A stretch of DNA of 64,000 nucleotides from Desulfopila aestuarii DSM 18488 (GTDB taxonomy: Bacteria; Desulfobacterota; Desulfobulbia; Desulfobulbales; Desulfocapsaceae): assembly GCA_945863875.1 (NCBI GenBank), contig CAMBBS010000003.1, positions 62,001-126,000 of the forward strand, read 5' to 3'. The position numbers and the translations under genes were made by a program. A model generated the notes under the pieces. That model did not search any database and was not told the origin of the DNA. It saw nothing but the letters and a program-made list of their open reading frames with translations. Below are positions 1 through 64,000 of the stretch, one piece after another. Within the stretch, counting starts at the first letter, position 1. The number at the start of each line of letters is the position of its first letter.

Positions 1-1
1 G

Positions 2-355
2 ACCGCCGCCAGACTCTACAATCTTGAACTCGCCGTACAGAATAATGCGGGAGAGGTGCTCGACGGCATGTTCATCCGTGCCGACATCGTCAAGGAACGG
101 GTGGAGAATACCCTCGCCGTACCCTTTTACAGTGTCATTTCCCGTAATGCCGAACAGTATGTTTTTATAGAACAGGAAGGTGTCGCCAGGAAAAGAAAGG
201 TCACCCTGGGCATCATGGAAAAATGGATGGTGCAGGTAACCGCAGGTCTCTATCCCGGTGACAGACTCCTCGTTGAAGGACACCGCGATGTCGAAGACAA
301 CCAAAGCATCAACATCATCAAAACACTGACCAGTCCGGCGGAACTGCCCCTATGA
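2..355 (+). CDS. RND efflux periplasmic adaptor subunit (C-terminal part)
   Basis: The reading frame is open from the window edge, so the gene begins upstream; only about the last 117 residues are visible. This part resembles the C-terminal beta-barrel and membrane-proximal region of HlyD/AcrA-type membrane fusion proteins, with a 'GMFIRADIV' segment followed by 'VPFYSVI' and a 'GLYPGDRLLVEGHRDVEDNQ' stretch. Such adaptors link the inner-membrane RND pump to a TolC channel across the periplasm. The stop overlaps the start of the RND permease by 4 bp (ATGA), so the two are probably translationally coupled. The family assignment rests on these motifs and on the neighbouring pump and channel genes. 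Confidence 0.85.
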   Translation, partial: TAARLYNLELAVQNNAGEVLDGMFIRADIVKERVENTLAVPFYSVISRNAEQYVFIEQEGVARKRKVTLGIMEKWMVQVTAGLYPGDRLLVEGHRDVEDNQSINIIKTLTSPAELPL

Positions 356-3300
356 TAATTTCCGACACGGCAGTTAAAAAGAGCACCACGGTCGCGGTCC
401 TCGCCCTGGTTCTCATCATTATCGGCGGCTACTGTTATAAAGTACTGCCGCGTGAGAGCGATCCGGACATCACCATCCCCAATGTTTTCATCTCAACGGA
501 CTATCGCGGCGTCTCCCCCACCGATATAGAAACGGCCATCACCATAGAAATTGAAAAGAAGCTCAAGGGACTCGACGGCTTGAAAAAAATCCAGTCAGTC
601 AGCTCCGAAGGTCTCTCCTCGATCAATGTGGAATTTGTCACCGGCACGGATATCGACAAGGCGGTCCAGGACGTCAAGGATAAGGTCGATGAGGCAAAAG
701 GATCGCTGCCCAGCGATCTTGAAGACGATCCGTCCGTCTTCGAGGTGAATTTTTCCGAAATGCCCATCGTCATCTATTCTCTTTCCGGCACCTGCGGCAT
801 GCCCTGCCTGAAAGATCTGGCCGACGACCTCAAGGATGAGATTGAAGGGGTAACCGGAGTCCTGGAAGTAGAGGTCATCGGCGGGCTGGAGAGGGAAATC
901 CGCGTGGAGGTCTTCCCCGAGAAACTGGCCTATTACGGCCTGAGCATCGGCAGCTTTCAGACTGCAGTAAAAAGCGAAAACACCAACACCTCCGGTGGCA
1001 ATCTCCGTCTTGGCCAGGGCCGTTTTCAACTGCGGGTGCCAGGGGAATTCAAGACACCGGAAGAGATATACGGCCTGGTGCTCACGACCCATGACGGCGA
1101 GCCGGTCTACCTGAAAGATGTGGCCAGGGTAGTTGACGGGTTTAAGGAAGAGACAAGCATCTCGCGCCTTGACGGCCAGGAAGCGGTTAATATTTCGGTA
1201 AAAAAACGCTCCGGGGAAAATATTATCAGCATCAGTCAGGCCGTCGATAAGATCATTGACAGCGACAAAACAACGTGGCCGGCCGGCACGGAGATCACTA
1301 AGGTTCTCAACAAGGCAAAAGACATCGATGCCATGGTGGCCGACCTGGAGAACAATATACTTACCGGTCTGGTACTGGTTCTCATCGTCATCTTTCTGGC
1401 CATGGGCATCCGTAATGCCATTCTGGTCAGTATGGCCATCCCCTTTTCCATGCTGCTCTCCTTTACCGTTCTCTATGTGATGGGCATCACCCTGAACATG
1501 GTTGTCCTGTTCAGCCTCACCCTGGCCCTCGGCATGCTGGTCGACAACGCCATCGTCATCATTGAGAACTGCTACCGCTTCATGGAACAGGGGGTCGGCC
1601 GGATGGAGGCGGTGATGCAGGCCACTTCCGAAGTCGCCTATCCGGTTATCGGCTCCACCGTTACCACCCTGGCCGCTTTTTCGCCGATGCTGTTCTGGCC
1701 GGGTATAATGGGTGAGTTCATGAGCTTCATGCCGCTGACCCTGATTGTCACCCTTTCCTCCAGCCTCTTTGTGGCCTTGGTCATTAACCCGGCCATGGCC
1801 TCGCTGTTCATGCAGGTAAAAAATCCGTTGGCGGGCGAGGCGAAAAGCGCCACCGAGGTAGCCGGCGCCATGGAACGCCCGGCGGAGATCCGCGGCTTTC
1901 TGCTGACCTGGTACAGTAAGCTGCTGACCAACGCGCTCAAGAAACCAGTCACCGTCATCGGCACCGGCTTCTGCATGCTGGTTATCATGTTCCAGGGCTG
2001 GCTGCTGGTGGTCGGCCTGGAAAAGCCGGTCGAGTTCTTTCCCGAAATTGACCCGAAAGGCATGTACGTCAATATCGATGTCCCGGAGGGTGCGGATCTT
2101 GACTATATCGACACAATTATTCAACGCGTGGAAAAGGCCGTCGCCGGGCTGACGGATATTGACGACCCGACCAGTCCGCTCTCGGCCCTGAGCCCGAAAC
2201 CATACACCACCCCGGACGGTGAGAACTATGCCGGGCCTAGTGATCTGGAAAACATAAAAAATATCTACATGAAGGGGGTGGTTTCCGCAGCCGCCGCTTC
2301 GGCCTTTGCCGCGAATACCGCCAATCACGTCGGCGTTCGTTTTCTCGACCTGGAAGATCGCCGGCAATCCTCCCATGACACTGTCAGCGAAATCAGAAAG
2401 AGAATAAAAAATATCCCAGGTGGAAAGATCACCATCGCCAATGAGGAGGAAGGGCCACCGACCGGCGCGGCGATCAACATAGAAATCGCCGGCGACAATT
2501 TCGCCGTGCTCGGAGAAATAGCCAGACAGGTAAAAGACATCCTCGTGCAGCAGCCCCATGTCGAAGACGTGCGCGACGATTTTGTCGAAGGAATTCCTTC
2601 GGTTCAGGTGCTGGTGGACAGACAGAAGGCCGCCCTTTTCGGTCTGTCCACCGACCTTATCGGTTTTGCCCTGAAAAGTGCCTATAACGGCCTGGAAGTC
2701 TCATCCTACCGTGAGGGCGACGACGACTACGACATCACCGTGCAGCTGGCGGAATCGGATCGCAGGGTCGTGGACATTCTGCACGAGTTGATGCTGCCGA
2801 CTCCGTCGGGGCAGATGGTTCCGTTATCAACGGTGGCCAAAGTGAGCTTTATCGGGTCCATCGGCGATATCAACCGGATCAATAACGAGCGGGTAGTCAC
2901 CGTCAAAGCCAATGTCGATGAGAAAAAAATCCCCGGCCCGGTTGCCCGGGCCCAGGCTGCCGAGTTTCTCAAAGAGTTTCCCCTGCCGCCCGGCTATAAG
3001 ATGACCTTTACCGGCGAGTTTGAGTTCCAGCAAGAGTCGGAGGACTTTCTCAGCAAGGCATTTGTGGTCGCGCTCCTGCTCATCTTTCTTATTCTGGTCT
3101 CCATGTTCAACTCGGTGAGCCAGCCGTTTATTATCATGACCTCGGTGATCTTATCACTCGGCGGGGCTTTTCTCGGCCTGGCCTTGTTTCAATCGCCATT
3201 CGGCATCATTATGACCGGAGTAGGCGTCATCTCCCTTGCCGGGGTGGTGGTGAATAATGCCATCGTGCTGATCGACTACACCAACCGGTTGCGTGGCAGG

Positions 3301-3660
3301 GGCATGGCCATTAAGGAAGCGGTCATCTCGGCCAGTGCCACCCGCCTGCGGCCGGTACTGCTCACTGCCGTTACGACTATTCTTGGACTTATCCCTATGA
3401 TTACCGGAGTCTCGTTCGACTTTCATAAAGGGGCCATCTCCTGGGTCAGCGAATCAAGCCAGTGGTGGCAGTCGATGGCCATCGTCGTGGTCTTCGGTCT
3501 CATAGTCGCCACCTTTCTTACCCTGGTTGTCGTACCGGCCTTGTATTACCTTCTGGAGAGAACCGGCACTCGCCTGACCAAATTAAAAGATACAGTCAAT
3601 CAATTGTACTGGAAACCCTTTCCCTATCTGGCGGGAAAAACACCACCCGAGGACAGCTGA
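352..3660 (+). CDS. Efflux RND transporter permease subunit (AcrB/HAE1-type)
   Basis: A full-length inner-membrane RND pump of 1102 residues, the usual size for the family. It has a first transmembrane helix at about residues 13-30, the porter segment with 'RESDPDITIPNV', and a first helix bundle at about 335-490 containing 'MLVDNAIVIIENCYR', where the conserved acidic proton-relay residue lies. A second porter half and a second helix bundle follow at about 905-1085. Known members export drugs, detergents or metals using the proton gradient; the substrate cannot be read from the sequence. It lies between the adaptor gene and a TolC-like gene with overlaps on both sides, so the three form one operon. 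Confidence 0.95.
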   Translation: MIISDTAVKKSTTVAVLALVLIIIGGYCYKVLPRESDPDITIPNVFISTDYRGVSPTDIETAITIEIEKKLKGLDGLKKIQSVSSEGLSSINVEFVTGTDIDKAVQDVKDKVDEAKGSLPSDLEDDPSVFEVNFSEMPIVIYSLSGTCGMPCLKDLADDLKDEIEGVTGVLEVEVIGGLEREIRVEVFPEKLAYYGLSIGSFQTAVKSENTNTSGGNLRLGQGRFQLRVPGEFKTPEEIYGLVLTTHDGEPVYLKDVARVVDGFKEETSISRLDGQEAVNISVKKRSGENIISISQAVDKIIDSDKTTWPAGTEITKVLNKAKDIDAMVADLENNILTGLVLVLIVIFLAMGIRNAILVSMAIPFSMLLSFTVLYVMGITLNMVVLFSLTLALGMLVDNAIVIIENCYRFMEQGVGRMEAVMQATSEVAYPVIGSTVTTLAAFSPMLFWPGIMGEFMSFMPLTLIVTLSSSLFVALVINPAMASLFMQVKNPLAGEAKSATEVAGAMERPAEIRGFLLTWYSKLLTNALKKPVTVIGTGFCMLVIMFQGWLLVVGLEKPVEFFPEIDPKGMYVNIDVPEGADLDYIDTIIQRVEKAVAGLTDIDDPTSPLSALSPKPYTTPDGENYAGPSDLENIKNIYMKGVVSAAAASAFAANTANHVGVRFLDLEDRRQSSHDTVSEIRKRIKNIPGGKITIANEEEGPPTGAAINIEIAGDNFAVLGEIARQVKDILVQQPHVEDVRDDFVEGIPSVQVLVDRQKAALFGLSTDLIGFALKSAYNGLEVSSYREGDDDYDITVQLAESDRRVVDILHELMLPTPSGQMVPLSTVAKVSFIGSIGDINRINNERVVTVKANVDEKKIPGPVARAQAAEFLKEFPLPPGYKMTFTGEFEFQQESEDFLSKAFVVALLLIFLILVSMFNSVSQPFIIMTSVILSLGGAFLGLALFQSPFGIIMTGVGVISLAGVVVNNAIVLIDYTNRLRGRGMAIKEAVISASATRLRPVLLTAVTTILGLIPMITGVSFDFHKGAISWVSESSQWWQSMAIVVVFGLIVATFLTLVVVPALYYLLERTGTRLTKLKDTVNQLYWKPFPYLAGKTPPEDS

Positions 3661-5162
3661 TGCGCAAGAAAATTCTCGTGATTTTCAGCATACTGTTTTT
3701 GCCTCCAGCTATCACCGCAACTTCCCCACACGCAGAGGTCATTGAAAAACTTGATCTGAGAAATGCGCTTGAACAGGCCCTGCGCAACAACCTCAACCTG
3801 CAGCTTCGGCGCGAAGATGCCAACTCGGCCGGGGGGGCTGCCCTTACCGCGGCAGGAAAATTTGACCTACTGCTCGAAGCGGAGGGACGGGTGCAAACCG
3901 AGGAACAGCCCCAGATCTTCATTGGCGGGGCGGAACGAGAGGACAGCGGACTGTGGAATGCCGAAGCCTCTAAACTCTTCAGCACAGGTACTTCGATCAG
4001 TCTCGCCTGGAATAACAGCCGTTTTGACAGTGATGCGGGTAGCCTTTTTTTTGATTCGGCCCCCATTTCCAGCCTTGATGCGGACAATCTGCTGATCAAT
4101 CCATTCTACACCTCCGGTATAAGCCTGGGGGTGCGCCAATCGCTATTGAGAGGTTTTGGCAAAGAGGTGCAGACAGCGGCCATCCGTTCCGCCGACAAAA
4201 AGCTGGCGGCGGCGACATACCAGGTAAACAGTGAGGCGGCCAATCTTGCGGCCCTGGTAAAGGTTGCCTATTGGCATCTGGTCTTCGCCCGGCAAAACAT
4301 CGAGGTCCAGAAACTCTCTCTGACCCTTGCCGAAAAACTGCTGGAAGAGACCAAGACAAGTATAGCTGCCGGCAGATTAGCCGAAGTGGAACGTTACCAG
4401 CCGCAGTCGGAGGTCGCTAGACGTGAGGAACAGCTTATCTCCGCCGAGCGGGCCATCGGTGTTGCCGAAGATGAACTGAAACTTCTCCTCAACAGTGACA
4501 GGTGGCTCGCAACCTTTCAGCCGACCGACACGCCAAACACCGAACCGGTCGACCTGGACCTGCCGGCCATTCTGGACAATGCCCTGAAAAACAGACCGGA
4601 TGTCAAAGCAGCCGACCTCCTCGCAGAAGCGGCTCTCTATGAGGAAGCAAGAGCCCGAGACGCGATTCGGCCGGACCTCTCCCTGGTCGGCGGTGTCGGC
4701 CTCGCCGGGACAGCCGACAGCTATGGCGATTCGCTGGAGAGCAGTGTCAGTGCGCCGAACAACCGCTGGCAGGTCGGAGTGACTTTTTCCATGCCGCTGG
4801 AAAACTCCATAGCCAAAGGCTCTTACCAGCAGGCGAAGGCCGATTATAACCGATCGAAAATCAATGCCGAACTTCTCCGGCAACAAATTCGCAGATCCGT
4901 ACGCACCACTATCAGGGATGTACACCTGGCGACCAAGGCTCTTGAAGCGACGCGAAAAACAAGTCTTGCCACCCTCAAGCGACTCGAAGCGGAACAAGCT
5001 AAATTTGCCGCAGGACGATCGACTACCCTCGATGTATTAGCGGCCCAGGAGGCCTATGCCCAGGCGCTCAGCCAGCAGAACCAGACCAGCGTCAATTACG
5101 CCGATATCCTGGCTGAGCTCGACCGCATTCAGGGCCTGGTCACCTTTCCACCTTCCCGCTGA
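3660..5162 (+). CDS. TolC family outer membrane efflux protein
   Basis: The frame is open upstream into the pump gene, but the natural start is the ATG at 3660, which overlaps the pump stop (TGATG) and begins a signal peptide (MRKKILVIFSILFLPP...). The mature protein of about 480 residues has the two repeated halves of outer-membrane efflux proteins. 'LDLRNALEQALRNNLNLQL' starts the first half and 'LPAILDNALKNRPDVKAADLL' starts the second, with long coiled alpha-helical segments. It would form the outer-membrane exit channel of the tripartite RND system encoded just upstream. Confidence 0.92.
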   Translation: MRKKILVIFSILFLPPAITATSPHAEVIEKLDLRNALEQALRNNLNLQLRREDANSAGGAALTAAGKFDLLLEAEGRVQTEEQPQIFIGGAEREDSGLWNAEASKLFSTGTSISLAWNNSRFDSDAGSLFFDSAPISSLDADNLLINPFYTSGISLGVRQSLLRGFGKEVQTAAIRSADKKLAAATYQVNSEAANLAALVKVAYWHLVFARQNIEVQKLSLTLAEKLLEETKTSIAAGRLAEVERYQPQSEVARREEQLISAERAIGVAEDELKLLLNSDRWLATFQPTDTPNTEPVDLDLPAILDNALKNRPDVKAADLLAEAALYEEARARDAIRPDLSLVGGVGLAGTADSYGDSLESSVSAPNNRWQVGVTFSMPLENSIAKGSYQQAKADYNRSKINAELLRQQIRRSVRTTIRDVHLATKALEATRKTSLATLKRLEAEQAKFAAGRSTTLDVLAAQEAYAQALSQQNQTSVNYADILAELDRIQGLVTFPPSR

Positions 5163-5207
5163 CGGTGCCGGTATAATAGTAAAATTATTTTCTGAAGGTC
5201 TTCTCTT

Positions 5208-5684
5208 ATGCAGAACACACCCTACTTCCTGCACGGCCTGGACTCATCAGGCAGCGGCACGAAAGGCCGTTTTTTTTCCCGGAACTTTCCCCACGTTCTC
5301 TGCCCGGATTTTGCCGGGACACTGGCTGACCGGCTGCAGCAATTAACGAAACTGGTCGGCGGCAGGCGGCAGCTGATCCTGATCGGCTCAAGCTTCGGCG
5401 GCCTGATGGCCACCTGCCTTGCGCTGGCCCATCCTGAAAAAATGGCCAGGCTCATTCTCCTCGCGCCGGCGCTTAACTTTGCAGAATACCGGCCACCTAC
5501 GCATCTTTTGCCGACACCCACCTTTCTTGTGATCGGCAAAAACGACACGGTGACGCCTGTCGATCTCGTCGTCCCCCTGGCCAAAGCGACTTTTGCCGAT
5601 CTTCATTTGCGCATTGAGGACGACGACCATCTGCTGCATGCGACCTTCCCGCAGCTTGACTGGCCAAAGCTCCTTGACGGTTGA
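5208..5684 (+). CDS. YqiA/UPF0227-type alpha/beta-fold esterase
   Basis: A 158-residue protein of the small alpha/beta hydrolase group typified by YqiA. It begins with 'YFLHGLDSSGSGTKG', which supplies the oxyanion-hole segment. The nucleophile elbow is 'GSSFGGLMA' (Gly-x-Ser-x-Gly), an acidic residue sits in 'GKNDTVTP' and the catalytic His in 'DDDHLLH'. Family members are cytoplasmic esterases on short acyl esters; the natural substrate is unknown. It follows the tolC-like gene after 45 bp, so it may be read from the same transcript, although a functional link is not evident. It ends close to, and convergent with, the metallo-hydrolase gene. Confidence 0.85.
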   Translation: MQNTPYFLHGLDSSGSGTKGRFFSRNFPHVLCPDFAGTLADRLQQLTKLVGGRRQLILIGSSFGGLMATCLALAHPEKMARLILLAPALNFAEYRPPTHLLPTPTFLVIGKNDTVTPVDLVVPLAKATFADLHLRIEDDDHLLHATFPQLDWPKLLDG

Positions 5685-5715
5685 GGCGGCACTGCCCACC
5701 TCGATATTCCAAATT

Positions 5716-6759
5716 TCATCTGGGCACAAACCAGCTTTCTCCGGCCATAAGCGGAACAAATTTCCCCTCCTCCTTCGCATGGGCATCCATTGCCTGGCGG
5801 AGATCCTGCAACGGCTGTGCATAGCCGGTATCGGCCAGGGGAAACATCCGGTAATGAATGGGCAGAACGTGTGGACGGCCGAGATCTTCAAAGGCAAGAA
5901 GGCTTTCGTTCGGGTTCATATGTCCATAGGCCATAAACCAGCGCGGATCATAGTCCCCGATGGGCAGAATGGCGAGCCGGAACGTGCCAAACTTTTCCCT
6001 TGCCGTCCGGAAGTAATCACCATTGCCGTAGCCGCTGTCGCCGACGAAATAGATATTCCCACTGGGAGTGGTAATGGTAAAGGCCGCCCACAACGCCTGG
6101 TTGCGATCAAATATCCCCCGTGCCGACCAGTGGTGCATCGGCTCGACATGGACCACCACCTCGCTGCTGATCTGCACACTCTCGCCCCAATCATAGGCTT
6201 CGGCTGCCAGTGCTCGATTGTGTCCGGCAAGTATGCGATCGTTGCCGAGCGGGACAATAATTCGCGGTTTTGAGTGATGCCATAGCCGCACCAGGGCAGC
6301 CAGGTCGAGATGATCGTAGTGATTATGACTGAGAAGTACAACATCGATGGGCGGCAGGTCGGCAAAGGCAATGCCGGGTGGATGCACCCGCCGGGGGCCG
6401 GCCCACTGCACCGGGCTCGCCCGCTCGGCCCAGACCGGATCGGTGAGAATATTCAGGCCCTGGGTCTGAATGAGCACCGTCGCATGTCCGACCAGAGAAA
6501 CACGCAGCTGCTCCCCCATGACCCGCCGGGGCGGATGATCGTAGGTGATAAGTTCAGTGTACTCGGGCCATGGTTGCCTGTCGGCGCGGATACGCCATTT
6601 GACAAACGCAGCAAATCCCTTGTTAAGCGGTTTGCCGGGATTATAAAACCTCTTGCCGTCGAAATGATTGGATTCCTGTCCGGTATAATAACCGGCACAA
6701 CCGCTGAGGCAAACGCCGATAAAGCCTATAAAGAAAATTCCTGAACATACTTTCCGCAT
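5716..6759 (-). CDS. MBL-fold metallo-hydrolase lipoprotein (UlaG/NAPE-PLD-like)
   Basis: I chose the ATG at 6759: it follows a purine-rich ribosome site (GAGAGGGAG) and begins a lipoprotein signal peptide ending in 'LSGC'. An upstream in-frame ATG at 6783 would add 8 charged residues before it. The 347-residue product has the metallo-beta-lactamase metal motif 'SHNHYDHLD' (HxHxDH), a later 'GDSGYG' acidic ligand region and 'PIHYRMF'. The overall sequence resembles the UlaG-like/NAPE-phospholipase-D-like group. A lipid-anchored periplasmic hydrolase is likely; its substrate is not known. Confidence 0.88.
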   Translation of the reverse strand: MRKVCSGIFFIGFIGVCLSGCAGYYTGQESNHFDGKRFYNPGKPLNKGFAAFVKWRIRADRQPWPEYTELITYDHPPRRVMGEQLRVSLVGHATVLIQTQGLNILTDPVWAERASPVQWAGPRRVHPPGIAFADLPPIDVVLLSHNHYDHLDLAALVRLWHHSKPRIIVPLGNDRILAGHNRALAAEAYDWGESVQISSEVVVHVEPMHHWSARGIFDRNQALWAAFTITTPSGNIYFVGDSGYGNGDYFRTAREKFGTFRLAILPIGDYDPRWFMAYGHMNPNESLLAFEDLGRPHVLPIHYRMFPLADTGYAQPLQDLRQAMDAHAKEEGKFVPLMAGESWFVPR

Positions 6760-7027
6760 GGCTCCCTCTCTTTTTTTTTCCACGACCGTTCAACGTGTAT
6801 GGGCGACCATACCGAAAACTTCGCCGGAAAATTTTCTGGTCACCAACAAGGTAATGCGCTTCCCTCTTCTGTCATGGTTTCCGCTCAATGCCGACCTCTG
6901 ACTATTGCCATAACGAAAAACCTTCTCCGTGGCAACCGGAGCTGCCGGGTTGCCTTCGCTGCAAGAGCGCCTTATTATGTTCGATACGCTGCGCATCTTT
7001 CATCATATTTTATTGGAAACTTCTGTT

Positions 7028-7909
7028 ATGAACAAACACTTCCTTGTCACCATCAGCGATGATGTCGAGTACCTCTATGGCATCCGCTTTATCTGTTCAT
7101 TTTTTAAAGAGATGTCAGAACACCACCTGACCCTGCTGCATATCTGCCGCCTGGACGGAGCTGGCACAGGCACGGCAGTGTCGACTATGTGGGCCCACCC
7201 CGACGACAAAATAAACGGCAATCTTACCAGTGGGGCAAGGAAATCGATCGACCGGGCGATGGAATTACTCGGCAAAAGCAGAATGTCCATTGACCAGGTG
7301 TTGACGAAGACAGTGGCAGAACGTTACGGCAAGGTGAAAGACATCCTCAGGGAAGGCTCGAAAGGTCTCTATGACGCCATTATCCTCGGTCGGCGGGCAT
7401 CTTATACCCTGCAGTGGGTCTTTGAAAGACCGGCGGACGAGCTGGCACAGTATATGGTGAAAGACAACCGGTGCACATCACCGCTGTGGATCTGCCCAGA
7501 GACCGAACCGGGCAGAAAAAACGTCCTGCTTTGTCTCGACGGCTCGGAGAATGCCTACCGGGCGGCGGACCATGTCGGCTTCATCCTCGCGGCCCAGGAC
7601 CACCATACAATTACCCTGTTCCATGTCGACAATGCTCTCAAAGCAGAGTCCGAGGAGATCTTTAATCGGGCTAAAGCCATACTCCAGGGGCACGGCGTCA
7701 GCGAAGCACGCATAAGCCACAATGCATCCTGGAGCCTCTCCGTCCCCGGCGCAATTCTCAGTGAGGCGGCAAAAGGCAGTTACGCCGCGGTCGCCGTCGG
7801 TCTGCACGGCCAGGAACATGGTCTGATGAAGGATTTCAACATGGCGGGAGGGACGACCGCCAAGCTGCTCAATAAATTGGAGAAGACGGCTCTCTGGTGT
7901 GTTCCGTAA
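7028..7909 (+). CDS. Tandem universal stress protein (UspA family)
   Basis: The ATG at 7028 begins 'MNKHFLVTISDD', which is the typical first beta strand of a Usp domain; an open frame reaches back to 6929 but has no Usp-like sequence. The 293-residue protein contains two Usp-like halves. The second starts at about residue 160 with 'KNVLLCLDGSENAYRA' and ends 'NMAGGTTAKLLNKLEKTALWCVP', where the usual nucleotide-binding 'G-x-S/T' loop is replaced by 'GGTT'. Such proteins bind ATP or act in stress adaptation; no specific role can be assigned. The gene stands alone, with a GC-rich hairpin at 6931-6954 in its upstream region. Confidence 0.85.
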   Translation: MNKHFLVTISDDVEYLYGIRFICSFFKEMSEHHLTLLHICRLDGAGTGTAVSTMWAHPDDKINGNLTSGARKSIDRAMELLGKSRMSIDQVLTKTVAERYGKVKDILREGSKGLYDAIILGRRASYTLQWVFERPADELAQYMVKDNRCTSPLWICPETEPGRKNVLLCLDGSENAYRAADHVGFILAAQDHHTITLFHVDNALKAESEEIFNRAKAILQGHGVSEARISHNASWSLSVPGAILSEAAKGSYAAVAVGLHGQEHGLMKDFNMAGGTTAKLLNKLEKTALWCVP

Positions 7910-7946
7910 TGCATTTTGATAGCGAAAAAGCGGGTGGAAGTCGCTC

Positions 7947-8741
7947 TCAGTTCAACAGCAGAGAATCCAAGGCCAGCTCTTCCCCCTGGGCAGTATAGAA
8001 CTGTTCCAGCAGGTCTTTCACCGTCAGATTCTCTTTCTCTCTGCCGTGCAGATCAAGAAGTATTTTCCCCTGATGCAGCATAATAAGCCTGTTGCCGAAA
8101 CTGATGGCATGCTTCATGTTATGGGTGATCATGAGCGTTGTCAGCTTCTGCCCCTTGACGATTCCCTGGGTCAGGTTGAGGATCATGTTCGCCGTTTTCG
8201 GATCGAGGGCGGCGATATGTTCATCGAGAAGCAGCACTTCGGGTTTAATCATCGTGGCCATGAGCATGGTCAGCGCCTGACGCTGACCACCTGAAAGCAG
8301 GCCCACCTTGTCAAGCAGACGATTTTCCAGGCCGAGACCAAGCTTTTGCAGTTCTTCGCGAAAGTGCTGCCGATCCCGGTTCTTCACCCCTCTGGCCAGG
8401 CCACGTCTCTTACCGCGCAGCCCCGCAAGAGCCATATTCTGTTCAAGGGTGGCTGAAGGACAGGTGCCAAGCAGCGGATTCTGAAAGACCCGCGATATCA
8501 GCCCGGCCCTTTTATGCTCGGGCCAGCCGGTGACATCGTGACCGGCAATGGTAATCCGCCCGGAATCGGGAAAAAAACCGCCGGCAATGCAGTTCAGCAA
8601 GGTCGATTTGCCGGCGCCGTTCGAACCGATCACCGTGATGAAATCGCCTTCATCAATCTGCAGATTGATGTCGTTCAGGGCAAAAACCTCATTGACACTC
8701 CCCCTGTGAAAATATTTTACAATGTTGTCTAATCTGATCAC
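7947..8741 (-). CDS. ABC transporter ATP-binding protein (TrpZ/COG1101 type)
   Basis: A 264-residue ABC ATPase with Walker A 'GSNGAGKST', signature 'LSGGQRQALTM' and Walker B 'LLLDEHIAALD', where His replaces the more common Pro of 'DEP'. Its start codon overlaps the stop of the permease gene by 4 bp (ATGA). It is the third gene of a minus-strand cassette encoding binding protein, permease and ATPase. This gene order and these families match the TrpXYZ/YtrF-like group, for which a tryptophan-binding member is known in streptococci. The ATPase sits on the cytoplasmic face and powers uptake. Confidence 0.92.
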   Translation of the reverse strand: MIRLDNIVKYFHRGSVNEVFALNDINLQIDEGDFITVIGSNGAGKSTLLNCIAGGFFPDSGRITIAGHDVTGWPEHKRAGLISRVFQNPLLGTCPSATLEQNMALAGLRGKRRGLARGVKNRDRQHFREELQKLGLGLENRLLDKVGLLSGGQRQALTMLMATMIKPEVLLLDEHIAALDPKTANMILNLTQGIVKGQKLTTLMITHNMKHAISFGNRLIMLHQGKILLDLHGREKENLTVKDLLEQFYTAQGEELALDSLLLN

Positions 8742-9625
8742 CGCTGAATCAATCTCTTCTTGAGGTTAGGTGTGATGAGTGCACCGATGACCAGCAGCGC
8801 TGTTATCAGGTTCAAATCACTTGGATTAAATCGAAAATTACCGAACTCCATACCCAATGCCAGGGCTATGGCCAGACGATAGACAATGGAACCGAGCAGG
8901 GCGGCGATAAAGGCCCGCGGCATGGTCTTGCAGCCAAAAACCGTCTCGCCGATAATCACCGAGGCGAGGCCGGCGACAATGGTGCCGATGCCCATGCCGA
9001 CATCGGCGGCACCCTGATTCTGGGCGACCAGCGCGCCGCTCAGGGCAACCAGCCCGTTCGACAGGCCGACACCGAGGATAATTATGGTGTTGGTATTCAC
9101 CCCGAGGCTGCGAATCATCTGCGGATTGTCGCCGGTGGCAAGGATTGCCTGGCCCAGCTCCGTGCCGAGAAACCAGATAATTGTGGCGAGGACCAGCAGG
9201 GCAAAGGTGCCAAAGATAAGCAGCCCGGCGTAATGGGCTGGAATACCCAGATTCGTCACCGAATCAAACACCGTCGTCTGACCTAACAGCGCCACATTGG
9301 GACCGGACATGATGCGGATATTGATCGAATAGAGGGCGATCATGGTCAGAATCGAGGCAAGCAGGTGAAGGATCTTGAATTTGGTGTTCAAAAAGGCCGT
9401 GACCATACCGGCCATAAAGCCGCCGGCCAGGGCAAAAAACAGAGAAAAGTAGGGGTTTATGCCACTGGTGATCGCCACCGCCGAGATCGCCGCGCCGAGC
9501 GGCAGGCTGCCATCGACGGTGAGATCGGGAAAATCAAGGATGCGAAAGGTCAGATAGACCCCGATAACCATTATGCCGTAGACAAACCCCTGCTCTACGG
9601 CACCAAGTGCTGCATAGATTGTCAT
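8738..9625 (-). CDS. ABC transporter permease (TrpY/COG4120 type)
   Basis: A very hydrophobic 295-residue inner-membrane protein with about eight or nine predicted helices, of the branched-chain-amino-acid-type permease superfamily. The motif 'LRILDFPDLTVDGSLPLGAA' near residue 30 is characteristic of the TrpY/COG4120 permeases. It lies 15 bp after the substrate-binding protein gene and overlaps the ATPase gene by 4 bp, so the three are one operon. As only one permease gene is present, the channel is presumably a homodimer. Confidence 0.92.
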   Translation of the reverse strand: MTIYAALGAVEQGFVYGIMVIGVYLTFRILDFPDLTVDGSLPLGAAISAVAITSGINPYFSLFFALAGGFMAGMVTAFLNTKFKILHLLASILTMIALYSINIRIMSGPNVALLGQTTVFDSVTNLGIPAHYAGLLIFGTFALLVLATIIWFLGTELGQAILATGDNPQMIRSLGVNTNTIIILGVGLSNGLVALSGALVAQNQGAADVGMGIGTIVAGLASVIIGETVFGCKTMPRAFIAALLGSIVYRLAIALALGMEFGNFRFNPSDLNLITALLVIGALITPNLKKRLIQR

Positions 9626-9640
9626 GATAATTTTTGCATC

Positions 9641-10603
9641 CTACTGGTAAATCTTTGTTGCCTTCTGCAGCAGGGCTTCAGGCGGGGTGACCCCCATCTG
9701 CTTGGAGTAATCGGCATTGATATGCAGCTGCAGATCTTTTTGAAACTGTACCGGGATGGATTCGGGTCTTTCGCCGTTGAGGATTCTCGCGGCTATGGCC
9801 CCGGTCTGATAGCCATGTTTATAATAGTCAAATCCCATGGCCGCAACCGCACCTCTTTTTACCGAATCCACGTCGGCGGCAAAAATAGGCAGTTTATTCT
9901 GCACCCCCACTTTAATGACCGATTCGAGGGCGGAAATGATGGTGTTATCGGTGGGTATGAAGATCGCATCGGCTCTGCCGACCAGGCTTTTAGCCGCCTG
10001 ATACACATCGGCTGTCTTTGAGGCGGTGGCCTCAACCGTCTCAAAACCAAGCTTGCCGCTCAAGGCCTTGATCGAGGCGATAGTCGCCTTCGAGTTGGCC
10101 TCACCGGCGTTATAGAGCAGTCCAAGCTTTTGAATATCGCTTTTAAAGGACAGCACCATCTTGATATGTTCTTCAATGGGCAAAAGATCGGATACCCCGG
10201 TAATACCGGGATCAGGCCGCTGCAGATCTTTCACCAGCCCGGCGCTAACAGGATCGGTCACCGCCGTGAACAGGAAGGGACGTCTCAGCTCTGCCGGCGC
10301 TTTGCTCAGGGCCTGAACACAGGTCTGGGCGGAAGGGGTGGCGATGGCCACCAGTAAATCGGCTTTTTCACCAATCATCTGCTGGGCAATCTGGGTGGCT
10401 GTACCCATATTGGCCTGGGCATTATGGACATTATAGGTTACCGCAATCCCTTTTTCCTGCAGATAGTCCTGAAAACCCTGCAATACCGCGTCGAGGGCTG
10501 GATGCTCAACAAACTGACTCACGGAAATGGTGGCAGCGCCGGCGGTAAACCCCTGTAGACTGATAAAGGTACAGAACAATGCCGCAGTTACAAGCTTTTT
10601 CAT
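9641..10603 (-). CDS. ABC transporter substrate-binding protein (TrpX/COG2984 type)
   Basis: The start at 10603 is set by a strong ribosome site (GGGAGGA, 7 nt upstream) and by the signal peptide 'MKKLVTAALFCTFISLQGFTAGA' region; an upstream ATG at 10621 would precede the ribosome site. The mature protein has the two-lobe fold of COG2984 proteins, with 'DLLVAIATPSAQTC', 'PFLFTAVTDPVSAGLV' and 'DAIFIPTDNTIISALE', residues that line the ligand cleft in this family. Structural work on TrpX points to aromatic amino acids as ligands; this specific ligand is inferred, not shown. It is the first gene of the importer operon. Confidence 0.92.
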   Translation of the reverse strand: MKKLVTAALFCTFISLQGFTAGAATISVSQFVEHPALDAVLQGFQDYLQEKGIAVTYNVHNAQANMGTATQIAQQMIGEKADLLVAIATPSAQTCVQALSKAPAELRRPFLFTAVTDPVSAGLVKDLQRPDPGITGVSDLLPIEEHIKMVLSFKSDIQKLGLLYNAGEANSKATIASIKALSGKLGFETVEATASKTADVYQAAKSLVGRADAIFIPTDNTIISALESVIKVGVQNKLPIFAADVDSVKRGAVAAMGFDYYKHGYQTGAIAARILNGERPESIPVQFQKDLQLHINADYSKQMGVTPPEALLQKATKIYQ

Positions 10604-10756
10604 CGTCAAATCCTCCCACATAATTTTGTTCGTTTATTGTCCCATGGAGTAAAGCTGTGAAACACAACCGATGCAGAGACATCTAGCCGATTATTGTTTG
10701 AAGGTCAACGATGCTTTTGGCATACACTGCCCTGTGCTACGGCATACCTGCTTAAT

Positions 10757-10773
10757 ACCGGCTAAATGCCGGT
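10757..10773 (-). terminator. Hairpin directly after gloB
   Basis: A perfect 6-bp inverted repeat (ACCGGC, 5-nt loop, GCCGGT) abuts the stop codon of gloB. On the minus strand it is followed by ATTAAGC rather than a clean T tract, so it would be a weak intrinsic terminator at best. Confidence 0.35.
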
Positions 10774-11546
10774 TAAAAACTGTCCTTCAGCCGGCGAAGA
10801 GCGGTGAATACCGCCAGCGGATCACCTGCTTCGCCGATAAATTTTTCGGCAACAGAGCGGACGATGCCCTCTTCCGCACAGCGCAGAAAGGGATTGGTCT
10901 GCCATTCCAGCTCCAGGTTCGAGGGGGTGGTCAGCTGCCCCAGGTCACGCTGAACGGTTGTCTGGTGCAAACGCCTGGCGACGGCTTCGTTGCCCGGTTC
11001 GACAAAGTTAGCGAACTTGAGGTTCTGCAGCGTATATTCATGGCCGAAATAGACCCTTGTTTGACCGGGAAGGAGTTTGATGCGACCATTCAGCGCGTCG
11101 TACATTTGCTTCGGACTCCCCTCAAACAATCTTCCGCAGCCGCCACCAAAGAGGGTGTCACCGGTAAAGAGGGCATCCTCTACCAGATAGCAGAGGCTAC
11201 CGCTGGTATGCCCCGGTGTATGCATCACCTGTCCCGTGACAGTGCCGATGCGGATTTTGCTGCCGTCCGCCAGCGAATGGTTCATGCCCGGAATCCGTCT
11301 TTGGTCACTTCCATGGCCATAAACGGCGGCCCCGGGGAATTCCCCCAGCAGGTCTTCCAGGCCGCCGATATGATCGGCATGGTGATGGGTGCAGTAAATT
11401 GTCTGCAACCGTGCACCGGTTTTTTCAATCTCACGGAAAAGAGGATAAAACTCCGCCGGGTCGACAACGGCCGCCTCCCCGGTTTTTTCACAAATAATGA
11501 GGTAACTGTAGTTATCAAAAGAACAGGGGATGATAACGATTTTCAT
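10773..11546 (-). CDS. gloB: Hydroxyacylglutathione hydrolase (glyoxalase II)
   Basis: A 257-residue metallo-hydrolase with the binuclear zinc motif 'THHHADHIGG' at about residues 52-61 and metal ligands in 'MHTPGHTSG' and 'LFTGDTLF'. The 'GGCGRLFEG' and 'YFGHEYT' segments are diagnostic for glyoxalase II, and the C-terminal helical domain of this enzyme is present ('NPFLRC'). It hydrolyses S-D-lactoylglutathione to D-lactate and glutathione, the second step of methylglyoxal detoxification. No glyoxalase I gene is nearby. The size agrees with the family. Confidence 0.93.
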   Translation of the reverse strand: MKIVIIPCSFDNYSYLIICEKTGEAAVVDPAEFYPLFREIEKTGARLQTIYCTHHHADHIGGLEDLLGEFPGAAVYGHGSDQRRIPGMNHSLADGSKIRIGTVTGQVMHTPGHTSGSLCYLVEDALFTGDTLFGGGCGRLFEGSPKQMYDALNGRIKLLPGQTRVYFGHEYTLQNLKFANFVEPGNEAVARRLHQTTVQRDLGQLTTPSNLELEWQTNPFLRCAEEGIVRSVAEKFIGEAGDPLAVFTALRRLKDSF

Positions 11547-11641
11547 CTTTCACACCTGCCGGTTGAAGGGAGATGACGATACTGGTTTTCCTACAGAAGA
11601 TACCATACACAACAAAGGGGATCGAATTCTACAAATAAAAA

Positions 11642-11696
11642 AGCCCCGTGTGCAGCTCTCATCGCAGCAGTACCGATGAAAACTGCCCACGGGGCA
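11642..11696 (-). terminator. Rho-independent terminator of the ZraP-like gene
   Basis: On the minus strand an 8-bp stem (GCCCCGTG / CACGGGGC) with inner pairing is followed by TTTTTTATTT. It lies about 40 bp after the stop of the ZraP-like gene and before gloB, so it should end that transcript. Confidence 0.85.
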
Positions 11697-11736
11697 GGGA
11701 GGAAGGAACATGTGTTGTTTGTCGTGCGCCTCTTTT

Positions 11737-12186
11737 TTATTGCTGCGGACCATTCATCATGCCGCGCCCCTGGCCTTTACCGAAATCGGGACCACATCCG
11801 CCGCGGCCCATGCGACCAGGTCCGACATATTCATCAACTCCGGCCAATTCGGCTTTTTCCTGCATGGCCGTGCGCAGCTCAAAGAGCTCCCCGGTGACCT
11901 TGGCCACCGCCTGCGGATCCGGGTTGTCGCTGAGCATCAAGGCCTGTTTTTCCGCTCGTTTCATCGCCATTTCTTTATGCAGCGGCTGGGTGTCTTTAAA
12001 AAACTGCTTGATTTTGTCCTTGGTTGCCTGGTCCAATTGCTGGAACGTCTGTCCCTGCATCTGTCCCTGCATCTGCGGGCAATCCCCATAACCGCCATAA
12101 CCTCTGCCTCTGCCCCAGTCCGCCGATGCTGCGGTTGCCATGGTAAGTCCGGTAATAAGGGCAAGTGCGATAATTTGCTTTTTCAT
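11737..12186 (-). CDS. ZraP/CpxP-like periplasmic metal-responsive protein
   Basis: The start at 12186 has the ribosome site AAGGAG 8 nt upstream and begins a signal peptide (MKKQIIALALITGLTMATAASA). The mature part of about 125 residues is Gly-rich at first (WGRGRGYGGYGDCPQ), then helical and rich in Gln, Lys and Glu. It ends in a Gly/Met-rich tail (GPGRMGRGGCGPDFGKGQGRGMM). This is the layout of the LTXXQ/ZraP family, which are periplasmic zinc-binding chaperone-like proteins, often controlled by two-component systems. A helical segment of the type 'DKIKQFFKDTQPLHKEMAMKR' is visible. Metal binding is inferred from the family. Confidence 0.82.
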   Translation of the reverse strand: MKKQIIALALITGLTMATAASADWGRGRGYGGYGDCPQMQGQMQGQTFQQLDQATKDKIKQFFKDTQPLHKEMAMKRAEKQALMLSDNPDPQAVAKVTGELFELRTAMQEKAELAGVDEYVGPGRMGRGGCGPDFGKGQGRGMMNGPQQ

Positions 12187-12493
12187 ATCTATTCTCCTTG
12201 TTCTGTTTTTCAAATGCCGTGAATGGCGTTTATATTGCTTTTCAGCAGAGCCGACCTTCTTTTGTGAAATGGTGATCGGCTTGGCTTTCATCCTTTACGT
12301 TAAGTAAAGCAACTTTAATGCCAGAAGCAGGACAGCAGGTATGATATTGATTTTATGAATATTTATATTTTGACGGGGGACAGGCGCGGAAGGGAGACAA
12401 CCTGGACTAGGGAGAAATTACCCAGCTGGCAGGAAAAAACTAGGTAGATATTCCCCATCCTTGCACAGGGTACGGCAGATAAGGAGAGTGATA

Positions 12494-12898
12494 TCAGTCG
12501 GTGATGTCGCCATCTCTGGCAATATCCCGGTGAAAGACAGTCAGCTGCACCGGGAGTTTGGCGAGGAAGACGGCAATTTTCTCGGTGACAGCAACCGACC
12601 GGTGCCTGCCGCCCGTGCAGCCGAAGGCGATTCGGATAGTTTTTTTACCGGCGGCGGTGTTCTGTTCAACAAGAAACTGCAGCAAGGGCTCAAGATAGTG
12701 AAAGAACGCCTGGGCCTCGGCGCTCTGCAGGACATAATCGGCAACCTCTTTCACTCGGCCGGTCTTTGGCCTTAGCTCAAGAACCCAATACGGGTTGGGC
12801 AGAAAACGGACGTCCCAGACCAGGTTCACATCCACCGGGTCACCGTATTTGAACCCGAATGAGTAGAGCACTACCCTCAATTGCTCTGCGTCACCCAT
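12494..12898 (-). CDS. Stand-alone RapZ C-terminal domain protein
   Basis: A protein of about 134 residues matching only the C-terminal domain of RNase adapter RapZ, with 'FGFKYGDPVDVNLVWDVRFLPNP', 'FGCTGGRHRSV' and 'FHRDI'. The N-terminal P-loop ATPase domain of full RapZ is absent, and no fragment of it is seen nearby. I chose the ATG at 12898 because GGAGGT lies 7 nt upstream; an ATG at 12913 precedes that site. In enterobacteria the C-terminal domain binds the small RNAs GlmY/GlmZ. Whether this short form binds RNA is not known. The next gene on the strand is the ferredoxin-nitroreductase. Confidence 0.85.
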   Translation of the reverse strand: MGDAEQLRVVLYSFGFKYGDPVDVNLVWDVRFLPNPYWVLELRPKTGRVKEVADYVLQSAEAQAFFHYLEPLLQFLVEQNTAAGKKTIRIAFGCTGGRHRSVAVTEKIAVFLAKLPVQLTVFHRDIARDGDITD

Positions 12899-12971
12899 TG
12901 CCGGTACCTCCATGCACCTTGCCCTGCTTCACCCGCCAGGCATAATATTTCTCCAGGCCATATACCATCGA

Positions 12972-13907
12972 TTATCCTTTATGAAGACGCGTGGCCATTC
13001 TCCCGTTCTCGGCCAGAGTGAGAATTCTGGGCACGACGATTTGCCGATTGGCCGGGCGGAGATATTTTACTGCCGGATAGCCAAGGGCAATGACACTGTG
13101 TATTTCCTCGTCGGCAGCAATGCCGACCCGCTTTTGTAGCGCGGCATCACGACGCATCGCCTCGACGACAAAGCCGATCAGGCAACTGCCGAGCCCCATG
13201 GCGTGGCCGGCCAGCAGGATATTCTGCGTGGCCAGCAGCGCATCTTCAGCCGGGCAGCTTGCCGACTTTTTGCCGGTGACGAGAATTGCCGCCGCAGCGC
13301 CATGAAACAGTCGATCGGTGCCCTTTTCATCCCAGTCCCGCAGCGCCTCGACCACTGATTCATAGTACCTGCGGTAATAGTGACCCAAACCGTCACCGCC
13401 GAAGATGCGTAGTAAAAATCGCAGCAAGGGATTTTCCGCAAGCCGGTTGAGTTTTCGATAATAATCGGCCACCATCCCGCCCAGCACCTGCAGATCGGCC
13501 CTTGTCGGGACAATGATAAAGTTCCACGACTGGCTATTCGTGCCGGAGGGAGCGGTCGTGCCTATTTTTACCAGATCTTCAAGCATTGCCATGCCGACGG
13601 GTTGGTTCCCGTATTTTCGACAGGAGCGCCTGGAGCGCATCAGTGCAACAAGCTCGGAGACATTGGTTGTCCCGGGAGGGACAGCAGTCTGCCCTTCCTC
13701 CATGGTACGAAGCCCTAATTGCACGGGGCGCTGCGGCAGGTGCACCGCATTTGCCGGACAGACGGCCTGACACTGGCCGCAGAGAAAACAGTCCTTTGGC
13801 ACAGGCACAGCCCGGCCATCCCGCAAAACGATGGCCCGGGAGGGGCAGATGTCGACACAGATGCCACACCCGGTGCACTGTGCTGTATCAATGATTATCT
13901 GTTGCAT
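12972..13907 (-). CDS. Nitroreductase with N-terminal 2[4Fe-4S] ferredoxin domain
   Basis: A 311-residue fusion. Residues 1-55 hold two clusters of the type CxxCxxCxxxCP ('CTGCGICVDICP' and 'CFLCGQCQAVCP'), which bind two 4Fe-4S centres. The rest is a nitroreductase-fold flavin domain starting with 'LMRSRRSCRKYGNQPV' and containing 'TAPSGTNSQSWNFIIV', the FMN-phosphate-binding region. Such fusions are frequent in strict anaerobes, where ferredoxin-like centres feed electrons to the flavin. The substrate is unknown. The protein is soluble and lacks a signal peptide. Confidence 0.92.
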   Translation of the reverse strand: MQQIIIDTAQCTGCGICVDICPSRAIVLRDGRAVPVPKDCFLCGQCQAVCPANAVHLPQRPVQLGLRTMEEGQTAVPPGTTNVSELVALMRSRRSCRKYGNQPVGMAMLEDLVKIGTTAPSGTNSQSWNFIIVPTRADLQVLGGMVADYYRKLNRLAENPLLRFLLRIFGGDGLGHYYRRYYESVVEALRDWDEKGTDRLFHGAAAAILVTGKKSASCPAEDALLATQNILLAGHAMGLGSCLIGFVVEAMRRDAALQKRVGIAADEEIHSVIALGYPAVKYLRPANRQIVVPRILTLAENGRMATRLHKG

Positions 13908-14075
13908 TATTTTCCTCCCGTGCTGCCCTGGCCGCTGCCTTCTCTACAGGTGCAACTTCCCTTTCGGAATCAACAACTTTGCAGTGGTTATTGTCTGGGA
14001 GTTGGTGTAAGAAATGAATCCTGCCATGGTCTGCCGGCCATGATATACCTTTTTTCACCATAAGCACCACAAAAG

Positions 14076-15473
14076 ATGCCGGATTTTCTTAAAATATTGT
14101 TCCGCTACAACCGCCATCGAGAGGTCCTCAGGGTCTGCCTGCCGCTGGTTATCAGCCTGTCGGCGACAACGGTGATGGAATTTACCGACCGGGTGTTTCT
14201 CGCCAATTACTCCATAGACGCCATTTCCGCAGCACTCCCGGCAGGCATCACCTCCTACCTCTTTATCGCCTTTTTCGGCGGCGTCGGCGGCTACGCCGGG
14301 GTGTTCATCGCCCAGTACACCGGCCGGGGCAATCCCCAAAAAATAGGCGTCGTCCTCTGGCAGGGAATATACTTCACCCTCGCCTCCGGGGTTATTCTCT
14401 GGCTGCTGGCCGTTTTTGCCACCAGACCGATTTTCACTCTGGCCGGTCACAGCGAAGGCATTCGCCAGCTGGAAGAAATATATTTTTCCATTCTCTGCAA
14501 AGGTTCCATCCTGCATGTGGCGATGGCAACGCTGTCTACTTTTTTTACCGGCCGAGGGCTGACCAGGCCGGTCATGCTCATTACCTTTCTCGGCGTTTTT
14601 ATCAATATCCCTCTCGATTATGCGCTAATTTTCGGTCGCTGGGGCATGCCGCAACTCGGCATCGAAGGTGCCGCCATCGCCACGGTAGTGGCCTGGGGCA
14701 TCAATGTACTCTTTCTCGCCGGCCTCATTTTTACCAAAAAAAACGACTGCCGCTTCAACGTTTTCTCCAGCTGGCGATTCGACCGGGAGATCTTCGTCCG
14801 CCTCATGCGCTTCGGAATTCCAGGCTCCTTGCAGTTTACCATGGATATCCTGGCCTTTACCCTGTTCATTCTCCTCGTGGGCCGCATCGGTACAGCCGAG
14901 CTGGCGGCAACGAATATCGTCCTGTCCATCAACGCCCTGGCATTCATGCCTTCGATGGGAGCATCCCAGGGCATGAGCGTGCTGGTCGGACAGGCGCTCG
15001 GCAAAAAAAAACCGGCCCTGGCCGCCTCGTATGTCGTCAGCGGCTGCCAGTTACTCATCGCCTACATTCTGGTCATCGACCTCATCTTTATTTTTGCCCC
15101 TGATTTTATCCTCGCGCCGTTTATGGCTTCCGGCCAGGGAACAGCCTCGCAGCAGCTGGTCTTCGGCTACGGCAAAACTCTGCTGAAGATCGTCGCCGCC
15201 TACCTTTTTTTCGACGCGCTGTACATGGTCTTCAGCGGCGCCTTAAGAGGTGCCGGCGACACCCGGTTCATGATGCTGGCCATCGGCTTGGTCTCGCCGT
15301 TCTGTCTTGTTCTTCCGGTGTATATCGGCATTGAATTCTTTCGGATATCCATCATCACCGCCTGGCTCTGGGTGCTGCTCTTTATCACCGTCCTTTTTCT
15401 CCTCTCCGCTTTACGTTACCGCCACGGCATCTGGAAAAAAATGCTCGTTATCGAGGATGAGTCTCAAGTCTAG
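14076..15473 (+). CDS. MATE family efflux transporter
   Basis: A 465-residue inner-membrane protein with about 12 helices and the internal two-fold layout of MATE exporters. 'LPLVISLSATTVMEFTDRVFLANYS' marks the first helix and 'FGIPGSLQFTMDILAFTLFILLVGRIG' the start of the second half, with 'GALRGAGDTRFMM' near the C-terminus. Known members exchange cationic drugs or metabolites for sodium or protons. The stop codon is interlocked with that of the convergent MFS gene through a CTAG tetranucleotide. Confidence 0.93.
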   Translation: MPDFLKILFRYNRHREVLRVCLPLVISLSATTVMEFTDRVFLANYSIDAISAALPAGITSYLFIAFFGGVGGYAGVFIAQYTGRGNPQKIGVVLWQGIYFTLASGVILWLLAVFATRPIFTLAGHSEGIRQLEEIYFSILCKGSILHVAMATLSTFFTGRGLTRPVMLITFLGVFINIPLDYALIFGRWGMPQLGIEGAAIATVVAWGINVLFLAGLIFTKKNDCRFNVFSSWRFDREIFVRLMRFGIPGSLQFTMDILAFTLFILLVGRIGTAELAATNIVLSINALAFMPSMGASQGMSVLVGQALGKKKPALAASYVVSGCQLLIAYILVIDLIFIFAPDFILAPFMASGQGTASQQLVFGYGKTLLKIVAAYLFFDALYMVFSGALRGAGDTRFMMLAIGLVSPFCLVLPVYIGIEFFRISIITAWLWVLLFITVLFLLSALRYRHGIWKKMLVIEDESQV

Positions 15474-16636
15474 GCAGTGTCGCGCCCTGCCGAGGCTTTG
15501 ACGGCAATCTTAAGGCGCCTGGTTAAAAAGAGAGCAAGACAGATCATCGAGAAAAGCTGCAGCAGAAAAGCAGACCAGCCAAAGCTGTGAAAAATGGCCC
15601 CCGGCAAGACCGACCCCAGGGTGCCGCCGGTATAATAGAAAGAAATGTACAGACCGTTGGCGATCGCTTTATTCTGGTAGGCGAGCTTATTGACAAAACC
15701 GGACAGCAGGGAATGGGCGGTAAAGAGCCCGGCACAGAAGACAAACATGGTGACGAACATCACCAGGTAATTTTCGATCAGGAAAAAAAGCAGTCCCACC
15801 CCGAAAACCACGATACCTGCGCCGATGGCATCGGATTCATTGCCGAAACGGTTGATAATCCGTCTGGTATTCAACGACACGACAATGCCCATACTGTAGC
15901 CGAGATACAAGATACCTATGCCTGTTTCGCCGAAAGCGGGGTTGATCTTTTTCAATTCAAAGGGCAGAAAATTCATCAGCGCGGCAAAGACAAAAAAGAG
16001 ACAGAAAATCGACGTGTAGAGCCAGAAAAACTCCTTTGCCCGCAGCAGGCTGAGAATTTCGCTCAGCTTTGGTCTGGCATAGCGCAACTTCGCATCCCGG
16101 ATCATGTCTTTGAGCAGATAGCAATTCAGCAGCAGCAGCAGGCCGAGAATAAAAAAGAAAAAGCGCCAGCCGAACAGATCGGTGCACAGGCCGGAGAGAA
16201 AACGTCCAAGAAAACCCCCGAGAATAGTCGCCGCAATATACGCCGCTATGGCATGCTGCACCTTTTCCTTTGGCGAAGAGTAGCTGATATAGCTCATCAG
16301 CGACGTTAAAATTGCCGGGATCATCAGCCCCTGAATGGCTCTAATGACCAGAAGAGTGAGGAAATCCCCGGCCAGGGAAAAAAGTATCTCCAGGATACCA
16401 AGAAACAAGAGCGCCCAGCGCACCATCACTTTGGCAGAAAAAGATTCGAGGATATAACCGTAGAAGAGAGGCGCTACCCCAAGGGGGGCCATCATCAAGG
16501 TGGTGAACAGAATGGCCTGGAAGTCGGTCAGCTGGAATTCCTGTTGAAACAGAGGCTGGATCGGCTGGGCGGCATACAGTGAGCAGAAGGTGATCACCGT
16601 GGTGAAATAAATATACTTATTGGCGGAATAGGTCAC
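15470..16636 (-). CDS. MFS transporter (YnfM-like)
   Basis: A 388-residue protein with about 12 predicted helices. 'SLYAAQPIQPLFQQEFQLT' near the N-terminus is the pattern of the YnfM/bicyclomycin-type subgroup, in which the phrase 'QPLLP' or similar is frequent. It contains 'FYGYILESFSAKVMVRW', the loop between helices 2 and 3. Substrate unknown. It converges on the MATE gene with overlapping stop codons (CTAG). Confidence 0.88.
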   Translation of the reverse strand: MTYSANKYIYFTTVITFCSLYAAQPIQPLFQQEFQLTDFQAILFTTLMMAPLGVAPLFYGYILESFSAKVMVRWALLFLGILEILFSLAGDFLTLLVIRAIQGLMIPAILTSLMSYISYSSPKEKVQHAIAAYIAATILGGFLGRFLSGLCTDLFGWRFFFFILGLLLLLNCYLLKDMIRDAKLRYARPKLSEILSLLRAKEFFWLYTSIFCLFFVFAALMNFLPFELKKINPAFGETGIGILYLGYSMGIVVSLNTRRIINRFGNESDAIGAGIVVFGVGLLFFLIENYLVMFVTMFVFCAGLFTAHSLLSGFVNKLAYQNKAIANGLYISFYYTGGTLGSVLPGAIFHSFGWSAFLLQLFSMICLALFLTRRLKIAVKASAGRDTA

Positions 16637-16682
16637 GAAATACGCCCCTGTTATTAGTCGTCACGAACAAAGGCGCCAATTC

Positions 16683-17072
16683 TCAGGCGACTGCGGCAAG
16701 CATCTTCTGCATAGCTGCCAGATCAAAGGGTTTGGCAATGCCCCCGGAAAAGCCATATTCCCGGCAATTAACCATGATCGGATCGGTCGAATAGCCGCTC
16801 GACACAAACACTTTCGCCTGGCGATCGATGGTCAGAATCTCCGTCACGGCCTCTTTTCCGCCCATCCCACCGGGGATGGTCAGGTCCATGATCACCGCCG
16901 AAAACGGTATACCGCCATCCTGATGTCTTTTATACTCCTCCACGGCATCAAGACCATCGACCACGTGTACCGCCTCAAAGCCCAGATACTCAAGCATCTG
17001 GCAGGCAATTTCTCCAACCATGTCTTCGTCATCCATGACCAGAATCTTTTTTTTCTTCTCTTGTGTTACCAA
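16683..17072 (-). CDS. Single-domain response regulator (receiver only)
   Basis: A receiver domain of about 129 residues with the acidic pocket 'VMDDED', the phosphoacceptor Asp in 'VIMDLTIPGGMGG', the Ser in 'FVSSGYS' and the Lys in 'IAKPF'. There is no output domain. The frame is open to an ATG at 17111, but GGAGG stands 8 nt before a TTG at 17072, which starts right before the receiver, so I prefer that start. Its sequence is close to the receiver of the large hybrid kinase at 47.6-50.6 kb, including the rare 'DLTIPGG' and 'GYSTDPIM' segments. It may accept phosphate from a similar orphan kinase. Confidence 0.88.
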   Translation of the reverse strand: MVTQEKKKKILVMDDEDMVGEIACQMLEYLGFEAVHVVDGLDAVEEYKRHQDGGIPFSAVIMDLTIPGGMGGKEAVTEILTIDRQAKVFVSSGYSTDPIMVNCREYGFSGGIAKPFDLAAMQKMLAAVA

Positions 17073-17282
17073 GGGTGATTCCTCCGACAATATGGATATT
17101 TTTTGCCACATTTAGTGTAATGTATTAAACAAGTATGCCAGAAAGAAAACGAAGCCGTCAAGGTATTTGCCAATTTCACCAAGGATAACTCCCTGCCGGT
17201 GCGGCAGGCAGTTTTTGTGGTGGCTCATTTTCAACGAAAAAGGTTTTGAGCAATTTCTGTTCTTCACCGTCAACCATCTTGT

Positions 17283-18080
17283 ATGTCAAAGAACGCCGGA
17301 CAGTTGGTCTATAGTGATTACTGGAACGACCATCTCGTGGAAATCGAAGATAAAGGCGACCTGCGTTCTCTCTATTTCGGTGATCGTTCGCTGCAGAGCC
17401 GCATGTCGCTGTCCAACCCGCAGGCACTAATCTTATCCTACACCTGCCATATGGCCTTGCCGCTGCTCATCAACCCCTCCCCCCGTAATATTCTTGTTGT
17501 CGGCATCGGCGCCGGTTCTTTTATCCGTTTTTTTCATCACCATTTTGCCGATTGCCGTATAGATGCCGTCGACTATTCACCACAGCTCATCGAAGCAGCC
17601 AAAGACTATTTCCACCTGCCGGAAAACAAGAACATCTTCCTCTACTGCGCCGATGGTCGAAGTTTTCTGCAGGACAGCAGTTCGAAAGAATACGACCTGA
17701 TACTGATCGATGCCTTTGACGATCAGGGCATGGCGCCGACGGTCTACTCAGAGCTGTTTTTCAGCCTCTGCGCAGACTCTCTTCGCCCGGATGGCGTTAT
17801 CAGCTGTAATCTCTGGAGTGATGACCGGGCGCGCCTGCAGGAGATCAAAACAATTCTTGCCGACTGTTTCACCAGCTGTCTCTATCTCCCTGTTCCTGAT
17901 CGCGGCAATATCATCGCCGTGGCCATGCCTTTCGCCACTCCCTGGCCACGCATCTGCCTGAAAAAAAAGGCAGCGGCCGCACTGACAAGACAGTACGGCG
18001 TCAATTTTCACCAGCTCATCGAAGGAGCACGACGCAACAACCTGAGCTTATCAGAACGGCTGGCGACCTGGCTGCGATAA
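17283..18080 (+). CDS. Spermidine synthase-like methyltransferase-fold protein
   Basis: A 265-residue Rossmann-fold protein of the spermine/spermidine synthase family. Visible are 'NILVVGIGAGSFIRFF' (nucleotide-binding loop), 'IDAVDYSPQLIEAAKDYF', 'DGRSFLQD' and 'YDLILIDAFDDQGMAP', the last containing the Asp used in polyamine transfer in true synthases. The N-terminal beta-sheet of classical SpeE is shortened. Many proteins of this group have no proven aminopropyltransferase activity, so the reaction is left open. It stands alone between divergent and convergent genes. Confidence 0.8.
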   Translation: MSKNAGQLVYSDYWNDHLVEIEDKGDLRSLYFGDRSLQSRMSLSNPQALILSYTCHMALPLLINPSPRNILVVGIGAGSFIRFFHHHFADCRIDAVDYSPQLIEAAKDYFHLPENKNIFLYCADGRSFLQDSSSKEYDLILIDAFDDQGMAPTVYSELFFSLCADSLRPDGVISCNLWSDDRARLQEIKTILADCFTSCLYLPVPDRGNIIAVAMPFATPWPRICLKKKAAAALTRQYGVNFHQLIEGARRNNLSLSERLATWLR

Positions 18081-18135
18081 AGGGCTGAGAAGCCATTCCG
18101 AGCATTCCTTTGGCCGTATTGTTTTTTGCAACGGC

Positions 18136-19143
18136 TTAGAGCACATTCCCGCTTGGCATACGACTTTCGGCAATTCGTGTCCGCTGATCGATAAGATCAT
18201 CAATCTCCCTCCGCCAGTATTCCCGAGAGCCGAAACCGTCAATGGCCCGGGTGATGCCGTCGCCCTGCACCTGATGGGCACACCAGGCCATATAATGGAT
18301 AAAGCGCATCGCCCGGAGCGGCTCAATCAGCCGCAATGTTCTCCGGTCGAATCGCCGAAAGGTTTCATAGCCTTCAAGAAAGAACTCCAGTTCGACAAAC
18401 GATTCATCCACTTCCCCCGGCAGGAGCATCCAGAAATCTTGCACCGGCGGTCCCATGGCCATATCATCGAAATCAATGAGATAAAATGACTCGCCCGGCC
18501 TGTGGATGATATTCGCAAAGTGGCAGTCGCCATGGATACGGATGCTTTCCGTTTCGGTAAACAAGGGCAGTATGTCAGAGATAATGGCTTTAGCCGCCTG
18601 CTCCAGCGGTGCTTTCATGTCCTCCGGCACGCAGGGCGATCTGAGCAGATAGGCGAGCTGGTCATGGGCCGAGCGGTTCGGAGCCATGGTAATTCTATGT
18701 TTCGCCTTAACGGTCTCGCCGACCTTGTGCACTCTGCCGAGCAGACGGCCCAGCTGAAGCCACTGTTCTTCGTTGAACTCGTCGACACTTCGTCCACCGC
18801 ATTTAGGAAAAACACTGAACAGGACGTTGTCGCTCTCGGCAAGGGTCGTGCCATTTCTGAAAACAAGCGGAGCGACGACGGGTATCTCCTGCGCGGCCAG
18901 ATCAAGCAGAAATCTGTGTTCGTCGAGAATGGCCTCCTTCGTCCAGCGACCCGGCCGGTAAAACTTCACCACCATGCGAACCTTGTCGATGGTTTCAATC
19001 TCAAAGACCCTGTTGATATAACTGTTCAGTGTGCGAAACAGATTATTGCAGCGAATCCCGAGATCTTTTTCGACAAGATTCAGGACCCGCTCCGGGCCCA
19101 ATTGTTGAAAATCTTCACCCGTTTCTTCCAGCTGACTGGCCAT
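18136..19143 (-). CDS. srkA: SrkA/YihE-like serine/threonine protein kinase
   Basis: A 335-residue APH-fold kinase. The Brenner-type catalytic loop is 'IHGDCHFANIIH' at about residue 203 and the metal-binding motif is 'LIDFDDMAMGPPVQDFWML' at about 222, both exact hallmarks of the YihE/SrkA (RdoA) group. The N-terminal 'LNSYINRVFEIE' and 'VKFYRPGRWTKEAILDEHRF' fit the same family. In Escherichia coli SrkA is a Cpx-regulated cytoplasmic kinase that protects cells against stress-induced death. It has no dsbA neighbour here, unlike in enterobacteria. Confidence 0.9.
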   Translation of the reverse strand: MASQLEETGEDFQQLGPERVLNLVEKDLGIRCNNLFRTLNSYINRVFEIETIDKVRMVVKFYRPGRWTKEAILDEHRFLLDLAAQEIPVVAPLVFRNGTTLAESDNVLFSVFPKCGGRSVDEFNEEQWLQLGRLLGRVHKVGETVKAKHRITMAPNRSAHDQLAYLLRSPCVPEDMKAPLEQAAKAIISDILPLFTETESIRIHGDCHFANIIHRPGESFYLIDFDDMAMGPPVQDFWMLLPGEVDESFVELEFFLEGYETFRRFDRRTLRLIEPLRAMRFIHYMAWCAHQVQGDGITRAIDGFGSREYWRREIDDLIDQRTRIAESRMPSGNVL

Positions 19144-19515
19144 TTTTCCCTATCCTTTGTTTCTATGCTGCATTTTGCGATACCCGGAAATAGACGGCAG
19201 CCCGAAGCATCAATCGTTATGTTTTCAAGACAATGAGAAATTTTCATCATCTGGTACAGACAATATGCACTGACCGGCAAAAGAACAGTCAAGCGACAAA
19301 CGATTGTCATAGTAGCACGTTCAGCTGCATTCAGGAAGCGACTGCTGCAGACGAGGGGCAGGTCTTCCAGAGATTTTCAAGACGTATAAAAAAGATTGGC
19401 CAGATCATTTCCCGCGGTGTATGGTCAAATTCTGCCGAGTGGGTGATTTTTCACCTTTGATAAACTCGTATCAGTACGGGATTTCAATTATCTTTTTATT
19501 TTTTATTTCTTTATC
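19144..19515. other. Intergenic region, 372 bp, no gene seen
   Basis: The region between the divergent srkA-like gene and the next plus-strand gene is AT-rich toward its right end, with long T runs at 19490-19515. It presumably holds promoters for both. No RNA gene, repeat or credible ORF was recognised. Confidence 0.5.
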
Positions 19516-20406
19516 TTGTCACTGACAACAACCAAAGAACACTATCCGGCCCAGATGGACAATATCCACAAGACCGCCGTCGACGAGTCATCAATCGTTA
19601 CGACCGGTGGCTACTGCAGAAGATGCGCCAGGGAGCATCGCCTTGGTCCGGGCAATACTCGGCAGCACTGCCGGGATCTTATGCGCCGATTCGATGACCT
19701 TCAGACAATTGATCTGACATTCGATCCTTCTGCACCCCAAGAGAAAACCCTTGCAACACTGGGAACCGCGCCGCTCTTTGGTCCCGCCCGGGGCAAGATG
19801 TTCGGGGTACTGGAATGTCTGAGGCCGGACGGCACGGCCGTCATCCTGTATGCCTTCTCCGGACAATACCATGGGAGCTGGCTGGTTGAAGGGTGGGTGC
19901 CGCCCCTGTTCGACCTCGACGACTTCCTGTCGCTCACCGTCGAAAAAGAACGACAGATCAAGAAGCTTGGCCAAACGATCGAGCAGGGTGTGCCGCATTC
20001 AGGCGACTGGCTGGCCCAGAGGAAAAAGCGACGCCAGCTCTCGCAAAACCTGATGCGCGAAATCCACAACCTCTACACTCTCAGCAATTATCGGGGAGAA
20101 ACAGCCGGCCTGGCTGCAGCTTTTACCGGCAGCAAGGGCATCCCCACCGGTACCGGCGACTGCTGTGCGCCAAAACTCCTCAACTTCGCGGCAAAAAACA
20201 ACCTCCGGCCACTGGGCATACATGAATTTTTCTGGGGCAGAGAAAACAGAGCGGGAGGACATCGGCACGGTGCCTTCACCTCTTCCTGCGCGGAAAAATG
20301 TCAGCCGATCCTCGGCTTTATGCTGTGCGGACTCGACGAACGGGCAGAGACGACTCAGCCGTTGCCAAAAAACAACATGGCCAAAGAAAAAACCGGAACG
20401 GCATAG
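19516..20406 (+). CDS. Separate N-terminal domain of a fused RluA-type pseudouridine synthase
   Basis: A 296-residue protein that I recognise as matching the N-terminal extension of the long (about 550 residue) RluA-family pseudouridine synthases of gamma-proteobacteria. Shared segments are 'GKMFGVLE', 'AFSGQYHGSWLVEGWVPPLFD', 'GTGDCCAPKLLNFA', 'FFWG' and 'CAEKCQPILGFMLCGLD'. In those proteins this domain leads directly into the catalytic part; here the catalytic part is the next gene, 83 bp downstream in another frame. Cys pairs (YCRRC, DCC, CAEKC) suggest metal binding. The start may be the TTG at 19516 or the ATG at 19555; neither has a good ribosome site. Confidence 0.75.
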   Translation: MSLTTTKEHYPAQMDNIHKTAVDESSIVTTGGYCRRCAREHRLGPGNTRQHCRDLMRRFDDLQTIDLTFDPSAPQEKTLATLGTAPLFGPARGKMFGVLECLRPDGTAVILYAFSGQYHGSWLVEGWVPPLFDLDDFLSLTVEKERQIKKLGQTIEQGVPHSGDWLAQRKKRRQLSQNLMREIHNLYTLSNYRGETAGLAAAFTGSKGIPTGTGDCCAPKLLNFAAKNNLRPLGIHEFFWGRENRAGGHRHGAFTSSCAEKCQPILGFMLCGLDERAETTQPLPKNNMAKEKTGTA

Positions 20407-20489
20407 GGAGCGGTAACGAAATGGGTGAAAACGGTCGGCTTATTTCGTAACGGCTCCGAGGTGAGCAGCAAAGGAACCGACAGGCGGAC

Positions 20490-21122
20490 ATGGAAATTCT
20501 CTACCGCGACAGCGAGATCGTCGTCATCAATAAACCCGGGGGACTGCTCGCCGTGCCCGGACGAGGTGCGGAGAAACAGGACTGTGCCGCGGCCCGGCTG
20601 CGCCATCATTTCCCGGAAATGATTCAGCAGCCGGCAGTGCACCGTCTGGACATGTACACCTCCGGCCTGATGGTTTTCGCCATGACCACCGCAGCCCATC
20701 GATTTCTCTCCGCTCAGTTTGAAAAACGGGCGGTCGACAAAAAATATATCGCTGTTGTTCTTGGCAGCATTGCAGAAACCGGCGGGGAAATCAACCTGCC
20801 CTTTCGTCTCGACCCGGACAACCGCCCCCGGCAGATATTCGATCCGGTTCATGGCAAAATCGGCATCAGCCGCTGGGAAAAACTGGCGGCAAACGAGACC
20901 ACGACCCGCATACAATTTACCCCTTTGACCGGCCGAACCCACCAGCTCCGTGTCCACGCCGCCCATCCGCGGCCGCAGGGACTGGGCGCGCCGATCGTTG
21001 GCGACAGCATCTATGGCAGCGGCAGGGACGGGGACCAGATGCTGCTCCATGCCTGCTTCCTGCAGTTTCGCCACCCCGGCAGCGGCAAAACCGTCACCTT
21101 TCAGTCCCGGCCATCTTTCTAA
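20490..21122 (+). CDS. RluA family pseudouridine synthase (catalytic domain only)
   Basis: A 210-residue catalytic domain with 'VVINKPGGLLAVPG' at the start, the catalytic Asp motif 'VHRLDMYTSGLMVFA' (HRLDxxTSG) at about residue 50, 'KKYIAVV' and 'LTGRTHQLRVHAAHP'. There is no S4 domain. It probably converts specific uridines in rRNA or tRNA to pseudouridine, as for RluA. It follows the gene for the matching N-terminal domain, and the pair together corresponds to a single longer protein in other bacteria. A likely terminator follows at 21123-21160. Confidence 0.92.
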   Translation: MEILYRDSEIVVINKPGGLLAVPGRGAEKQDCAAARLRHHFPEMIQQPAVHRLDMYTSGLMVFAMTTAAHRFLSAQFEKRAVDKKYIAVVLGSIAETGGEINLPFRLDPDNRPRQIFDPVHGKIGISRWEKLAANETTTRIQFTPLTGRTHQLRVHAAHPRPQGLGAPIVGDSIYGSGRDGDQMLLHACFLQFRHPGSGKTVTFQSRPSF

Positions 21123-21160
21123 CGGACCTCATCCATTCCGGAGGCCGAATCCGTTTTTTT
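21123..21160 (+). terminator. Probable terminator after the RluA-type gene
   Basis: CGGACCTC can pair with GAGG and TCCG in an interrupted hairpin that ends in TTTTTTT at 21154-21160. It starts right at the stop codon of the pseudouridine synthase gene. The stem is imperfect. Confidence 0.5.
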
Positions 21161-21162
21161 CA

Positions 21163-22380
21163 TTATTTTTCACCGAGCTGGAGAAGCCAGAGATCCCCTT
21201 TCACCCAGCGTCCCTTTTCTTTTCTCAGTAAGGTTTTCCGGTTGGCCACGACCTTCCAGCCGGTCGCCTGGGACACTTCCTTTATATAGTCGGGAGTATG
21301 GGCAAATCTGCCGGTACGCTGCAATTGATAACCACAGCCGTCAATGTTTTCGGTCGAAAAACAGCACAGGACATCGCGACGGGCGCGTTCCCTGAGCAGC
21401 GACAAGGTCTCGGCAAGCTCACCCACATAGGCAAAGACATCAGCAGCCAGATAGAAATCGTAGCTTTCCCTGGTAGACTTGAGAAAGTTGACGATATTGC
21501 CGGCATGCAAATTCCGGTAGAGGTGTTTGGCCGCGGCAAAGGCGATCATTTTTTCCGATAAATCAACGCCGTCGAGCACGGCAACGCAGTCCCTGAAGGC
21601 CTCACCGCCAAGACCGGTGCCGCAGCCAAGATCCAGTCCCTGGTCATAGGTTTTTTTCCCGGCGGGACCGGTGTCCACCACACCTCTGATTGTCGTCGGT
21701 ACGCAATACTCCAGCTCGACGACCAGACTTCTTTCGTAATGCGACGAATAATTATCAAACACATCCTTGACATACGCATCCGGCGAGCAGGCCGTTCCGA
21801 AACCGGTCAACGCGGCGAGCATATGTTGTGCCGCTTGATGACCCGGCTGATATTGTAACACCTGTTGATAATAATAGACGGCACGCTCAGTCTGCCCGGT
21901 AAGGTGGTAGACATAGGCCAGATTACTGTTCGCCGACGGATGATCCGGCACCAGCTGCAATACCTCCAGGTAGGTCTCTATGGCGTGGGCGGGTTGTCCG
22001 CTATCCTTGTAACAGCCGGCAAGATTATAGAGCGTGTCAATACTCGAAGGCTCCATCTCCAGTATCCGCTGATAGGAAAGAATTGCCCCGGCCAGGTCCC
22101 CGGTTTTTTTCTGGGTCAAGGCAAGATTAAACAGAATATCCATATCTTCCGGATTCAAGTCAGCGGCCCGGGCAAAAGCAAGGCGGCCGTTTTCATACTC
22201 CCCTTGCTCGAAGTGAACCAGGCCAAGATGAAAGTGCAATAACGGCGCCTCGGGAAAATAATGCAGCAGACGCTGATAAGCCGCTCCGGCTGAATCGAGC
22301 AATCCGTTCCGCTGGTCCTCGATTGCCTGAACAAAAAGCCGATTCATTTCCTCATTGGACGGCTGGTTGGGCATGTTCAT
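21163..22380 (-). CDS. TPR-repeat protein with C-terminal methyltransferase domain
   Basis: A 405-residue fusion. Residues about 12-190 form five tetratricopeptide repeats with the 'A..L.P' spacing ('AADLNPEDMDILFNLALTQKKTGDLAGAILSY' region and similar). From about residue 205 a class I SAM methyltransferase follows, with 'LDLGCGTGLGGEAF', 'LDGVDLSEKMIAFAAAK' and 'YDFYLAADVFAYVGEL'. TPR-methyltransferases of this layout occur in many proteobacteria without a defined substrate; the repeats probably bind a protein partner. It is convergent with the pseudouridine synthase gene. Confidence 0.88.
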   Translation of the reverse strand: MNMPNQPSNEEMNRLFVQAIEDQRNGLLDSAGAAYQRLLHYFPEAPLLHFHLGLVHFEQGEYENGRLAFARAADLNPEDMDILFNLALTQKKTGDLAGAILSYQRILEMEPSSIDTLYNLAGCYKDSGQPAHAIETYLEVLQLVPDHPSANSNLAYVYHLTGQTERAVYYYQQVLQYQPGHQAAQHMLAALTGFGTACSPDAYVKDVFDNYSSHYERSLVVELEYCVPTTIRGVVDTGPAGKKTYDQGLDLGCGTGLGGEAFRDCVAVLDGVDLSEKMIAFAAAKHLYRNLHAGNIVNFLKSTRESYDFYLAADVFAYVGELAETLSLLRERARRDVLCCFSTENIDGCGYQLQRTGRFAHTPDYIKEVSQATGWKVVANRKTLLRKEKGRWVKGDLWLLQLGEK

Positions 22381-22591
22381 GATACGGACATAGTACGGGA
22401 AGAATCATGGGGATTTTCAGCTTGCCGTGCAGAGCAAACTTGGCTGCAGGGTCGTCCTCTATTCGACCGGATCAGCGAAATATCGGCGGTAATTTGGGCG
22501 ACATTGTAGTGGATTTCATCGCCTCACACAAGATTTTTTTTGCCTCTATTTTGTCGAGCGATGGAGGATTTCTCCAACTCCGGCGCTGGTC

Positions 22592-23845
22592 TCAGCCCCT
22601 CCCGTCCTCTGCCGCAGGCGGTCTTTTGCCGGGCAGCAAGAGACTGAGCCCCATCCCTGTCCCAGCCAGAACTGCTGCCAGTAAAAAGCTGCTGGAGAAG
22701 GTCCCGCTCTGCTCTGCGAGAAACCCGGCGCAGGCCGGACCAATGATCTGGCCGATACCAAAGAGAAAGGTGACAAATCCAAAGAGGGCCGCGGTCCGTT
22801 CGGGGCCGGCATGGTCGCCGACCAGCGCAGCCATGATGGGCGGGATACTCCAGACAACGAGACCAAAACAGGCTAAAGAGATATAGACGGAAAACATCGG
22901 CAGCCGTGCGGCAGCGAGCAGGTAGGCGGTCGTCTGGATGAGAAAGACGGCCGCCAGGGTCGCCTTGCGGCCGTAGCGATCGGAGAGAGAGCCAAAGAGC
23001 GGCCCCGAGGCCAGGCTGAGCAGTCCGACCCAGGCCCAGAGGCTGCCGGCCGCCTGTTCGGTCAGTCCGCGTTCCTGAACAAGGGCGGTGACGAAAAAGG
23101 TGACATAAATGACATAGGTGCAGCCAAAGAGAAAATAGATCGCGCCGCAATGGTAAAAGATGTTTTTACCGGCAACCGGCTGCCCCGATCGACCTTGGCC
23201 CCGCTTTTCAGCCGGGCTTGCCGCCCCTGTCGCCGCAGGTGCCGCCGTGCTCTCTCCCGGCTCCTCCGGTCTATTGCGAAACAGCATAAAACTGAGCAGG
23301 GCGATGCCTCCGGCAATGCAGCCAAGAACAATCCAGCTTACCCGCCATCCCGCCGCCATCTCGTTTAACAGCGGCACGCCTTTGCCAGTAACCAATATTC
23401 CCAGCCCGTTACCCATGACACATAATCCTGCCGCCCTGCCCCGGCTCCTGCCGTCGAACCATACCGACATAAGCGCCATAATCGGCACATTGGACAGAGC
23501 GCTGCCGACCCCGGTCAAAAAATAGAGGGGAAGAAGCAACAGAAAGTGACTAGAAAGGCCGACAAGGACCATGGAAAGAGCAACCAGAGCCAGGGCTGCG
23601 GAAATAAGCAGACGGGCGCCGAACCTCTCCGTCAGAGCCCCGCAGAGCAGGACCGCCAGCAGGTAACCGCAAAAATTGATGGTGCTGATCAACCCCATCT
23701 GGCCGTAGGAAAGCGCCAGCGCCTCGCCCATCGCCGGCAGCATCATGCCAAGGGAAAACCGCCCCAGGCCAAGACTGGCAAAAAGACCGGCTATCCCTGC
23801 CAGTACAATGATCCAGCGATAAGATGCCCTCTTTTTCACTGTCAC
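22592..23845 (-). CDS. MFS transporter (YbfB/OFA-like), probable GTG start
   Basis: A 12-helix transporter of about 417 residues from the preferred GTG at 23845, which has GGAG 8 nt upstream and is followed two codons later by another GTG. The frame is open to 24067, but the extra 74 residues are charged and unlike a transporter start. 'LGLGRFSLGMMLPAMGEALALS' in helix 1 and 'GYLLAVLLCGALTERFGAR' in helices 2-3 fit the YbfB/YjiJ-type MFS group. A central Ala/Pro/Gly-rich loop joins the two halves. Substrate unknown. A 60-bp degenerate copy of its 5' end lies at 28496-28556. Confidence 0.88.
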   Translation of the reverse strand: MTVKKRASYRWIIVLAGIAGLFASLGLGRFSLGMMLPAMGEALALSYGQMGLISTINFCGYLLAVLLCGALTERFGARLLISAALALVALSMVLVGLSSHFLLLLPLYFLTGVGSALSNVPIMALMSVWFDGRSRGRAAGLCVMGNGLGILVTGKGVPLLNEMAAGWRVSWIVLGCIAGGIALLSFMLFRNRPEEPGESTAAPAATGAASPAEKRGQGRSGQPVAGKNIFYHCGAIYFLFGCTYVIYVTFFVTALVQERGLTEQAAGSLWAWVGLLSLASGPLFGSLSDRYGRKATLAAVFLIQTTAYLLAAARLPMFSVYISLACFGLVVWSIPPIMAALVGDHAGPERTAALFGFVTFLFGIGQIIGPACAGFLAEQSGTFSSSFLLAAVLAGTGMGLSLLLPGKRPPAAEDGRG

Positions 23846-24511
23846 CTTTCGTTCTCCATCCAGCGGGGCCGGCCTCGTTCTTTGTGATCGTCGCCTTTTC
23901 CTTTTTTCTGCAGCAGAGGCAAGAATAATCGGTGTAAAATCTATTGCAAGTGTAATTGCAGAACACTGTCGGGGATGCTGAAACAGCAGGTTGCGCTGCA
24001 GAACATTATAAGCCAGCATGAAAGCAAGAAAACAAAATGACGGCAGAAAAAAATTCTCCGCCGTCATTTCTCAAATCATCAATTCTAACAAGCGCTTTGT
24101 TTCGAACGACAAGATGTGGGTGGTTTTTGCAAAGTCACTGCTCAAGGTCTTTTCCTTAGTTCGGGAGCGACTTCCGGATGACGGCAGAACCTCAGACCCC
24201 TGGCTGTTGAGGAGCCCACCGCGGAAATCGCGTTGCTGGCCTTGAGAACAGGTGGAATCAACACCTGCAGCTTTGCAACTGCAGACAGGCCAATGGACTG
24301 CATTCCCTGAAGGCGAGGCAACACGATACCGGAAGTCACAGAGTGATCATATGGCGTTAACCAAGAACATGAGACAAAGGGCTTTCCCATCGAGCCGTAA
24401 GCATGGTTCGACATGATGAGCAAAGCAGATCCTTTTTATTTATGGCCAGGCATTATCTTTTAAATTTTCTTCCTCAATACTCCAAATGAATGTAATATTT
24501 TAGACAAGTGA
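23846..24511. other. Intergenic region with small inverted repeats, no gene recognised
   Basis: About 660 bp upstream of the MFS gene and before the IscB element. Around 24220-24300 there are three adjacent short inverted repeats (CGCG/CGCG, CAGGTG/CACCTG and CTGCAG/CTGCAG). A minus-strand open frame at 24142-24423 has no recognisable domain. The left part probably carries the MFS promoter. The structured part could belong to a mobile-element end or an RNA, which I cannot decide. Confidence 0.4.
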
Positions 24512-24807
24512 AGATTTTTCCGTCTCTGCATATCCTCGTATAAGCGTCAACTGCCCGGCCCTGCAGGACGGAGCTTGTGAAAGCAAGTTCCCCTGTTGAC
24601 CAGGCACAGCCAGGGCCGCACGGCTAACGGGCCACGTGAAGAAAGAAGAGAGAGGCACTCTGGAATGCTCCACCGGTTCCAGGCTCCGCGACAAGGGGTT
24701 CAACAGGTTGAGGGGGTTAGGCCGGTGGTGCTGGGACAAAACCTTTCATTTCCATTGCCGAGGTGGTTTTCACTCGCGAATGCGAAGAATTTTAAAGGTA
24801 ACTTTCA
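24512..24807 (+). ncRNA. Candidate HEARO / IscB omega-RNA
   Basis: The 300 bp directly before the iscB remnant is GC-rich, has no ORF, and folds into nested helices. GTCAAC at 24546-24551 pairs with GTTGAC at 24595-24600 around an inner hairpin (GGAGCTTG 24570-24577 with CAAGTTCC 24584-24591, one G-U pair). CGGCCCTG at 24556-24563 lies inside the outer helix yet pairs with CAGGGCCG at 24611-24618 beyond it, giving a pseudoknot. A second hairpin (CTGGAA 24660-24665 / TTCCAG 24677-24682) has a loop CCACCGG that pairs with CCGGTGG at 24722-24728. Position and pseudoknotted layout fit HEARO, the guide RNA of IscB. Boundaries are approximate; a GTGA, the tetranucleotide I recall as a preferred insertion site, ends at 24511. 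Confidence 0.78.
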
Positions 24808-25221
24808 ATGCAGCATGTGTTGGTCATAGACAAAAACAAAATGTTTTTGATGCCTTGTCATCCGGCAAGGGCGAGGGAGCTTTTGCGCAAGGGAAAAGCT
24901 GCTGTCTATAAAAGATTTCCTTTTAAAACTTTGCTCCAGTATCCGGGATTGTGGTTGAAACAGTGCGTTTTGATAGGCAGTTCATGCAGCATCCTGAAAT
25001 TTCAGCTGTTGAATATCAGCAAGGGGAATTGGCCGGATACGAATAAAGGCAAAAAGCTCGGGACGTATGCTGGCAGGGTGTCTGCCCGAAAGCCCGGCAG
25101 TTTCAATACCAGGACAGAAGCAGGCACAATACATGGGATTTCATGGAAACCTTGCTCTCTTTTGCAGCGTGCCGATGGGCGTGGATTGCACCGCATTTTA
25201 TTGAGAGGGCATGCCGCTTAA
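24808..25221 (+). pseudogene. iscB: IscB remnant with RuvC and HNH parts deleted
   Basis: The 137-residue ORF is a scar of a roughly 400-500-residue IscB RNA-guided nuclease. Residues 1-42 match the PLMP domain ('VIDKNKMFLMPCHPARARE', 'RKGKAAVYKRFPF'). Residues from about 80 match the C-terminal domain ('KGKKLGTYAGRVSARKPGSF', 'GTIHGISWKPCSLLQRADG'). Between them, a second frame at 24951-25040 reads 'RFDRQFMQHPEISAVEYQQG' then 'ELAGYE' and a stop; in intact IscB this directly precedes the HNH domain. So two deletions removed RuvC-I with the bridge helix, and HNH with RuvC-III. The product cannot cleave DNA. IscB belongs to IS200/IS605-type elements and is the ancestor family of Cas9. Confidence 0.88.
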
Positions 25222-25313
25222 ATTCCATTTTCGACAAGAGTGACTCAATTCGACATTTACACATTACGGAACTCAACCGTGATGCGCTCATCAAACACAA
25301 TGGAGGAGAAGCA

Positions 25314-25838
25314 ATGGGTACGATAAAAAAAAATAATCCTGCTCTTCTGAAGGATACTTCTCCGGAGATACATGAAAGAGGCAAATCCAGTCGCACCGGA
25401 ATGAACCGGCAGGCACTGGCCCCGTCGTACCAGGACAATCTCCTGGAAAGACTCGCCGCCTGCCACATCGCTTCACTCTCTTCCATCGAGGTACCGGCGA
25501 TCGGCTATGGCATCCGTTACGAGTTCGGCATCTTGAAACAGGGAATCCAGAAGGGCTGGCGGGTCGCGTATACCGCCAAATGGCTCCAGCTGGGCGGCAG
25601 GACTGAAGGCTTTATCGACGCAAAGGGTAACTTCCGAGTGCGCCGGACTGCCGACCCGGCGGTGCTGAGGATTCCCTGCGACACCCCGATCCCCGGCTAC
25701 AAGGTCAACACCTGCAACATGTTGCGGCTGCGGAAGGCCGAGGCCTGCGAGTCCTTCGACTTTCAGTTCTTCAACGTCGGAGACTGTTACGGAACGGCGG
25801 TGTCCCTGACCGGCGGCGTGGGGAGGGACAGGCTATGA
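25314..25838 (+). pseudogene. Truncated glycogen phosphorylase (internal fragment)
   Basis: A 174-residue ORF with a very good ribosome site (GGAGGAG before the ATG) that matches a part of alpha-glucan phosphorylase. 'ERLAACHIASLSSIEVPAIG' and 'YGIRYEFGILKQGIQKGW' correspond to the well-conserved 'GRLAACFLDSLATL...IPAIGYGIRYEFGIF', and 'TPIPGYKVNTCNMLRLRKAE' plus 'CESFDFQFFNVGDCYG' correspond to the following part. The stretch 'NPWEIPRPE' between them is missing, and everything after about one quarter of the enzyme, including the PLP-binding Lys, is absent. It overlaps glgX by 4 bp (ATGA), so it could still couple glgX translation. No phosphorylase activity is possible. Confidence 0.82.
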
Positions 25839-27904
25839 CAATCGGACCAGGCAGAAGCAATCCATTGGGCGCCACCGTCTTTCCCGATGGGATCAATTTC
25901 AGCATCCTCTCAAAAAACTGCAGTGGGGTGGCGCTCCTTCTCTTTGACCATACCGAGGCAGCCAGGCCTTCGCGAGTTATCGAACTTTCACCGAAAATCA
26001 ACCGCACCTTTTATTACTGGCATGTCTTCGTGCCAGATCTCAAGGCTGGGCAACTTTACGGTTATCGGGTCAAGGGCCCCTTTATCCCGAAAAACGGCTG
26101 GCGCTATGACGGCGACAAGGTGCTCCTCGATCCCTATGCCAGAGAGGTGGCCGTTCCGAAATTGTTCAGCCACAAAGCAGCGGCCGAACCAGGCGACAAT
26201 ACCGTCGCCGCCATGAAAAGTATCGTCGCCGATCCTCGAGGCTACGACTGGGAGGGAGACCTCCCGCTCAATCGGCCGCTCTCACGTTCAGTGATCTATG
26301 AACTCCATGTGGGAGGCTTCACCAAGCATGACAACTCCGGGGTTACCCCGGAAAAACGTGGTACCTATGCCGGTCTCATCGAGAAAATTCCCTATCTGCT
26401 GGAGTTAGGGATCACTGCGGTTGAACTTCTGCCGGTCTTTCAGTTTGACCCCCAAGATTGCGCCGAGGGGCTGACCAATTACTGGGGGTATTGCCCGGTG
26501 TCCTTTTTCGCACCGCACAGCGGGTACAGCTTTGCCAAAGAACCGCTTGGGCCGATGCGTGAATTCAGGGACATGGTCAAAGCCATGCATCGGGCGGGGA
26601 TCGAGGTTATCCTTGACGTGGTTTTCAACCACACCGCAGAAGGCAATAACAGTGGCCCCACCTTCTGTTTTCGCGGTCTGGAAAACGGGGCATACTATAT
26701 CCTCGAAGAGGACAAGTCCCTGTATGCTAATTATACCGGGTGCGGCAACACGCTGAACGCCAACCATGCCATCGTCCGGCGGCTTATCATGGACAGCCTT
26801 CGATACTGGGTCTCCGTCATGCACGTCGATGGTTTCCGCTTCGATCTGGCCTCGGTGCTCTCCCGTGACGAAACCGGACAGCCGATGGAAAATCCACCCA
26901 TCCTCTGGGAAATCGAGTCCGACCCGGCGCTGGCCGGCACCAAGCTCATCGCTGAGGCATGGGACGCCGCCGGGCTCTACCAGGTAGGTTCTTTTGTCGG
27001 AGAACGCTGGGTCGAGTGGAACGGCAAGTTCCGCGACGATGTCCGCGGCTTCTTCAAAGGGGAACGGGGGACTGCAGGCAAACTCGCCTCAAGGTTTTTG
27101 GCAAGCCCCGACCTCTATCTGCATAACGACCGGGAACCGGAGCAGAGCATCAACTTCGTTACCTGCCACGACGGTTTTACCCTGAACGATCTGGTGTCGT
27201 ATAACGAAAAACACAACGAGGCTAATCTGGAAGGCAATCGCGATGGCGCCAACGACAACATGAGCTGGAACTGCGGCGTGGAAGGCGAAAGTGCAGACCC
27301 GGAAATTGAGCGGTTGCGCAACCGTCAGGTGAAGAATTTCCTGACCATCAACATGCTGTCACTGGGGGTGCCGATGCTGCTCATGGGCGATGAGGTTCGT
27401 CGCACCCAGCGGGGGAACAACAATACCTATTGCCAGGACAACGAGTTGGCCTGGTTTGACTGGTCTCTGCTCAACCGACACGCCGGCCTGCACCGCTTTG
27501 TGCAGAAGCTCATCGCCCTACGCCTCAATTTTGAAAGCTCGAAGGAGGATCTGGGCTTGACCTTAAGCCAGTTCCTGCAGCGTTCAAAAATAACCTGGCA
27601 CGGGGTGCGCCTCCAACAGCCGGACTGGAGTGAAGACGCCCATACTCTCGCTTTCACGCTTTCCAGTTTGAGCGGACGCCGCATATTTCACTTCATGGCC
27701 AACAGTTATTGGCAGCCGCTGGATTTCGAGCTGCCTCCGGCAACGGGGGAGGCCGAGCATAGCTGGCGGCGGATGATCGATACCTTCCAGGAGCCACCGG
27801 AGGATTTCCAGAAATGGTCGGACGCCCCCCGGCTTAACGGAGCGCACTATGCCGTTCAAGCCCGTTCAGTGGTTCTGCTGGCCAGGCTTGCCGATGCCTG
27901 GTAA
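25835..27904 (+). CDS. glgX: Glycogen debranching enzyme (isoamylase type)
   Basis: A full 689-residue GH13 enzyme. An N-terminal CBM48-type domain (residues 1-150, 'NPLGATVFPDGINFSILS') is followed by the barrel. The catalytic Asp lies in 'VDGFRFDLASVL' at about residue 336, the acid/base Glu in 'KLIAEAWDAAG' at about 373, and the third carboxylate in 'TCHDGFTLNDLVSY' at about 446. The 'GNRDGANDNMSWNCG' segment is typical of GlgX. It cleaves alpha-1,6 branches in glycogen or limit dextrin. GGGAGGG stands upstream of the ATG. The flanking phosphorylase and lactonase genes are truncated, so this is the only intact member of the cluster. Confidence 0.95.
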   Translation: MTIGPGRSNPLGATVFPDGINFSILSKNCSGVALLLFDHTEAARPSRVIELSPKINRTFYYWHVFVPDLKAGQLYGYRVKGPFIPKNGWRYDGDKVLLDPYAREVAVPKLFSHKAAAEPGDNTVAAMKSIVADPRGYDWEGDLPLNRPLSRSVIYELHVGGFTKHDNSGVTPEKRGTYAGLIEKIPYLLELGITAVELLPVFQFDPQDCAEGLTNYWGYCPVSFFAPHSGYSFAKEPLGPMREFRDMVKAMHRAGIEVILDVVFNHTAEGNNSGPTFCFRGLENGAYYILEEDKSLYANYTGCGNTLNANHAIVRRLIMDSLRYWVSVMHVDGFRFDLASVLSRDETGQPMENPPILWEIESDPALAGTKLIAEAWDAAGLYQVGSFVGERWVEWNGKFRDDVRGFFKGERGTAGKLASRFLASPDLYLHNDREPEQSINFVTCHDGFTLNDLVSYNEKHNEANLEGNRDGANDNMSWNCGVEGESADPEIERLRNRQVKNFLTINMLSLGVPMLLMGDEVRRTQRGNNNTYCQDNELAWFDWSLLNRHAGLHRFVQKLIALRLNFESSKEDLGLTLSQFLQRSKITWHGVRLQQPDWSEDAHTLAFTLSSLSGRRIFHFMANSYWQPLDFELPPATGEAEHSWRRMIDTFQEPPEDFQKWSDAPRLNGAHYAVQARSVVLLARLADAW

Positions 27905-27920
27905 GAAAAACAGGAAAGAC

Positions 27921-28478
27921 ATGCTGACGATCATTGAGGTGATGCAGGGAGAAAAGGCTGACTGGCGGCGGGTGCACTTCTTTATCATCGACGAGAGACT
28001 GGTACCCATCGATCATCCCGCCAGCAACTATAAATTGTTGCAGGATCATTTTATCGATACTCTGGCCCAGGCCGGCAAAATCACCCCGGAGAACGCCCAT
28101 CCTCTCATTTTTGACCCGGCCCTCAGTGATCGCGGAGTACAGAACTATGAGCGGGTTCTCGCGGAACAGGGTTACCGCTATGACATCATCCTGCTCAGTT
28201 CCGGGGATGACGGTCATGTCGCGGCCTTATACCCAGACCATCACTCCTTTGCCGACCAACATCATGGCTACATCGTCATAGACGATTCGCCCAAGACTCC
28301 GATGCAAAGGATAACGTCATCCCTCTCGCTGATACAGACTGCTGAAGTCGCAGTTCTTCTCTTTGTCGGCGGGGAAAAACGGCAGGCGTATGGGAAATTC
28401 AAGGATGCGGCCTGCCCGGCGAAACTGGTCCTGGCGATACAAGATACGACAGTATTCACAGACCCTACTCAAGGCTGA
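27921..28478 (+). pseudogene. pgl: N-terminally truncated 6-phosphogluconolactonase
   Basis: A 185-residue ORF with AGGA before the ATG at 27921. It matches 6-phosphogluconolactonase from 'DWRRVHFFIIDERLVPIDHP' and 'ASNYKLL' through 'ILLSSGDDGHVAALYPDH' to 'QRITSSLSLIQTAEVAVLLF'. The first 45-60 residues of the family, with the 'LSGGxTP' phosphate loop, are missing. The active-site 'GDDGH' is kept. The frame extends back to 27849 within glgX but without the missing motif. It may be inactive; in the intact enzyme the reaction is hydrolysis of 6-phosphoglucono-lactone in the pentose phosphate pathway. It starts 17 bp after glgX. Confidence 0.78.
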
Positions 28479-28495
28479 TATTTAAAAATCAGGCC

Positions 28496-28556
28496 AACTG
28501 ACAAAGAAACCGGATATTCCTGCCAGAACAATGATTCAGCGACAGGATACTTTCAT
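28496..28556 (-). pseudogene. Relic of an MFS transporter gene start
   Basis: The minus strand reads MKVSCR-stop-IIVLAGISGFFVS, which matches the first residues of the MFS protein at 23.8 kb (VKKRASYRWIIVLAGIAGLFASLG). Over a 45-bp core (TCGCTG...CAG) I count 7 mismatches, about 84% identity. A stop codon and loss of all later sequence show it is dead. The two copies have the same orientation and flank the IscB/glycogen interval. Confidence 0.65.
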
Positions 28557-28706
28557 TCCAACTCAATCATTATCAGGCCGGCCCTATGCACCTGTTCTCC
28601 ATAGCTTTTCGCCTCCTTTTGTTGATTCTCAGGGACAAATCAAATAATTATTCCAGGAGCGGAAGGATAAAAAAAATCGTTTCACGGTCCAGTTGCACAG
28701 AAAAAG

Positions 28707-31376
28707 TCAGGAAGTGCCCATGTCAGCTGCACCGGATGCACGTCTGCGCAACCACTTATCCAGCTCCACCACCACCAGCACCGTGGCGGAAACCACCAGA
28801 ATGCGCAGCCATTCGCCTCCGGTCAACGGCACGGTCCGGAACACCCACTGCAGAGGCGGCGCATGAACAAATGCCAGCTGGGCGAGAAACGCCGCGATCA
28901 TGCTGTAGAACAGGAATATATTGCCGTACACATTGATCCTGAAAATGGATTCATGTTCGGAACGGCTGTTCCAGGCTTGAAAAAACTGGAAAAACACCAT
29001 GGTGGTGACGGCGATGGTACGGGCGTTTTCCAGCGAATTACCGTCGTTAAGCGCTTTGGTATAGTTCCAGACAACGCCAACTGAGATAACCAGGCCGACC
29101 AGGATGGTGCGCTGCATCAGCAGACGGGAAAAGATCGATTCCTTCGGGTGGCGGGGGCGACGACTGACAATGCCTTTTTCCCCCGGCTCAAAGGCCAGCG
29201 AGACATCCTGCAGACCGTTGGTTATCAGGTTGATCCACAGCAGCTGGGCCGGCAGGTACGGGATCGGAATACCGAGAATCAGGGTGATCATGATGGAGAT
29301 GATGGCAGCAACGCCGGTCGGAATAAGAAAAAAAGTTACCTTGCGCAGATTGTCGAAGACGATCCGCCCTTCACGCACGGCGCTGAAGATGCTGGCAAAA
29401 TTATCGTTGGCCAACACCATATCCGAGGCTTCCCTCGCCACATCGGTTCCGGTAATGCCCATGGCGATGCCGATGTGGGCGGCCTTCAGCGCCGGCCCGT
29501 CATTGACCCCGTCACCGGTCATGGCGACAATTTCTCCATGCCTGATCAGCTGGCGGGTGATACGCAGCTTGTGTTCCGGCGCCACGCGGGCATAAACCGA
29601 CACCTCCTTTACCCTGACAAACAGTTCATCATCATCCATGCCCTCCAGTTCACGGCCGTTCAGCACAGCGCCATCCTGTTCGATTATGCCCAGCTCGAGA
29701 CCAATAGCCCGCGCGGTCACCGCATGATCGCCGGTGATCATCACTACCCGAATCCCCGCCGCTTTACATCCGGCAATCGCCTCGATGACCTCGTCGCGGG
29801 GAGGATCGATCATCCCCTGCAAACCGGCCGGATTCAGGCCGCTCTCGGCATCATGATGCGTCAGCTCTTCCTGCTCCGCCGGCACCTCCTTCCAGGCAAA
29901 GGCGAGCACCCGCATCCCCTCACCGGCAAAATCGGCGGCGGCCTGCAGGACAGTCTCCTCTTGCTGCCGGTCGGCTGCGCACATCTCCACCACCCGTTCC
30001 GGCGCCCCTTTGACCAGGATCAGATTCCTGTCGCCGGTGCGGTGCAGGGTGGCCATGTAACCGCGCTCCGATTCGAACGGAACCAGGTCCAGCTGCGGAT
30101 AGTTCTCTTTTTCCGTTTCGCCTCTGAACCCCCCTTTGAGTGCCGAAACAATCAGGGCCCCCTCGGTAGGGTCGCCATCGACCCGGAAACGCCCATCTTC
30201 CTCATAAACATCTGATTCATTGCAGAGCAGGCCGATCCGCAGCAGCAGCTCAAGAGACGGATTCTCCCCGACTGAAACCCGGATGCCGTCTCGCTGCAGC
30301 TCTCCTTTCGGTTCATAACCCGTGCCGCTGATTTCATAGACATGTTCCCCATCAAACAGCCGGGTGACAGTCATTTCGTTACGGGTCAGCGTGCCGGTCT
30401 TATCCGAACAGATGACAGTTGTGCTGCCGAGGGTCTCCACCGCCGGCAGTTTTCTGATGATGGCGCCGTTCCTGGCCATGCGGGCCACCCCCACCGCCAT
30501 GGCCACAGTCACCACGACGGGCAGCCCCTCAGGAATGGTGGCCACGGCTGCGGCAACCGCCACCATGAACATTTCCCTGGCACTGTTCCCGAGCAGTATG
30601 CCGACGGCAAACAGCGAAGCGGAAGCACCCATTACCAGCAGGCCGATGGTTTTTGAAAACTGTTCGATTTTTTCCTGGATAGGCGCCTTGACCAGACCGA
30701 TGTCCCTGACTTCATCGGCGATTTCGCCCAGCACCGTAGCGGAACCAGTCGCCGTGACCACGCCCTTGGCCCGACCGTTCACCACCGCCGTCCCCATGAA
30801 GGCCATATTAAGCTGATCGGCATGGGTCAGGTTGTCCCCTTCCTTGACCACTGTCGTCTTCTCGACCGGCAGTGACTCCCCGGTCAGCATCGCCTCATCG
30901 ACACGCAATTCATGAGTATGCAGCAGGCGCAGGTCAGCCGGCACCCGTGTGCCGGAAGCGAGCAGGACAATATCACCCGGCACCAGCCCGGCTCCTGGTA
31001 TCTCCCTTTCCATCCCTTCACGGACGACCCGTGCCTTGGCCACCAGAAGCTGTTTCAGCGCCCTGACGCTCTGCTCGGCCTTAAACTCCTGGATATAACC
31101 GATGACCGCATTGAGCAGCACCACCGCCAGAATCACGGCGGTGTCGATATACTCACGCAAAAGCAGGGTAACACACGCAGCAAGCAGCAGAATATAGATC
31201 AGCGGGCTGGTGAATTGATGCAGCAGTATCACCAGCCTGCTGATTTTCGCCTCGTCGACCAGCCGGTTCGGCCCATACTGCGCCAGCCTTTTGGCTGCTT
31301 CACTCTCGCTCAGCCCTTCCTCGGTGGTGGACAAAGATTCCTTCACCGCCTCGATGTTCATGCCGTACCATTGCAT
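28707..31376 (-). CDS. Cation-transporting P-type ATPase (P2 type)
   Basis: I place the start at the ATG at 31376, with GGAGGG 6 nt upstream; an alternative TTG at 31415 overlaps the previous gene. The 889-residue pump has the actuator motif 'MLTGESLPVEK', the helix-4 motif 'ATIPEGLPVVVTVAMAVG', the phosphorylation motif 'SDKTGTLTRNEMTV' and the hinge 'AMTGDGVNDGPALKAA'. This is the SERCA/PMCA-like P2 layout. Helix 6 reads 'LWINLITNGLQDVSLAFEPG', with Asn where Ca-ATPases usually have 'TDG', so the ion is uncertain. It is coupled to the upstream toroid-like protein gene, whose stop lies about 35 bp before this start. Confidence 0.92.
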   Translation of the reverse strand: MQWYGMNIEAVKESLSTTEEGLSESEAAKRLAQYGPNRLVDEAKISRLVILLHQFTSPLIYILLLAACVTLLLREYIDTAVILAVVLLNAVIGYIQEFKAEQSVRALKQLLVAKARVVREGMEREIPGAGLVPGDIVLLASGTRVPADLRLLHTHELRVDEAMLTGESLPVEKTTVVKEGDNLTHADQLNMAFMGTAVVNGRAKGVVTATGSATVLGEIADEVRDIGLVKAPIQEKIEQFSKTIGLLVMGASASLFAVGILLGNSAREMFMVAVAAAVATIPEGLPVVVTVAMAVGVARMARNGAIIRKLPAVETLGSTTVICSDKTGTLTRNEMTVTRLFDGEHVYEISGTGYEPKGELQRDGIRVSVGENPSLELLLRIGLLCNESDVYEEDGRFRVDGDPTEGALIVSALKGGFRGETEKENYPQLDLVPFESERGYMATLHRTGDRNLILVKGAPERVVEMCAADRQQEETVLQAAADFAGEGMRVLAFAWKEVPAEQEELTHHDAESGLNPAGLQGMIDPPRDEVIEAIAGCKAAGIRVVMITGDHAVTARAIGLELGIIEQDGAVLNGRELEGMDDDELFVRVKEVSVYARVAPEHKLRITRQLIRHGEIVAMTGDGVNDGPALKAAHIGIAMGITGTDVAREASDMVLANDNFASIFSAVREGRIVFDNLRKVTFFLIPTGVAAIISIMITLILGIPIPYLPAQLLWINLITNGLQDVSLAFEPGEKGIVSRRPRHPKESIFSRLLMQRTILVGLVISVGVVWNYTKALNDGNSLENARTIAVTTMVFFQFFQAWNSRSEHESIFRINVYGNIFLFYSMIAAFLAQLAFVHAPPLQWVFRTVPLTGGEWLRILVVSATVLVVVELDKWLRRRASGAADMGTS

Positions 31377-31411
31377 AACCGGCCCTCCGTTGTCAGGAAA
31401 TTTCACCCCCC

Positions 31412-32590
31412 TCAAGGAACCTGCAGAAATCCATCGGGCATCAGACTTGTCGCCTGCATGACCATATTGATAGCACGATGCTCCAGCCAGGTATCCGCCT
31501 CTCGGTTGGTCTTTTCGTGCCAGATTTTTTCAATGTGTTCGCCCACCGGCCGGTAATGCAGGAGCTTGTCGAGACGGGCCAGGAGTGCGGCACTCTCTTG
31601 AAAGACGCCGGCTTCCTCTTCTATCAGTGCCTTCAGTCTCGCAAGCGCATGCAGGCCAATGGACAGGCCGAATTCCCTGAAGGGAAGGCGGTAGGATGCA
31701 GGAAGCCGCAGGGGGTTCCTCTTTAGATAGGTTTCCAGCCCCAGAAGGGCGGAGTCAAGCAGGGCGGGCAGCAGGCTGCTCTGTGCAAAGCTGCCTCTGA
31801 CCATCATATGCGCCACCTGGAGAGAATTGCATAACAGGCCGCCGATGCCCAGCGGGTCTTCAGTCTCCCAGCTCAGCCCGCGGCAGATTTCTGCCAATTC
31901 ATTGATTTCATGAGAAAGATCCAGGCGAGACGATGTTTCCGGGGCAGAGCTCCGTGCCGCCTGCAACTGACTGTAGATGATCAATCCTTCCAGGGGGTCA
32001 TGAAGGCCCATGGAGGGGACCAGGGGTCGAGTGAGGCCTATGCTCATCTTCCAGTGGATATATCTCCGGTCGTCCATGGCCGAGGTAAAGACAAAGCCGG
32101 CATGGACTTTTTTGGCAAGCTCGCCGGCCCATCGGTAATACATCTCTGCCGAGGTGGCCTTTCCCACGCATTGGAGGGCATGCATCCATTTGATCAGATA
32201 GTGATAGTACTGGCCGTCACGGCCCCATTCCATTTTCTCATCATAAGGCTCGCCCGGGCCACGTTCGTTCATCTTCTTGCCGATGCGCAGGCCGCCCGCC
32301 GTAGGATGCAGCCGCCCCTGATCTGGACGGAGACCGCTGATCCAGCCCCTTCTCATATCATCTTCAGAATAACGGCCAAGGGTCTCATGGACCTGATCGA
32401 CCAGGGAGAGGGCGAGCGATTTGTAGCTGTCATCACCGGTCAGGCGGTACAGCTCGAGGAAGTTGCAAACGGCAAAGGCATCGGTCCACAGGTAACGGCG
32501 CGGCAGCCTGCCTACCGGCGAAAGCCCGGTCTGCTCGGCAAATTCCATCATAATCTGCCGGACGAGAGATAATGCCGGGTTCTTTTTCAT
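31412..32590 (-). CDS. Alpha/alpha-toroid-like protein of unknown function
   Basis: A protein of about 392 residues, no signal peptide or membrane helix. The ATG at 32590 has GGGAG 7 nt upstream; another ATG lies at 32608. It is mostly helical, with motifs like 'RYLWTDAFAVCNFLELYRLTGDDSYKS', 'GKKMNERGPGEPYDE' and 'EWGRDGQYYHYLIKWMHAL', which recall the helix pairs of six-hairpin glycosidase or lanthionine-cyclase-type toroids. I do not recognise a named family, and no catalytic function can be claimed. Its tight linkage with the P-type ATPase gene suggests co-expression. Confidence 0.75.
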   Translation of the reverse strand: MKKNPALSLVRQIMMEFAEQTGLSPVGRLPRRYLWTDAFAVCNFLELYRLTGDDSYKSLALSLVDQVHETLGRYSEDDMRRGWISGLRPDQGRLHPTAGGLRIGKKMNERGPGEPYDEKMEWGRDGQYYHYLIKWMHALQCVGKATSAEMYYRWAGELAKKVHAGFVFTSAMDDRRYIHWKMSIGLTRPLVPSMGLHDPLEGLIIYSQLQAARSSAPETSSRLDLSHEINELAEICRGLSWETEDPLGIGGLLCNSLQVAHMMVRGSFAQSSLLPALLDSALLGLETYLKRNPLRLPASYRLPFREFGLSIGLHALARLKALIEEEAGVFQESAALLARLDKLLHYRPVGEHIEKIWHEKTNREADTWLEHRAINMVMQATSLMPDGFLQVP

Positions 32591-32979
32591 CTTCGGACTC
32601 CCGTTCATCTGGGGCTTTTATACATGCCGCGGCTGCCCCTGGTTTCGTTTTCAGCGCAATACCCCTTAGACAATATTATCCACAGCCGCATATTCACGAC
32701 CTCTTCAGGTGAAAGTCCGTGGAACATGAAGGTCTCGGGTTACCTCTTATCCACACTGCCGATGACCGCGTGCACCTCCCCATGGATGAACCCAGGGGGT
32801 TCCTGACGGACCTCGAGCGGCCCTCTCGACGGTTATTCCAACCGCAGTAAAGAGCGTGTTGACCGCGGTGTTTACGTCGCGGAACGGAAAAACCGCACAC
32901 CGGGCCAACCGCAAGAGGTCGTCGGGACCTTTGTTTCGACCCGTAACATCTTGACATTCTCCCCGGCCTGAGACCGAGG

Positions 32980-33590
32980 ATTCCACCAGCACCTGCGCAT
33001 GAGCAGGCGCTTCGGGGCAGTTGCTTTGGTGGATTCCTGCCGCTGGCGGCATGACGGCGCCACTCACTCCACCGGCGAACCGGGCAGGTCGGCCCTTTTG
33101 CTCTGTATGGCGCCAACCGGCTCGGCGGGTTCCGCGAAACCGCATGCCAACCACCTGAACCGTGTTTGTGTCTTGCGGTTTTCTTTTACAATGCGTGCAC
33201 AGGCCGGACACGTCCTCCTGGTATTCTGCGGCACCACGCAGGTGAGCCAACCGCCATTCCAGGCCAGCCTGTCCTCAAGTTGCCTGCAAAACTCGAACCA
33301 CCCCTGGCCGAGGAGGGAGCGGTTCAAGCGGGACCTGGCCCGGACCTTCTTACCCGGTGCCTCGCCTGTTGCCGGTGCCGATCTGGACATATCCCTTATC
33401 CTGACATCCTCGACCCATACTACCGAGGGTGGCGAACCTGGCAATGCCCAGGTCGATCCCCATCCAGCTTGAAACCTTGCGGGTATCGAAAGGAATCAAT
33501 GCCCTGGCCTTTTTTCCTGAACCGGGGAAACCGCTGCGGATTCTTTTTATCGAATGCCTCCCTGGGAGCCTTGTCGAGAAATCTCATAGG
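32980..33590 (-). pseudogene. tnpB: tnpB (IS605 OrfB) remnant
   Basis: Four collinear pieces in different frames match TnpB. 33462-33581 reads 'AFDKKNPQRFPRFRKKGQ' and 'DSFRYPQGFKLD'. 33422-33460 reads 'GIDLGIARFATLG', which is the RuvC-I Asp. 33064-33414 reads 'VEDVRIRDMSRSA' (RuvC-II), 'QGWFEF', 'LAWNGGWL', 'TCPACARIV' and 'CGF'. 32980-33079 reads 'VSGAVMPPAAGIHQSN', a C-terminal tail often seen in this TnpB group. The N-terminal domain and the stretch between RuvC-I and RuvC-II are lost, and one zinc-ribbon Cys is missing. It was an RNA-guided nuclease whose guide RNA comes from the 3' end of the gene. Confidence 0.85.
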
Positions 33591-33609
33591 GTATATTATA
33601 TATTGGTCT

Positions 33610-33765
33610 ACGGAGAAAAACAACGAGATTCGAACCGGAAGACATTGCATTCTCAACATGCACGTCTATCTGGTCTTTGTGACAAAATACCGGGAAAAAG
33701 TGTTGGACGGAAAAGCTATCGAAATACTCCAAGAAGCGTCATCCCGAGACAGCCGAAAGGTATGA
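33610..33765 (+). pseudogene. tnpA: tnpA (IS200/IS605 Y1 transposase) N-terminal remnant
   Basis: The plus strand reads 'NNEIRTGRHCILN' and 'MHVYLVFVTKYREKVLDGKA', the N-terminal beta strand of the Y1 transposase, and then breaks off after about 50 codons. The His-hydrophobic-His and catalytic Tyr parts are missing. The first codon in the place of the usual start is ACG (33610), perhaps a mutated ATG. It diverges from the tnpB remnant. Confidence 0.8.
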
Positions 33766-33777
33766 TGTTCTTTGCAG

Positions 33778-33820
33778 CCCCGACCTGAAGGACCGGGCTA
33801 TACGGCGAGTTTTTGGTAAA
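33778..33820 (-). repeat. IS605-type terminal hairpin, copy 1
   Basis: Read on the minus strand, CCAAAAAC-TCGCCGTATAG is followed by CCCGGTCCTTCAGGTCGGG, which folds into a hairpin with a TTCA-type loop, and then GGCTGCAAAGAACAT. About 38 of 42 bases are shared with 63896-63935 at the other end of the window. It lies beyond the tnpA remnant and is probably the left end of the element. Confidence 0.7.
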
Positions 33821-33832
33821 TAAATGAAGTGC

Positions 33833-33858
33833 AATTGGTTATCGCCAATTTTTTTATA
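33833..33858 (+). terminator. Intrinsic terminator-like hairpin
   Basis: AATTGG (33833-33838), loop TTATCG, CCAATT (33845-33850) and then TTTTTATA form a small terminator pointing right. No intact gene ends just before it; it may belong to a transcript crossing the tnpA remnant. Confidence 0.5.
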
Positions 33859-33981
33859 CAAAGAAACCGGTTTTGACCGATTGTCGAGGAGCTGGCATGA
33901 CCAATGCGCATTATTGTCATTTTTGTACACGCACAGGTCATGCCGGTCAAACTGTTCAGGGCCATCCAGACACAGCACGCA

Positions 33982-34407
33982 TCAGATGGAGACCATCCTC
34001 GTTCTTGCGTTGGCCAGTCGCTCGAATTGTTCCTGGGCCTCTATGCAGCGTGTTGCTACCGGTCGCGCCTCAAGTCTTTTCAAACCGATATCTTCACCGG
34101 TTATCTCGCAATAACCGTACTCACCAGCCTCTATTCTATCCAGGGCAAGATCAATTTCCTGTAACAGCCGTCCCTGCCTCTCACGCGTACTGAAATCAGC
34201 AAAAATTTCCGTTTGCTGGGCACTCTGATCAAGGATATCCGCCGTCCTAGTCGCATATTCCTTAAGATCTTCAAAAAATGATTCCGATTTCGCCGCCAGT
34301 TCTCTGCGCCAGACCAAAAGCTTTTCTTTAAAATATTGCCGATGATTACAGCACATGTACTCTTCATCTTCCGAGGGTCGATAGGTATTAAATAGATTTT
34401 CTCGCAT
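33982..34407 (-). CDS. DksA/TraR family protein with the zinc-less DksA2 motif
   Basis: The ATG at 34407 has AAGGAG 8 nt upstream; the frame extends to 34443. The 141-residue protein has the coiled-coil ('YFKEKLLVWRRELAAK'), the tip 'TADILDQSAQQTE' with two Asp, and a globular C-terminal part. The usual four Cys of the zinc finger are replaced by 'YCEITGEDI' and 'RCIEAQE', i.e. C-x2-T-x17-C-x2-A. This matches the pattern I know for DksA2 of Pseudomonas aeruginosa, a paralogue that works without zinc. It would bind RNA polymerase through the secondary channel and affect ppGpp-dependent transcription. It stands alone. Confidence 0.88.
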   Translation of the reverse strand: MRENLFNTYRPSEDEEYMCCNHRQYFKEKLLVWRRELAAKSESFFEDLKEYATRTADILDQSAQQTEIFADFSTRERQGRLLQEIDLALDRIEAGEYGYCEITGEDIGLKRLEARPVATRCIEAQEQFERLANARTRMVSI

Positions 34408-34443
34408 TGCCGGTCTCCTTAACAATTTTCGGGTGTGATTCAT

Positions 34444-35216
34444 GCCCTATTTTGAAAGTATGTAACCTAAATCTGTGGTTGCGCACATTGTCAAACAAGA
34501 CAAGGTGGCGACTATGCATGTATACCGGCCGATTGTTATGATCCAATTATGTTTTCATAATAAAATATTTCGACTGATTCTTTTCAATCTTCCACACTCC
34601 CGAGCCCTTTCCCCTAAACATAAGCCGCTTTGTTGCCTGGCAAGAGATATCTTTACTCGGAGCTCTCCGCGGCTTCGCCACCTTCCGCCGGCTTCTTTTC
34701 GCCGGCAGTGGACGCTAGGGAGCGATGACAACGAACTCGCCGCGAGAACCGCGGAAGATGCCCCTTTCAGTACCTTCTTCCCGATCGTTTCGCAGGTCGC
34801 CGTCAGGTGTGATGCCGGAACAGAAAATAGATCTCGGTGCCCTAATCGGCAAAACTCCACACCCCTGACGACTTCAAGTTTTGTTCCGGGCGTCAGGTCT
34901 TCATCAACCTGCGCAGTGCCGATAAAGCGAAGAGAACTGTTGGAGGTGCCGCAACATATAAACAAGGCTTTTTTTCATTGTCATTTTTTCCTGTTGTTCT
35001 CTTTATTGCCTGTTTTGCCTGTTATTTAAAAACCAATTTCCGGTCCACCGTTAGACAGAGGGAGCATGACAAGCACCCGCGTGCCAAGGCAGCCCTGAGA
35101 AACGGGCCTGACCGGCCGCTCTTCTTCGTTAACTCAAGATGATGCCGGCCTGTTAACGGTGGCAAAGCTACCTGATCTTGTTGTTCTCGGACAGTCTCCT
35201 CGTCCAGGGCAAATAG
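34444..35216. other. Intergenic region, about 770 bp, no gene recognised
   Basis: The region between the DksA-like gene and the acyltransferase pseudogene has stop codons in all frames except a minus-strand frame at 34555-34965, whose product has no recognised domain and an unusual Arg/Gly-rich composition. It may be a decayed gene. No repeat or RNA gene was identified. Confidence 0.4.
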
Positions 35217-36219
35217 CAAAAGATTATCGGTACATTATCAACTCAAAACGAAGCCTTCTACCGATTCTCTTCTTTTCCTAATATTGATGGCTCAAGATCA
35301 TCTTCAACGGCAGCCCGCAGATTTGTCAAAGAGTACCCGCACCTGCACGGTATCGAGTTTATCGAACAGGTTCTCGACTATTTCCATTTCAGCTATGCGG
35401 TGACCGGCCGGCAGCGGGAAAACACTCCGAGCTTCGGCAAGGTGGTTATCATCGCCAATCACCCGATCGGCTCGCTCGATGGCCTGGCCTTGCTGAAGCT
35501 GGTGCATGAAGTGCGCGCCGATGTCAAAATCGTCGCCAATGATCTGCTGATGGCAGTCGAACCGTTGCGCTCCTGTCTCCTTCCGGCACGAAACATGACC
35601 GGCGGCAGCACAAGGCTGCACATCCAGGCGATCCACGCCGCCCTGGCGCGCGAAGAGGCGGTAATCATGCTTCCCGCCGGTGAGGTTTCCCGCTTCAGCC
35701 GGCGTCGAGTCAGAGACGGACAATGGCGCCAGGGATTTGTGAAGATAGCCGAACGGGCCAGGGCGCCTGTCCTGCCGATCTTCATTAACGGCTGCAATTC
35801 AATACCCTTTTACCTGGTATCCCCTGTTGACAAAACCGCTGTCGACCATCGGCTCAATCATCCTGCGAAAAGAAAAGACCAGGCTGTTCAAGAAACACCT
35901 CTACCGCCTTGGCCTCGGCAAGAAACCGCTTTTTGCCACCGAGTCGGCTATTGCCGGCCCCGAGCGCAAGGCAGACCTGAAAAAAGGGGTGCAGCGCGGC
36001 GAACGGCCCGGCCGGACACCCGATGGGAAAACAAGGTATCTCTTTCAACCGGTTGATTCCTCCATCGTCATGCGGGAGATCGGCCGGCTGCGCGAGCTGG
36101 CCTTTCGAGCGGTGGGTGAAGAAAAATCGAGTCTGGATACATTAGGAATACGACCGTTCCGTTCCGAGCGCACCCCTATGTTGAGAACAATTGGAACGGC
36201 TTTTGGTCATGTCAAATAA
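35217..36219 (+). pseudogene. Lysophospholipid acyltransferase/hemolysin-type gene, decayed
   Basis: The first frame (35217-35880) reads 'RFVKEYPHLHGIEFIEQVLD', 'VVIIANHPIGSLDGLALLKL' (acyltransferase HxxxxD is 'NHPIGSLD') and 'EEAVIMLPAGEVSRFS'. Near 35820 the homology moves to another frame: 'TKPLSTIG', then 'RLFKKHLYRLGLGKKPLF', 'GPERKADLKKGVQRGE' and 'SSIVMREIGRLRELAFRAVG'. About 70 residues between 'PLSTI' and 'RLFKKH' and the C-terminal GNAT part are missing compared with the roughly 560-590-residue family. No start codon is visible before GTG 35400. The intact family transfers acyl chains to lysolipids. Confidence 0.8.
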
Positions 36220-36356
36220 GTCAAAAAATGGCTGGTTAGAAAAAGGGTATGTCCCGCAATCTATTGTTAAGCCATACAATAACTTGATCTTGACGGTCCG
36301 GGCCAGGTTGAACGGCTCAGAGCCTCATAATTGATGAAAATCAGGAGTTTTGGACC

Positions 36357-36626
36357 ATGCTTGCAACCTTCTTTTTTGTTTTGGCTGTCGTGTTTCTCTG
36401 GCTATTGTCCAAGGGATACTTCACTCAGGAGATCATGGCTCGCGGATGGGGCAACCAAGTGTGGATATACAGACGGAGCTGTGAGCCCATTTTGTACTGG
36501 GTTACATTTTGCATGTATCTGGTTATTGCCGGACAGTATGGGGTTGCGCACAACACCACAGCTGATTATATTAATTTTAATTTAAAGACGCCTATTTATT
36601 CTATATCTGCATTAAATACAAGGTGA
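36357..36626 (+). CDS. Small membrane protein of unknown function
   Basis: An 89-residue ORF with AGGAG 9 nt before the ATG. It has one hydrophobic helix at residues 2-17 and a second at about 46-62, with a basic stretch between them. No family is recognised. It ends 4 bp before the hipB start, so it is probably co-transcribed with the toxin-antitoxin pair, and its AT-rich codon use resembles those genes. It may be part of the same acquired unit. Confidence 0.6.
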   Translation: MLATFFFVLAVVFLWLLSKGYFTQEIMARGWGNQVWIYRRSCEPILYWVTFCMYLVIAGQYGVAHNTTADYINFNLKTPIYSISALNTR

Positions 36627-36630
36627 TCAT

Positions 36631-36933
36631 ATGATAAATTTTGCCATGACCGATCGTGCTATAGCAAAAGAACTCGCCAAACGTATCAAGCAGCAAAGAC
36701 TCAATAAAGATTTAAGCCAGAGAAGTGTTGCCGAGTCCGCGGGGATCTCCATCACGGCCATTCAGGGTGTCGAAAAAGGTGAAAGCACGATATTGACGCT
36801 GATCAAAGTGTTAAGGGTGTTGGGATCCCTTGATGGTTTGGAAAGCTTCTTGCCTGAAATAATTGTCAGCCCACTTGCATTGGCTAAACTGGAAGAGAAA
36901 AAACGAAAAAAAGCGTCTGGAAAAAGAAAATGA
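36631..36933 (+). CDS. hipB: HipB-like antitoxin, XRE-family transcription regulator
   Basis: A 100-residue protein with a Cro/C1-type helix-turn-helix at about residues 13-65 ('LAKRIKQQRLNKDLSQRSVA', 'SAGISITAIQGVEKG', 'TLIKVLRVLGSLDGL'). Its C-terminus is Lys-rich. It overlaps hipA by 4 bp (ATGA). Such proteins bind the operon promoter and neutralise the HipA kinase. This is the standard gene order antitoxin-toxin. Confidence 0.9.
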   Translation: MINFAMTDRAIAKELAKRIKQQRLNKDLSQRSVAESAGISITAIQGVEKGESTILTLIKVLRVLGSLDGLESFLPEIIVSPLALAKLEEKKRKKASGKRK

Positions 36934-38264
36934 GCACAGCATCTATTAAATTGTGGGGAGAGAGTGTCGGGGCCGTCACCTGGTTAAAAGACAGGGGATA
37001 TGCCGCTTTTGAATATGAACCTTCTTTTTTGGCAAAAGGACTTGATATCTCCCCTATCCACCTGAGTCTTGCGGACGGAAAGGCCGGCACCATTTTCTCT
37101 TTCCCATACCTGGACCGTGAGACGTTCAGAGGATTACCCGGACTTTTAGCAAATTCCCTCCCTGATGATTTCGGCAACAAGGTTATCGATTCATGGCTTG
37201 CAAAGCAGGGTCGTCAAAAAGGATCTTTTAATCCTGTCGAAAGGCTCTGTTACATCGGTACCCGAGGAATGGGGGCCTTAGAGTTTATCCCTAGCAACGC
37301 TCCAAATAGTTTGAACAACTCTGTCTCCATTGAAGTCCAGAAATTATTGGAGCTCGCCCAGGATGTCTTGAGTGACCGCAATCATCTTGATGTTCGAGTA
37401 GATGTTGCCGATCAAAAAAAAGCCGAAGCGATGCTTGATATACTGCGGGTTGGCGTCTCGGCTGGTGGAGCGGTACCAAAAGCGGTAATAGCGATCAACG
37501 ATGAAGGTCATATCGTATCAGGACAAGTCGAGGCGCCAGAAGGGTATGAGCACTGGATAATAAAATTTGACGGAATATCACCTGATGCCCGAGAAGGTCT
37601 TGGCAGATCAACAGACAGCTGCAGGGTCGAATATGCTTATTATCTAATGGCCAAGGAAGCCGGGATCGAGATGACAGAATGTCGGCTCCTGGAAGAAAAC
37701 GGCAGGGCCCACTTTATGACAAAGAGATTTGACCGGCAGCTAAATGAAAAAATCCATACGCTCACTCTTGCCAGTATAGGTCACCTTGGTTGGAACCCCC
37801 CGGGCGCGGTTGGTTACGAGAGTGCCTTCATGGTGATGAGGACATTAAGACTTCCTTACATCCAGCAAGAACAACAATTCCGGAGAATGGTCTTCAATAC
37901 TATCACCAGAAATCTTGATGATCACGTGAAGAACATTTCTTACTTGATGGACAGATCCGGCCGATGGCAACTTTCGCCTGCCTACGATATGACTTTTTCT
38001 TATAATCCGGATGATGGGTTGGGCGAACTTCATAAGATGACCATCAACGGCCGGCAGGATGATTTTGTCTTTCAGGATTTCATTGAGGTTGCCTACAACA
38101 TGGAGATCAATAAGGCCGAACAGATTGTCGAAGAGATATTGGATGTGGTGACAAGGTGGCCAGAGTTTGCAGATCAGGCTCGAGTCTCTCCGGACACTCA
38201 AAAATATATCGGTGATTTACATCTCGGCGAAAACAGCCTCGACCACAGTGCGAAGTTGAGATAA
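36930..38264 (+). CDS. hipA: HipA-family serine/threonine kinase toxin
   Basis: A full-length 444-residue HipA. The N-terminal subdomain ends near residue 110; 'VSAGGAVPKAVIAIN' (about 172-186) corresponds to the loop holding the autophosphorylated Ser region. 'WIIKFDG' carries the ATP-binding Lys, 'TRNLDDHVKNISYL' at about residue 327 the catalytic Asp and Asn, and 'LSPAYDMTFSY' the metal-binding Asp. HipA kinases phosphorylate targets such as glutamyl-tRNA synthetase and induce dormancy. It is coupled to hipB. Confidence 0.93.
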   Translation: MSTASIKLWGESVGAVTWLKDRGYAAFEYEPSFLAKGLDISPIHLSLADGKAGTIFSFPYLDRETFRGLPGLLANSLPDDFGNKVIDSWLAKQGRQKGSFNPVERLCYIGTRGMGALEFIPSNAPNSLNNSVSIEVQKLLELAQDVLSDRNHLDVRVDVADQKKAEAMLDILRVGVSAGGAVPKAVIAINDEGHIVSGQVEAPEGYEHWIIKFDGISPDAREGLGRSTDSCRVEYAYYLMAKEAGIEMTECRLLEENGRAHFMTKRFDRQLNEKIHTLTLASIGHLGWNPPGAVGYESAFMVMRTLRLPYIQQEQQFRRMVFNTITRNLDDHVKNISYLMDRSGRWQLSPAYDMTFSYNPDDGLGELHKMTINGRQDDFVFQDFIEVAYNMEINKAEQIVEEILDVVTRWPEFADQARVSPDTQKYIGDLHLGENSLDHSAKLR

Positions 38265-38406
38265 CCCTTGACTGACAAAATGCAGGGGCAGAGAATCTAT
38301 GCCCATATCGACCTGCAGAAGGGTGAACGTTCGGAACTGGCGGAACTGGCAAGTAATATTATGTAAGGCACGAGGAGCCTTGCCCGAGAAGATGGGCTCG
38401 GCTATG

Positions 38407-39870
38407 CTACCGCGCGTTCAACCGATCGACAAACTCGCGAAGAATGATCCGGTAAAGCTCGTTGCCGAGAATTTTGTCCTCAACGCCGTGTTCAAGGGAA
38501 GGGTTGTCGTTTATCTCAATGATAATCGGTTGGTCGTTGAACACTTTGATGTCAACGCCGTACAACCCTTTGCCCACCAGAGAGGTTGCTTTCAAGGCCA
38601 GTTTTCTTACCCGGGAAGGCACGCTGTTTATCGGCACCGTTTCAAAACCACCGGCGCGGGCACTTCCGGTCTCTCTATGCTGAATGATCTGCCAATGCCC
38701 CCGGGCCATGAAATATTTACACCCATAAATAAGTTCGCCGCCTATTATGCCGATTCGCCAGTCAAACTCGGTCGGCACGTATTCCTGAACAAGCAGGACT
38801 GAAGAACGTTGAAACAGTTCGTTAATGACCTGCCCGTACTGCTGCGCCGAACTTACCTTGGCGATGCCGACGGAAAAGGAACCGTCGGGTATCTTCACGA
38901 CCATGGTGGTGCCGAGGCTTTCGCTCAGTTCGACAAAGCTAATCGGGTTCGTCCTGAAGATGAGGTGCGATCGGGGACAGGGGATCTGCTCCCGGTCGAG
39001 AAGTTCTTTCAGATAAACTTTATTGGTGCAGCGGATAATGGAGGCCGGATCATCGATCACCACCATGTCGGCCAGGTGCGCTTTTTGGGCCAGCTGGTAG
39101 GTGATATGATTAACCGCTGTTGTCTGCCGGATAAACAGCGCATCGAACTCCATCAGCCGAGCGGAATCATCGGCGGTGATCAGCTCCGCGTTGAGATGCA
39201 TTTTTTTCGCTTCGGAGAGAAAAAGGTGCAATGCGGAATTGTTACTTGGCGGCAACTTATCCGTGGGATCGTGGAGAATGGCCAGGTCGTAGCGGCTTGG
39301 TTTTTTATTGCGCGGATTACGCCAGATTTTTTTACTGAACCGATCGATGGCATTGGCAAAAAGAGTCTGCTGTGCTTCATTGAGTTCGCCGAGACTCATT
39401 GTCCTGAAGTGATCGATCCGGCTGAAATCGGCATCGCTGAAAGTAACCTTTAACATCGGAAAAGGAAACTGATCGAAGATAAATTTGGCCAGTCGTTTCA
39501 GAGACGGATCTTCGCAATCGCCAAAATAAATTTCGAGAGTGCGCGGATTGCCGCTTTCGATCGGATTACTGCAATGCCAGGACTGACAGGTCTTCTTGAC
39601 CAGTCCCTGCAGCTTCAGCGTTTTATTGCAATCGAGCCCATTAATGACGTCGACATAGGGAATCACCTTGTGTTTTCTCGCCTGAGCCAGCAGGGAACAG
39701 TAATATCCCTCCGAGTTGTAGCTGAGGTCACTGCACAGGTTAATGACCAGGAGATTCTCCCGGCTCAACTTTTCGTTGTGCAGATAGTCACTGGCGGTAA
39801 TGATACTGTCAGTTTCATAGTATGGTTTCCAATCGGAAATGCTATCGAGAATTATCAGTGTAGTGTTCAC
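38407..39870 (-). CDS. RimK-like ATP-grasp protein with RLAN N-terminal domain
   Basis: A 487-residue protein. Residues 1-180 resemble the RimK-like ATP-grasp N-terminal (RLAN) domain. From about residue 270 an ATP-grasp ligase follows: 'VVIDDPASIIRCTNKVYLKELL', 'MVVKIPDGSFSVGIAKV', 'VQEYVPTEFDWRIGIIGGEL' and 'IIIEINDNPSLEHGVED', the last with the metal-binding Glu and Asn. RimK relatives add amino acids to proteins or small peptides; the substrate of this subgroup is unknown. It is divergent from a YrbL-family gene. Confidence 0.9.
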   Translation of the reverse strand: MNTTLIILDSISDWKPYYETDSIITASDYLHNEKLSRENLLVINLCSDLSYNSEGYYCSLLAQARKHKVIPYVDVINGLDCNKTLKLQGLVKKTCQSWHCSNPIESGNPRTLEIYFGDCEDPSLKRLAKFIFDQFPFPMLKVTFSDADFSRIDHFRTMSLGELNEAQQTLFANAIDRFSKKIWRNPRNKKPSRYDLAILHDPTDKLPPSNNSALHLFLSEAKKMHLNAELITADDSARLMEFDALFIRQTTAVNHITYQLAQKAHLADMVVIDDPASIIRCTNKVYLKELLDREQIPCPRSHLIFRTNPISFVELSESLGTTMVVKIPDGSFSVGIAKVSSAQQYGQVINELFQRSSVLLVQEYVPTEFDWRIGIIGGELIYGCKYFMARGHWQIIQHRETGSARAGGFETVPINSVPSRVRKLALKATSLVGKGLYGVDIKVFNDQPIIIEINDNPSLEHGVEDKILGNELYRIILREFVDRLNAR

Positions 39871-40312
39871 TTGGACCTCAACGTCGACCTTATATTGTTA
39901 CCCGAACATCGGGTTAGAATTGTCTTTGGCTCTACTTTCAACAACGGGCCTAGAGGACAGTAGACTCAAACGAAAATTCGACCGTAACGAGATGACATAA
40001 AAAGAAATATATAACATGTCATGCAGAATAAAATCCATTTTCTTTATAGAAATTATTATTGATCGGCAAGGGATTTTTTAAATTCAGCCCTCTTTCCTTT
40101 CAAGAAAAACCGGACAGCATAATTTCACTCAAAAAATTGTACACAGCCGCATGGTGCTTTCTTGCACCATTTTATTTTCTTGAGTTTAGCGGAGAAATAA
40201 GTATTCTCTCCTGCAAGCTGTGAACCTCATTTGGTAAAGGTACCCCTTAAAGGAGGTATCGTAAAGAGTATCCTCTTTCCTGGAAGAGACAACTACTACT
40301 TCTGCCGTTTCC
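39871..40312. other. Divergent promoter region, 440 bp, with a terminator-like hairpin
   Basis: AT-rich spacer between the RimK-like gene and yrbL. It contains the hairpin at 40151-40180 and a strong SD-like AAAGGAGGTATC at 40252-40263 without a usable start codon close to it. No ORF is credible. Confidence 0.5.
40151..40180 (+). terminator. Intrinsic terminator or attenuator upstream of yrbL
   Basis: ATGGTGC (40151-40157), loop TTTCTT, GCACCAT (40164-40170) and TTTATTTTCT form a perfect 7-bp stem with a T-rich tail. It lies about 140 bp before yrbL on the same strand, where no gene ends. So it could stop a leader transcript or a small RNA. Confidence 0.6.
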
Positions 40313-40984
40313 ATGCACCAACCTTCAAAAAAAAATGACAGTTTTGCCAAAGGAGACAATCTCGACCGTCGGCCCATCCTGCATCTTTCCGAGCAGATGA
40401 TAATTAATAGAGGACGCGAGCGGGTCTGCTACATACATCCGGAAAACAGTCATTTGGTGATAAAGATTCCCCGCAACAGCCGGGGCAGGAACGCTGGGGC
40501 AAACCAGGATGAATTGCAGGGCTATCTGATATTACGCGGAGAAGGGAAGGATTTGTCATTTGTCAGCCACTGTCATGGTTTTATAGATACCGATCACGGC
40601 CAGGGACTGGTGTGTGATTGTATTCGTGATGATGATGGAGCGATAGCAAAGACCATCTGGGATATTGTCGTTTTTCAGGATGAATGTGATGTCGACTATA
40701 TCATCAAAGTCGCAGAAAAGCTGTGTGACTTTTTGATGTCCAATCAGATATGGCTCTTTGATCTCAACCTCAAGAATATCGCACTCAAACAGCTGGCCGA
40801 CGGCACCTACGAGCCGTACATTATCGACCTGAAAGGAAGATATGCCAATCGTGAATTCATTCCCCTTTCTCGGTATCTCAGTTATTTCGCTGCGAAAAAG
40901 CTGAAGCGGAGAAGCACACAGCTGCTGCGGAGGATTGTCGAATATCGCCTGAAAAGAAAGGAATTACAAAGGCTGAACACTTAA
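40313..40984 (+). CDS. yrbL: YrbL family protein (kinase-like fold)
   Basis: A 223-residue protein of the PhoP-regulated YrbL family. Visible are 'RERVCYIHPENSHLVIKIPR' at about residues 34-54, with the Lys expected to bind ATP, 'GLVCDCIRDDDG', and 'WLFDLNLKNIALKQ' with 'YIIDLKGRYANREFIPLS', a modified kinase catalytic loop. Enzymatic activity is unproven in the family. The C-terminal 40 residues are very basic. There is no good ribosome site before the ATG. Confidence 0.88.
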   Translation: MHQPSKKNDSFAKGDNLDRRPILHLSEQMIINRGRERVCYIHPENSHLVIKIPRNSRGRNAGANQDELQGYLILRGEGKDLSFVSHCHGFIDTDHGQGLVCDCIRDDDGAIAKTIWDIVVFQDECDVDYIIKVAEKLCDFLMSNQIWLFDLNLKNIALKQLADGTYEPYIIDLKGRYANREFIPLSRYLSYFAAKKLKRRSTQLLRRIVEYRLKRKELQRLNT

Positions 40985-41291
40985 AAAAACCCGCAAGAAC
41001 TGATCGCTGCGCCCTCCACCTGTCCTGTAAAGCACTCCTTCTCTTGTTTTGTTCTCTCCTGTTGCATTTATCGTTTGGCCGGAATCGTAAAAACCGTCAT
41101 CAATTCGCCAAGACCTTATCCTTCCTGAAGCAAGGTGCGGCAAAGCAACTCCAACAGCAATTTAACCTGATCGTAACATTTTCTTTTTACTGTGCGCTTG
41201 TTTTTACGGATTCACCGGATTTGCGAGAAGGAAATTTCCGCACGACCCGGTGTCGCCACCAGTTACACTAGCCTCTACTCTTTACCTACGA

Positions 41292-43223
41292 ATGCAAAAA
41301 GAGAACATGACAATAAGAAAGAAAAGAACCGGACTGCTGACCGTGGGAATAAAAATACTTATCGGGGTTGCCCTGGCCTCCAATGTCTTTATTGGTGCCC
41401 TTCTTTACGTCAATCTGCAATCAAGCGACACCGTCGCGCAAAAAGTCAACGAGGTACTCGCCATACGGGAACAGCTCAGCACAAATCTTCGCGCTGCGAT
41501 AGTCTTGCTGCAGGATGAGTTTCTCGCCCTGCCGGATTTCTTTCACGTAGATCCGCGAGCTGATATTACCGCCCGGGTTGAGCAGGAATTTAAGATTACC
41601 GACCGGCAGGTGCTTAATGGTCGTGAGACTTACAAAAACCTGTTTGACCGAAACGAGCGCAGGGAACTCCTCAAAAACAGGTTCGTCGTTCAAATCGAAA
41701 ATAACACGCTCACCCTCTCAAGCGGTCTTTTTGATGAGCAGGGTACCTTCAGGGAATCAGTCGAGCGTTTAACGCTGGCCGGCGGCAAACCGGATGCAGA
41801 TGCCGTCAGGCTCAGGTCGATCATCGAAAGTGTTTCGGCGCTTGATCATACCAATGAGGCCATGACCACGAGAATCATGGCATTCGGCAGCAAAATTGCC
41901 GATGCCGCCCTGGAGGCGGAAAACACGAGAAACGAGATACTGCAGCATGTGGAGGAAATCAGCAACATGGAACAGGAGCTGCGAGTCATTCGACAAGATC
42001 AGCGAAGATTCACCCTTCTCATGGGGGGCCTCGCGGTCCTGGCCAATATGCTTGTCCTCTACATCCTGGTTCGATTCATCGTCGAACGACCGCTGCACCG
42101 ACTCACCCATATTATTGATGCAATCCGCTCGGGGAAATCGCCGGATATGCCCTACCAGAGGAGAAAGGACCAGATCGGCGTTCTCTCCGGGGCCATCTGC
42201 AATTTCCGCGAGGCCCTGTTAAAAATCAGGAACGAGAACGAACGAAAAGCCAAAGAAAAGGTGATCATTGAGGAGATGGTTACCACTATTACCACCGTGG
42301 TCAACAGGCTGGAGAGCCGGGCAAAGGAGCTGGTAGAAACCGCGGAATCTCTGCAGAAGTTGTCGATTTCCACGGAAAAACTCTCCGAAAGCGTCACCCA
42401 GCGGGCCGGCGACACCGCGGAACACACCAATAATGTTTCGGAGGCAACTGTTCAACTGCAGACGGCCTTTCAGGAAATCAATGTGCAGATTCAGGACCAG
42501 AACAGTATTGTTGCCACTATTCTGGAGAGCAACAGCCGGTCAAAACATTACAACGATGAGCTCGATGCATCGATCAAGGCGATCACCAGCATAGTCGCCA
42601 CAGTCGAGGAAATTACCAGTCAGACCAAGCTGCTGGCACTCAATGCCACCATTGAGGCAGCCAGAGCCGGCAGTTCCGGCAAAGGTTTCGGGGTCGTTGC
42701 CGGTGAGATGAAGGATCTTTCTTACAAAACAGCGCAGGCAACCGACGACGCCATGCAGAAAGTGGCGGCTATTCAGGAGGCCAGTGCAGTGTTATCTCAT
42801 AATCTCCACGAGATCGACCTACGCATGCGAACCCTCCATGAACGTAACGGTACTATAACCAGGGCCGTCGCCGGTCAACAGCTGGTAACCGACAATATCG
42901 CACATCTTGCAGGCCGAACTTCCGAGAACACCCTCAACGTCTCTACCAGTATCGCCGAGGTGAGCGCCGCTGCCAGCGACACCCGCAGTCTTGCCGGTCA
43001 AGTACACGAATTTTCCAACGAATTATTAAATCAGCTGACCAATCTTCTGGAAGACACCACGGCCAGACTGCAGCAACTCGCTGATTTCGGTCACCATGAA
43101 ACAACACACTCCATGGAAAGCAAACATAAAGATAGCAATAGCAAGGAACACCTGCGGATAACCGCTGCTCGATCGGTGCAGAACACAGCCGCGACGGTGC
43201 AACTCGCCGCGACAGGCACCTGA
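41292..43223 (+). CDS. Methyl-accepting chemotaxis protein
   Basis: The likely start is the ATG at 41292 (or 41307); the frame begins at 41250. Transmembrane helix 1 is at about residues 13-36 and helix 2 at about 238-262 ('LLMGGLAVLANMLVLYILVRF'), with a periplasmic helical sensor domain of about 200 residues between. A HAMP domain follows ('ERPLHRLTHIIDAIRSG'), then the signalling domain with the hairpin tip 'TKLLALNATIEAARAGSSG' at about 440-460, where CheA and CheW bind. The C-terminal 30 residues are Thr/Ala-rich and lack an NWETF tether. No che genes are nearby, so it is an orphan receptor. Confidence 0.92.
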   Translation: MQKENMTIRKKRTGLLTVGIKILIGVALASNVFIGALLYVNLQSSDTVAQKVNEVLAIREQLSTNLRAAIVLLQDEFLALPDFFHVDPRADITARVEQEFKITDRQVLNGRETYKNLFDRNERRELLKNRFVVQIENNTLTLSSGLFDEQGTFRESVERLTLAGGKPDADAVRLRSIIESVSALDHTNEAMTTRIMAFGSKIADAALEAENTRNEILQHVEEISNMEQELRVIRQDQRRFTLLMGGLAVLANMLVLYILVRFIVERPLHRLTHIIDAIRSGKSPDMPYQRRKDQIGVLSGAICNFREALLKIRNENERKAKEKVIIEEMVTTITTVVNRLESRAKELVETAESLQKLSISTEKLSESVTQRAGDTAEHTNNVSEATVQLQTAFQEINVQIQDQNSIVATILESNSRSKHYNDELDASIKAITSIVATVEEITSQTKLLALNATIEAARAGSSGKGFGVVAGEMKDLSYKTAQATDDAMQKVAAIQEASAVLSHNLHEIDLRMRTLHERNGTITRAVAGQQLVTDNIAHLAGRTSENTLNVSTSIAEVSAAASDTRSLAGQVHEFSNELLNQLTNLLEDTTARLQQLADFGHHETTHSMESKHKDSNSKEHLRITAARSVQNTAATVQLAATGT

Positions 43224-43258
43224 TACGATGGCATGCCATGCCGGGCAGAAAAAGTATC

Positions 43259-44185
43259 TTAGAGCTTCGGTCCGCTGGCAAAGAGCTGCAGAAACTTTTT
43301 CGGGATCTCCGTCTCAAAACGGCACGGCTTGCCGGTTTTCGGATGGGTGAAGGCCAGCACCTGGGCGTGCAGACCCATGCGGCGGATGGGGCTTTGGGTC
43401 GAGCCGTATTTACTGTCGCCGATGATCGGGTGTTTAATATCCTGCATATGCACCCGGATCTGATGTTTTCGCCCCGTTTCCAGATTGATCTGTAAGAGGG
43501 AAAAGGTCTTGTTTGCTTTGATCTTCTTAAAATGCGTAACGGCCTTCTGGCCGTGCTCCTGGTTTTGCGAAGAGTAGACAATAAAAGCCTTACTCTCATA
43601 CAGCCAGGAGACGATGGTCCCCTCGTCCTGCTGCACCTCGCCTTCAACGACCCCAACATAGGTTCGCTGGTCGATTGTTGTCGTCCAGGTCTCCTGGATC
43701 TGTTTTTTGATTGTTTCATTTCTGGCAAACATCAGCAGCCCCGAGGTCTCCCGGTCAAGCCGGTGAATGATGAAAATTTTATTCTCCGGATTCTCCGCCT
43801 TGACGTAATTGCTCAGCATGGCATACGCCGTCTTACGTTTTTCCTTGTCGGTGGCAATCGTCAGCAGGCCGGAGGGTTTATTGATTATAACCAGTTCCTG
43901 ATCCTCGTAGACGATATTCAGTCCCTTGGGCTTCTGCCGCGGAGGTGTTCGATCCCAGCGGACTTCCACACGCTGCCCAGGGCGCAGGGCATAATCAAAC
44001 TGGCTGACCGGATTGCCGTCAACTAAAACCTGCCCATCTCGCAAAACAACCTTCAGGACATTCCGGCTTTTTTGCGGCAGGAAAGCGAGAAGGCTGGCGA
44101 GAAGTGTGTCTTCTTTTTCGACTGTGAAGGAGTCGGTTTTTATTTTTTTCTTATTCAGACTATCGTGTCGTCGAGTGTTCTTCAT
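43259..44185 (-). CDS. RluA family pseudouridine synthase with S4 domain
   Basis: The ATG at 44185 begins 'MKNTRRHDSLNKKK'; the frame is open to 44329 but without family sequence. The 308-residue product has an S4 RNA-binding domain ('NVLKVVLRDGQVLVDGNPVS') and the catalytic domain with 'LVIINKPSGLLTIAT', 'IIHRLDRETSGLLMFA' (catalytic Asp) and 'LETGRKHQIRVHM'. It is thus of the RluC/RluD type and likely modifies 23S rRNA. It is separate from the RluA-type gene at 20.5 kb. Confidence 0.92.
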   Translation of the reverse strand: MKNTRRHDSLNKKKIKTDSFTVEKEDTLLASLLAFLPQKSRNVLKVVLRDGQVLVDGNPVSQFDYALRPGQRVEVRWDRTPPRQKPKGLNIVYEDQELVIINKPSGLLTIATDKEKRKTAYAMLSNYVKAENPENKIFIIHRLDRETSGLLMFARNETIKKQIQETWTTTIDQRTYVGVVEGEVQQDEGTIVSWLYESKAFIVYSSQNQEHGQKAVTHFKKIKANKTFSLLQINLETGRKHQIRVHMQDIKHPIIGDSKYGSTQSPIRRMGLHAQVLAFTHPKTGKPCRFETEIPKKFLQLFASGPKL

Positions 44186-44476
44186 CTCTGTCACTTTATA
44201 AAAATTTATTCCTGTTGCATCAACGCTGCGAGCTTGTCCGAGAACATCCATTTCGGAGTCTTCGCTTCCCTGCGAGCATAATTTTGGTAAATAACGAAGA
44301 GTTTGGACAAAAGTGCATTCGCCAAACAAGTTCCTAAGCTCCTGGTGATTTGCTGCTCTGTCGGCAACCTACCTTTTTTTACGGCTGAAGTCGCTAATAT
44401 TCCATTTTTTGGTGACAACCTTTTATGTTTATGCGGCATATCCGCCTACGGTTGCTTCCCATGCGTATCCAGCCTT

Positions 44477-44505
44477 CTTGTCCCCATGTGGCACACGGGG
44501 ACAAG
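44477..44505 (+). promoter_or_regulatory. Leader hairpin upstream of the ABC-F gene
   Basis: CTTGTCCCC (44477-44485) pairs perfectly with GGGGACAAG (44497-44505), and GTG/CAC closes a GCA triloop inside, with a 2-nt bulge. The 12-bp hairpin stands 70 bp before the ABC-F start within a 390-bp non-coding leader. No T tract follows on the plus strand. ABC-F resistance genes are often controlled by leader attenuation, so a regulatory role is plausible but unproven. Confidence 0.5.
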
Positions 44506-44575
44506 AGGGAAAAATCTCCTTGCGCCGATTGCGCATCTCATGGTAATTTCCAAATTTTTTTCCTTCCCCCGGATT

Positions 44576-46216
44576 ATGATACATTTAACGAATATATATA
44601 TGCAGCACGGCAGACAGGTTCTCTTTCAGAATGCCAGCCTGCAGATCCTTCCCGGTACCAAAACAGGCCTGGTCGGCCCCAATGGCACCGGCAAAACCAC
44701 CATCTTTCGCCTGATTACCGGCGAGGAAGAAGCCGATAAAGGCGATATTTCCTGCTCGAAAAAAACCGTCATCGGGTATTTCTCCCAGGATGTCGGCGAA
44801 ATGGCCGGGCGTTCCGTCATCGCCGAGGTAATGTCCGCAGCCGGAGACATTGTCCGGCTCGGTAAGGAAATATCGGCCATGGAAGCGGAAATGGGCGAGC
44901 CGATGGCCGATGAGGCCATGGCCAATCTCCTGGAACGCTATGGTGAATGCGTGGAAATCTTTGAACAGCGGGGCGGCTACGACCTTGAACCTCGAGCCCA
45001 GGCCATTCTCACCGGCCTCGGTATTTCACCCCATGACTTCAACAGCCCCGTAGAAATTTTCAGCGGCGGCTGGAAGATGCGCATTGCCCTGGCGAAGATT
45101 CTCACCATCAACCCGGATGTCCTGCTGCTCGACGAACCGACCAACCACCTGGACATCGAATCGATTCTCTGGCTGGAGGAATGGCTGCGCAATGAGTTTA
45201 AGGGCGCCCTGCTCATGACCTGTCACGACCGGGAATTCATGAACAAAATCGTCTCGCGAATTATCGAGGTGGCCAACGGCTGCACGACAACCTACAGCGG
45301 CAATTTTGATTTCTACCTGCAGGAGCGTGAAGTGCGGCGGCAGCAGCTCGAAGCGAGTTATCGCCGCCAGCAGGAGATGCTCGCCAAAGAAGAGGAGTTC
45401 ATCGCCCGGTTTGCCGCCCGCGCCTCCCATGCCTCCCAGGTTCAGTCCCGCATCAAAAAGATTGAAAAAATAGAACGTATCGTCCTGCCAGCCGAGCAAA
45501 GAACCATCAAATTTGACTTTCCGGCTCCGCCACGCAGCGGTGACGATGTCCTGCATCTCTACAACCTCGGAAAAACCTGGGCAGGCCATGACGGCCGTGC
45601 GATTCCCGTATTCAGCGGACTCACCGGCACCATCCGGCGGCTGGAAAAAATCGCCGTGGTCGGCGTCAACGGTGCCGGCAAATCCACCCTTCTCAAAAGC
45701 ATCACCGGCAATACCGAGCCAACCGAGGGCGAAGTACTCCTTGGCGCCGGCGTCAGCCCCGGTTATTTCAGCCAGCATGCCATGGATCTTCTCAAGCCTG
45801 GGCAGACCGTCTTTGAAGCGGTGCAGGAAGTCCTGCCGCTGGAAAATATCGGCACGATCCGTAATCTCTGTGCCGCTTTTCTGTTCCAGGGGGATGAGGT
45901 GGAGAAACGCATCGCCAATCTTTCCGGCGGCGAAAAAAGCCGGGTCATCCTTGCCACCCTGCTTGGTCAACCCCTGAATTTTCTCGTGCTCGACGAGCCG
46001 ACCAACCACCTCGACATCCAGTCCCGGGACGTACTGCTCGCTGCCCTGCAAAAATTTGCCGGAACCGTCATTCTCGTCAGCCATGACCGCCATTTCCTGC
46101 GCTCTCTGGTGAACCGGGTCTTTGCAATCGACCATGGCGCCATGCACGCCTACGAAGGCGACTATGACTATTATCTTCGTGAAACGGCGAGAAGACAGAC
46201 GGAGGCCCTCAGCTAA
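44576..46216 (+). CDS. ABC-F family ATPase (ribosome-associated)
   Basis: The ATG at 44576 begins 'MIHLTNIYMQHGRQVLF', the normal ABC-F start; the open frame before it (from 44303) has no homology. The 546-residue protein has two ABC domains: Walker A 'GPNGTGKTTIF' and 'GVNGAGKSTLL', signatures 'FSGGWKMRIALAK' and 'LSGGEKSRVILA', and Walker B 'LLLDEPTNHLDIES' and 'LVLDEPTNHLDIQS'. A basic linker of about 80 residues (P-site tRNA interaction motif) joins them. No membrane helices. Such proteins act on the ribosome in translation rescue or antibiotic protection. The C-terminus is shorter than in Uup. Confidence 0.92.
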   Translation: MIHLTNIYMQHGRQVLFQNASLQILPGTKTGLVGPNGTGKTTIFRLITGEEEADKGDISCSKKTVIGYFSQDVGEMAGRSVIAEVMSAAGDIVRLGKEISAMEAEMGEPMADEAMANLLERYGECVEIFEQRGGYDLEPRAQAILTGLGISPHDFNSPVEIFSGGWKMRIALAKILTINPDVLLLDEPTNHLDIESILWLEEWLRNEFKGALLMTCHDREFMNKIVSRIIEVANGCTTTYSGNFDFYLQEREVRRQQLEASYRRQQEMLAKEEEFIARFAARASHASQVQSRIKKIEKIERIVLPAEQRTIKFDFPAPPRSGDDVLHLYNLGKTWAGHDGRAIPVFSGLTGTIRRLEKIAVVGVNGAGKSTLLKSITGNTEPTEGEVLLGAGVSPGYFSQHAMDLLKPGQTVFEAVQEVLPLENIGTIRNLCAAFLFQGDEVEKRIANLSGGEKSRVILATLLGQPLNFLVLDEPTNHLDIQSRDVLLAALQKFAGTVILVSHDRHFLRSLVNRVFAIDHGAMHAYEGDYDYYLRETARRQTEALS

Positions 46217-46499
46217 AAAACGCCTTGCCAGGGCCGCGGTTGAGCGGCAGGGCGGAGGCAGAGATGTCTTCACTTGTGGTGAAAAAGCGCATTTTCCTCA
46301 AGAAGTGCATGCAGCGGTGGTTACCGGCATAGATGTTATTTTCTTGTATTCGCAGAACATCTATTGTATAGCATGGTTGCAAGTCCTCATGTAAATTCGA
46401 TCACGCATAGTGTTTTCTCGTCAGTCGTTTTGCAGTTTCCCCTGCATTGTAGTTGCCGATAAAGATTCTTGCCGATCATAGTCCCCAGGGAGCAGCAGC

Positions 46500-46763
46500 T
46501 TGAAACTCTTTATAGGCAATTTGCCTTATGATGTAACCGAACCCGAAGTTCTCCAGCTTTTCAGCGATTTTGGCGAAGTTGTCAATACGAACCTTGTCAT
46601 AGATCATTTTTCCGGCCGGCCAAAGGGTTTTGCCTTTGTTGAGATGGCGACAAGGTCGGAGGGGCATCGGGCGATGGAAACGCTTAACAAACAAGATTAC
46701 AAAAATCGTGCGCTGGTCTGTAACGAGGCGCAACCGCCGAAGAAAGGAAAAAAACGCAGATAA
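46500..46763 (+). CDS. RRM RNA-binding protein, TTG start
   Basis: An 87-residue protein with one RNA recognition motif: RNP2 is 'LFIGNLPY' at residues 3-10 and RNP1 is 'KGFAFVEM' at about 42-49. A basic tail (KKGKKRR) follows. The start is a TTG at 46500 with GGGAG 7 nt upstream; no ATG or GTG is available at this position. Bacterial RRM proteins of this type are cold-inducible in cyanobacteria. The neighbour downstream is a cold-shock protein, which fits a shared RNA-chaperone theme. Confidence 0.9.
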   Translation: MKLFIGNLPYDVTEPEVLQLFSDFGEVVNTNLVIDHFSGRPKGFAFVEMATRSEGHRAMETLNKQDYKNRALVCNEAQPPKKGKKRR

Positions 46764-47017
46764 AGCCTGGCATCCTCTCTTTTACAGAACCGAATCGTAA
46801 AAAAGAGAAAATAGTGCGTTGATAATTCATATACAAGTTGCGTGTTTTGGCAGAGCTGGATATGGTCATCCCGCAGCCAAAAAATTTCGCCTGTAGAGGA
46901 AGACCATACAGGCAATAAATTCAGCCTGCAACAAGGCTGATGCCTGAGTCAGCAAACAGCAATCAGGCAATCGAAAAAAGGGGCCATAATGGACCCCATT
47001 ACACAGGAGTAGTAGCA

Positions 47018-47218
47018 ATGGCAGAAGGAACAGTAAAGTGGTTTAATGATGCAAAAGGCTTTGGCTTTATCGAACAAGATGGAGGCCAGGATGTATTTGT
47101 CCATCATTCCGCTATTAAGGCAGACGGATTCAAATCTCTCTCCGAAGGCGAGCGCGTCAGCTTTGAAGTTGTAGACGGTCAGAAAGGTCCAGCTGCACAA
47201 AATGTAGTGAAGATCTGA
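47018..47218 (+). CDS. Cold-shock protein (CspA family)
   Basis: A 66-residue OB-fold protein with both RNA-binding motifs, 'KGFGFIE' (RNP1) and 'VFVHHSAI' (RNP2). The ATG at 47018 has AGGAG 8 nt upstream; upstream in-frame codons back to 46940 lack family sequence. It binds single-stranded RNA and DNA and melts secondary structure. It has a 250-bp leader, as is common for cold-shock genes, and a strong terminator. Confidence 0.95.
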
Positions 47219-47223
47219 AAATA

Positions 47224-47265
47224 AAAGTATCAGCCGCAACAGTATTTGGTTGCGGCTGATACTTT
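47224..47265 (+). terminator. Strong hairpin terminator of the cold-shock gene
   Basis: A perfect 17-bp inverted repeat (47224-47240 with 47249-47265, loop AGTATTTG) starts 6 bp after the csp stop codon. The plus-strand T tract is short (CTTTCTC), but the A/T ends of the stem make it usable in both directions. Confidence 0.85.
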
Positions 47266-47641
47266 CTCTGCTCCGCAGTTCTTGTTAGTGCCTTGCAGGT
47301 TTTTTTCTTTTTTTTACAAGAAATAATCTGGCCCCAAGGTGACTATCCCCCACAAAGCACGAAGACTGAAAAGAGTTCCGGCTTCTTTCCCGTTTACCGG
47401 GGTCAGTGGTTCACTGGTAAGTTTCTGTCATAAAAAACCGTCTCCAGCAGCCTGGAACAGGCATACCACAGCAGGGGTATCATGTTGTGCGGCCACTCTT
47501 TTCCCCTTCTGAACTCGAGTTATAATCAGAAAATTATTTGATTAAGTTAGTCGGATGGCATAGGCTTTTTCAGGGATACAAAACATCGCCGGTAAATAAT
47601 TCACCCTCCGTTGTAACTGCTTTTTTTTAGAGTAAAATTTC
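47266..47641. other. Intergenic region, 376 bp, with one copy of a dispersed 22-bp motif
   Basis: It lies between the cold-shock terminator and the hybrid kinase. It contains a T-rich run at 47299-47320 and a copy of the dispersed motif at 47386-47407. No ORF or known RNA was seen; the kinase promoter is presumably close to 47600. Confidence 0.5.
47386..47407 (+). repeat. Dispersed motif, copy 1
   Basis: TTTCCCGTTTACCGGGGTCA followed by GT, preceded by TTCCGGCTTC. CCCG and CGGG can form a small hairpin around TTTAC. The same motif is found at 50693-50714 and 57459-57480, always in intergenic or gene-end positions and in the same orientation. Confidence 0.65.
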
Positions 47642-50572
47642 ATGCAAAACGACCAGCAGGCGGAAACATTCATTGCTTCACGAGATTTTTTGCAGATCAT
47701 TTCCGAGGCATGCCAAAGCTATAAAAAACCCCCAACTCCTGAGGGATTCATTGCTTTTCTCCGGGATCATATTTTTTCTTCCCTCGGTAATGTCTCTGTT
47801 GAAATCTATTTTCTAGGTGAGTGCACAGAGACATATTTTCCGTATTCCTCTCAGCCAGCCGACGATAGGCAGAAAGCCACTCCCTGTGTACCGACTCTGC
47901 TGCCAGCCAAAGAGCCGCTCTTTGCTGATCTCTTTACTCGACAACACACCAACGTACTTATCAACAATGATTCCAGGACCCCTTCCTTTTTGTCGACTAC
48001 CGGCCATCAAACCCATGCAATTCTGCCAATAGTACCGGAAGAGAAGACAACGGCACTTCTGTATCTCGGTTGCCGAGAAAAACTATCCTTTCCCGATGAC
48101 TACCTGCACGGCCTGCAAACAATAACCTCGCTGATCGGTTCATGGCTGAAAAACACTAATGTCCTTTTTCATCTCCAGAGTTCGTCGACATCTCTGGAAT
48201 ATTCAGAGCAGCTGCGTGCAGCTCTCTACGAGATCAGTGAGCAGGCCCACCTGGCCTCCAGGGCGGAAGACCTGTTTTCCTCATTACACAATATTGTTGG
48301 TCGTTTTATCAATGCCCGAAATTTTTTCATCGCTCTCTGTGAGGAACGGCACGGGGAGCAGTTTATAAAATTTGTCTATTATTTTGATGAAGTCGACTCC
48401 CACCTGCAGGGCGTGGAAATCAAAATTGAACCGGATAAAAACCCGACTATGGCAGGTTTTATTATCCGGAGCGGCAAGCCTCTTCTCCTTGGGCCTGATA
48501 ATTTTGATCAGTGTGTTCTGCAAAACAACATAGAATATCTTGGAACAAAGGCCTATTCATTGATTGGCGTTCCATTTTATCTCGAGCATCTCTCCGGCGT
48601 GGTCCTGGTGCAGAGCTACCGCGAGGTTGTCTACACCGACGTAGACAAGGATCTCCTTGTCTACGTCGCCCAGCACATCGGCGACGCCCTGGGGCGAAAA
48701 AAATCCATGGACGACATGCGCAACGTCAATGACGTGTTTTCTCTCTTTATGCGCTATTCACCGGTCTATGTCTTTATCAAAGAGGTCACCGAATCGCACA
48801 ACCGCGTGCTGCAGGCCAGTGAAAATTTCGCGGAAATGATCGGCATACCAGGCTCTCAAATGATCGGCAAGAGCATGACCGACCTGTTTTCTCCCGAATT
48901 TGCCGCGAAGATAATTGCTGACGACTGGCAGGTTGTCTCCAGCGGCGTGCCGCTGCATCTCGAAGAACATCTCGCAGGCCGGACCTATACCACCATAAAA
49001 TTCCCCATCTTCCAGGGAGGCAAAATTCTGCTGGCAGGCTACACCATTGATATTACTGAGCGGAAACAGATGGAAGACGCCCTGCGCGAAAGTGAACGTC
49101 GATACCGTATTATCTTCGAAAAATCCCCTCTGGGGGTGATCAGCTTCGACGCCGAAGGAACCGTGCTCGACGTCAATGATAAATTTATCGAGATCATGGG
49201 CTCGACCAGAAAAAAGCTCTGCGGGTTCAACTCCGCTCACCAGAGTACCCCGCAGATGCGGGAAACGGTCAAAAAAGCCCTGGCCGGCGAAATGGCCTTT
49301 TATGAAGACGTCTACACCTCGATTACCGGAGGCAAGACAACTTTTCTGCGCGGCATATTCAGTCCCGTGTTCCCCGGTCAATCACCTACGGACGTCATTG
49401 CCACTATCGAAGATATTACCGAGCTGAAAGAGCACGAAAAAGAGCAGCACAAAATAGAGAAACTGGAATCACTGGGCGTTCTTGCCGGTGGCATTGCCCA
49501 CGATTTCAATAACATTCTCACCGGCATCATGGCCAACATCTCCTTTGCCCGGCTCTTCCTCGACCCCGATCATAAATCAGGTAAATTCCTGGCGGAAGCA
49601 GAAAAGGCATCAAAGCGCGCCGCCGAACTCGCCCAGCAGCTCTTGACCTTTGCCAGGGGCGGCGAACCAAACAAAAAAGTAGTTTCCATGCAACAGCTCG
49701 TCGAGGAAGCCATCTCGTTAATGTTGCGAGGATCAAACGTCAGGGCGATCGTCGATATACCTGAGGCAGTCGATGCCGTAGAGGCCGACGAGGGCCAGAT
49801 CAGCCAGGTGCTGAACAACATCATTATCAACGCCACCCAGGCAATGCCGGGAGGGGGGAATCTCTGCATAACCGCCCAAAACGTCCATCTCTGCGAAGCG
49901 AATCCCCATGGCCTGGCCATTGGCAACTATGTCCAAGTCACTCTCCAAGATGAAGGCTGCGGCATTTCCCAGGAAATCCAGGAGAAAATATTTGATCCGT
50001 ACTTTACAACCAAGATTGCCGGCACCGGTCTGGGCCTGGCCTCGGCGTACTCGATCGTTGTAAAACACCAGGGACACATTACCGTCGATTCTCTTGTCGG
50101 CAAAGGAACCACCTTTACCTTATATCTGCCGGCCATCGGCAGGTCTTACGGTGAGCATCTGATTACCACTGCGCAAAAGAAAAGACCCCACCAGGGAGGA
50201 GCGATACTGGTGATGGATGATGAGGAAATCATCCGAGATATTGCCACGACCATGCTCACCCACCTGGGGTACACAGTTACCACCTGCACCAGAGGCGAAG
50301 AAAGCATTGAACTTTACCAAGAAGCCCTGGCAGCAGCAACACCTTATCGGGCGGTTATAGTCGACTTGACCATTCCCGGCGGACTTGGTGGAATGGAGGC
50401 CGCAGAGCAGATACTCGCCATTGCTCCCACCGCCTGCCTTATTGTCTCAAGCGGCTACTCAAATGACCCGATCATGGCCGATTACCGCAACTACGGCTTC
50501 AGTGCGGCCATCGCCAAGCCATACACTATCGGTGACTTCGAAGAGGCGCTGAGATCGCTGCCACTGAACTGA
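47642..50572 (+). CDS. Hybrid sensor histidine kinase (GAF-PAS-PAS-HisKA-HATPase-REC)
   Basis: A 976-residue soluble kinase without membrane helices. A GAF-like region covers about 10-170, a clear GAF domain about 185-350, and two PAS domains about 370-480 and 485-600 ('YRIIFEKSPLGVISFDAEGT'). The HisKA box 'GGIAHDFNNILTGI' has the phospho-His at about 620. The ATPase domain shows the N box 'NIIINATQAMPGGG', 'DEGCGIS' and 'GTGLGLASAYSIV'. The receiver begins at about 852, with Asp in 'VIVDLTIPGGLGG' at about 906. It senses a cytoplasmic signal. Its receiver is close to the stand-alone regulator at 16.7-17.1 kb. Confidence 0.94.
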   Translation: MQNDQQAETFIASRDFLQIISEACQSYKKPPTPEGFIAFLRDHIFSSLGNVSVEIYFLGECTETYFPYSSQPADDRQKATPCVPTLLPAKEPLFADLFTRQHTNVLINNDSRTPSFLSTTGHQTHAILPIVPEEKTTALLYLGCREKLSFPDDYLHGLQTITSLIGSWLKNTNVLFHLQSSSTSLEYSEQLRAALYEISEQAHLASRAEDLFSSLHNIVGRFINARNFFIALCEERHGEQFIKFVYYFDEVDSHLQGVEIKIEPDKNPTMAGFIIRSGKPLLLGPDNFDQCVLQNNIEYLGTKAYSLIGVPFYLEHLSGVVLVQSYREVVYTDVDKDLLVYVAQHIGDALGRKKSMDDMRNVNDVFSLFMRYSPVYVFIKEVTESHNRVLQASENFAEMIGIPGSQMIGKSMTDLFSPEFAAKIIADDWQVVSSGVPLHLEEHLAGRTYTTIKFPIFQGGKILLAGYTIDITERKQMEDALRESERRYRIIFEKSPLGVISFDAEGTVLDVNDKFIEIMGSTRKKLCGFNSAHQSTPQMRETVKKALAGEMAFYEDVYTSITGGKTTFLRGIFSPVFPGQSPTDVIATIEDITELKEHEKEQHKIEKLESLGVLAGGIAHDFNNILTGIMANISFARLFLDPDHKSGKFLAEAEKASKRAAELAQQLLTFARGGEPNKKVVSMQQLVEEAISLMLRGSNVRAIVDIPEAVDAVEADEGQISQVLNNIIINATQAMPGGGNLCITAQNVHLCEANPHGLAIGNYVQVTLQDEGCGISQEIQEKIFDPYFTTKIAGTGLGLASAYSIVVKHQGHITVDSLVGKGTTFTLYLPAIGRSYGEHLITTAQKKRPHQGGAILVMDDEEIIRDIATTMLTHLGYTVTTCTRGEESIELYQEALAAATPYRAVIVDLTIPGGLGGMEAAEQILAIAPTACLIVSSGYSNDPIMADYRNYGFSAAIAKPYTIGDFEEALRSLPLN

Positions 50573-50635
50573 TTGCCGGGCATTTTTACCCAGGCGGCGA
50601 CACCCTCCTCTGAGATTGCGGCTTTGAGAAACAAA

Positions 50636-50676
50636 AGGGCTTTTCTCCAGGGGTCACCCGCCTGAAAAAAAGCCCT
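50636..50676 (-). terminator. Terminator of the 52-residue ORF
   Basis: AGGGCTTTT (50636-50644) pairs with AAAAGCCCT (50668-50676), with extra pairing of TCCAGG and CCTGA inside. On the minus strand it is followed by TTTTGTTT. It lies 34 bp after the small ORF stop and also faces the hybrid kinase end, so it may serve both strands. Confidence 0.55.
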
Positions 50677-50692
50677 CTACGACTCCCTGTTA

Positions 50693-50714
50693 TTTCCCGT
50701 TTGCCGGGGTCAGT
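50693..50714 (+). repeat. Dispersed motif, copy 2
   Basis: TTTCCCGTTTGCCGGGGTCA then GT, one base different from copy 1. It overlaps the stop codon of the small minus-strand ORF that ends at 50710. Confidence 0.65.
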
Positions 50715-50868
50715 TCCAGATAACCTGATTGTCGAGGAAGTCCTGTCTTTCTTTCTCGCTCAGCCGACCGAGGTCTTCTCTCGGTCCCTTTGGTCGATTT
50801 AAGGCACAAACATACTTCTTTCCATCTTTTACTTTCACCAGTATATACGCTTCGTATGTGCCTCTCAT
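50710..50868 (-). CDS. Small protein, 52 residues, unknown function
   Basis: A short ORF with the ribosome site AAAGGAG 7 nt before the ATG. The product begins MRGTYEAYILVKVKDGKKYV and ends LSEKERQDFLDNQVIWN, charged and probably soluble; the start looks like two beta strands. A terminator-like hairpin follows its stop. Good initiation and termination signals argue that it is a real gene. I do not recognise the family. Confidence 0.65.
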   Translation of the reverse strand: MRGTYEAYILVKVKDGKKYVCALNRPKGPREDLGRLSEKERQDFLDNQVIWN

Positions 50869-51234
50869 AATCTGCTCCTTTAAGTTGTCTAAAATTCTTT
50901 TTTACCAGTCGGATATCTTCTTAAAGATAAAAAATACCCAAAAGATAAAACCGTCATTCGGCACCAAAGATTATGCTGACACTGGAGTAATACGCCACCC
51001 CCTCCCCAGGCACCTGCTTCGGCTTTCGCTCCATCCCATTAGACATCTACACATACCCCCCCTGGCCAAAGTACTTCTCTCCGATGTTCTTCATTTACTA
51101 TATGTCAGTCTGATGCCAAGAACCAGCTTTAAGAATTTTATTGAGCAGATTTTTAGCACAAACCGACTCCAATCAGCATGCGACCGAACTTTTTTAAAAA
51201 ACAATCGCAGGATGACGGCCGTCGGTAACCAAAG
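50869..51234. other. Intergenic region, 366 bp, nothing recognised
   Basis: AT-rich at the left, with a C-rich stretch at 50997-51060. It lies between two minus-strand genes, so it should hold the promoter of the 52-residue ORF and any terminator of the AEC gene. No ORF is convincing. Confidence 0.4.
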
Positions 51235-52149
51235 TTAAAGCAGAAGGATACAAGACAACGAAAAAAAAGAGAGCAAGGTGGAGAGAACAATAGCCGATGA
51301 GGCCAGCTGCGTGTCGCTGTTCATCTGGGAGGAAAGGACATAAATTGCCGTAGAAGCCGGCAAGGCTAAGAAGATCAGTCCCACCTTGAAGGGGATGCCG
51401 TTCACATTAAAGATGTAAAAAAAGAACCAGCCGATGCCCGGCAGTACCAGAAGTTTTAAAGCTGCCGAAAGAAAGGACAGCCCGAGATTGCCCCTGACGC
51501 CGGCAAAGGTCAGGCCGCCGCCGATGGAAATAAGCGCCAGGGGCAGCGCCACCATGGAAATCAGGCTCAAGGAATTATTGACAAAAACCGGAAACCAGCC
51601 GACGAGTCCGGAATAGGCAAGCCCGGCCAGGCAACCGAGTATCAGTGGATTGGCGACAAGAGCTCTACCGGCTATCGAGCATCGCTTGGAAAAACCCATT
51701 TCCCGCCCGGAAAACCAGATCAACGTCGTTACGGCAAAGACATTAATCAGAGGAATTGCAAAACCGATGAGCAGGCCGAAATATTTCATCCCCTCAGTGC
51801 CAAGGCTATTGAGGATGACCGCCACCCCTATATAGGTATTAAAGCGATAACAACTCTGGGAAAATGACCCAGCCTGATAGGCGGTTATCCGAAACAGTTT
51901 AATAACCAGGGTACTGAGAACAAACATGGCCAGCAGAGCGAACAGGGCGGCAAAACAGAAATTCCAGTCGATGCCATCGTCAAAAGAGGCGCCGCCGATT
52001 TTCCAGAACAGCATGACCGGAAAAAAGAAATAATAGATCAGTCGATCGGCGGTTCGCAGAAAAACTGCATCGGTAAGACCCTGCCGTTTCAGGGCCCAGC
52101 CCAAGAGCAGCAGCACGAAGATGGGAAATAATGAGTTGAGAACAATCAC
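51235..52149 (-). CDS. AEC family (auxin efflux carrier-like) transporter
   Basis: A 304-residue inner-membrane protein with about ten helices. It starts 'LNSLFPIFVLLLLGWALKRQG', typical for the AEC family (YfdV/MleP-like). The second half starts at about residue 165 with 'NPLILGCLAGLAYSGL', and the conserved end 'ALPASTAIYVLSSQM' is present. Family members carry malate, malonate or other carboxylates. Substrate unknown. Confidence 0.9.
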   Translation of the reverse strand: MIVLNSLFPIFVLLLLGWALKRQGLTDAVFLRTADRLIYYFFFPVMLFWKIGGASFDDGIDWNFCFAALFALLAMFVLSTLVIKLFRITAYQAGSFSQSCYRFNTYIGVAVILNSLGTEGMKYFGLLIGFAIPLINVFAVTTLIWFSGREMGFSKRCSIAGRALVANPLILGCLAGLAYSGLVGWFPVFVNNSLSLISMVALPLALISIGGGLTFAGVRGNLGLSFLSAALKLLVLPGIGWFFFYIFNVNGIPFKVGLIFLALPASTAIYVLSSQMNSDTQLASSAIVLSTLLSFFSLSCILLL

Positions 52150-52300
52150 ACAAGGCTCCAGGTATATACAGAGGATTCAACCATCACCCCCCTTACCTCT
52201 TTTGCGACAAATTGACAATTGCTTCTTTTAAGCAATGATACCCGCCGGGAAGAGATAAAAAATCTTGCGTTTTTTATCGACCACTTTACTATGGTTGACT

Positions 52301-52543
52301 ATGAGTGACAAAGAACCCCAAAATGACATGACCTGCCCGAACGTTCTTGTGGAGCGACTGCAAGTACTTGAGGAAAATTTTCTCTATCAGGAGAAAATGA
52401 TCGATGCCTTAAACGAGGTGATAATTGAGCAGCAGACCCAGCTTAACGCGCTGCACGACGACATCAGCCGCCTCCAGATGATTCTCAGCGCAATGCAGGA
52501 CCATACAGACAATGGGGACGAGCCACCACCTCCTCACTACTAA
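52301..52543 (+). CDS. slyX: SlyX family coiled-coil protein
   Basis: An 80-residue protein with one coiled-coil ('VERLQVLEENFLYQEKMIDA', 'LNEVIIEQQTQLNALHDDIS') and the diagnostic C-terminal 'EPPPPHY'. I take the ATG at 52301; the frame opens at 52265. The ribosome site is weak. The function of SlyX is not known. It is followed 19 bp later by a HicB-like gene in another frame. Confidence 0.88.
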   Translation: MSDKEPQNDMTCPNVLVERLQVLEENFLYQEKMIDALNEVIIEQQTQLNALHDDISRLQMILSAMQDHTDNGDEPPPPHY

Positions 52544-52562
52544 GATAAAAAGGAACAGACAG

Positions 52563-52775
52563 TTGGCACAAAGAACCGTAATATATAAAGGATACCATGG
52601 CTCAATCAAGGTGAACACCAAAGACTATTCCCTCTTTGGCACAATTCTGTTCATCGATGAAGAAATCTCCTATAGCGGCCAGAGCTTTGCAGAACTGGAA
52701 GAAAATTTCCACAAAGCAGTTGACGCGCACAGACAACGCTGTCTGGAAAAAGGCGAGGAACCGCCTTTTTCTTAA
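52563..52775 (+). CDS. HicB-like partial antitoxin-fold protein, TTG start
   Basis: About 70 residues from a TTG at 52563, with AAGGAA about 8 nt upstream; an ATG at 52512 lies within slyX. The sequence 'YKGYHGSIKVNTKDYSLFGT' followed by 'DEEISYSGQSFAELEENFHK' fits the HicB partial-RNase-H fold ('GRSVEELEKAF'). The usual C-terminal DNA-binding helix is missing and no hicA toxin gene is adjacent. It may have another role or be a remnant of a toxin-antitoxin pair. Confidence 0.72.
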   Translation: MAQRTVIYKGYHGSIKVNTKDYSLFGTILFIDEEISYSGQSFAELEENFHKAVDAHRQRCLEKGEEPPFS

Positions 52776-52803
52776 ATAACCGCAGACGCTCCAGGGAGCC
52801 AGA

Positions 52804-53640
52804 ATGGACATCTATTACGTAAATGGCGCATTTGTCGAGGAAGACCAGGCAAAAATATCCGTCAACGACCTGTCGGTAATACGCGGTTTTGGCGTCTTTG
52901 ATTTTTTGCGGACCTACAATCGCATCCCCTTCCATCTTGATGACCACCTGCATCGCCTAGAACGGTCAGCGCGCCTCGTCGGCCTGAAGCTGCCGCATTC
53001 CACGGCAAAAATCCGTGAAATTACCCTGGAGACACTCAGGCGCAACAGCCATACGGAAAGCAATATCCGCCTGGTTGTCACCGGCGGCTTAAGCAGTGAC
53101 GGCATCACCCCGGGCGACTCGCCCCAGCTTTTGATCATGGTCACTCCTGTAAAAGAGATGCCGCCGCAATGGTACTCGGAGGGGGCAAAAATCATCACCT
53201 GCCATGTCGAACGTTTTATGCCCGGGGCAAAAAGTATCAACTATATCCCGGCCATCCTCTGTCAAAGAGAAGCCAGACAGCAACAGGCCATTGAAGCAAT
53301 ATATATCGACAGAAACGGCTATATGCTCGAAGGAACGACGTCTAATCTTTTCGCCTTTATCGGCGATACCCTGGTGACACCGCCATGCAACCGGGTGCTG
53401 CCCGGCATCACCCGCCAGGTGGTTATCAGGCTTGCGGAAAAGGAATTCCTCCTGGTTGAGCGTGACCTGCACAAAGATGAAGTCCGGCTTATCGACGAGG
53501 TTTTCCTCGCCTCAACGGTGCGGGAAGTTGCCCCCATCACCGCTATTGATTCCATTAAGATCGGTAACGGCACGCCCGGCGACCGCAGCCGGAAAATAAT
53601 GGCTCTGTTCAGGGACTACAGCCGCTCGTATCCAGGCTGA
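52804..53640 (+). CDS. Class IV aminotransferase (BCAT/D-amino-acid aminotransferase-like)
   Basis: A 278-residue PLP enzyme of fold type IV. 'VNDLSVIRGFGVFDFLRTYN' is the N-terminal family signature, the PLP Lys is in 'GAKSINYIPAILCQREA' at about residue 142, and the cofactor Glu and phosphate loop are in 'MLEGTTSNLFAFIGD' and 'LPGITRQVV'. The Glu after 'TVREVAPI' completes the active site. Class IV includes branched-chain and D-amino acid aminotransferases and aminodeoxychorismate lyase; the sequence does not decide among them. Confidence 0.9.
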   Translation: MDIYYVNGAFVEEDQAKISVNDLSVIRGFGVFDFLRTYNRIPFHLDDHLHRLERSARLVGLKLPHSTAKIREITLETLRRNSHTESNIRLVVTGGLSSDGITPGDSPQLLIMVTPVKEMPPQWYSEGAKIITCHVERFMPGAKSINYIPAILCQREARQQQAIEAIYIDRNGYMLEGTTSNLFAFIGDTLVTPPCNRVLPGITRQVVIRLAEKEFLLVERDLHKDEVRLIDEVFLASTVREVAPITAIDSIKIGNGTPGDRSRKIMALFRDYSRSYPG

Positions 53641-53671
53641 ACCAATCGTCGGCAGCGGCGAAACGGATACA

Positions 53672-55969
53672 TCAGAGGGGCCGTAATTTCGCATAGGCGG
53701 CGAGCAGGATCATTTCCCCCTGCTCGTCGAACAAGACCGTAAGCCGTCCGGTCTTTCTGTCTTTTACGGCAAGAACCGTGCCAGGCCCAAATGTCCCGTG
53801 CCAGACCCGCAAGCCTTCGGCAATCTCGTGGATCTCCAGGATCTTCCCGCCGGGACTCTCGCCTGTTTTCTCCTCTTTTTCCTTTTTCTTCGCCTTTTTG
53901 CCTTCGACGAGGCGTACCTCGGCACCAACAGCTTGAAGATACTGCCTGGCGATGGTTGTATCGTCGGCGGTAATGGTTTGATCCACGTCACCGGTCGCCA
54001 GCATTTCCCCGAGACACACCGACAGGCCTGGGTTGGCTTCGTAGAGAAAGCGACTGGCCCGCACCATCTCCTGGGGAATTTTACCGCAGCACCTTGCCAT
54101 GCAGCGTTTGAGCTCAGCATCGACCGGATGTATCCAGACGACCTGTTCGATGGCTCTGGTCATCGCCACATAAAAGAGCCGACGCTCATCCTCCAGATCA
54201 TCCGCCCCGCTCTCCCGTTCCCGGTAAAACGGAAAGGACCCTTCCTCGAGGCCCGGCAGAATGACCAGCGGCCATTCCAGTCCCTTGGCCCGGTGGACGG
54301 AGGTCAACAGCAAGGTCTCTGCCGCCGGCGCGTCCCCGGCACTCTGAAATTCGCTGATCTTAGCGAGCAATTGCCGGACGGACAGCTTTTGCGCGGCGGC
54401 AAAATCGATAAAGGCCTGGCAGGTCTTCACCCGGTTTTCGGCGGTCGCCGATCTTGCCGAGAAGGTATGATAAAAATCATAGAGTTTTAGCTTTTCAACG
54501 ATCTTTTTCAGCAGGACATCAGCACGTCCGGAAGACGAACAGCCGGCAAGCCAGCGCCAGTTGCCCGCCGTCTCTTCCACTCTCTTGCGGATAAAAGGGG
54601 CCAGCTCCGCGCCGCTCCAGTTGCCCAGTACGGAGACCGCCGAGTCGGGATTTTCGGCAATACTCCGCACCAGCAAGAGCATATCTTCGCGTTTTATGCC
54701 CAGATGCGGCTGGGAGAGCATGGCCGTGAACATCCTTTCCCGGCTTTCCTGCCCCCCATCGGCCATGCTGCCGACAACCAGTTTTAGATAGCCGGTCAGC
54801 GCCAGGACCTCGGCACAATCAAATACCGGGGCATTGCCCTCGAGGCGGTAAGGAATGCCCGCTTCAAGCAGCGCCAACTCCACCGGCACACTCTGGGCAA
54901 AGAGTCTGACCAGCACCACGGCATCCTGCAGCGAACGGCCCTGTGCGCGCCAGGCCGAGAGAACGGCAAGGACCGGATGTTTTGTCTGCTCTTCCAGGCA
55001 GGTTATTACGGTTTTTTCGGTTGTCTGGTGCGAGATACAGAGCTTCTGGTCGCGCTTTCTATTGCCCGAAATAAGATGATTGGCGGCAAGAGACAGCTGG
55101 TGGCCGTAGCGAAAGGTGAAAGACAGCTGATAATTTTCGGGCTGTGGAAAATCGATCTGGAATCTGGTGGTGATATATTCCGGTTTCGCCCCGCGCCACT
55201 CATAGATGCACTGATCGACATCTCCGACGACCATCACTTTGGCCCTGCTCCCGGCGAGGATCTTTAGCAACTGCTGCTGGGCCTCGTTGATATCCTGATA
55301 TTCATCGACGATAACATGCTCGACGCGGTCCGTCACCCAGGTGGCCAGCTCGTCGTCGGCAAGCATGGCCATGAGGGGCTCATGAATGAGATCGGCGTAG
55401 AAGCGAATTTTTCGTTCTCGCCTGACCTTTTCAAAGAGTTCATAGGCCTTGACAAAATAGCTGCAGCGGGTCGAAAGATTGAGCTTTTTATACACCTCGG
55501 CGGCTTCGGTAACCGTCGATTTTACCCGGTCGATAAAGGTAAGAAATTCCTCAATGGCGTCTCCGGCCAACCAGCCGCCATTGTCCTGCTCTTGGCGATA
55601 CACCTCATTGGCCACCTGCCGGGCCAGTTTCTCCTGGACAAATTCTTCGGTAACAAGCGTATAGCCGGGCAGTGCGCCGCGCCTGGTGAAACTGTTTACC
55701 AGACGCATGCCGAGTGCATGGAAGGTCCGTACCTCCGGCAGCTGGAGGGCGGTAGCGGCCAACCGCTGCTGCATGGTTTCGGCAAAGGAGTCCCGTGCCG
55801 ATTTATTGAACATCAGCACCATGATCTGGTTGGCACTGACGCCCTGCTGCAACAGCTGTCCGACCCTGGCGACCATGGTCGTCGTCTTGCCGGAACCGGC
55901 CACCGCGCTGACTCGGGCATGCCCTCCGGCGTGGTTGATAATACGCAGCTGTTCGTCCGTCAGGTTCAT
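53672..55969 (-). CDS. UvrD/PcrA-type ATP-dependent DNA helicase
   Basis: A 765-residue superfamily 1A helicase. Motif I is 'SAVAGSGKTTTM' at about residues 18-29, the Q-like motif 'NLTDEQLRIINHAGGHARV' precedes it, and Walker B is 'VIVDEYQDINEAQQQLL' at about 216. Later motifs are 'VLMFNKSAR', 'LLTSVHRAKGLEWPLVIL' (motif V) and 'LFYVAMTRAIEQVVW' (motif VI). A Lys/Glu linker leads to a C-terminal Tudor-like part ('VWHGTFGPGTVLAVKDRKTG'), which in PcrA/UvrD contacts RNA polymerase. It probably acts in repair or transcription-coupled processes. Confidence 0.92.
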   Translation of the reverse strand: MNLTDEQLRIINHAGGHARVSAVAGSGKTTTMVARVGQLLQQGVSANQIMVLMFNKSARDSFAETMQQRLAATALQLPEVRTFHALGMRLVNSFTRRGALPGYTLVTEEFVQEKLARQVANEVYRQEQDNGGWLAGDAIEEFLTFIDRVKSTVTEAAEVYKKLNLSTRCSYFVKAYELFEKVRRERKIRFYADLIHEPLMAMLADDELATWVTDRVEHVIVDEYQDINEAQQQLLKILAGSRAKVMVVGDVDQCIYEWRGAKPEYITTRFQIDFPQPENYQLSFTFRYGHQLSLAANHLISGNRKRDQKLCISHQTTEKTVITCLEEQTKHPVLAVLSAWRAQGRSLQDAVVLVRLFAQSVPVELALLEAGIPYRLEGNAPVFDCAEVLALTGYLKLVVGSMADGGQESRERMFTAMLSQPHLGIKREDMLLLVRSIAENPDSAVSVLGNWSGAELAPFIRKRVEETAGNWRWLAGCSSSGRADVLLKKIVEKLKLYDFYHTFSARSATAENRVKTCQAFIDFAAAQKLSVRQLLAKISEFQSAGDAPAAETLLLTSVHRAKGLEWPLVILPGLEEGSFPFYRERESGADDLEDERRLFYVAMTRAIEQVVWIHPVDAELKRCMARCCGKIPQEMVRASRFLYEANPGLSVCLGEMLATGDVDQTITADDTTIARQYLQAVGAEVRLVEGKKAKKKEKEEKTGESPGGKILEIHEIAEGLRVWHGTFGPGTVLAVKDRKTGRLTVLFDEQGEMILLAAYAKLRPL

Positions 55970-56011
55970 GGTTCAAGGGGGAGGATTGAATATTTCTTGA
56001 TGCCCTGCCGG

Positions 56012-57424
56012 TTATTTTTTCTTTTGCGGCAGAACATCGGTGATGGAACCGTCGACTATTTCCGCTGCAAAGGCAAAGGTTTCCGCCAGGGTCGGATGGG
56101 CATGGACCGTCAGGCTGATATCCTGGGCAGTCGCGCCCATCTCGAGCGCCAGTACTGCTTCATGAATCAGCTCTCCGGCATTGACGCCGCAGATCCCCGC
56201 GCCGATTATCCGCCCGGTGTTGTTATCAAAAAGCACCTTACTCACCCCGGCGGTCGCCCCGGCGCTGAGTGCTCGGCCGCTGGCTCCCCAGGGGAACTTC
56301 CCTTTGGCAAAATCAATATTCTGGGCCTTGGCCTCTTTTTCGGTAAGCCCCATCCAGGCAACCTCCGGGTTGGTATAGGCCACCGAAGGAATAGTCATCG
56401 GCGTAAACGCCGCCTTGCGACCGGCAATGACCTCGGCGGCCACTTTCCCTTCATGGGTTGCCTTGTGGGCGAGCATCGGCTCTCCAACAACGTCGCCTAC
56501 TGCGTAAACATGCGGCACATTGGTCTCCTGCCGCTCATTGACCTGGAGAAAACCACGCGCGTCGATTGTGCCGCCCAGTGTATCAAAGCCGAGACCGGCG
56601 CTGTTCGGTCTGCGGCCTACCGCCACAAGGACAGCGTCAAATTCATCATTTTCCGGAGCATTTTTTCCTTCCATGCTGACCTGAATCCCGGTTTCGGCCG
56701 CAGTAATCGCCGTCACCTTGGTGTTCGTCAGAATGGTATACTTCTTTTTCAACTTCAAAAAAAGCGGCTGCACGAGGTCCTTGTCGGCCGGCGGGATAAT
56801 CTGTTCGAGCATCTCGACGATGGTGATCTCCGAACCAAGGGCGCTGTAGATCTGGGCCATTTCCAGGCCGATAATGCCGCCGCCGATAATCAGGAACCGC
56901 TTCGGCACCGTCTGCAGCGTCAGGGCGGCGGTGGAATCCCAGATCCGCAGGTCGTCAGGGATGTTCGGCAGGACGAAGGGGTGCGAGCCGGTGGCGATGA
57001 TCGCATTGCGGCAGTGCACCTGCTGCTCGCCGTCCGGCCCAGTGACGGTCAGGGTGGTCGCGTCCTTGAACACCCCCCTGCCGATCAGCCGGGTTATTTT
57101 CCGGGCCTTGCAGAGACCGTCGAGTCCTGAAGTCAGCTGGTCGATCACTGCATCTTTTTTCGCCAGCAAGCGGGCGACATCAATCTTCGGCGGGGCAAAG
57201 TCCACCCCGAATTCGGCTATCTGCACCGCCTCTTCAATGACCGTCGCCGCATGCAGTAAGGTCTTTGACGGAATGCAGCCCACATTGAGACAGACACCAC
57301 CGAGACGCGCCTGCTTGTCAACCAGGCAGACAGAAAGGCCGAGGTCGGCCGCGCGGAAGGCAGCGGTATAGCCGCCGGGACCACCACCAAGAACCACCAC
57401 ATCAAATGTCTTCTCTTCGCTCAT
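56012..57424 (-). CDS. lpdA: Dihydrolipoyl dehydrogenase (E3)
   Basis: A 470-residue flavoprotein with the FAD fingerprint 'VVLGGGPGGYTAAFRAADLG', the redox disulfide in 'GGVCLNVGCIPSKTLL' (about residues 42-57), the NAD-binding 'LIIGGGIIGLEMAQIYSALG', 'YAVGDVVGEPMLAHKA' and the C-terminal base pair 'HAHPTLAETFAFAA'. It reoxidises the lipoyl groups of the E2 gene upstream. It is the last gene of the pyruvate dehydrogenase operon. GGAG stands 8 nt before the ATG. Confidence 0.96.
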   Translation of the reverse strand: MSEEKTFDVVVLGGGPGGYTAAFRAADLGLSVCLVDKQARLGGVCLNVGCIPSKTLLHAATVIEEAVQIAEFGVDFAPPKIDVARLLAKKDAVIDQLTSGLDGLCKARKITRLIGRGVFKDATTLTVTGPDGEQQVHCRNAIIATGSHPFVLPNIPDDLRIWDSTAALTLQTVPKRFLIIGGGIIGLEMAQIYSALGSEITIVEMLEQIIPPADKDLVQPLFLKLKKKYTILTNTKVTAITAAETGIQVSMEGKNAPENDEFDAVLVAVGRRPNSAGLGFDTLGGTIDARGFLQVNERQETNVPHVYAVGDVVGEPMLAHKATHEGKVAAEVIAGRKAAFTPMTIPSVAYTNPEVAWMGLTEKEAKAQNIDFAKGKFPWGASGRALSAGATAGVSKVLFDNNTGRIIGAGICGVNAGELIHEAVLALEMGATAQDISLTVHAHPTLAETFAFAAEIVDGSITDVLPQKKK

Positions 57425-57458
57425 TGTCAGCTCTCCGTAGTAAAAGATTCCCGGCGTA

Positions 57459-57480
57459 TTTCCCGTTTACCGGGGTTAAA
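57459..57480 (+). repeat. Dispersed motif, copy 3
   Basis: TTTCCCGTTTACCGGGGTTA then AA, preceded by TTCCCGGCGTA. It sits between aceF and lpdA and covers the aceF stop codon (57476-57478). Confidence 0.65.
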
Positions 57481-58765
57481 CCAGGGTCCGTTTCAAATCT
57501 TCAATATTCATGCGCAGCATCTTGCAAAATCTGGCGGCCGCCGCCCCGTCGATGATCCGGTGATCGTAGGAGACGGAAAAAGGCAGCATTAATCGCGGCG
57601 TAAAATCCCGGCTCTGCTCATCCCAGACCGGCTTCATGGTGCTGCGGGACAGACCGAGAATGGCCGCCTGGGGACTGCTGATAATCGGAGTAAAGCCGGT
57701 GCCGCCGATACCGCCAAGGCTCGAGATGGTGAAAGTAGCCCCCTGAATATCCGGGATAGCCAGCTTGCCCGCCCGGGCACTGCTGCTCAGCCGCTGCAGC
57801 TCGGCGGCAAGATCCTGCAAGCCTCGCCGGTCGACATTTTTTATCACCGGAACCATCAGTCCTTTCGGCGTATCGACGGCTATAGCGAAATGGTAATATT
57901 TTTTCAAGACAACTTTTTCACCCCCCGGCATCAGCGAGCAGTTAAAAAGCGGAAATTGCCGCAGCGTTGCGGCAACCGCCCTGATCACAAAAACGAGTGG
58001 GCTATAGGAGGGTTGGCCCTCCGGCAGGGCGTGGTTCAACTCTTTTCTGAATCGCTCCAGTTCCGTGATGTCCACCTCCTCAAAATGGGTGACATGGGGG
58101 ATGGTCACCCAGCTTCTGTGCAGATGCGGCCCGGAGATCTTCTGAATACGCCCCAGCGCCACTTCCTCAATCTCGCCGTACTTGCTGAAATCTTCCAGGG
58201 GAGCTTGTTCTTGCCCGGGCAGACCAGCTGCCGGCTGTTGCCGCATGGCCAGGACATCTTCTTTTTCGATACGTCCTTTGGGCCCGGTGCCGGTCACCTT
58301 GGCCAGATCCACCTGCTGCTGCCTGGCGAAAGCCCGCACGGACGGCGTCGCATGGAAAACCCGTTCCACAGCCTGTTCTTTCTCCGGGACACCTTCAGGG
58401 ACAGCCTCCGCGACGTCTCTGGTGTCTCTGGTTTTCTCTGCCGGCTCGGCACCCTCCGCATCTCCGGCGTCTTCGACCACATCCGGTTTTCCAGCCAGCT
58501 TGCTTTCCTGTGGTTCATTGGTTTCATCACCTGTTTCAATAAGAGCGATGACATCACCACTGGACACCACATCCTCTTCCTTGAGCAAAACCTCTTTAAT
58601 GACACCGGCAAAAGGCGAAGGAATATCCATCACCGCCTTCTCGCTCTCCAGGGCGATAAGCGACGCCTCCTTTTCGATCTTGTCGCCGGGCGCGATAAAC
58701 ACCTCAACAACGGCAATCTTCTGCACCTCGCCGAAATCGGGAATCTTGATTTTCTCGATGGCCAT
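57476..58765 (-). CDS. aceF: Pyruvate dehydrogenase E2, dihydrolipoamide acetyltransferase
   Basis: A 429-residue E2 with one lipoyl domain (residues 1-75, lipoyl Lys in 'ALESEKAVMD'), a charged Glu/Pro/Ala-rich linker of about 60 residues, the E3/E1-binding domain ('ATPSVRAFARQQQVDLAKVT', 'GPKGRIEKEDV') and the catalytic domain with 'SVSYDHRIIDGAAAARF' (catalytic His and Asp). Proteobacterial AceF often has two or three lipoyl domains; here there is one. AAGGAG lies 8 nt upstream of the ATG. It sits between aceE and lpdA. Confidence 0.95.
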   Translation of the reverse strand: MAIEKIKIPDFGEVQKIAVVEVFIAPGDKIEKEASLIALESEKAVMDIPSPFAGVIKEVLLKEEDVVSSGDVIALIETGDETNEPQESKLAGKPDVVEDAGDAEGAEPAEKTRDTRDVAEAVPEGVPEKEQAVERVFHATPSVRAFARQQQVDLAKVTGTGPKGRIEKEDVLAMRQQPAAGLPGQEQAPLEDFSKYGEIEEVALGRIQKISGPHLHRSWVTIPHVTHFEEVDITELERFRKELNHALPEGQPSYSPLVFVIRAVAATLRQFPLFNCSLMPGGEKVVLKKYYHFAIAVDTPKGLMVPVIKNVDRRGLQDLAAELQRLSSSARAGKLAIPDIQGATFTISSLGGIGGTGFTPIISSPQAAILGLSRSTMKPVWDEQSRDFTPRLMLPFSVSYDHRIIDGAAAARFCKMLRMNIEDLKRTLV

Positions 58766-58796
58766 CTCCTGCTCTCCTTGTTATATTTTCGAGGAC

Positions 58797-61454
58797 TTAT
58801 CTGGTCAATGCGTGCGGTGCGTCGGGATGTACTGCATATTTTTTCAAGGCATCAGTCACCGTACGCATCGGCAGTTCACCGACATCGGCTAAACCCTTTA
58901 AAGCTGCGATGACCACGTGATATCGGTCCACCTGGAAAAAGCTGCGCAACACCTCGCGGGAATCAGAACGGCCGTAGCCGTCGGTGCCGAGTACGGTGAG
59001 CGGCCTGTCGATAAAGCGCCGCAGCTGCTCGCCGTAGGCCTGGACGTAATCGGTGCCGATGACGACCGGCCCCTCGTGCCCAGCCAGCTGCTCCTCGACG
59101 TAGGTTTTTTTCCTGGCCTCTTCCGGATGAAGACGGTTCCAGTTTTCGAAAAGCACCCCCTCGCGGTGCAGCTGATTGACGCCGAGAATCGACCAGACAT
59201 CCGCCGACACACCAAAATCGGCGTCGAGCAGCTCAGCGGCGGCGACAACCTCCCGGAAAACAGTGCCGGAGCCCATCAATTGCACCTTTGCCCCCCGGGC
59301 TCTGCCTTCCCGGAAAAGATACATGCCGCGGTTAATCCCTTCTTCAACACCTTCGGGCATCTCCGGGTGCGGATAGTTTTCATTTTGCAGGGTAATATAA
59401 TAGAAAACATCTTCGTTGTCGGAAAACATCCGCTCGATACCCTTCTGAATAAGGACCGCCACCTCGTAACTAAAGGTCGGATCATAGGCGAGGCACGACG
59501 GATAGACCGAGGCAAAAAGAAGCCCCTGACCATCCTGATGCTGCAGGCCTTCGCCATTCAAGGTAGTCCGCCCGGCCGTCGCCCCCATGATAAAACCTTT
59601 GGCCCGGCTGTCTCCAGCGGCCCAGAGCTGGTCACCGATCCGCTGAAAACCAAACATGGAATAGAAGATATAAAAAGGGATCATCGGCACGCCGTAGTTG
59701 GCATGGGCGGTAGCCGCCGCCAGCCAGGACGAAATGGCCCCGGCTTCGGTTATCCCTTCTTCAAGAATCTGCCCCTGCGGATCCTCCCTATACCAGGAAA
59801 CCGTCTCGGAGTCCTGCGGTTCATAGAGTTGCCCGGTGGGCGCGTAGATACCCAGCTGACGGAACAAGCCCTCCATGCCGAAGGTCCGAGCCTCATCGGG
59901 GACAATCGGCACGACATGCCTGCCGATATTTTTGTCTTTTATCAGCGTACCAAGCAGTCGGACAAAGGCCATGGTCGTCGACAGTTCCCGTTCTCTGGAG
60001 GATTTCAACAGGGCCTGGAAAACTTGGAGGGGCGGGGCCTGCAGGGCATCATGAACAGCCTGCCGATACGGCACCGGACCGCCCAGTGCCTGCCTCCGTT
60101 CCTTGATAAATACTTCTTCCGGGCTGCCCTCCGGCGGTCGAATAAAAGGCAGGCCGGCGAGCTGGTCATCCTGCAGCGGCACATGAAACCTGTCGCGAAA
60201 TGCCTTCAGGGAGTCAACATCCATTTTTTTGACATTATGGGCGACCATGACCGACTCACCACCCTGGCCCATGCCGAACCCCTTGATGGTCTTGACCAGA
60301 AGAACGGTGGGTTTGCCTTTATACCGCATCGCCGCGGCATAGGCGGCATACACCTTGCGCGGATCATGGCCGCCGCGGCTCATCTGCCACAGTTCGCCAT
60401 CGCTGATATCTTCGACCAGGGCCAGTAGTCGGGGATCGCCACCGAACACCTTTTCCCGCAGATATTTCGGCCCCCGAGCCCGAATGGTCTGGAAATCACC
60501 GTCAACCATCGTGCCGAATTTCTTGATGAGCAGACCTTCCGTATCCCGCTGCAGGATCACATCCCACTCGCTACCCCAGATCAGCTTGATGACATGCCAG
60601 CCGGCGCCCCGAAAGCGCCCTTCCAGTTCCTGGATAATCTTGCCGTTACCGCGCACCGGCCCGTCGAGCCGCTGCAGGTTGCAGTTGACGACAAAGATAA
60701 GGTTATCAAGATTTTCCCGGGCGGCAAGCGACAGGGCACCGAGGGATTCCGGCTCGTCGGATTCCCCATCGCCCATGAATACCCAGACCTTTCTGTCGCC
60801 GGCCGCCTTCAGGCCGCGGCTGTCCATATAGCGCATAAAGCGGGCCTGGTAGATTGCCGCCATCGGCCCAAGCCCCATGGAGACGGTGGGAAACTGCCAG
60901 AAATCAGGCATCAGCCAGGGATGCGGGTAGGAGGACAGGCCATGGCCGCCAACCTCCTGACGGAAATTTTTCAAGTGCTCTTCATCGAACCTGCCCTCGA
61001 CAAAGGCCCGGGCGTAGATCCCCGGCGAACTGTGCCCCTGAAAATAGATCATGTCGGCGCCATCGGCTGCGTCCGGCCCCCGGAAAAACCAGTTGAAGCC
61101 GACCTCATACAAGGCCGAAACCGAGGTGTAGGTGGCGATATGCCCGCCCAGCCCCTTGCCATCCTTATTGGCTCTGGCCACCATGGCCATGGCGTTCCAG
61201 CGCACACAGGCGGCAACATTTCTGGCAACCAGCGACCCGCCGGGAATCGACTCTTCATTTTCCGGCAGGATGGTATTGCAATAGGGCGTGAGCAGTCCTG
61301 GGGAGGTCGACACGCCAAGACTCCGGGCAAGGTCGGTCAGGCGGCAGAGGAGATAATCAGCTTTTTCACCGCCCTCCTGTTGTATCACCCCTCTCAGAGA
61401 GTCGATCCAGTCCTGGGTTTCCTCTTTATCCGGGTCTTTATAATACGAGTTCAT
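58797..61454 (-). CDS. aceE: Pyruvate dehydrogenase E1, homodimeric type
   Basis: An 885-residue E1 of the homodimeric AceE class. 'GHIATYTSVSALYEVGFNWFF' and 'QGHSSPGIYARAFVEG' mark the N-terminal TPP half, 'VFMGDGESDEPESLGALSLA' through 'VVNCNLQRLDGPVRG' is the TPP-binding GDG motif, and 'TSxG'-type and 'LQNENYPHPEMPEG' segments follow. It decarboxylates pyruvate and passes the acetyl group to AceF. First gene of the aceE-aceF-lpdA operon, with GAGGGG before the ATG. Anaerobes in the same group often rely on pyruvate:ferredoxin oxidoreductase, so this complex may serve other conditions. Confidence 0.96.
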   Translation of the reverse strand: MNSYYKDPDKEETQDWIDSLRGVIQQEGGEKADYLLCRLTDLARSLGVSTSPGLLTPYCNTILPENEESIPGGSLVARNVAACVRWNAMAMVARANKDGKGLGGHIATYTSVSALYEVGFNWFFRGPDAADGADMIYFQGHSSPGIYARAFVEGRFDEEHLKNFRQEVGGHGLSSYPHPWLMPDFWQFPTVSMGLGPMAAIYQARFMRYMDSRGLKAAGDRKVWVFMGDGESDEPESLGALSLAARENLDNLIFVVNCNLQRLDGPVRGNGKIIQELEGRFRGAGWHVIKLIWGSEWDVILQRDTEGLLIKKFGTMVDGDFQTIRARGPKYLREKVFGGDPRLLALVEDISDGELWQMSRGGHDPRKVYAAYAAAMRYKGKPTVLLVKTIKGFGMGQGGESVMVAHNVKKMDVDSLKAFRDRFHVPLQDDQLAGLPFIRPPEGSPEEVFIKERRQALGGPVPYRQAVHDALQAPPLQVFQALLKSSRERELSTTMAFVRLLGTLIKDKNIGRHVVPIVPDEARTFGMEGLFRQLGIYAPTGQLYEPQDSETVSWYREDPQGQILEEGITEAGAISSWLAAATAHANYGVPMIPFYIFYSMFGFQRIGDQLWAAGDSRAKGFIMGATAGRTTLNGEGLQHQDGQGLLFASVYPSCLAYDPTFSYEVAVLIQKGIERMFSDNEDVFYYITLQNENYPHPEMPEGVEEGINRGMYLFREGRARGAKVQLMGSGTVFREVVAAAELLDADFGVSADVWSILGVNQLHREGVLFENWNRLHPEEARKKTYVEEQLAGHEGPVVIGTDYVQAYGEQLRRFIDRPLTVLGTDGYGRSDSREVLRSFFQVDRYHVVIAALKGLADVGELPMRTVTDALKKYAVHPDAPHALTR

Positions 61455-61522
61455 GGAATGCCCCTCGATTTTTTTTCCAGCACAATTCGCTGCCTTTTTC
61501 TGGATGGCCGGCTTGTCACCGC

Positions 61523-62056
61523 TTACCCTTTTTGACCGTATTGGTTATAGTTCACTTTGTCATAGGACAGCGAAGACAGGGCATGTCCGGGCTTGTCCTC
61601 CTTGCCGTAGCCGATGGCGACAACCGCCTCAACCACCATGTTGTCACCGAGCCCGAGAAGCTTCTGCACATACTCTTCCGAGGTCATCCGGGCATCATGC
61701 TCACGCAGGCGGAGCTGCACCCAGCAGCTGCCCAAGCCCAGATCAGTCGCCGCCAGGTGGATAATAAGTGCGGCTATGGAACAGTCCTCAACCCAGACAT
61801 CGCATTTGGCCGGATCGGCGCAGACGACAATAGCCAGCGGCGCATTTTTAATAAACGAGGCGCCATGCGGTTTGGCCTTGGCCAGGCCGCCGAGAATTTT
61901 CGGCTCGGTGACAACGACAAACTCCCAGGGATTCAGGCCCCGCGAGGAGGGTGAACGTAGCATGGACTCGACGAGAAGATCGATTTTTTCTTTTCCTACC
62001 GGCTTGTCCTGGAATTGCCTGACACTTCTTCTGGTACGCAAAAGATCAATAAACAT
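61523..62056 (-). CDS. Nitroreductase family protein
   Basis: A 177-residue FMN-binding protein. 'LRTRRSVRQFQDKPV' is the N-terminal FMN-phosphate contact, 'SPSSRGLNPWEFVVV' the second contact, and 'ATDLGLGSCWVQLRLREHD' the dimer region. It is a single-domain form without a ferredoxin part, unlike the gene at 13 kb. AAGGAG stands before the ATG. The substrate is not known. It is upstream of the aceE operon, separated by about 70 bp. Confidence 0.9.
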   Translation of the reverse strand: MFIDLLRTRRSVRQFQDKPVGKEKIDLLVESMLRSPSSRGLNPWEFVVVTEPKILGGLAKAKPHGASFIKNAPLAIVVCADPAKCDVWVEDCSIAALIIHLAATDLGLGSCWVQLRLREHDARMTSEEYVQKLLGLGDNMVVEAVVAIGYGKEDKPGHALSSLSYDKVNYNQYGQKG

Positions 62057-62254
62057 GATTGCTCCTTTTCAATTTGTGAAGGATAACCTAAGAGTATAGA
62101 CATGACACCCCGCCCTGTGAAGGAGGAGGGTACCGCGCCCGCTCGGAAAAGAGACTGGCCGCTCATATAACTCTTACAAATAATCTTATCTCGTAAAGAA
62201 AAAACTGTATAATACCGTGAATAGAAAATCTATCAATGAACAATCGGAGCACGC

Positions 62255-62890
62255 ATGGATACCCAGACCTTTGTCACCTGCCTCATCGCCGTTACCCTCC
62301 TCACCCTGACCCCGGGAGTGGACACGCTGCTGATCATCCGCAACAGCGCCCGCGGCGGATGGCTGGACGGCGCCGTGAGTTCACTTGGCATCTGCAGTGG
62401 CCTCTTTGTCCACGCCACGGTTTCAGCGCTCGGCATCTCAATCCTCTTATTGCATACCGCCTGGGCCTTCAGTGCGCTTAAATTGGCCGGCGCCGCCTAT
62501 TTGATATGGCTGGGGCTGTGCAGCTGGAAAAGGGCGGCCGGCGGGCAGGACAACATCTTTACCGGCGATGTCGCAGCAAAACAGGACATCTTTCGATTTT
62601 CCAGATCGCTGCGAGAAGGTTTCCTGTCCAATGTCCTCAATCCGAAAACGGTGATTTTCTACATGGCCTTTCTTCCCCAGTTCATTAACCCGGCCGAGCC
62701 TCCTCTCTTCCAGTCCTTGATGGTGGCCGGCATCCATTTCGCCGTGGCCATGCTCTATCAATGTGGTCTTGCCGCCATGGTCGACAGGGCCGGAAAATGG
62801 CTGAAACGCCCCATGGTCAACCGGGTCTTTGATACCTGTACCGGCTCAATTTTACTGTTCATCGGCCTGAAACTGGCCACCGACAAATAG
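62255..62890 (+). CDS. LysE family amino acid exporter
   Basis: A 211-residue protein with about six helices, the standard RhtB/LysE size. 'LTLTPGVDTLLIIRNSARGG' is the conserved helix 1 to loop region ('PGP...V' family signature in modified form), and 'FLSNVLNPKTVIFYMAFLPQF' is the hallmark 'NPKxxxFF' segment. It likely exports an amino acid or related metabolite. GGAG is 5 nt before the ATG. Confidence 0.92.
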   Translation: MDTQTFVTCLIAVTLLTLTPGVDTLLIIRNSARGGWLDGAVSSLGICSGLFVHATVSALGISILLLHTAWAFSALKLAGAAYLIWLGLCSWKRAAGGQDNIFTGDVAAKQDIFRFSRSLREGFLSNVLNPKTVIFYMAFLPQFINPAEPPLFQSLMVAGIHFAVAMLYQCGLAAMVDRAGKWLKRPMVNRVFDTCTGSILLFIGLKLATDK

Positions 62891-62947
62891 ACAAAGTTTA
62901 AAGAAGCAGTTAAAAATAGCCCGCAGAATGTGCGGTGAAGGAGAATC

Positions 62948-63886
62948 TTGAAAAAAGAGCACGCACCAGCAGAAAACAAAGAAGGCATAATCGTTGCGCA
63001 TTACGGCGTTGCCGTCGACGTTTTGTTTGCCGCAGACAATGTCTGCCGGATGATCCGGGTAAAACGTAATTCAGGCCATGTGGTCGGCGACAAGGTTATG
63101 ATACAAGACGATATACTGACCAGACTCGGAAGGAGTTCCGAGCTGTCCCGCATGGATGCCCGGGGCGGCATTCACATCGTCGGGGCCAACCTCGATGTGC
63201 TGTGTATCGTCGTGTCCTGCGAACCACTTCCGCCCCCTGGATTTATCGACCGGGCCATTGTATCCGCCCGGGCAAGCGACCTTCACCCGGTACTGGTGGT
63301 AAATAAATCGGACCTCGCCTGTTTTGCCGGATATGAGGCGGCAATCCGCAAGGTGTATCACGAATCGGTGAAGATCTTTACCATGAGTGCAGAGCAAGGC
63401 ACTGGACTTGATACGCTGAGCGACTTTTTCAGCGAGGGACACCGGGGCGTCTTTGTTGGCCCGACCGGTGTCGGCAAGAGCTCGATCCTTAACGGTCTCC
63501 TGCCGGAAATCCACCTGACAACCGGTGAGATAAGCGAGACGAAAAAACGAGGTCGTAACACCACGACCGTTTCCACCCTGCACCTCCTCAGCGATGGCGG
63601 CGAACTCATCGATTCCCCCGGCTTCAATGACTTCGGCCTGGTCGACATCTCAGCCCATCAGCTGTCAACGTATTTCCCCGGCTTTGAAAAAGCGGGCATG
63701 GACGCCTGCCGATTCAGGGATTGCAAGCACCGGGAAGAACCCGCCTGCAGGGTCATTGAGCTTGTCGAAGACAAGCAGATCGATAGGGAACGCTACACCA
63801 TCTACCTGCAGATGCTGACCGAAGTGGAAGCCATGGAAACCGAACCAAAGTACCGGGACAGAAGACATCGCCGCAAAAAGAATTAA
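62948..63886 (+). CDS. rsgA: Ribosome small-subunit-dependent GTPase A, TTG start
   Basis: A 312-residue circularly permuted GTPase. An OB-fold region comes first, then G4 'VVNKSDL', G1 'GPTGVGKSSILNGLLPE', the switch region 'TKKRGRNTTTVSTL' and G3 'LIDSPGFNDFG'. The C-terminal zinc knuckle is 'CRFRDCKHREEPAC'. It acts in late maturation of the 30S subunit. Translation starts at a TTG, with AAGGAG 4 nt upstream; no ATG is available in the first 30 codons at a proper place. Confidence 0.95.
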   Translation: MKKEHAPAENKEGIIVAHYGVAVDVLFAADNVCRMIRVKRNSGHVVGDKVMIQDDILTRLGRSSELSRMDARGGIHIVGANLDVLCIVVSCEPLPPPGFIDRAIVSARASDLHPVLVVNKSDLACFAGYEAAIRKVYHESVKIFTMSAEQGTGLDTLSDFFSEGHRGVFVGPTGVGKSSILNGLLPEIHLTTGEISETKKRGRNTTTVSTLHLLSDGGELIDSPGFNDFGLVDISAHQLSTYFPGFEKAGMDACRFRDCKHREEPACRVIELVEDKQIDRERYTIYLQMLTEVEAMETEPKYRDRRHRRKKN

Positions 63887-63895
63887 TCTCTTTTT

Positions 63896-63990
63896 AACCA
63901 AAAATGCGCCGTAAAGCCCGGTCCTTCAGGTCGGGAAGAATGTCGAAAGAACATAAAGAAATCCGCGCCGGGCACACCGATCTTTCGACA
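63896..63990 (+). repeat. IS605-type terminal hairpin, copy 2, and a 10-bp inverted repeat
   Basis: CCAAAAATGCGCCGTAAAG followed by CCCGGTCCTTCAGGTCGGG matches the end of the degenerate IS605-type element at 33.8 kb in about 38 of 42 positions. It is followed by AGAATGTC and AAAGAACAT. Then TGTCGAAAGA (63941-63950) and TCTTTCGACA (63981-63990) form a perfect inverted repeat. By comparison with copy 1, the rest of an element would lie to the right, beyond the window. Confidence 0.65.
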
Positions 63991-64000
63991 AGAATGCCCG

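What the first reader, a model, noticed from the sequence alone, without database searches (positions are those of the whole stretch)
24512..25225. Relic IscB element with its HEARO/omega-RNA still in place
Seen: an ORF with the IscB PLMP start and the IscB C-terminal domain, a middle IscB fragment in another frame, and a non-coding, pseudoknot-capable region right upstream. Known: IscB is an RNA-guided nuclease that uses the HEARO RNA encoded before its gene. Inference: this is a mobile RNA-guided nuclease in decay, in a lineage where intact relatives may exist.
Basis: partly seen in the sequence, partly recalled or inferred. Interest (0 to 1): 0.85.

Follow-up and report, generated by a model that had tools for sequence, protein, structure and literature searches.

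The report
Broken IscB transposon from start-codon family
The window holds a dead, shortened copy of a known RNA-guided mobile element (IscB), and the same genome carries about 25 more copies, many sitting exactly at the start codon of host genes and keeping a reading frame open although the protein itself is no longer preserved.

Summary
Window 24546-24773 is a HEARO/omega-RNA (RF02033, 92.3 bits). The ORF 24808-25221 is three IscB pieces joined by two deletions (322 and 572 bp, net in frame); the element's right end is missing, so this copy should be immobile.

The unexpected part lies outside the window. Of 17 copies with a right end, 16 are followed by ATGA. Of 15 with both flanks, 10 sit at a gene start codon, against 21 of 128 non-coding ATGA sites (p = 8.5e-5). 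The shortened ORFs show no amino-acid constraint, yet stop-creating variants are depleted in the reading frame only: 3 against 12.9 expected; other frames 19 against 12.6 and 17 against 15.3. Most likely the frame stays open because the downstream host gene needs translation across the element. That is inference; no expression was measured. My searches found no report of it, but three key papers were not held.

The parts
24530..24545 (+). flank just 5' of the element: the place of the ~16-nt guide of the omega-RNA in IscB elements
   Evidence: position only: immediately left of the HEARO start; guide at the 5' end and ~16 nt long is from PMC9640706 passages. That it is a working guide was not tested
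24546..24773 (+). HEARO / omega-RNA, full model length 1-211
   Evidence: Rfam RF02033 92.3 bits, E 1.7e-17; alignment
24794..24798 (+). AAAGG, likely ribosome-binding site of the iscB frame
   Evidence: read from the sequence; inference
24808..24925 (+). iscB piece 1 (PLMP part, about residues 1-39)
   Evidence: element positions 263-380; PF14239 1-41; NF040563 1-42
24926..25041 (+). iscB piece 2 (RuvC-II region up to the start of HNH), shifted by one frame by a 322-bp deletion
   Evidence: element positions 703-818; PF14239 141-174 in the third frame
25042..25178 (+). iscB piece 3 (C-terminal part), back in the first frame after a 572-bp deletion
   Evidence: element positions 1391-1527
24808..25221 (+). 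open frame of 137 codons through all three pieces, ending in flanking DNA
25178..25179 (.). point where similarity to the family ends; the right end (..CTGTAATTTTAG before ATGA) is missing

Best explanation
The window feature is a dead copy of an IscB-omegaRNA (OMEGA) transposon: omega-RNA still recognisable, IscB cut down by two internal deletions, right end lost. It belongs to a family that entered this species (no HEARO match in 14 congeners), still has one intact IscB, and has mostly spread as internally deleted copies. The family inserts immediately 5' of ATGA, which is its probable target-adjacent motif, and surviving copies lie preferentially where that ATGA is a host gene's start codon. 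The omega-RNA and iscB frame are then in the leader of the host mRNA. Proposed mechanism (inferred): the host promoter transcribes omega-RNA, iscB frame and host gene together; an untranslated element there would cause premature (Rho-type) termination and poor initiation, so stops and uncompensated frameshifts in the element are selected against, while the amino acids are free because the deleted IscB has no function. Shown: element, copies, deletions, boundaries, ATGA, start-codon enrichment, absence of codon-position signal, frame-specific lack of stops. Inferred: the selective cause, transposition in trans, target motif function.
For: HEARO and IscB in window; 23 HEARO and 32 RRXRR matches in the genome, 26 copies aligned; intact 435-aa IscB with HNH and 446 bits to guided_IscB; 0 of 14 congeners and 0 of 36 relatives with HEARO; right end followed by ATGA in 16 of 17 copies, TTGA in one, host ORF of at least 64 codons from that codon in 14 of 17; gene-start-like 10 of 15 against 21 of 128; congener matches crossing the empty junction for copy C10 (3 genomes) and C13 (1), and congener homology beginning at the ATG for C18, C29, C33; host genes include ArgJ, an Mrp/ApbC-type ATPase, a rhomboid protein; singleton changes 72/75/71 at codon positions 1/2/3 and synonymous share as expected for neutral change; frame open to within 61 nt of, or past, the host ATG in 12 of 13 copies against 6.6 expected, P 2e-4 (thresholds 32-200 nt give P 0.0002-0.001); stop-creating variants 3 vs 12.9 in frame, not depleted in the two other sense frames.
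Against: No expression data. Termination-reinitiation alone is a poor fit: the stop is 32 nt before the host ATG in the commonest form, and 38 nt cut reinitiation by 80-90% or fully in E. coli (PMC10666635 passages). Copy C29 has a 145-codon host ORF but its iscB frame closes after 39 codons. Three of 17 copies are not at a visible gene start (C4_80, C4_71, C57_18). An SD-like motif was found left of only 6 of 15 insertions. Distinct large deletions inside the frame are not clearly biased to multiples of three (8 of 17, my count), and small frameshifts are only weakly depleted (P 0.07). The window copy is itself not at a recognisable start codon and no empty site was found for it. Tests were devised after seeing the data; copies share ancestry.
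Confidence: 0.7

Rival explanations
1. Ordinary decay: the copies are simply young pseudogenes; the frames are open because too few changes have occurred, and start codons are over-represented only because ATGA is the target motif and insertions inside genes are lost.
For: No codon-position bias is what pseudogenes show; most frame-disturbing events are private to one or a few copies; ATGA target motif is expected from NTGA preference of the related IsrB (PMC9581776 passages).
Against: The stop test is a ratio and does not depend on age: 3 vs 12.9 in frame while the other two sense frames show 19 vs 12.6 and 17 vs 15.3. The start-codon comparison already excludes gene interiors (21 of 128 against 10 of 15). 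In genome G252, whose 25 HEARO copies show no shared ATGA at the right end in the 20 fetched, 13 of 27 RRXRR matches contain stops against 3 of 32 here; that comparison is not matched for age.
Confidence: 0.2
2. The shortened proteins still do something (for example RNA-guided binding without cutting, as a repressor or helper), so the frame is kept for the protein.
For: Long open frames of 238-399 codons persist in deleted copies; nuclease-dead relatives of such proteins acting as regulators are known for TnpB (recalled).
Against: Amino-acid changes are as frequent as expected without selection, for private and shared variants; many copies lack the arginine-rich stretch (108-bp deletion), the HNH region, or both.
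Confidence: 0.05
3. The frame is kept purely for termination-reinitiation: ribosomes finishing the iscB frame restart at the host ATG.
For: In 3 of 13 copies the frame now ends 9 nt before the host ATG and in one it overlaps it; a stop lying in the loop of a predicted hairpin that would pair an SD-like AGGAAGAGG (seen in the minimum-energy fold of 2 of 3 copies).
Against: The commonest distance, 32 nt, is too long for efficient reinitiation by PMC10666635 (passages).
Confidence: 0.2

Closest known systems
IscB-omegaRNA (OMEGA) transposons / HEARO elements
   Same: HEARO RNA right upstream of iscB, PLMP/RRXRR, RuvC and HNH in the intact copy, omega-RNA at the left end with flank as guide, NTGA-type motif at the right end; relatives 50-64% identical in cyanobacteria, Methanosarcina, Deltaproteobacteria
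   Different: window copy lacks most of the protein and the right end; in this genome most copies are deletion derivatives at start codons with the frame kept open. In Scytonema NIES-4073 and Methanosarcina copies ending at RTGA no ORF of 50 or more codons starts there, so the start-codon habit is not general; two Desulfofundulus copies do have such ORFs (279 and 66 codons)
IsrB (IscB relative without HNH)
   Same: several derivatives here have lost HNH; IsrB uses an NTGA motif (PMC9581776 passages)
   Different: the derivatives descend from an HNH-bearing IscB by deletion and many also lack the arginine-rich bridge-helix stretch, which IsrB has
Stand-alone omega-RNA copies of Ktedonobacter (recalled, not seen in a call)
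   Same: many copies without a working nuclease in one genome
   Different: there the protein gene is absent; here a frame is retained
Internally deleted non-autonomous IS/MITE derivatives
   Same: spread of shortened copies with shared deletions, presumably mobilised in trans
   Different: the reading frame stays open without protein constraint

Membership tests
IscB-omegaRNA (OMEGA) element | HEARO/omega-RNA immediately 5' of the gene | tested here: met
   RF02033 92.3 bits at 24546-24773
IscB-omegaRNA (OMEGA) element | PLMP / RRXRR N-terminus | tested here: met
   PF14239 and NF040563 on the window ORF
IscB-omegaRNA (OMEGA) element | complete RuvC plus HNH nuclease | tested here: not met
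   window copy lacks element positions 381-702 and 819-1390; met in the intact copy L054:1263-2567
IscB-omegaRNA (OMEGA) element | both transposon ends, right end next to target-adjacent motif | tested here: not met
   window copy has no right end; 17 other copies do, 16 before ATGA
IscB-omegaRNA (OMEGA) element | RNA-guided cleavage by the intact copy | not testable with these tools
   needs biochemistry
IscB-omegaRNA (OMEGA) element | associated Y1 transposase (TnpA) | tested here: inconclusive
   25 Y1_Tnp matches in the genome, 5 near full length without stops, none beside the intact copy; element ends not found at the 12 TnpA loci fetched, apart from one locus that contains an element copy. 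Many IscB loci lack TnpA (PMC9755519 passages)
IsrB | natural lack of HNH with RuvC and bridge helix intact | tested here: not met
   window copy lacks RuvC-I and bridge-helix region as well

The most novel reading that the evidence does not exclude
A transposon family that lives in the gap between a gene's leader and its start codon, using ATGA both as its target motif and as the host start codon, and whose reading frame is selected only for being open: the element has become a translated leader (a ribosome path) for host genes such as argJ, so its remains cannot decay freely and it is held in place by the host gene's need.
Probability: 0.45. Interest if true: 0.75.

Novelty: new variant of a known kind. 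Interest (0 to 1): 0.58.

Why it matters
The relic itself is ordinary. The family would matter as a natural case of selection for an open frame without selection on the protein, a pattern that dN/dS tests miss and that explains why broken mobile genes can look like intact ORFs. It also suggests why NTGA-type motifs suit IscB elements: an insertion at ATGA of a start codon gets the host promoter for its guide RNA and damages the host gene least. The claim is directly testable with a reporter.

Tried and rejected
Rejected: that the window ORF codes for a small functional protein (three fragments in two frames); that the derivatives are IsrB; a link of element ends with the fetched TnpA loci (the one strong match, L087, is an element copy lying near a tnpA fragment). 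Empty site of the window copy: searched with the right flank 25179-25838 in 15 genomes, only two short congener matches, no answer. Genome G252 as a matched control: 20 of its 25 HEARO copies fetched; 3' truncations are ragged and depth too low for the same stop test, so only the counts of stops are used. Small-indel test not significant (P 0.07). Generality in other genomes: mixed. Literature: searches gave no paper on IscB at start codons; three papers sought by DOI (HEARO discovery, ISC transposons, OMEGA) are not held. That HEARO elements were described before as lying at ATGA or GTGA is my recollection, from no call.

Full report
1. The window feature. Rfam finds one RNA in the 64-kb window, HEARO at 24546-24773 (92.3 bits). 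The following frame 24808-25221 has IscB sequence at its start, middle and end. Compared with an intact copy in the same genome, the window copy keeps element positions 1-380, 703-818 and 1391-1527. The two deletions, 322 and 572 bp, shift and restore the frame. Similarity stops at 25178 and the right end is missing, so the copy should be immobile (inference). It lies upstream of a truncated phosphorylase frame (25314-25838) and glgX (25835-27904).

2. The family. The genome (G000, 4.69 Mb, 93 contigs) has 23 HEARO matches, 20 above the gathering cut-off, and 32 RRXRR matches, several per copy. I examined 26 copies: the 23 plus three iscB copies without a HEARO match (contigs C80, C53, C43). 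At least nine are cut by contig ends. One, at G000:C4:61379-62977, has a 435-codon IscB with RRXRR and HNH domains and 446 bits to guided_IscB. A second, on C77, is 98% identical to it over the 726 bases that the contig holds. The rest carry internal deletions, several shared: 108 bp over the arginine-rich stretch, 174 or 270 bp over the HNH region, 240, 180, 177 and 116 bp. HEARO was found in 1 of 37 genomes searched, the own one; 14 of the others are congeners, two of them under 85% complete. In the phylum sample 10 of 395 genomes have a match.

3. The ends. The left end is the HEARO start GTCAAC. The right end is ..CTGTAATTTTAG. In 17 copies with a right end the next four bases are ATGA in 16 and TTGA in one. 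Related elements elsewhere also end before RTGA: Scytonema NIES-4073 and an uncultured Scytonema (ATGA), Methanosarcina (GTGA), Desulfofundulus (GTGA, ATGA). The related IsrB prefers NTGA as target-adjacent motif (PMC9581776, passages), so ATGA is probably the motif here; not tested.

4. The insertion points. From that codon a host ORF of at least 64 codons starts in 14 of 17 copies; the other three have 11, 13 and 27 codons. With the flanks of 15 copies joined, 10 satisfy a rule for a gene start (ORF of 60 or more codons, no upstream in-frame ATG, stop within 40 codons upstream); of 128 ATGA sites outside gene interiors in the window 21 do; Fisher p 8.5e-5. An SD-like motif lies left of 6 of 15, against 22% of the background sites, which is not a clear excess. 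In congeners, matches cross the empty junction for copy C10 (three genomes, 67-70% identity) and C13 (one genome, 78%, with a 15-base gap at the junction); for C18, C29 and C33 congener homology starts at or within 4 bases of the ATG in 4 of 6, 2 of 4 and 5 of 8 matches. One search lists further matches crossing the C29 and C7 junctions that I did not fetch. Host genes: ArgJ, an Mrp/ApbC-type ATPase, a rhodanese plus metallo-beta-lactamase-fold protein, an acetyltransferase plus nitrilase-type protein, a rhomboid, a macro-domain protein, a SIMPL protein.

5. The frames. Thirteen deleted copies have both the iscB start and a right end. In 12 the frame ends 61 nt or less before the host ATG or passes it (32 nt in six, 9 nt in three, 58 and 61 in one each, past it in one); C29 is the exception, closing after 39 codons. 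With private changes placed at random 6.6 of 13 would be expected, P 2e-4; with thresholds from 32 to 200 nt P is 0.0002 to 0.001. In three copies that lost the iscB start (C18, C72, C33) a frame of 327, 193 and 191 codons also ends 32 nt before the host ATG; they are outside the test.

6. No constraint on the protein. Private changes fall 72, 75 and 71 on codon positions 1, 2, 3, with 154 non-synonymous, 61 synonymous and 3 stop; under the same spectrum without selection 231 changes would give 156, 67 and 8. Shared variants: 109 non-synonymous, 43 synonymous, no stop. Over 392 unique variants, stops created in the reading frame are 3 against 12.9 expected (P 0.0011), in the other sense frames 19 against 12.6 and 17 against 15.3, in antisense frames 11/7.8, 19/13.2 and 9/9.8. 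The three are in C4_5 (right end lost), C72 (start lost) and C7, whose actual frame is open there.

7. Results against. Large deletions inside the frame are multiples of three in 8 of 17 distinct events by my count, not a clear excess. Small frameshifts are 5 in 13.5 kb of frame against 6 in 5.6 kb of RNA region, P 0.07. Reinitiation over 32 nt should be weak (PMC10666635, passages). The hairpin with the iscB stop in its loop and an SD-like arm is the minimum-energy fold in 2 of 3 copies folded. So I favour relief of polarity, with coupled initiation as a helper.

8. Contrast. Genome G252 (same phylum) has 25 HEARO copies. In the 20 fetched I saw no shared ATGA at the right end, and many are cut at the 3' side. 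Stops occur within 13 of its 27 RRXRR matches against 3 of 32 in G000, p 0.0011. The ages are not matched, so this is a weak control.

9. Mobilisation. The genome has 25 Y1 transposase matches, five near full length without stops. None lies beside the intact copy and no end similarity was seen at the 12 loci fetched. Transposition in trans is therefore an assumption.

10. Literature. Passages were seen of PMC9755519, PMC9581776, PMC9640706 and PMC10666635, the abstract and outline of PMC6728339, and search listings. None of these linked IscB to start codons; the founding papers were not held.

Noticed in passing
window 25314-25838: Frame of 174 codons matching only the N-terminal part of glycogen phosphorylase (model positions 114-247 of 804), ending on the start of glgX: a truncated glgP.
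   Followed up: partly
L243-L262 (genome G252): About 25 HEARO copies with intact left ends and ragged, variable 3' ends, unlike the copies in G000; cause unknown.
   Followed up: partly
L067, L063, L056 (copies C31, C7, C4_80): The same 116-bp frame-shifting deletion near the 3' end in three copies; it moves the frame's end to 9 nt before the host ATG in two of them.
   Followed up: no
L077: argJ, needed for arginine synthesis, starts directly at the right end of an element copy whose only deletion is 108 bp.
   Followed up: partly
L117, L136, L109, L114, L092 (other organisms): The extended iscB frame ends on the TGA of an ATGA that opens another ORF of 52 or more codons, a four-base overlap.
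   Followed up: no
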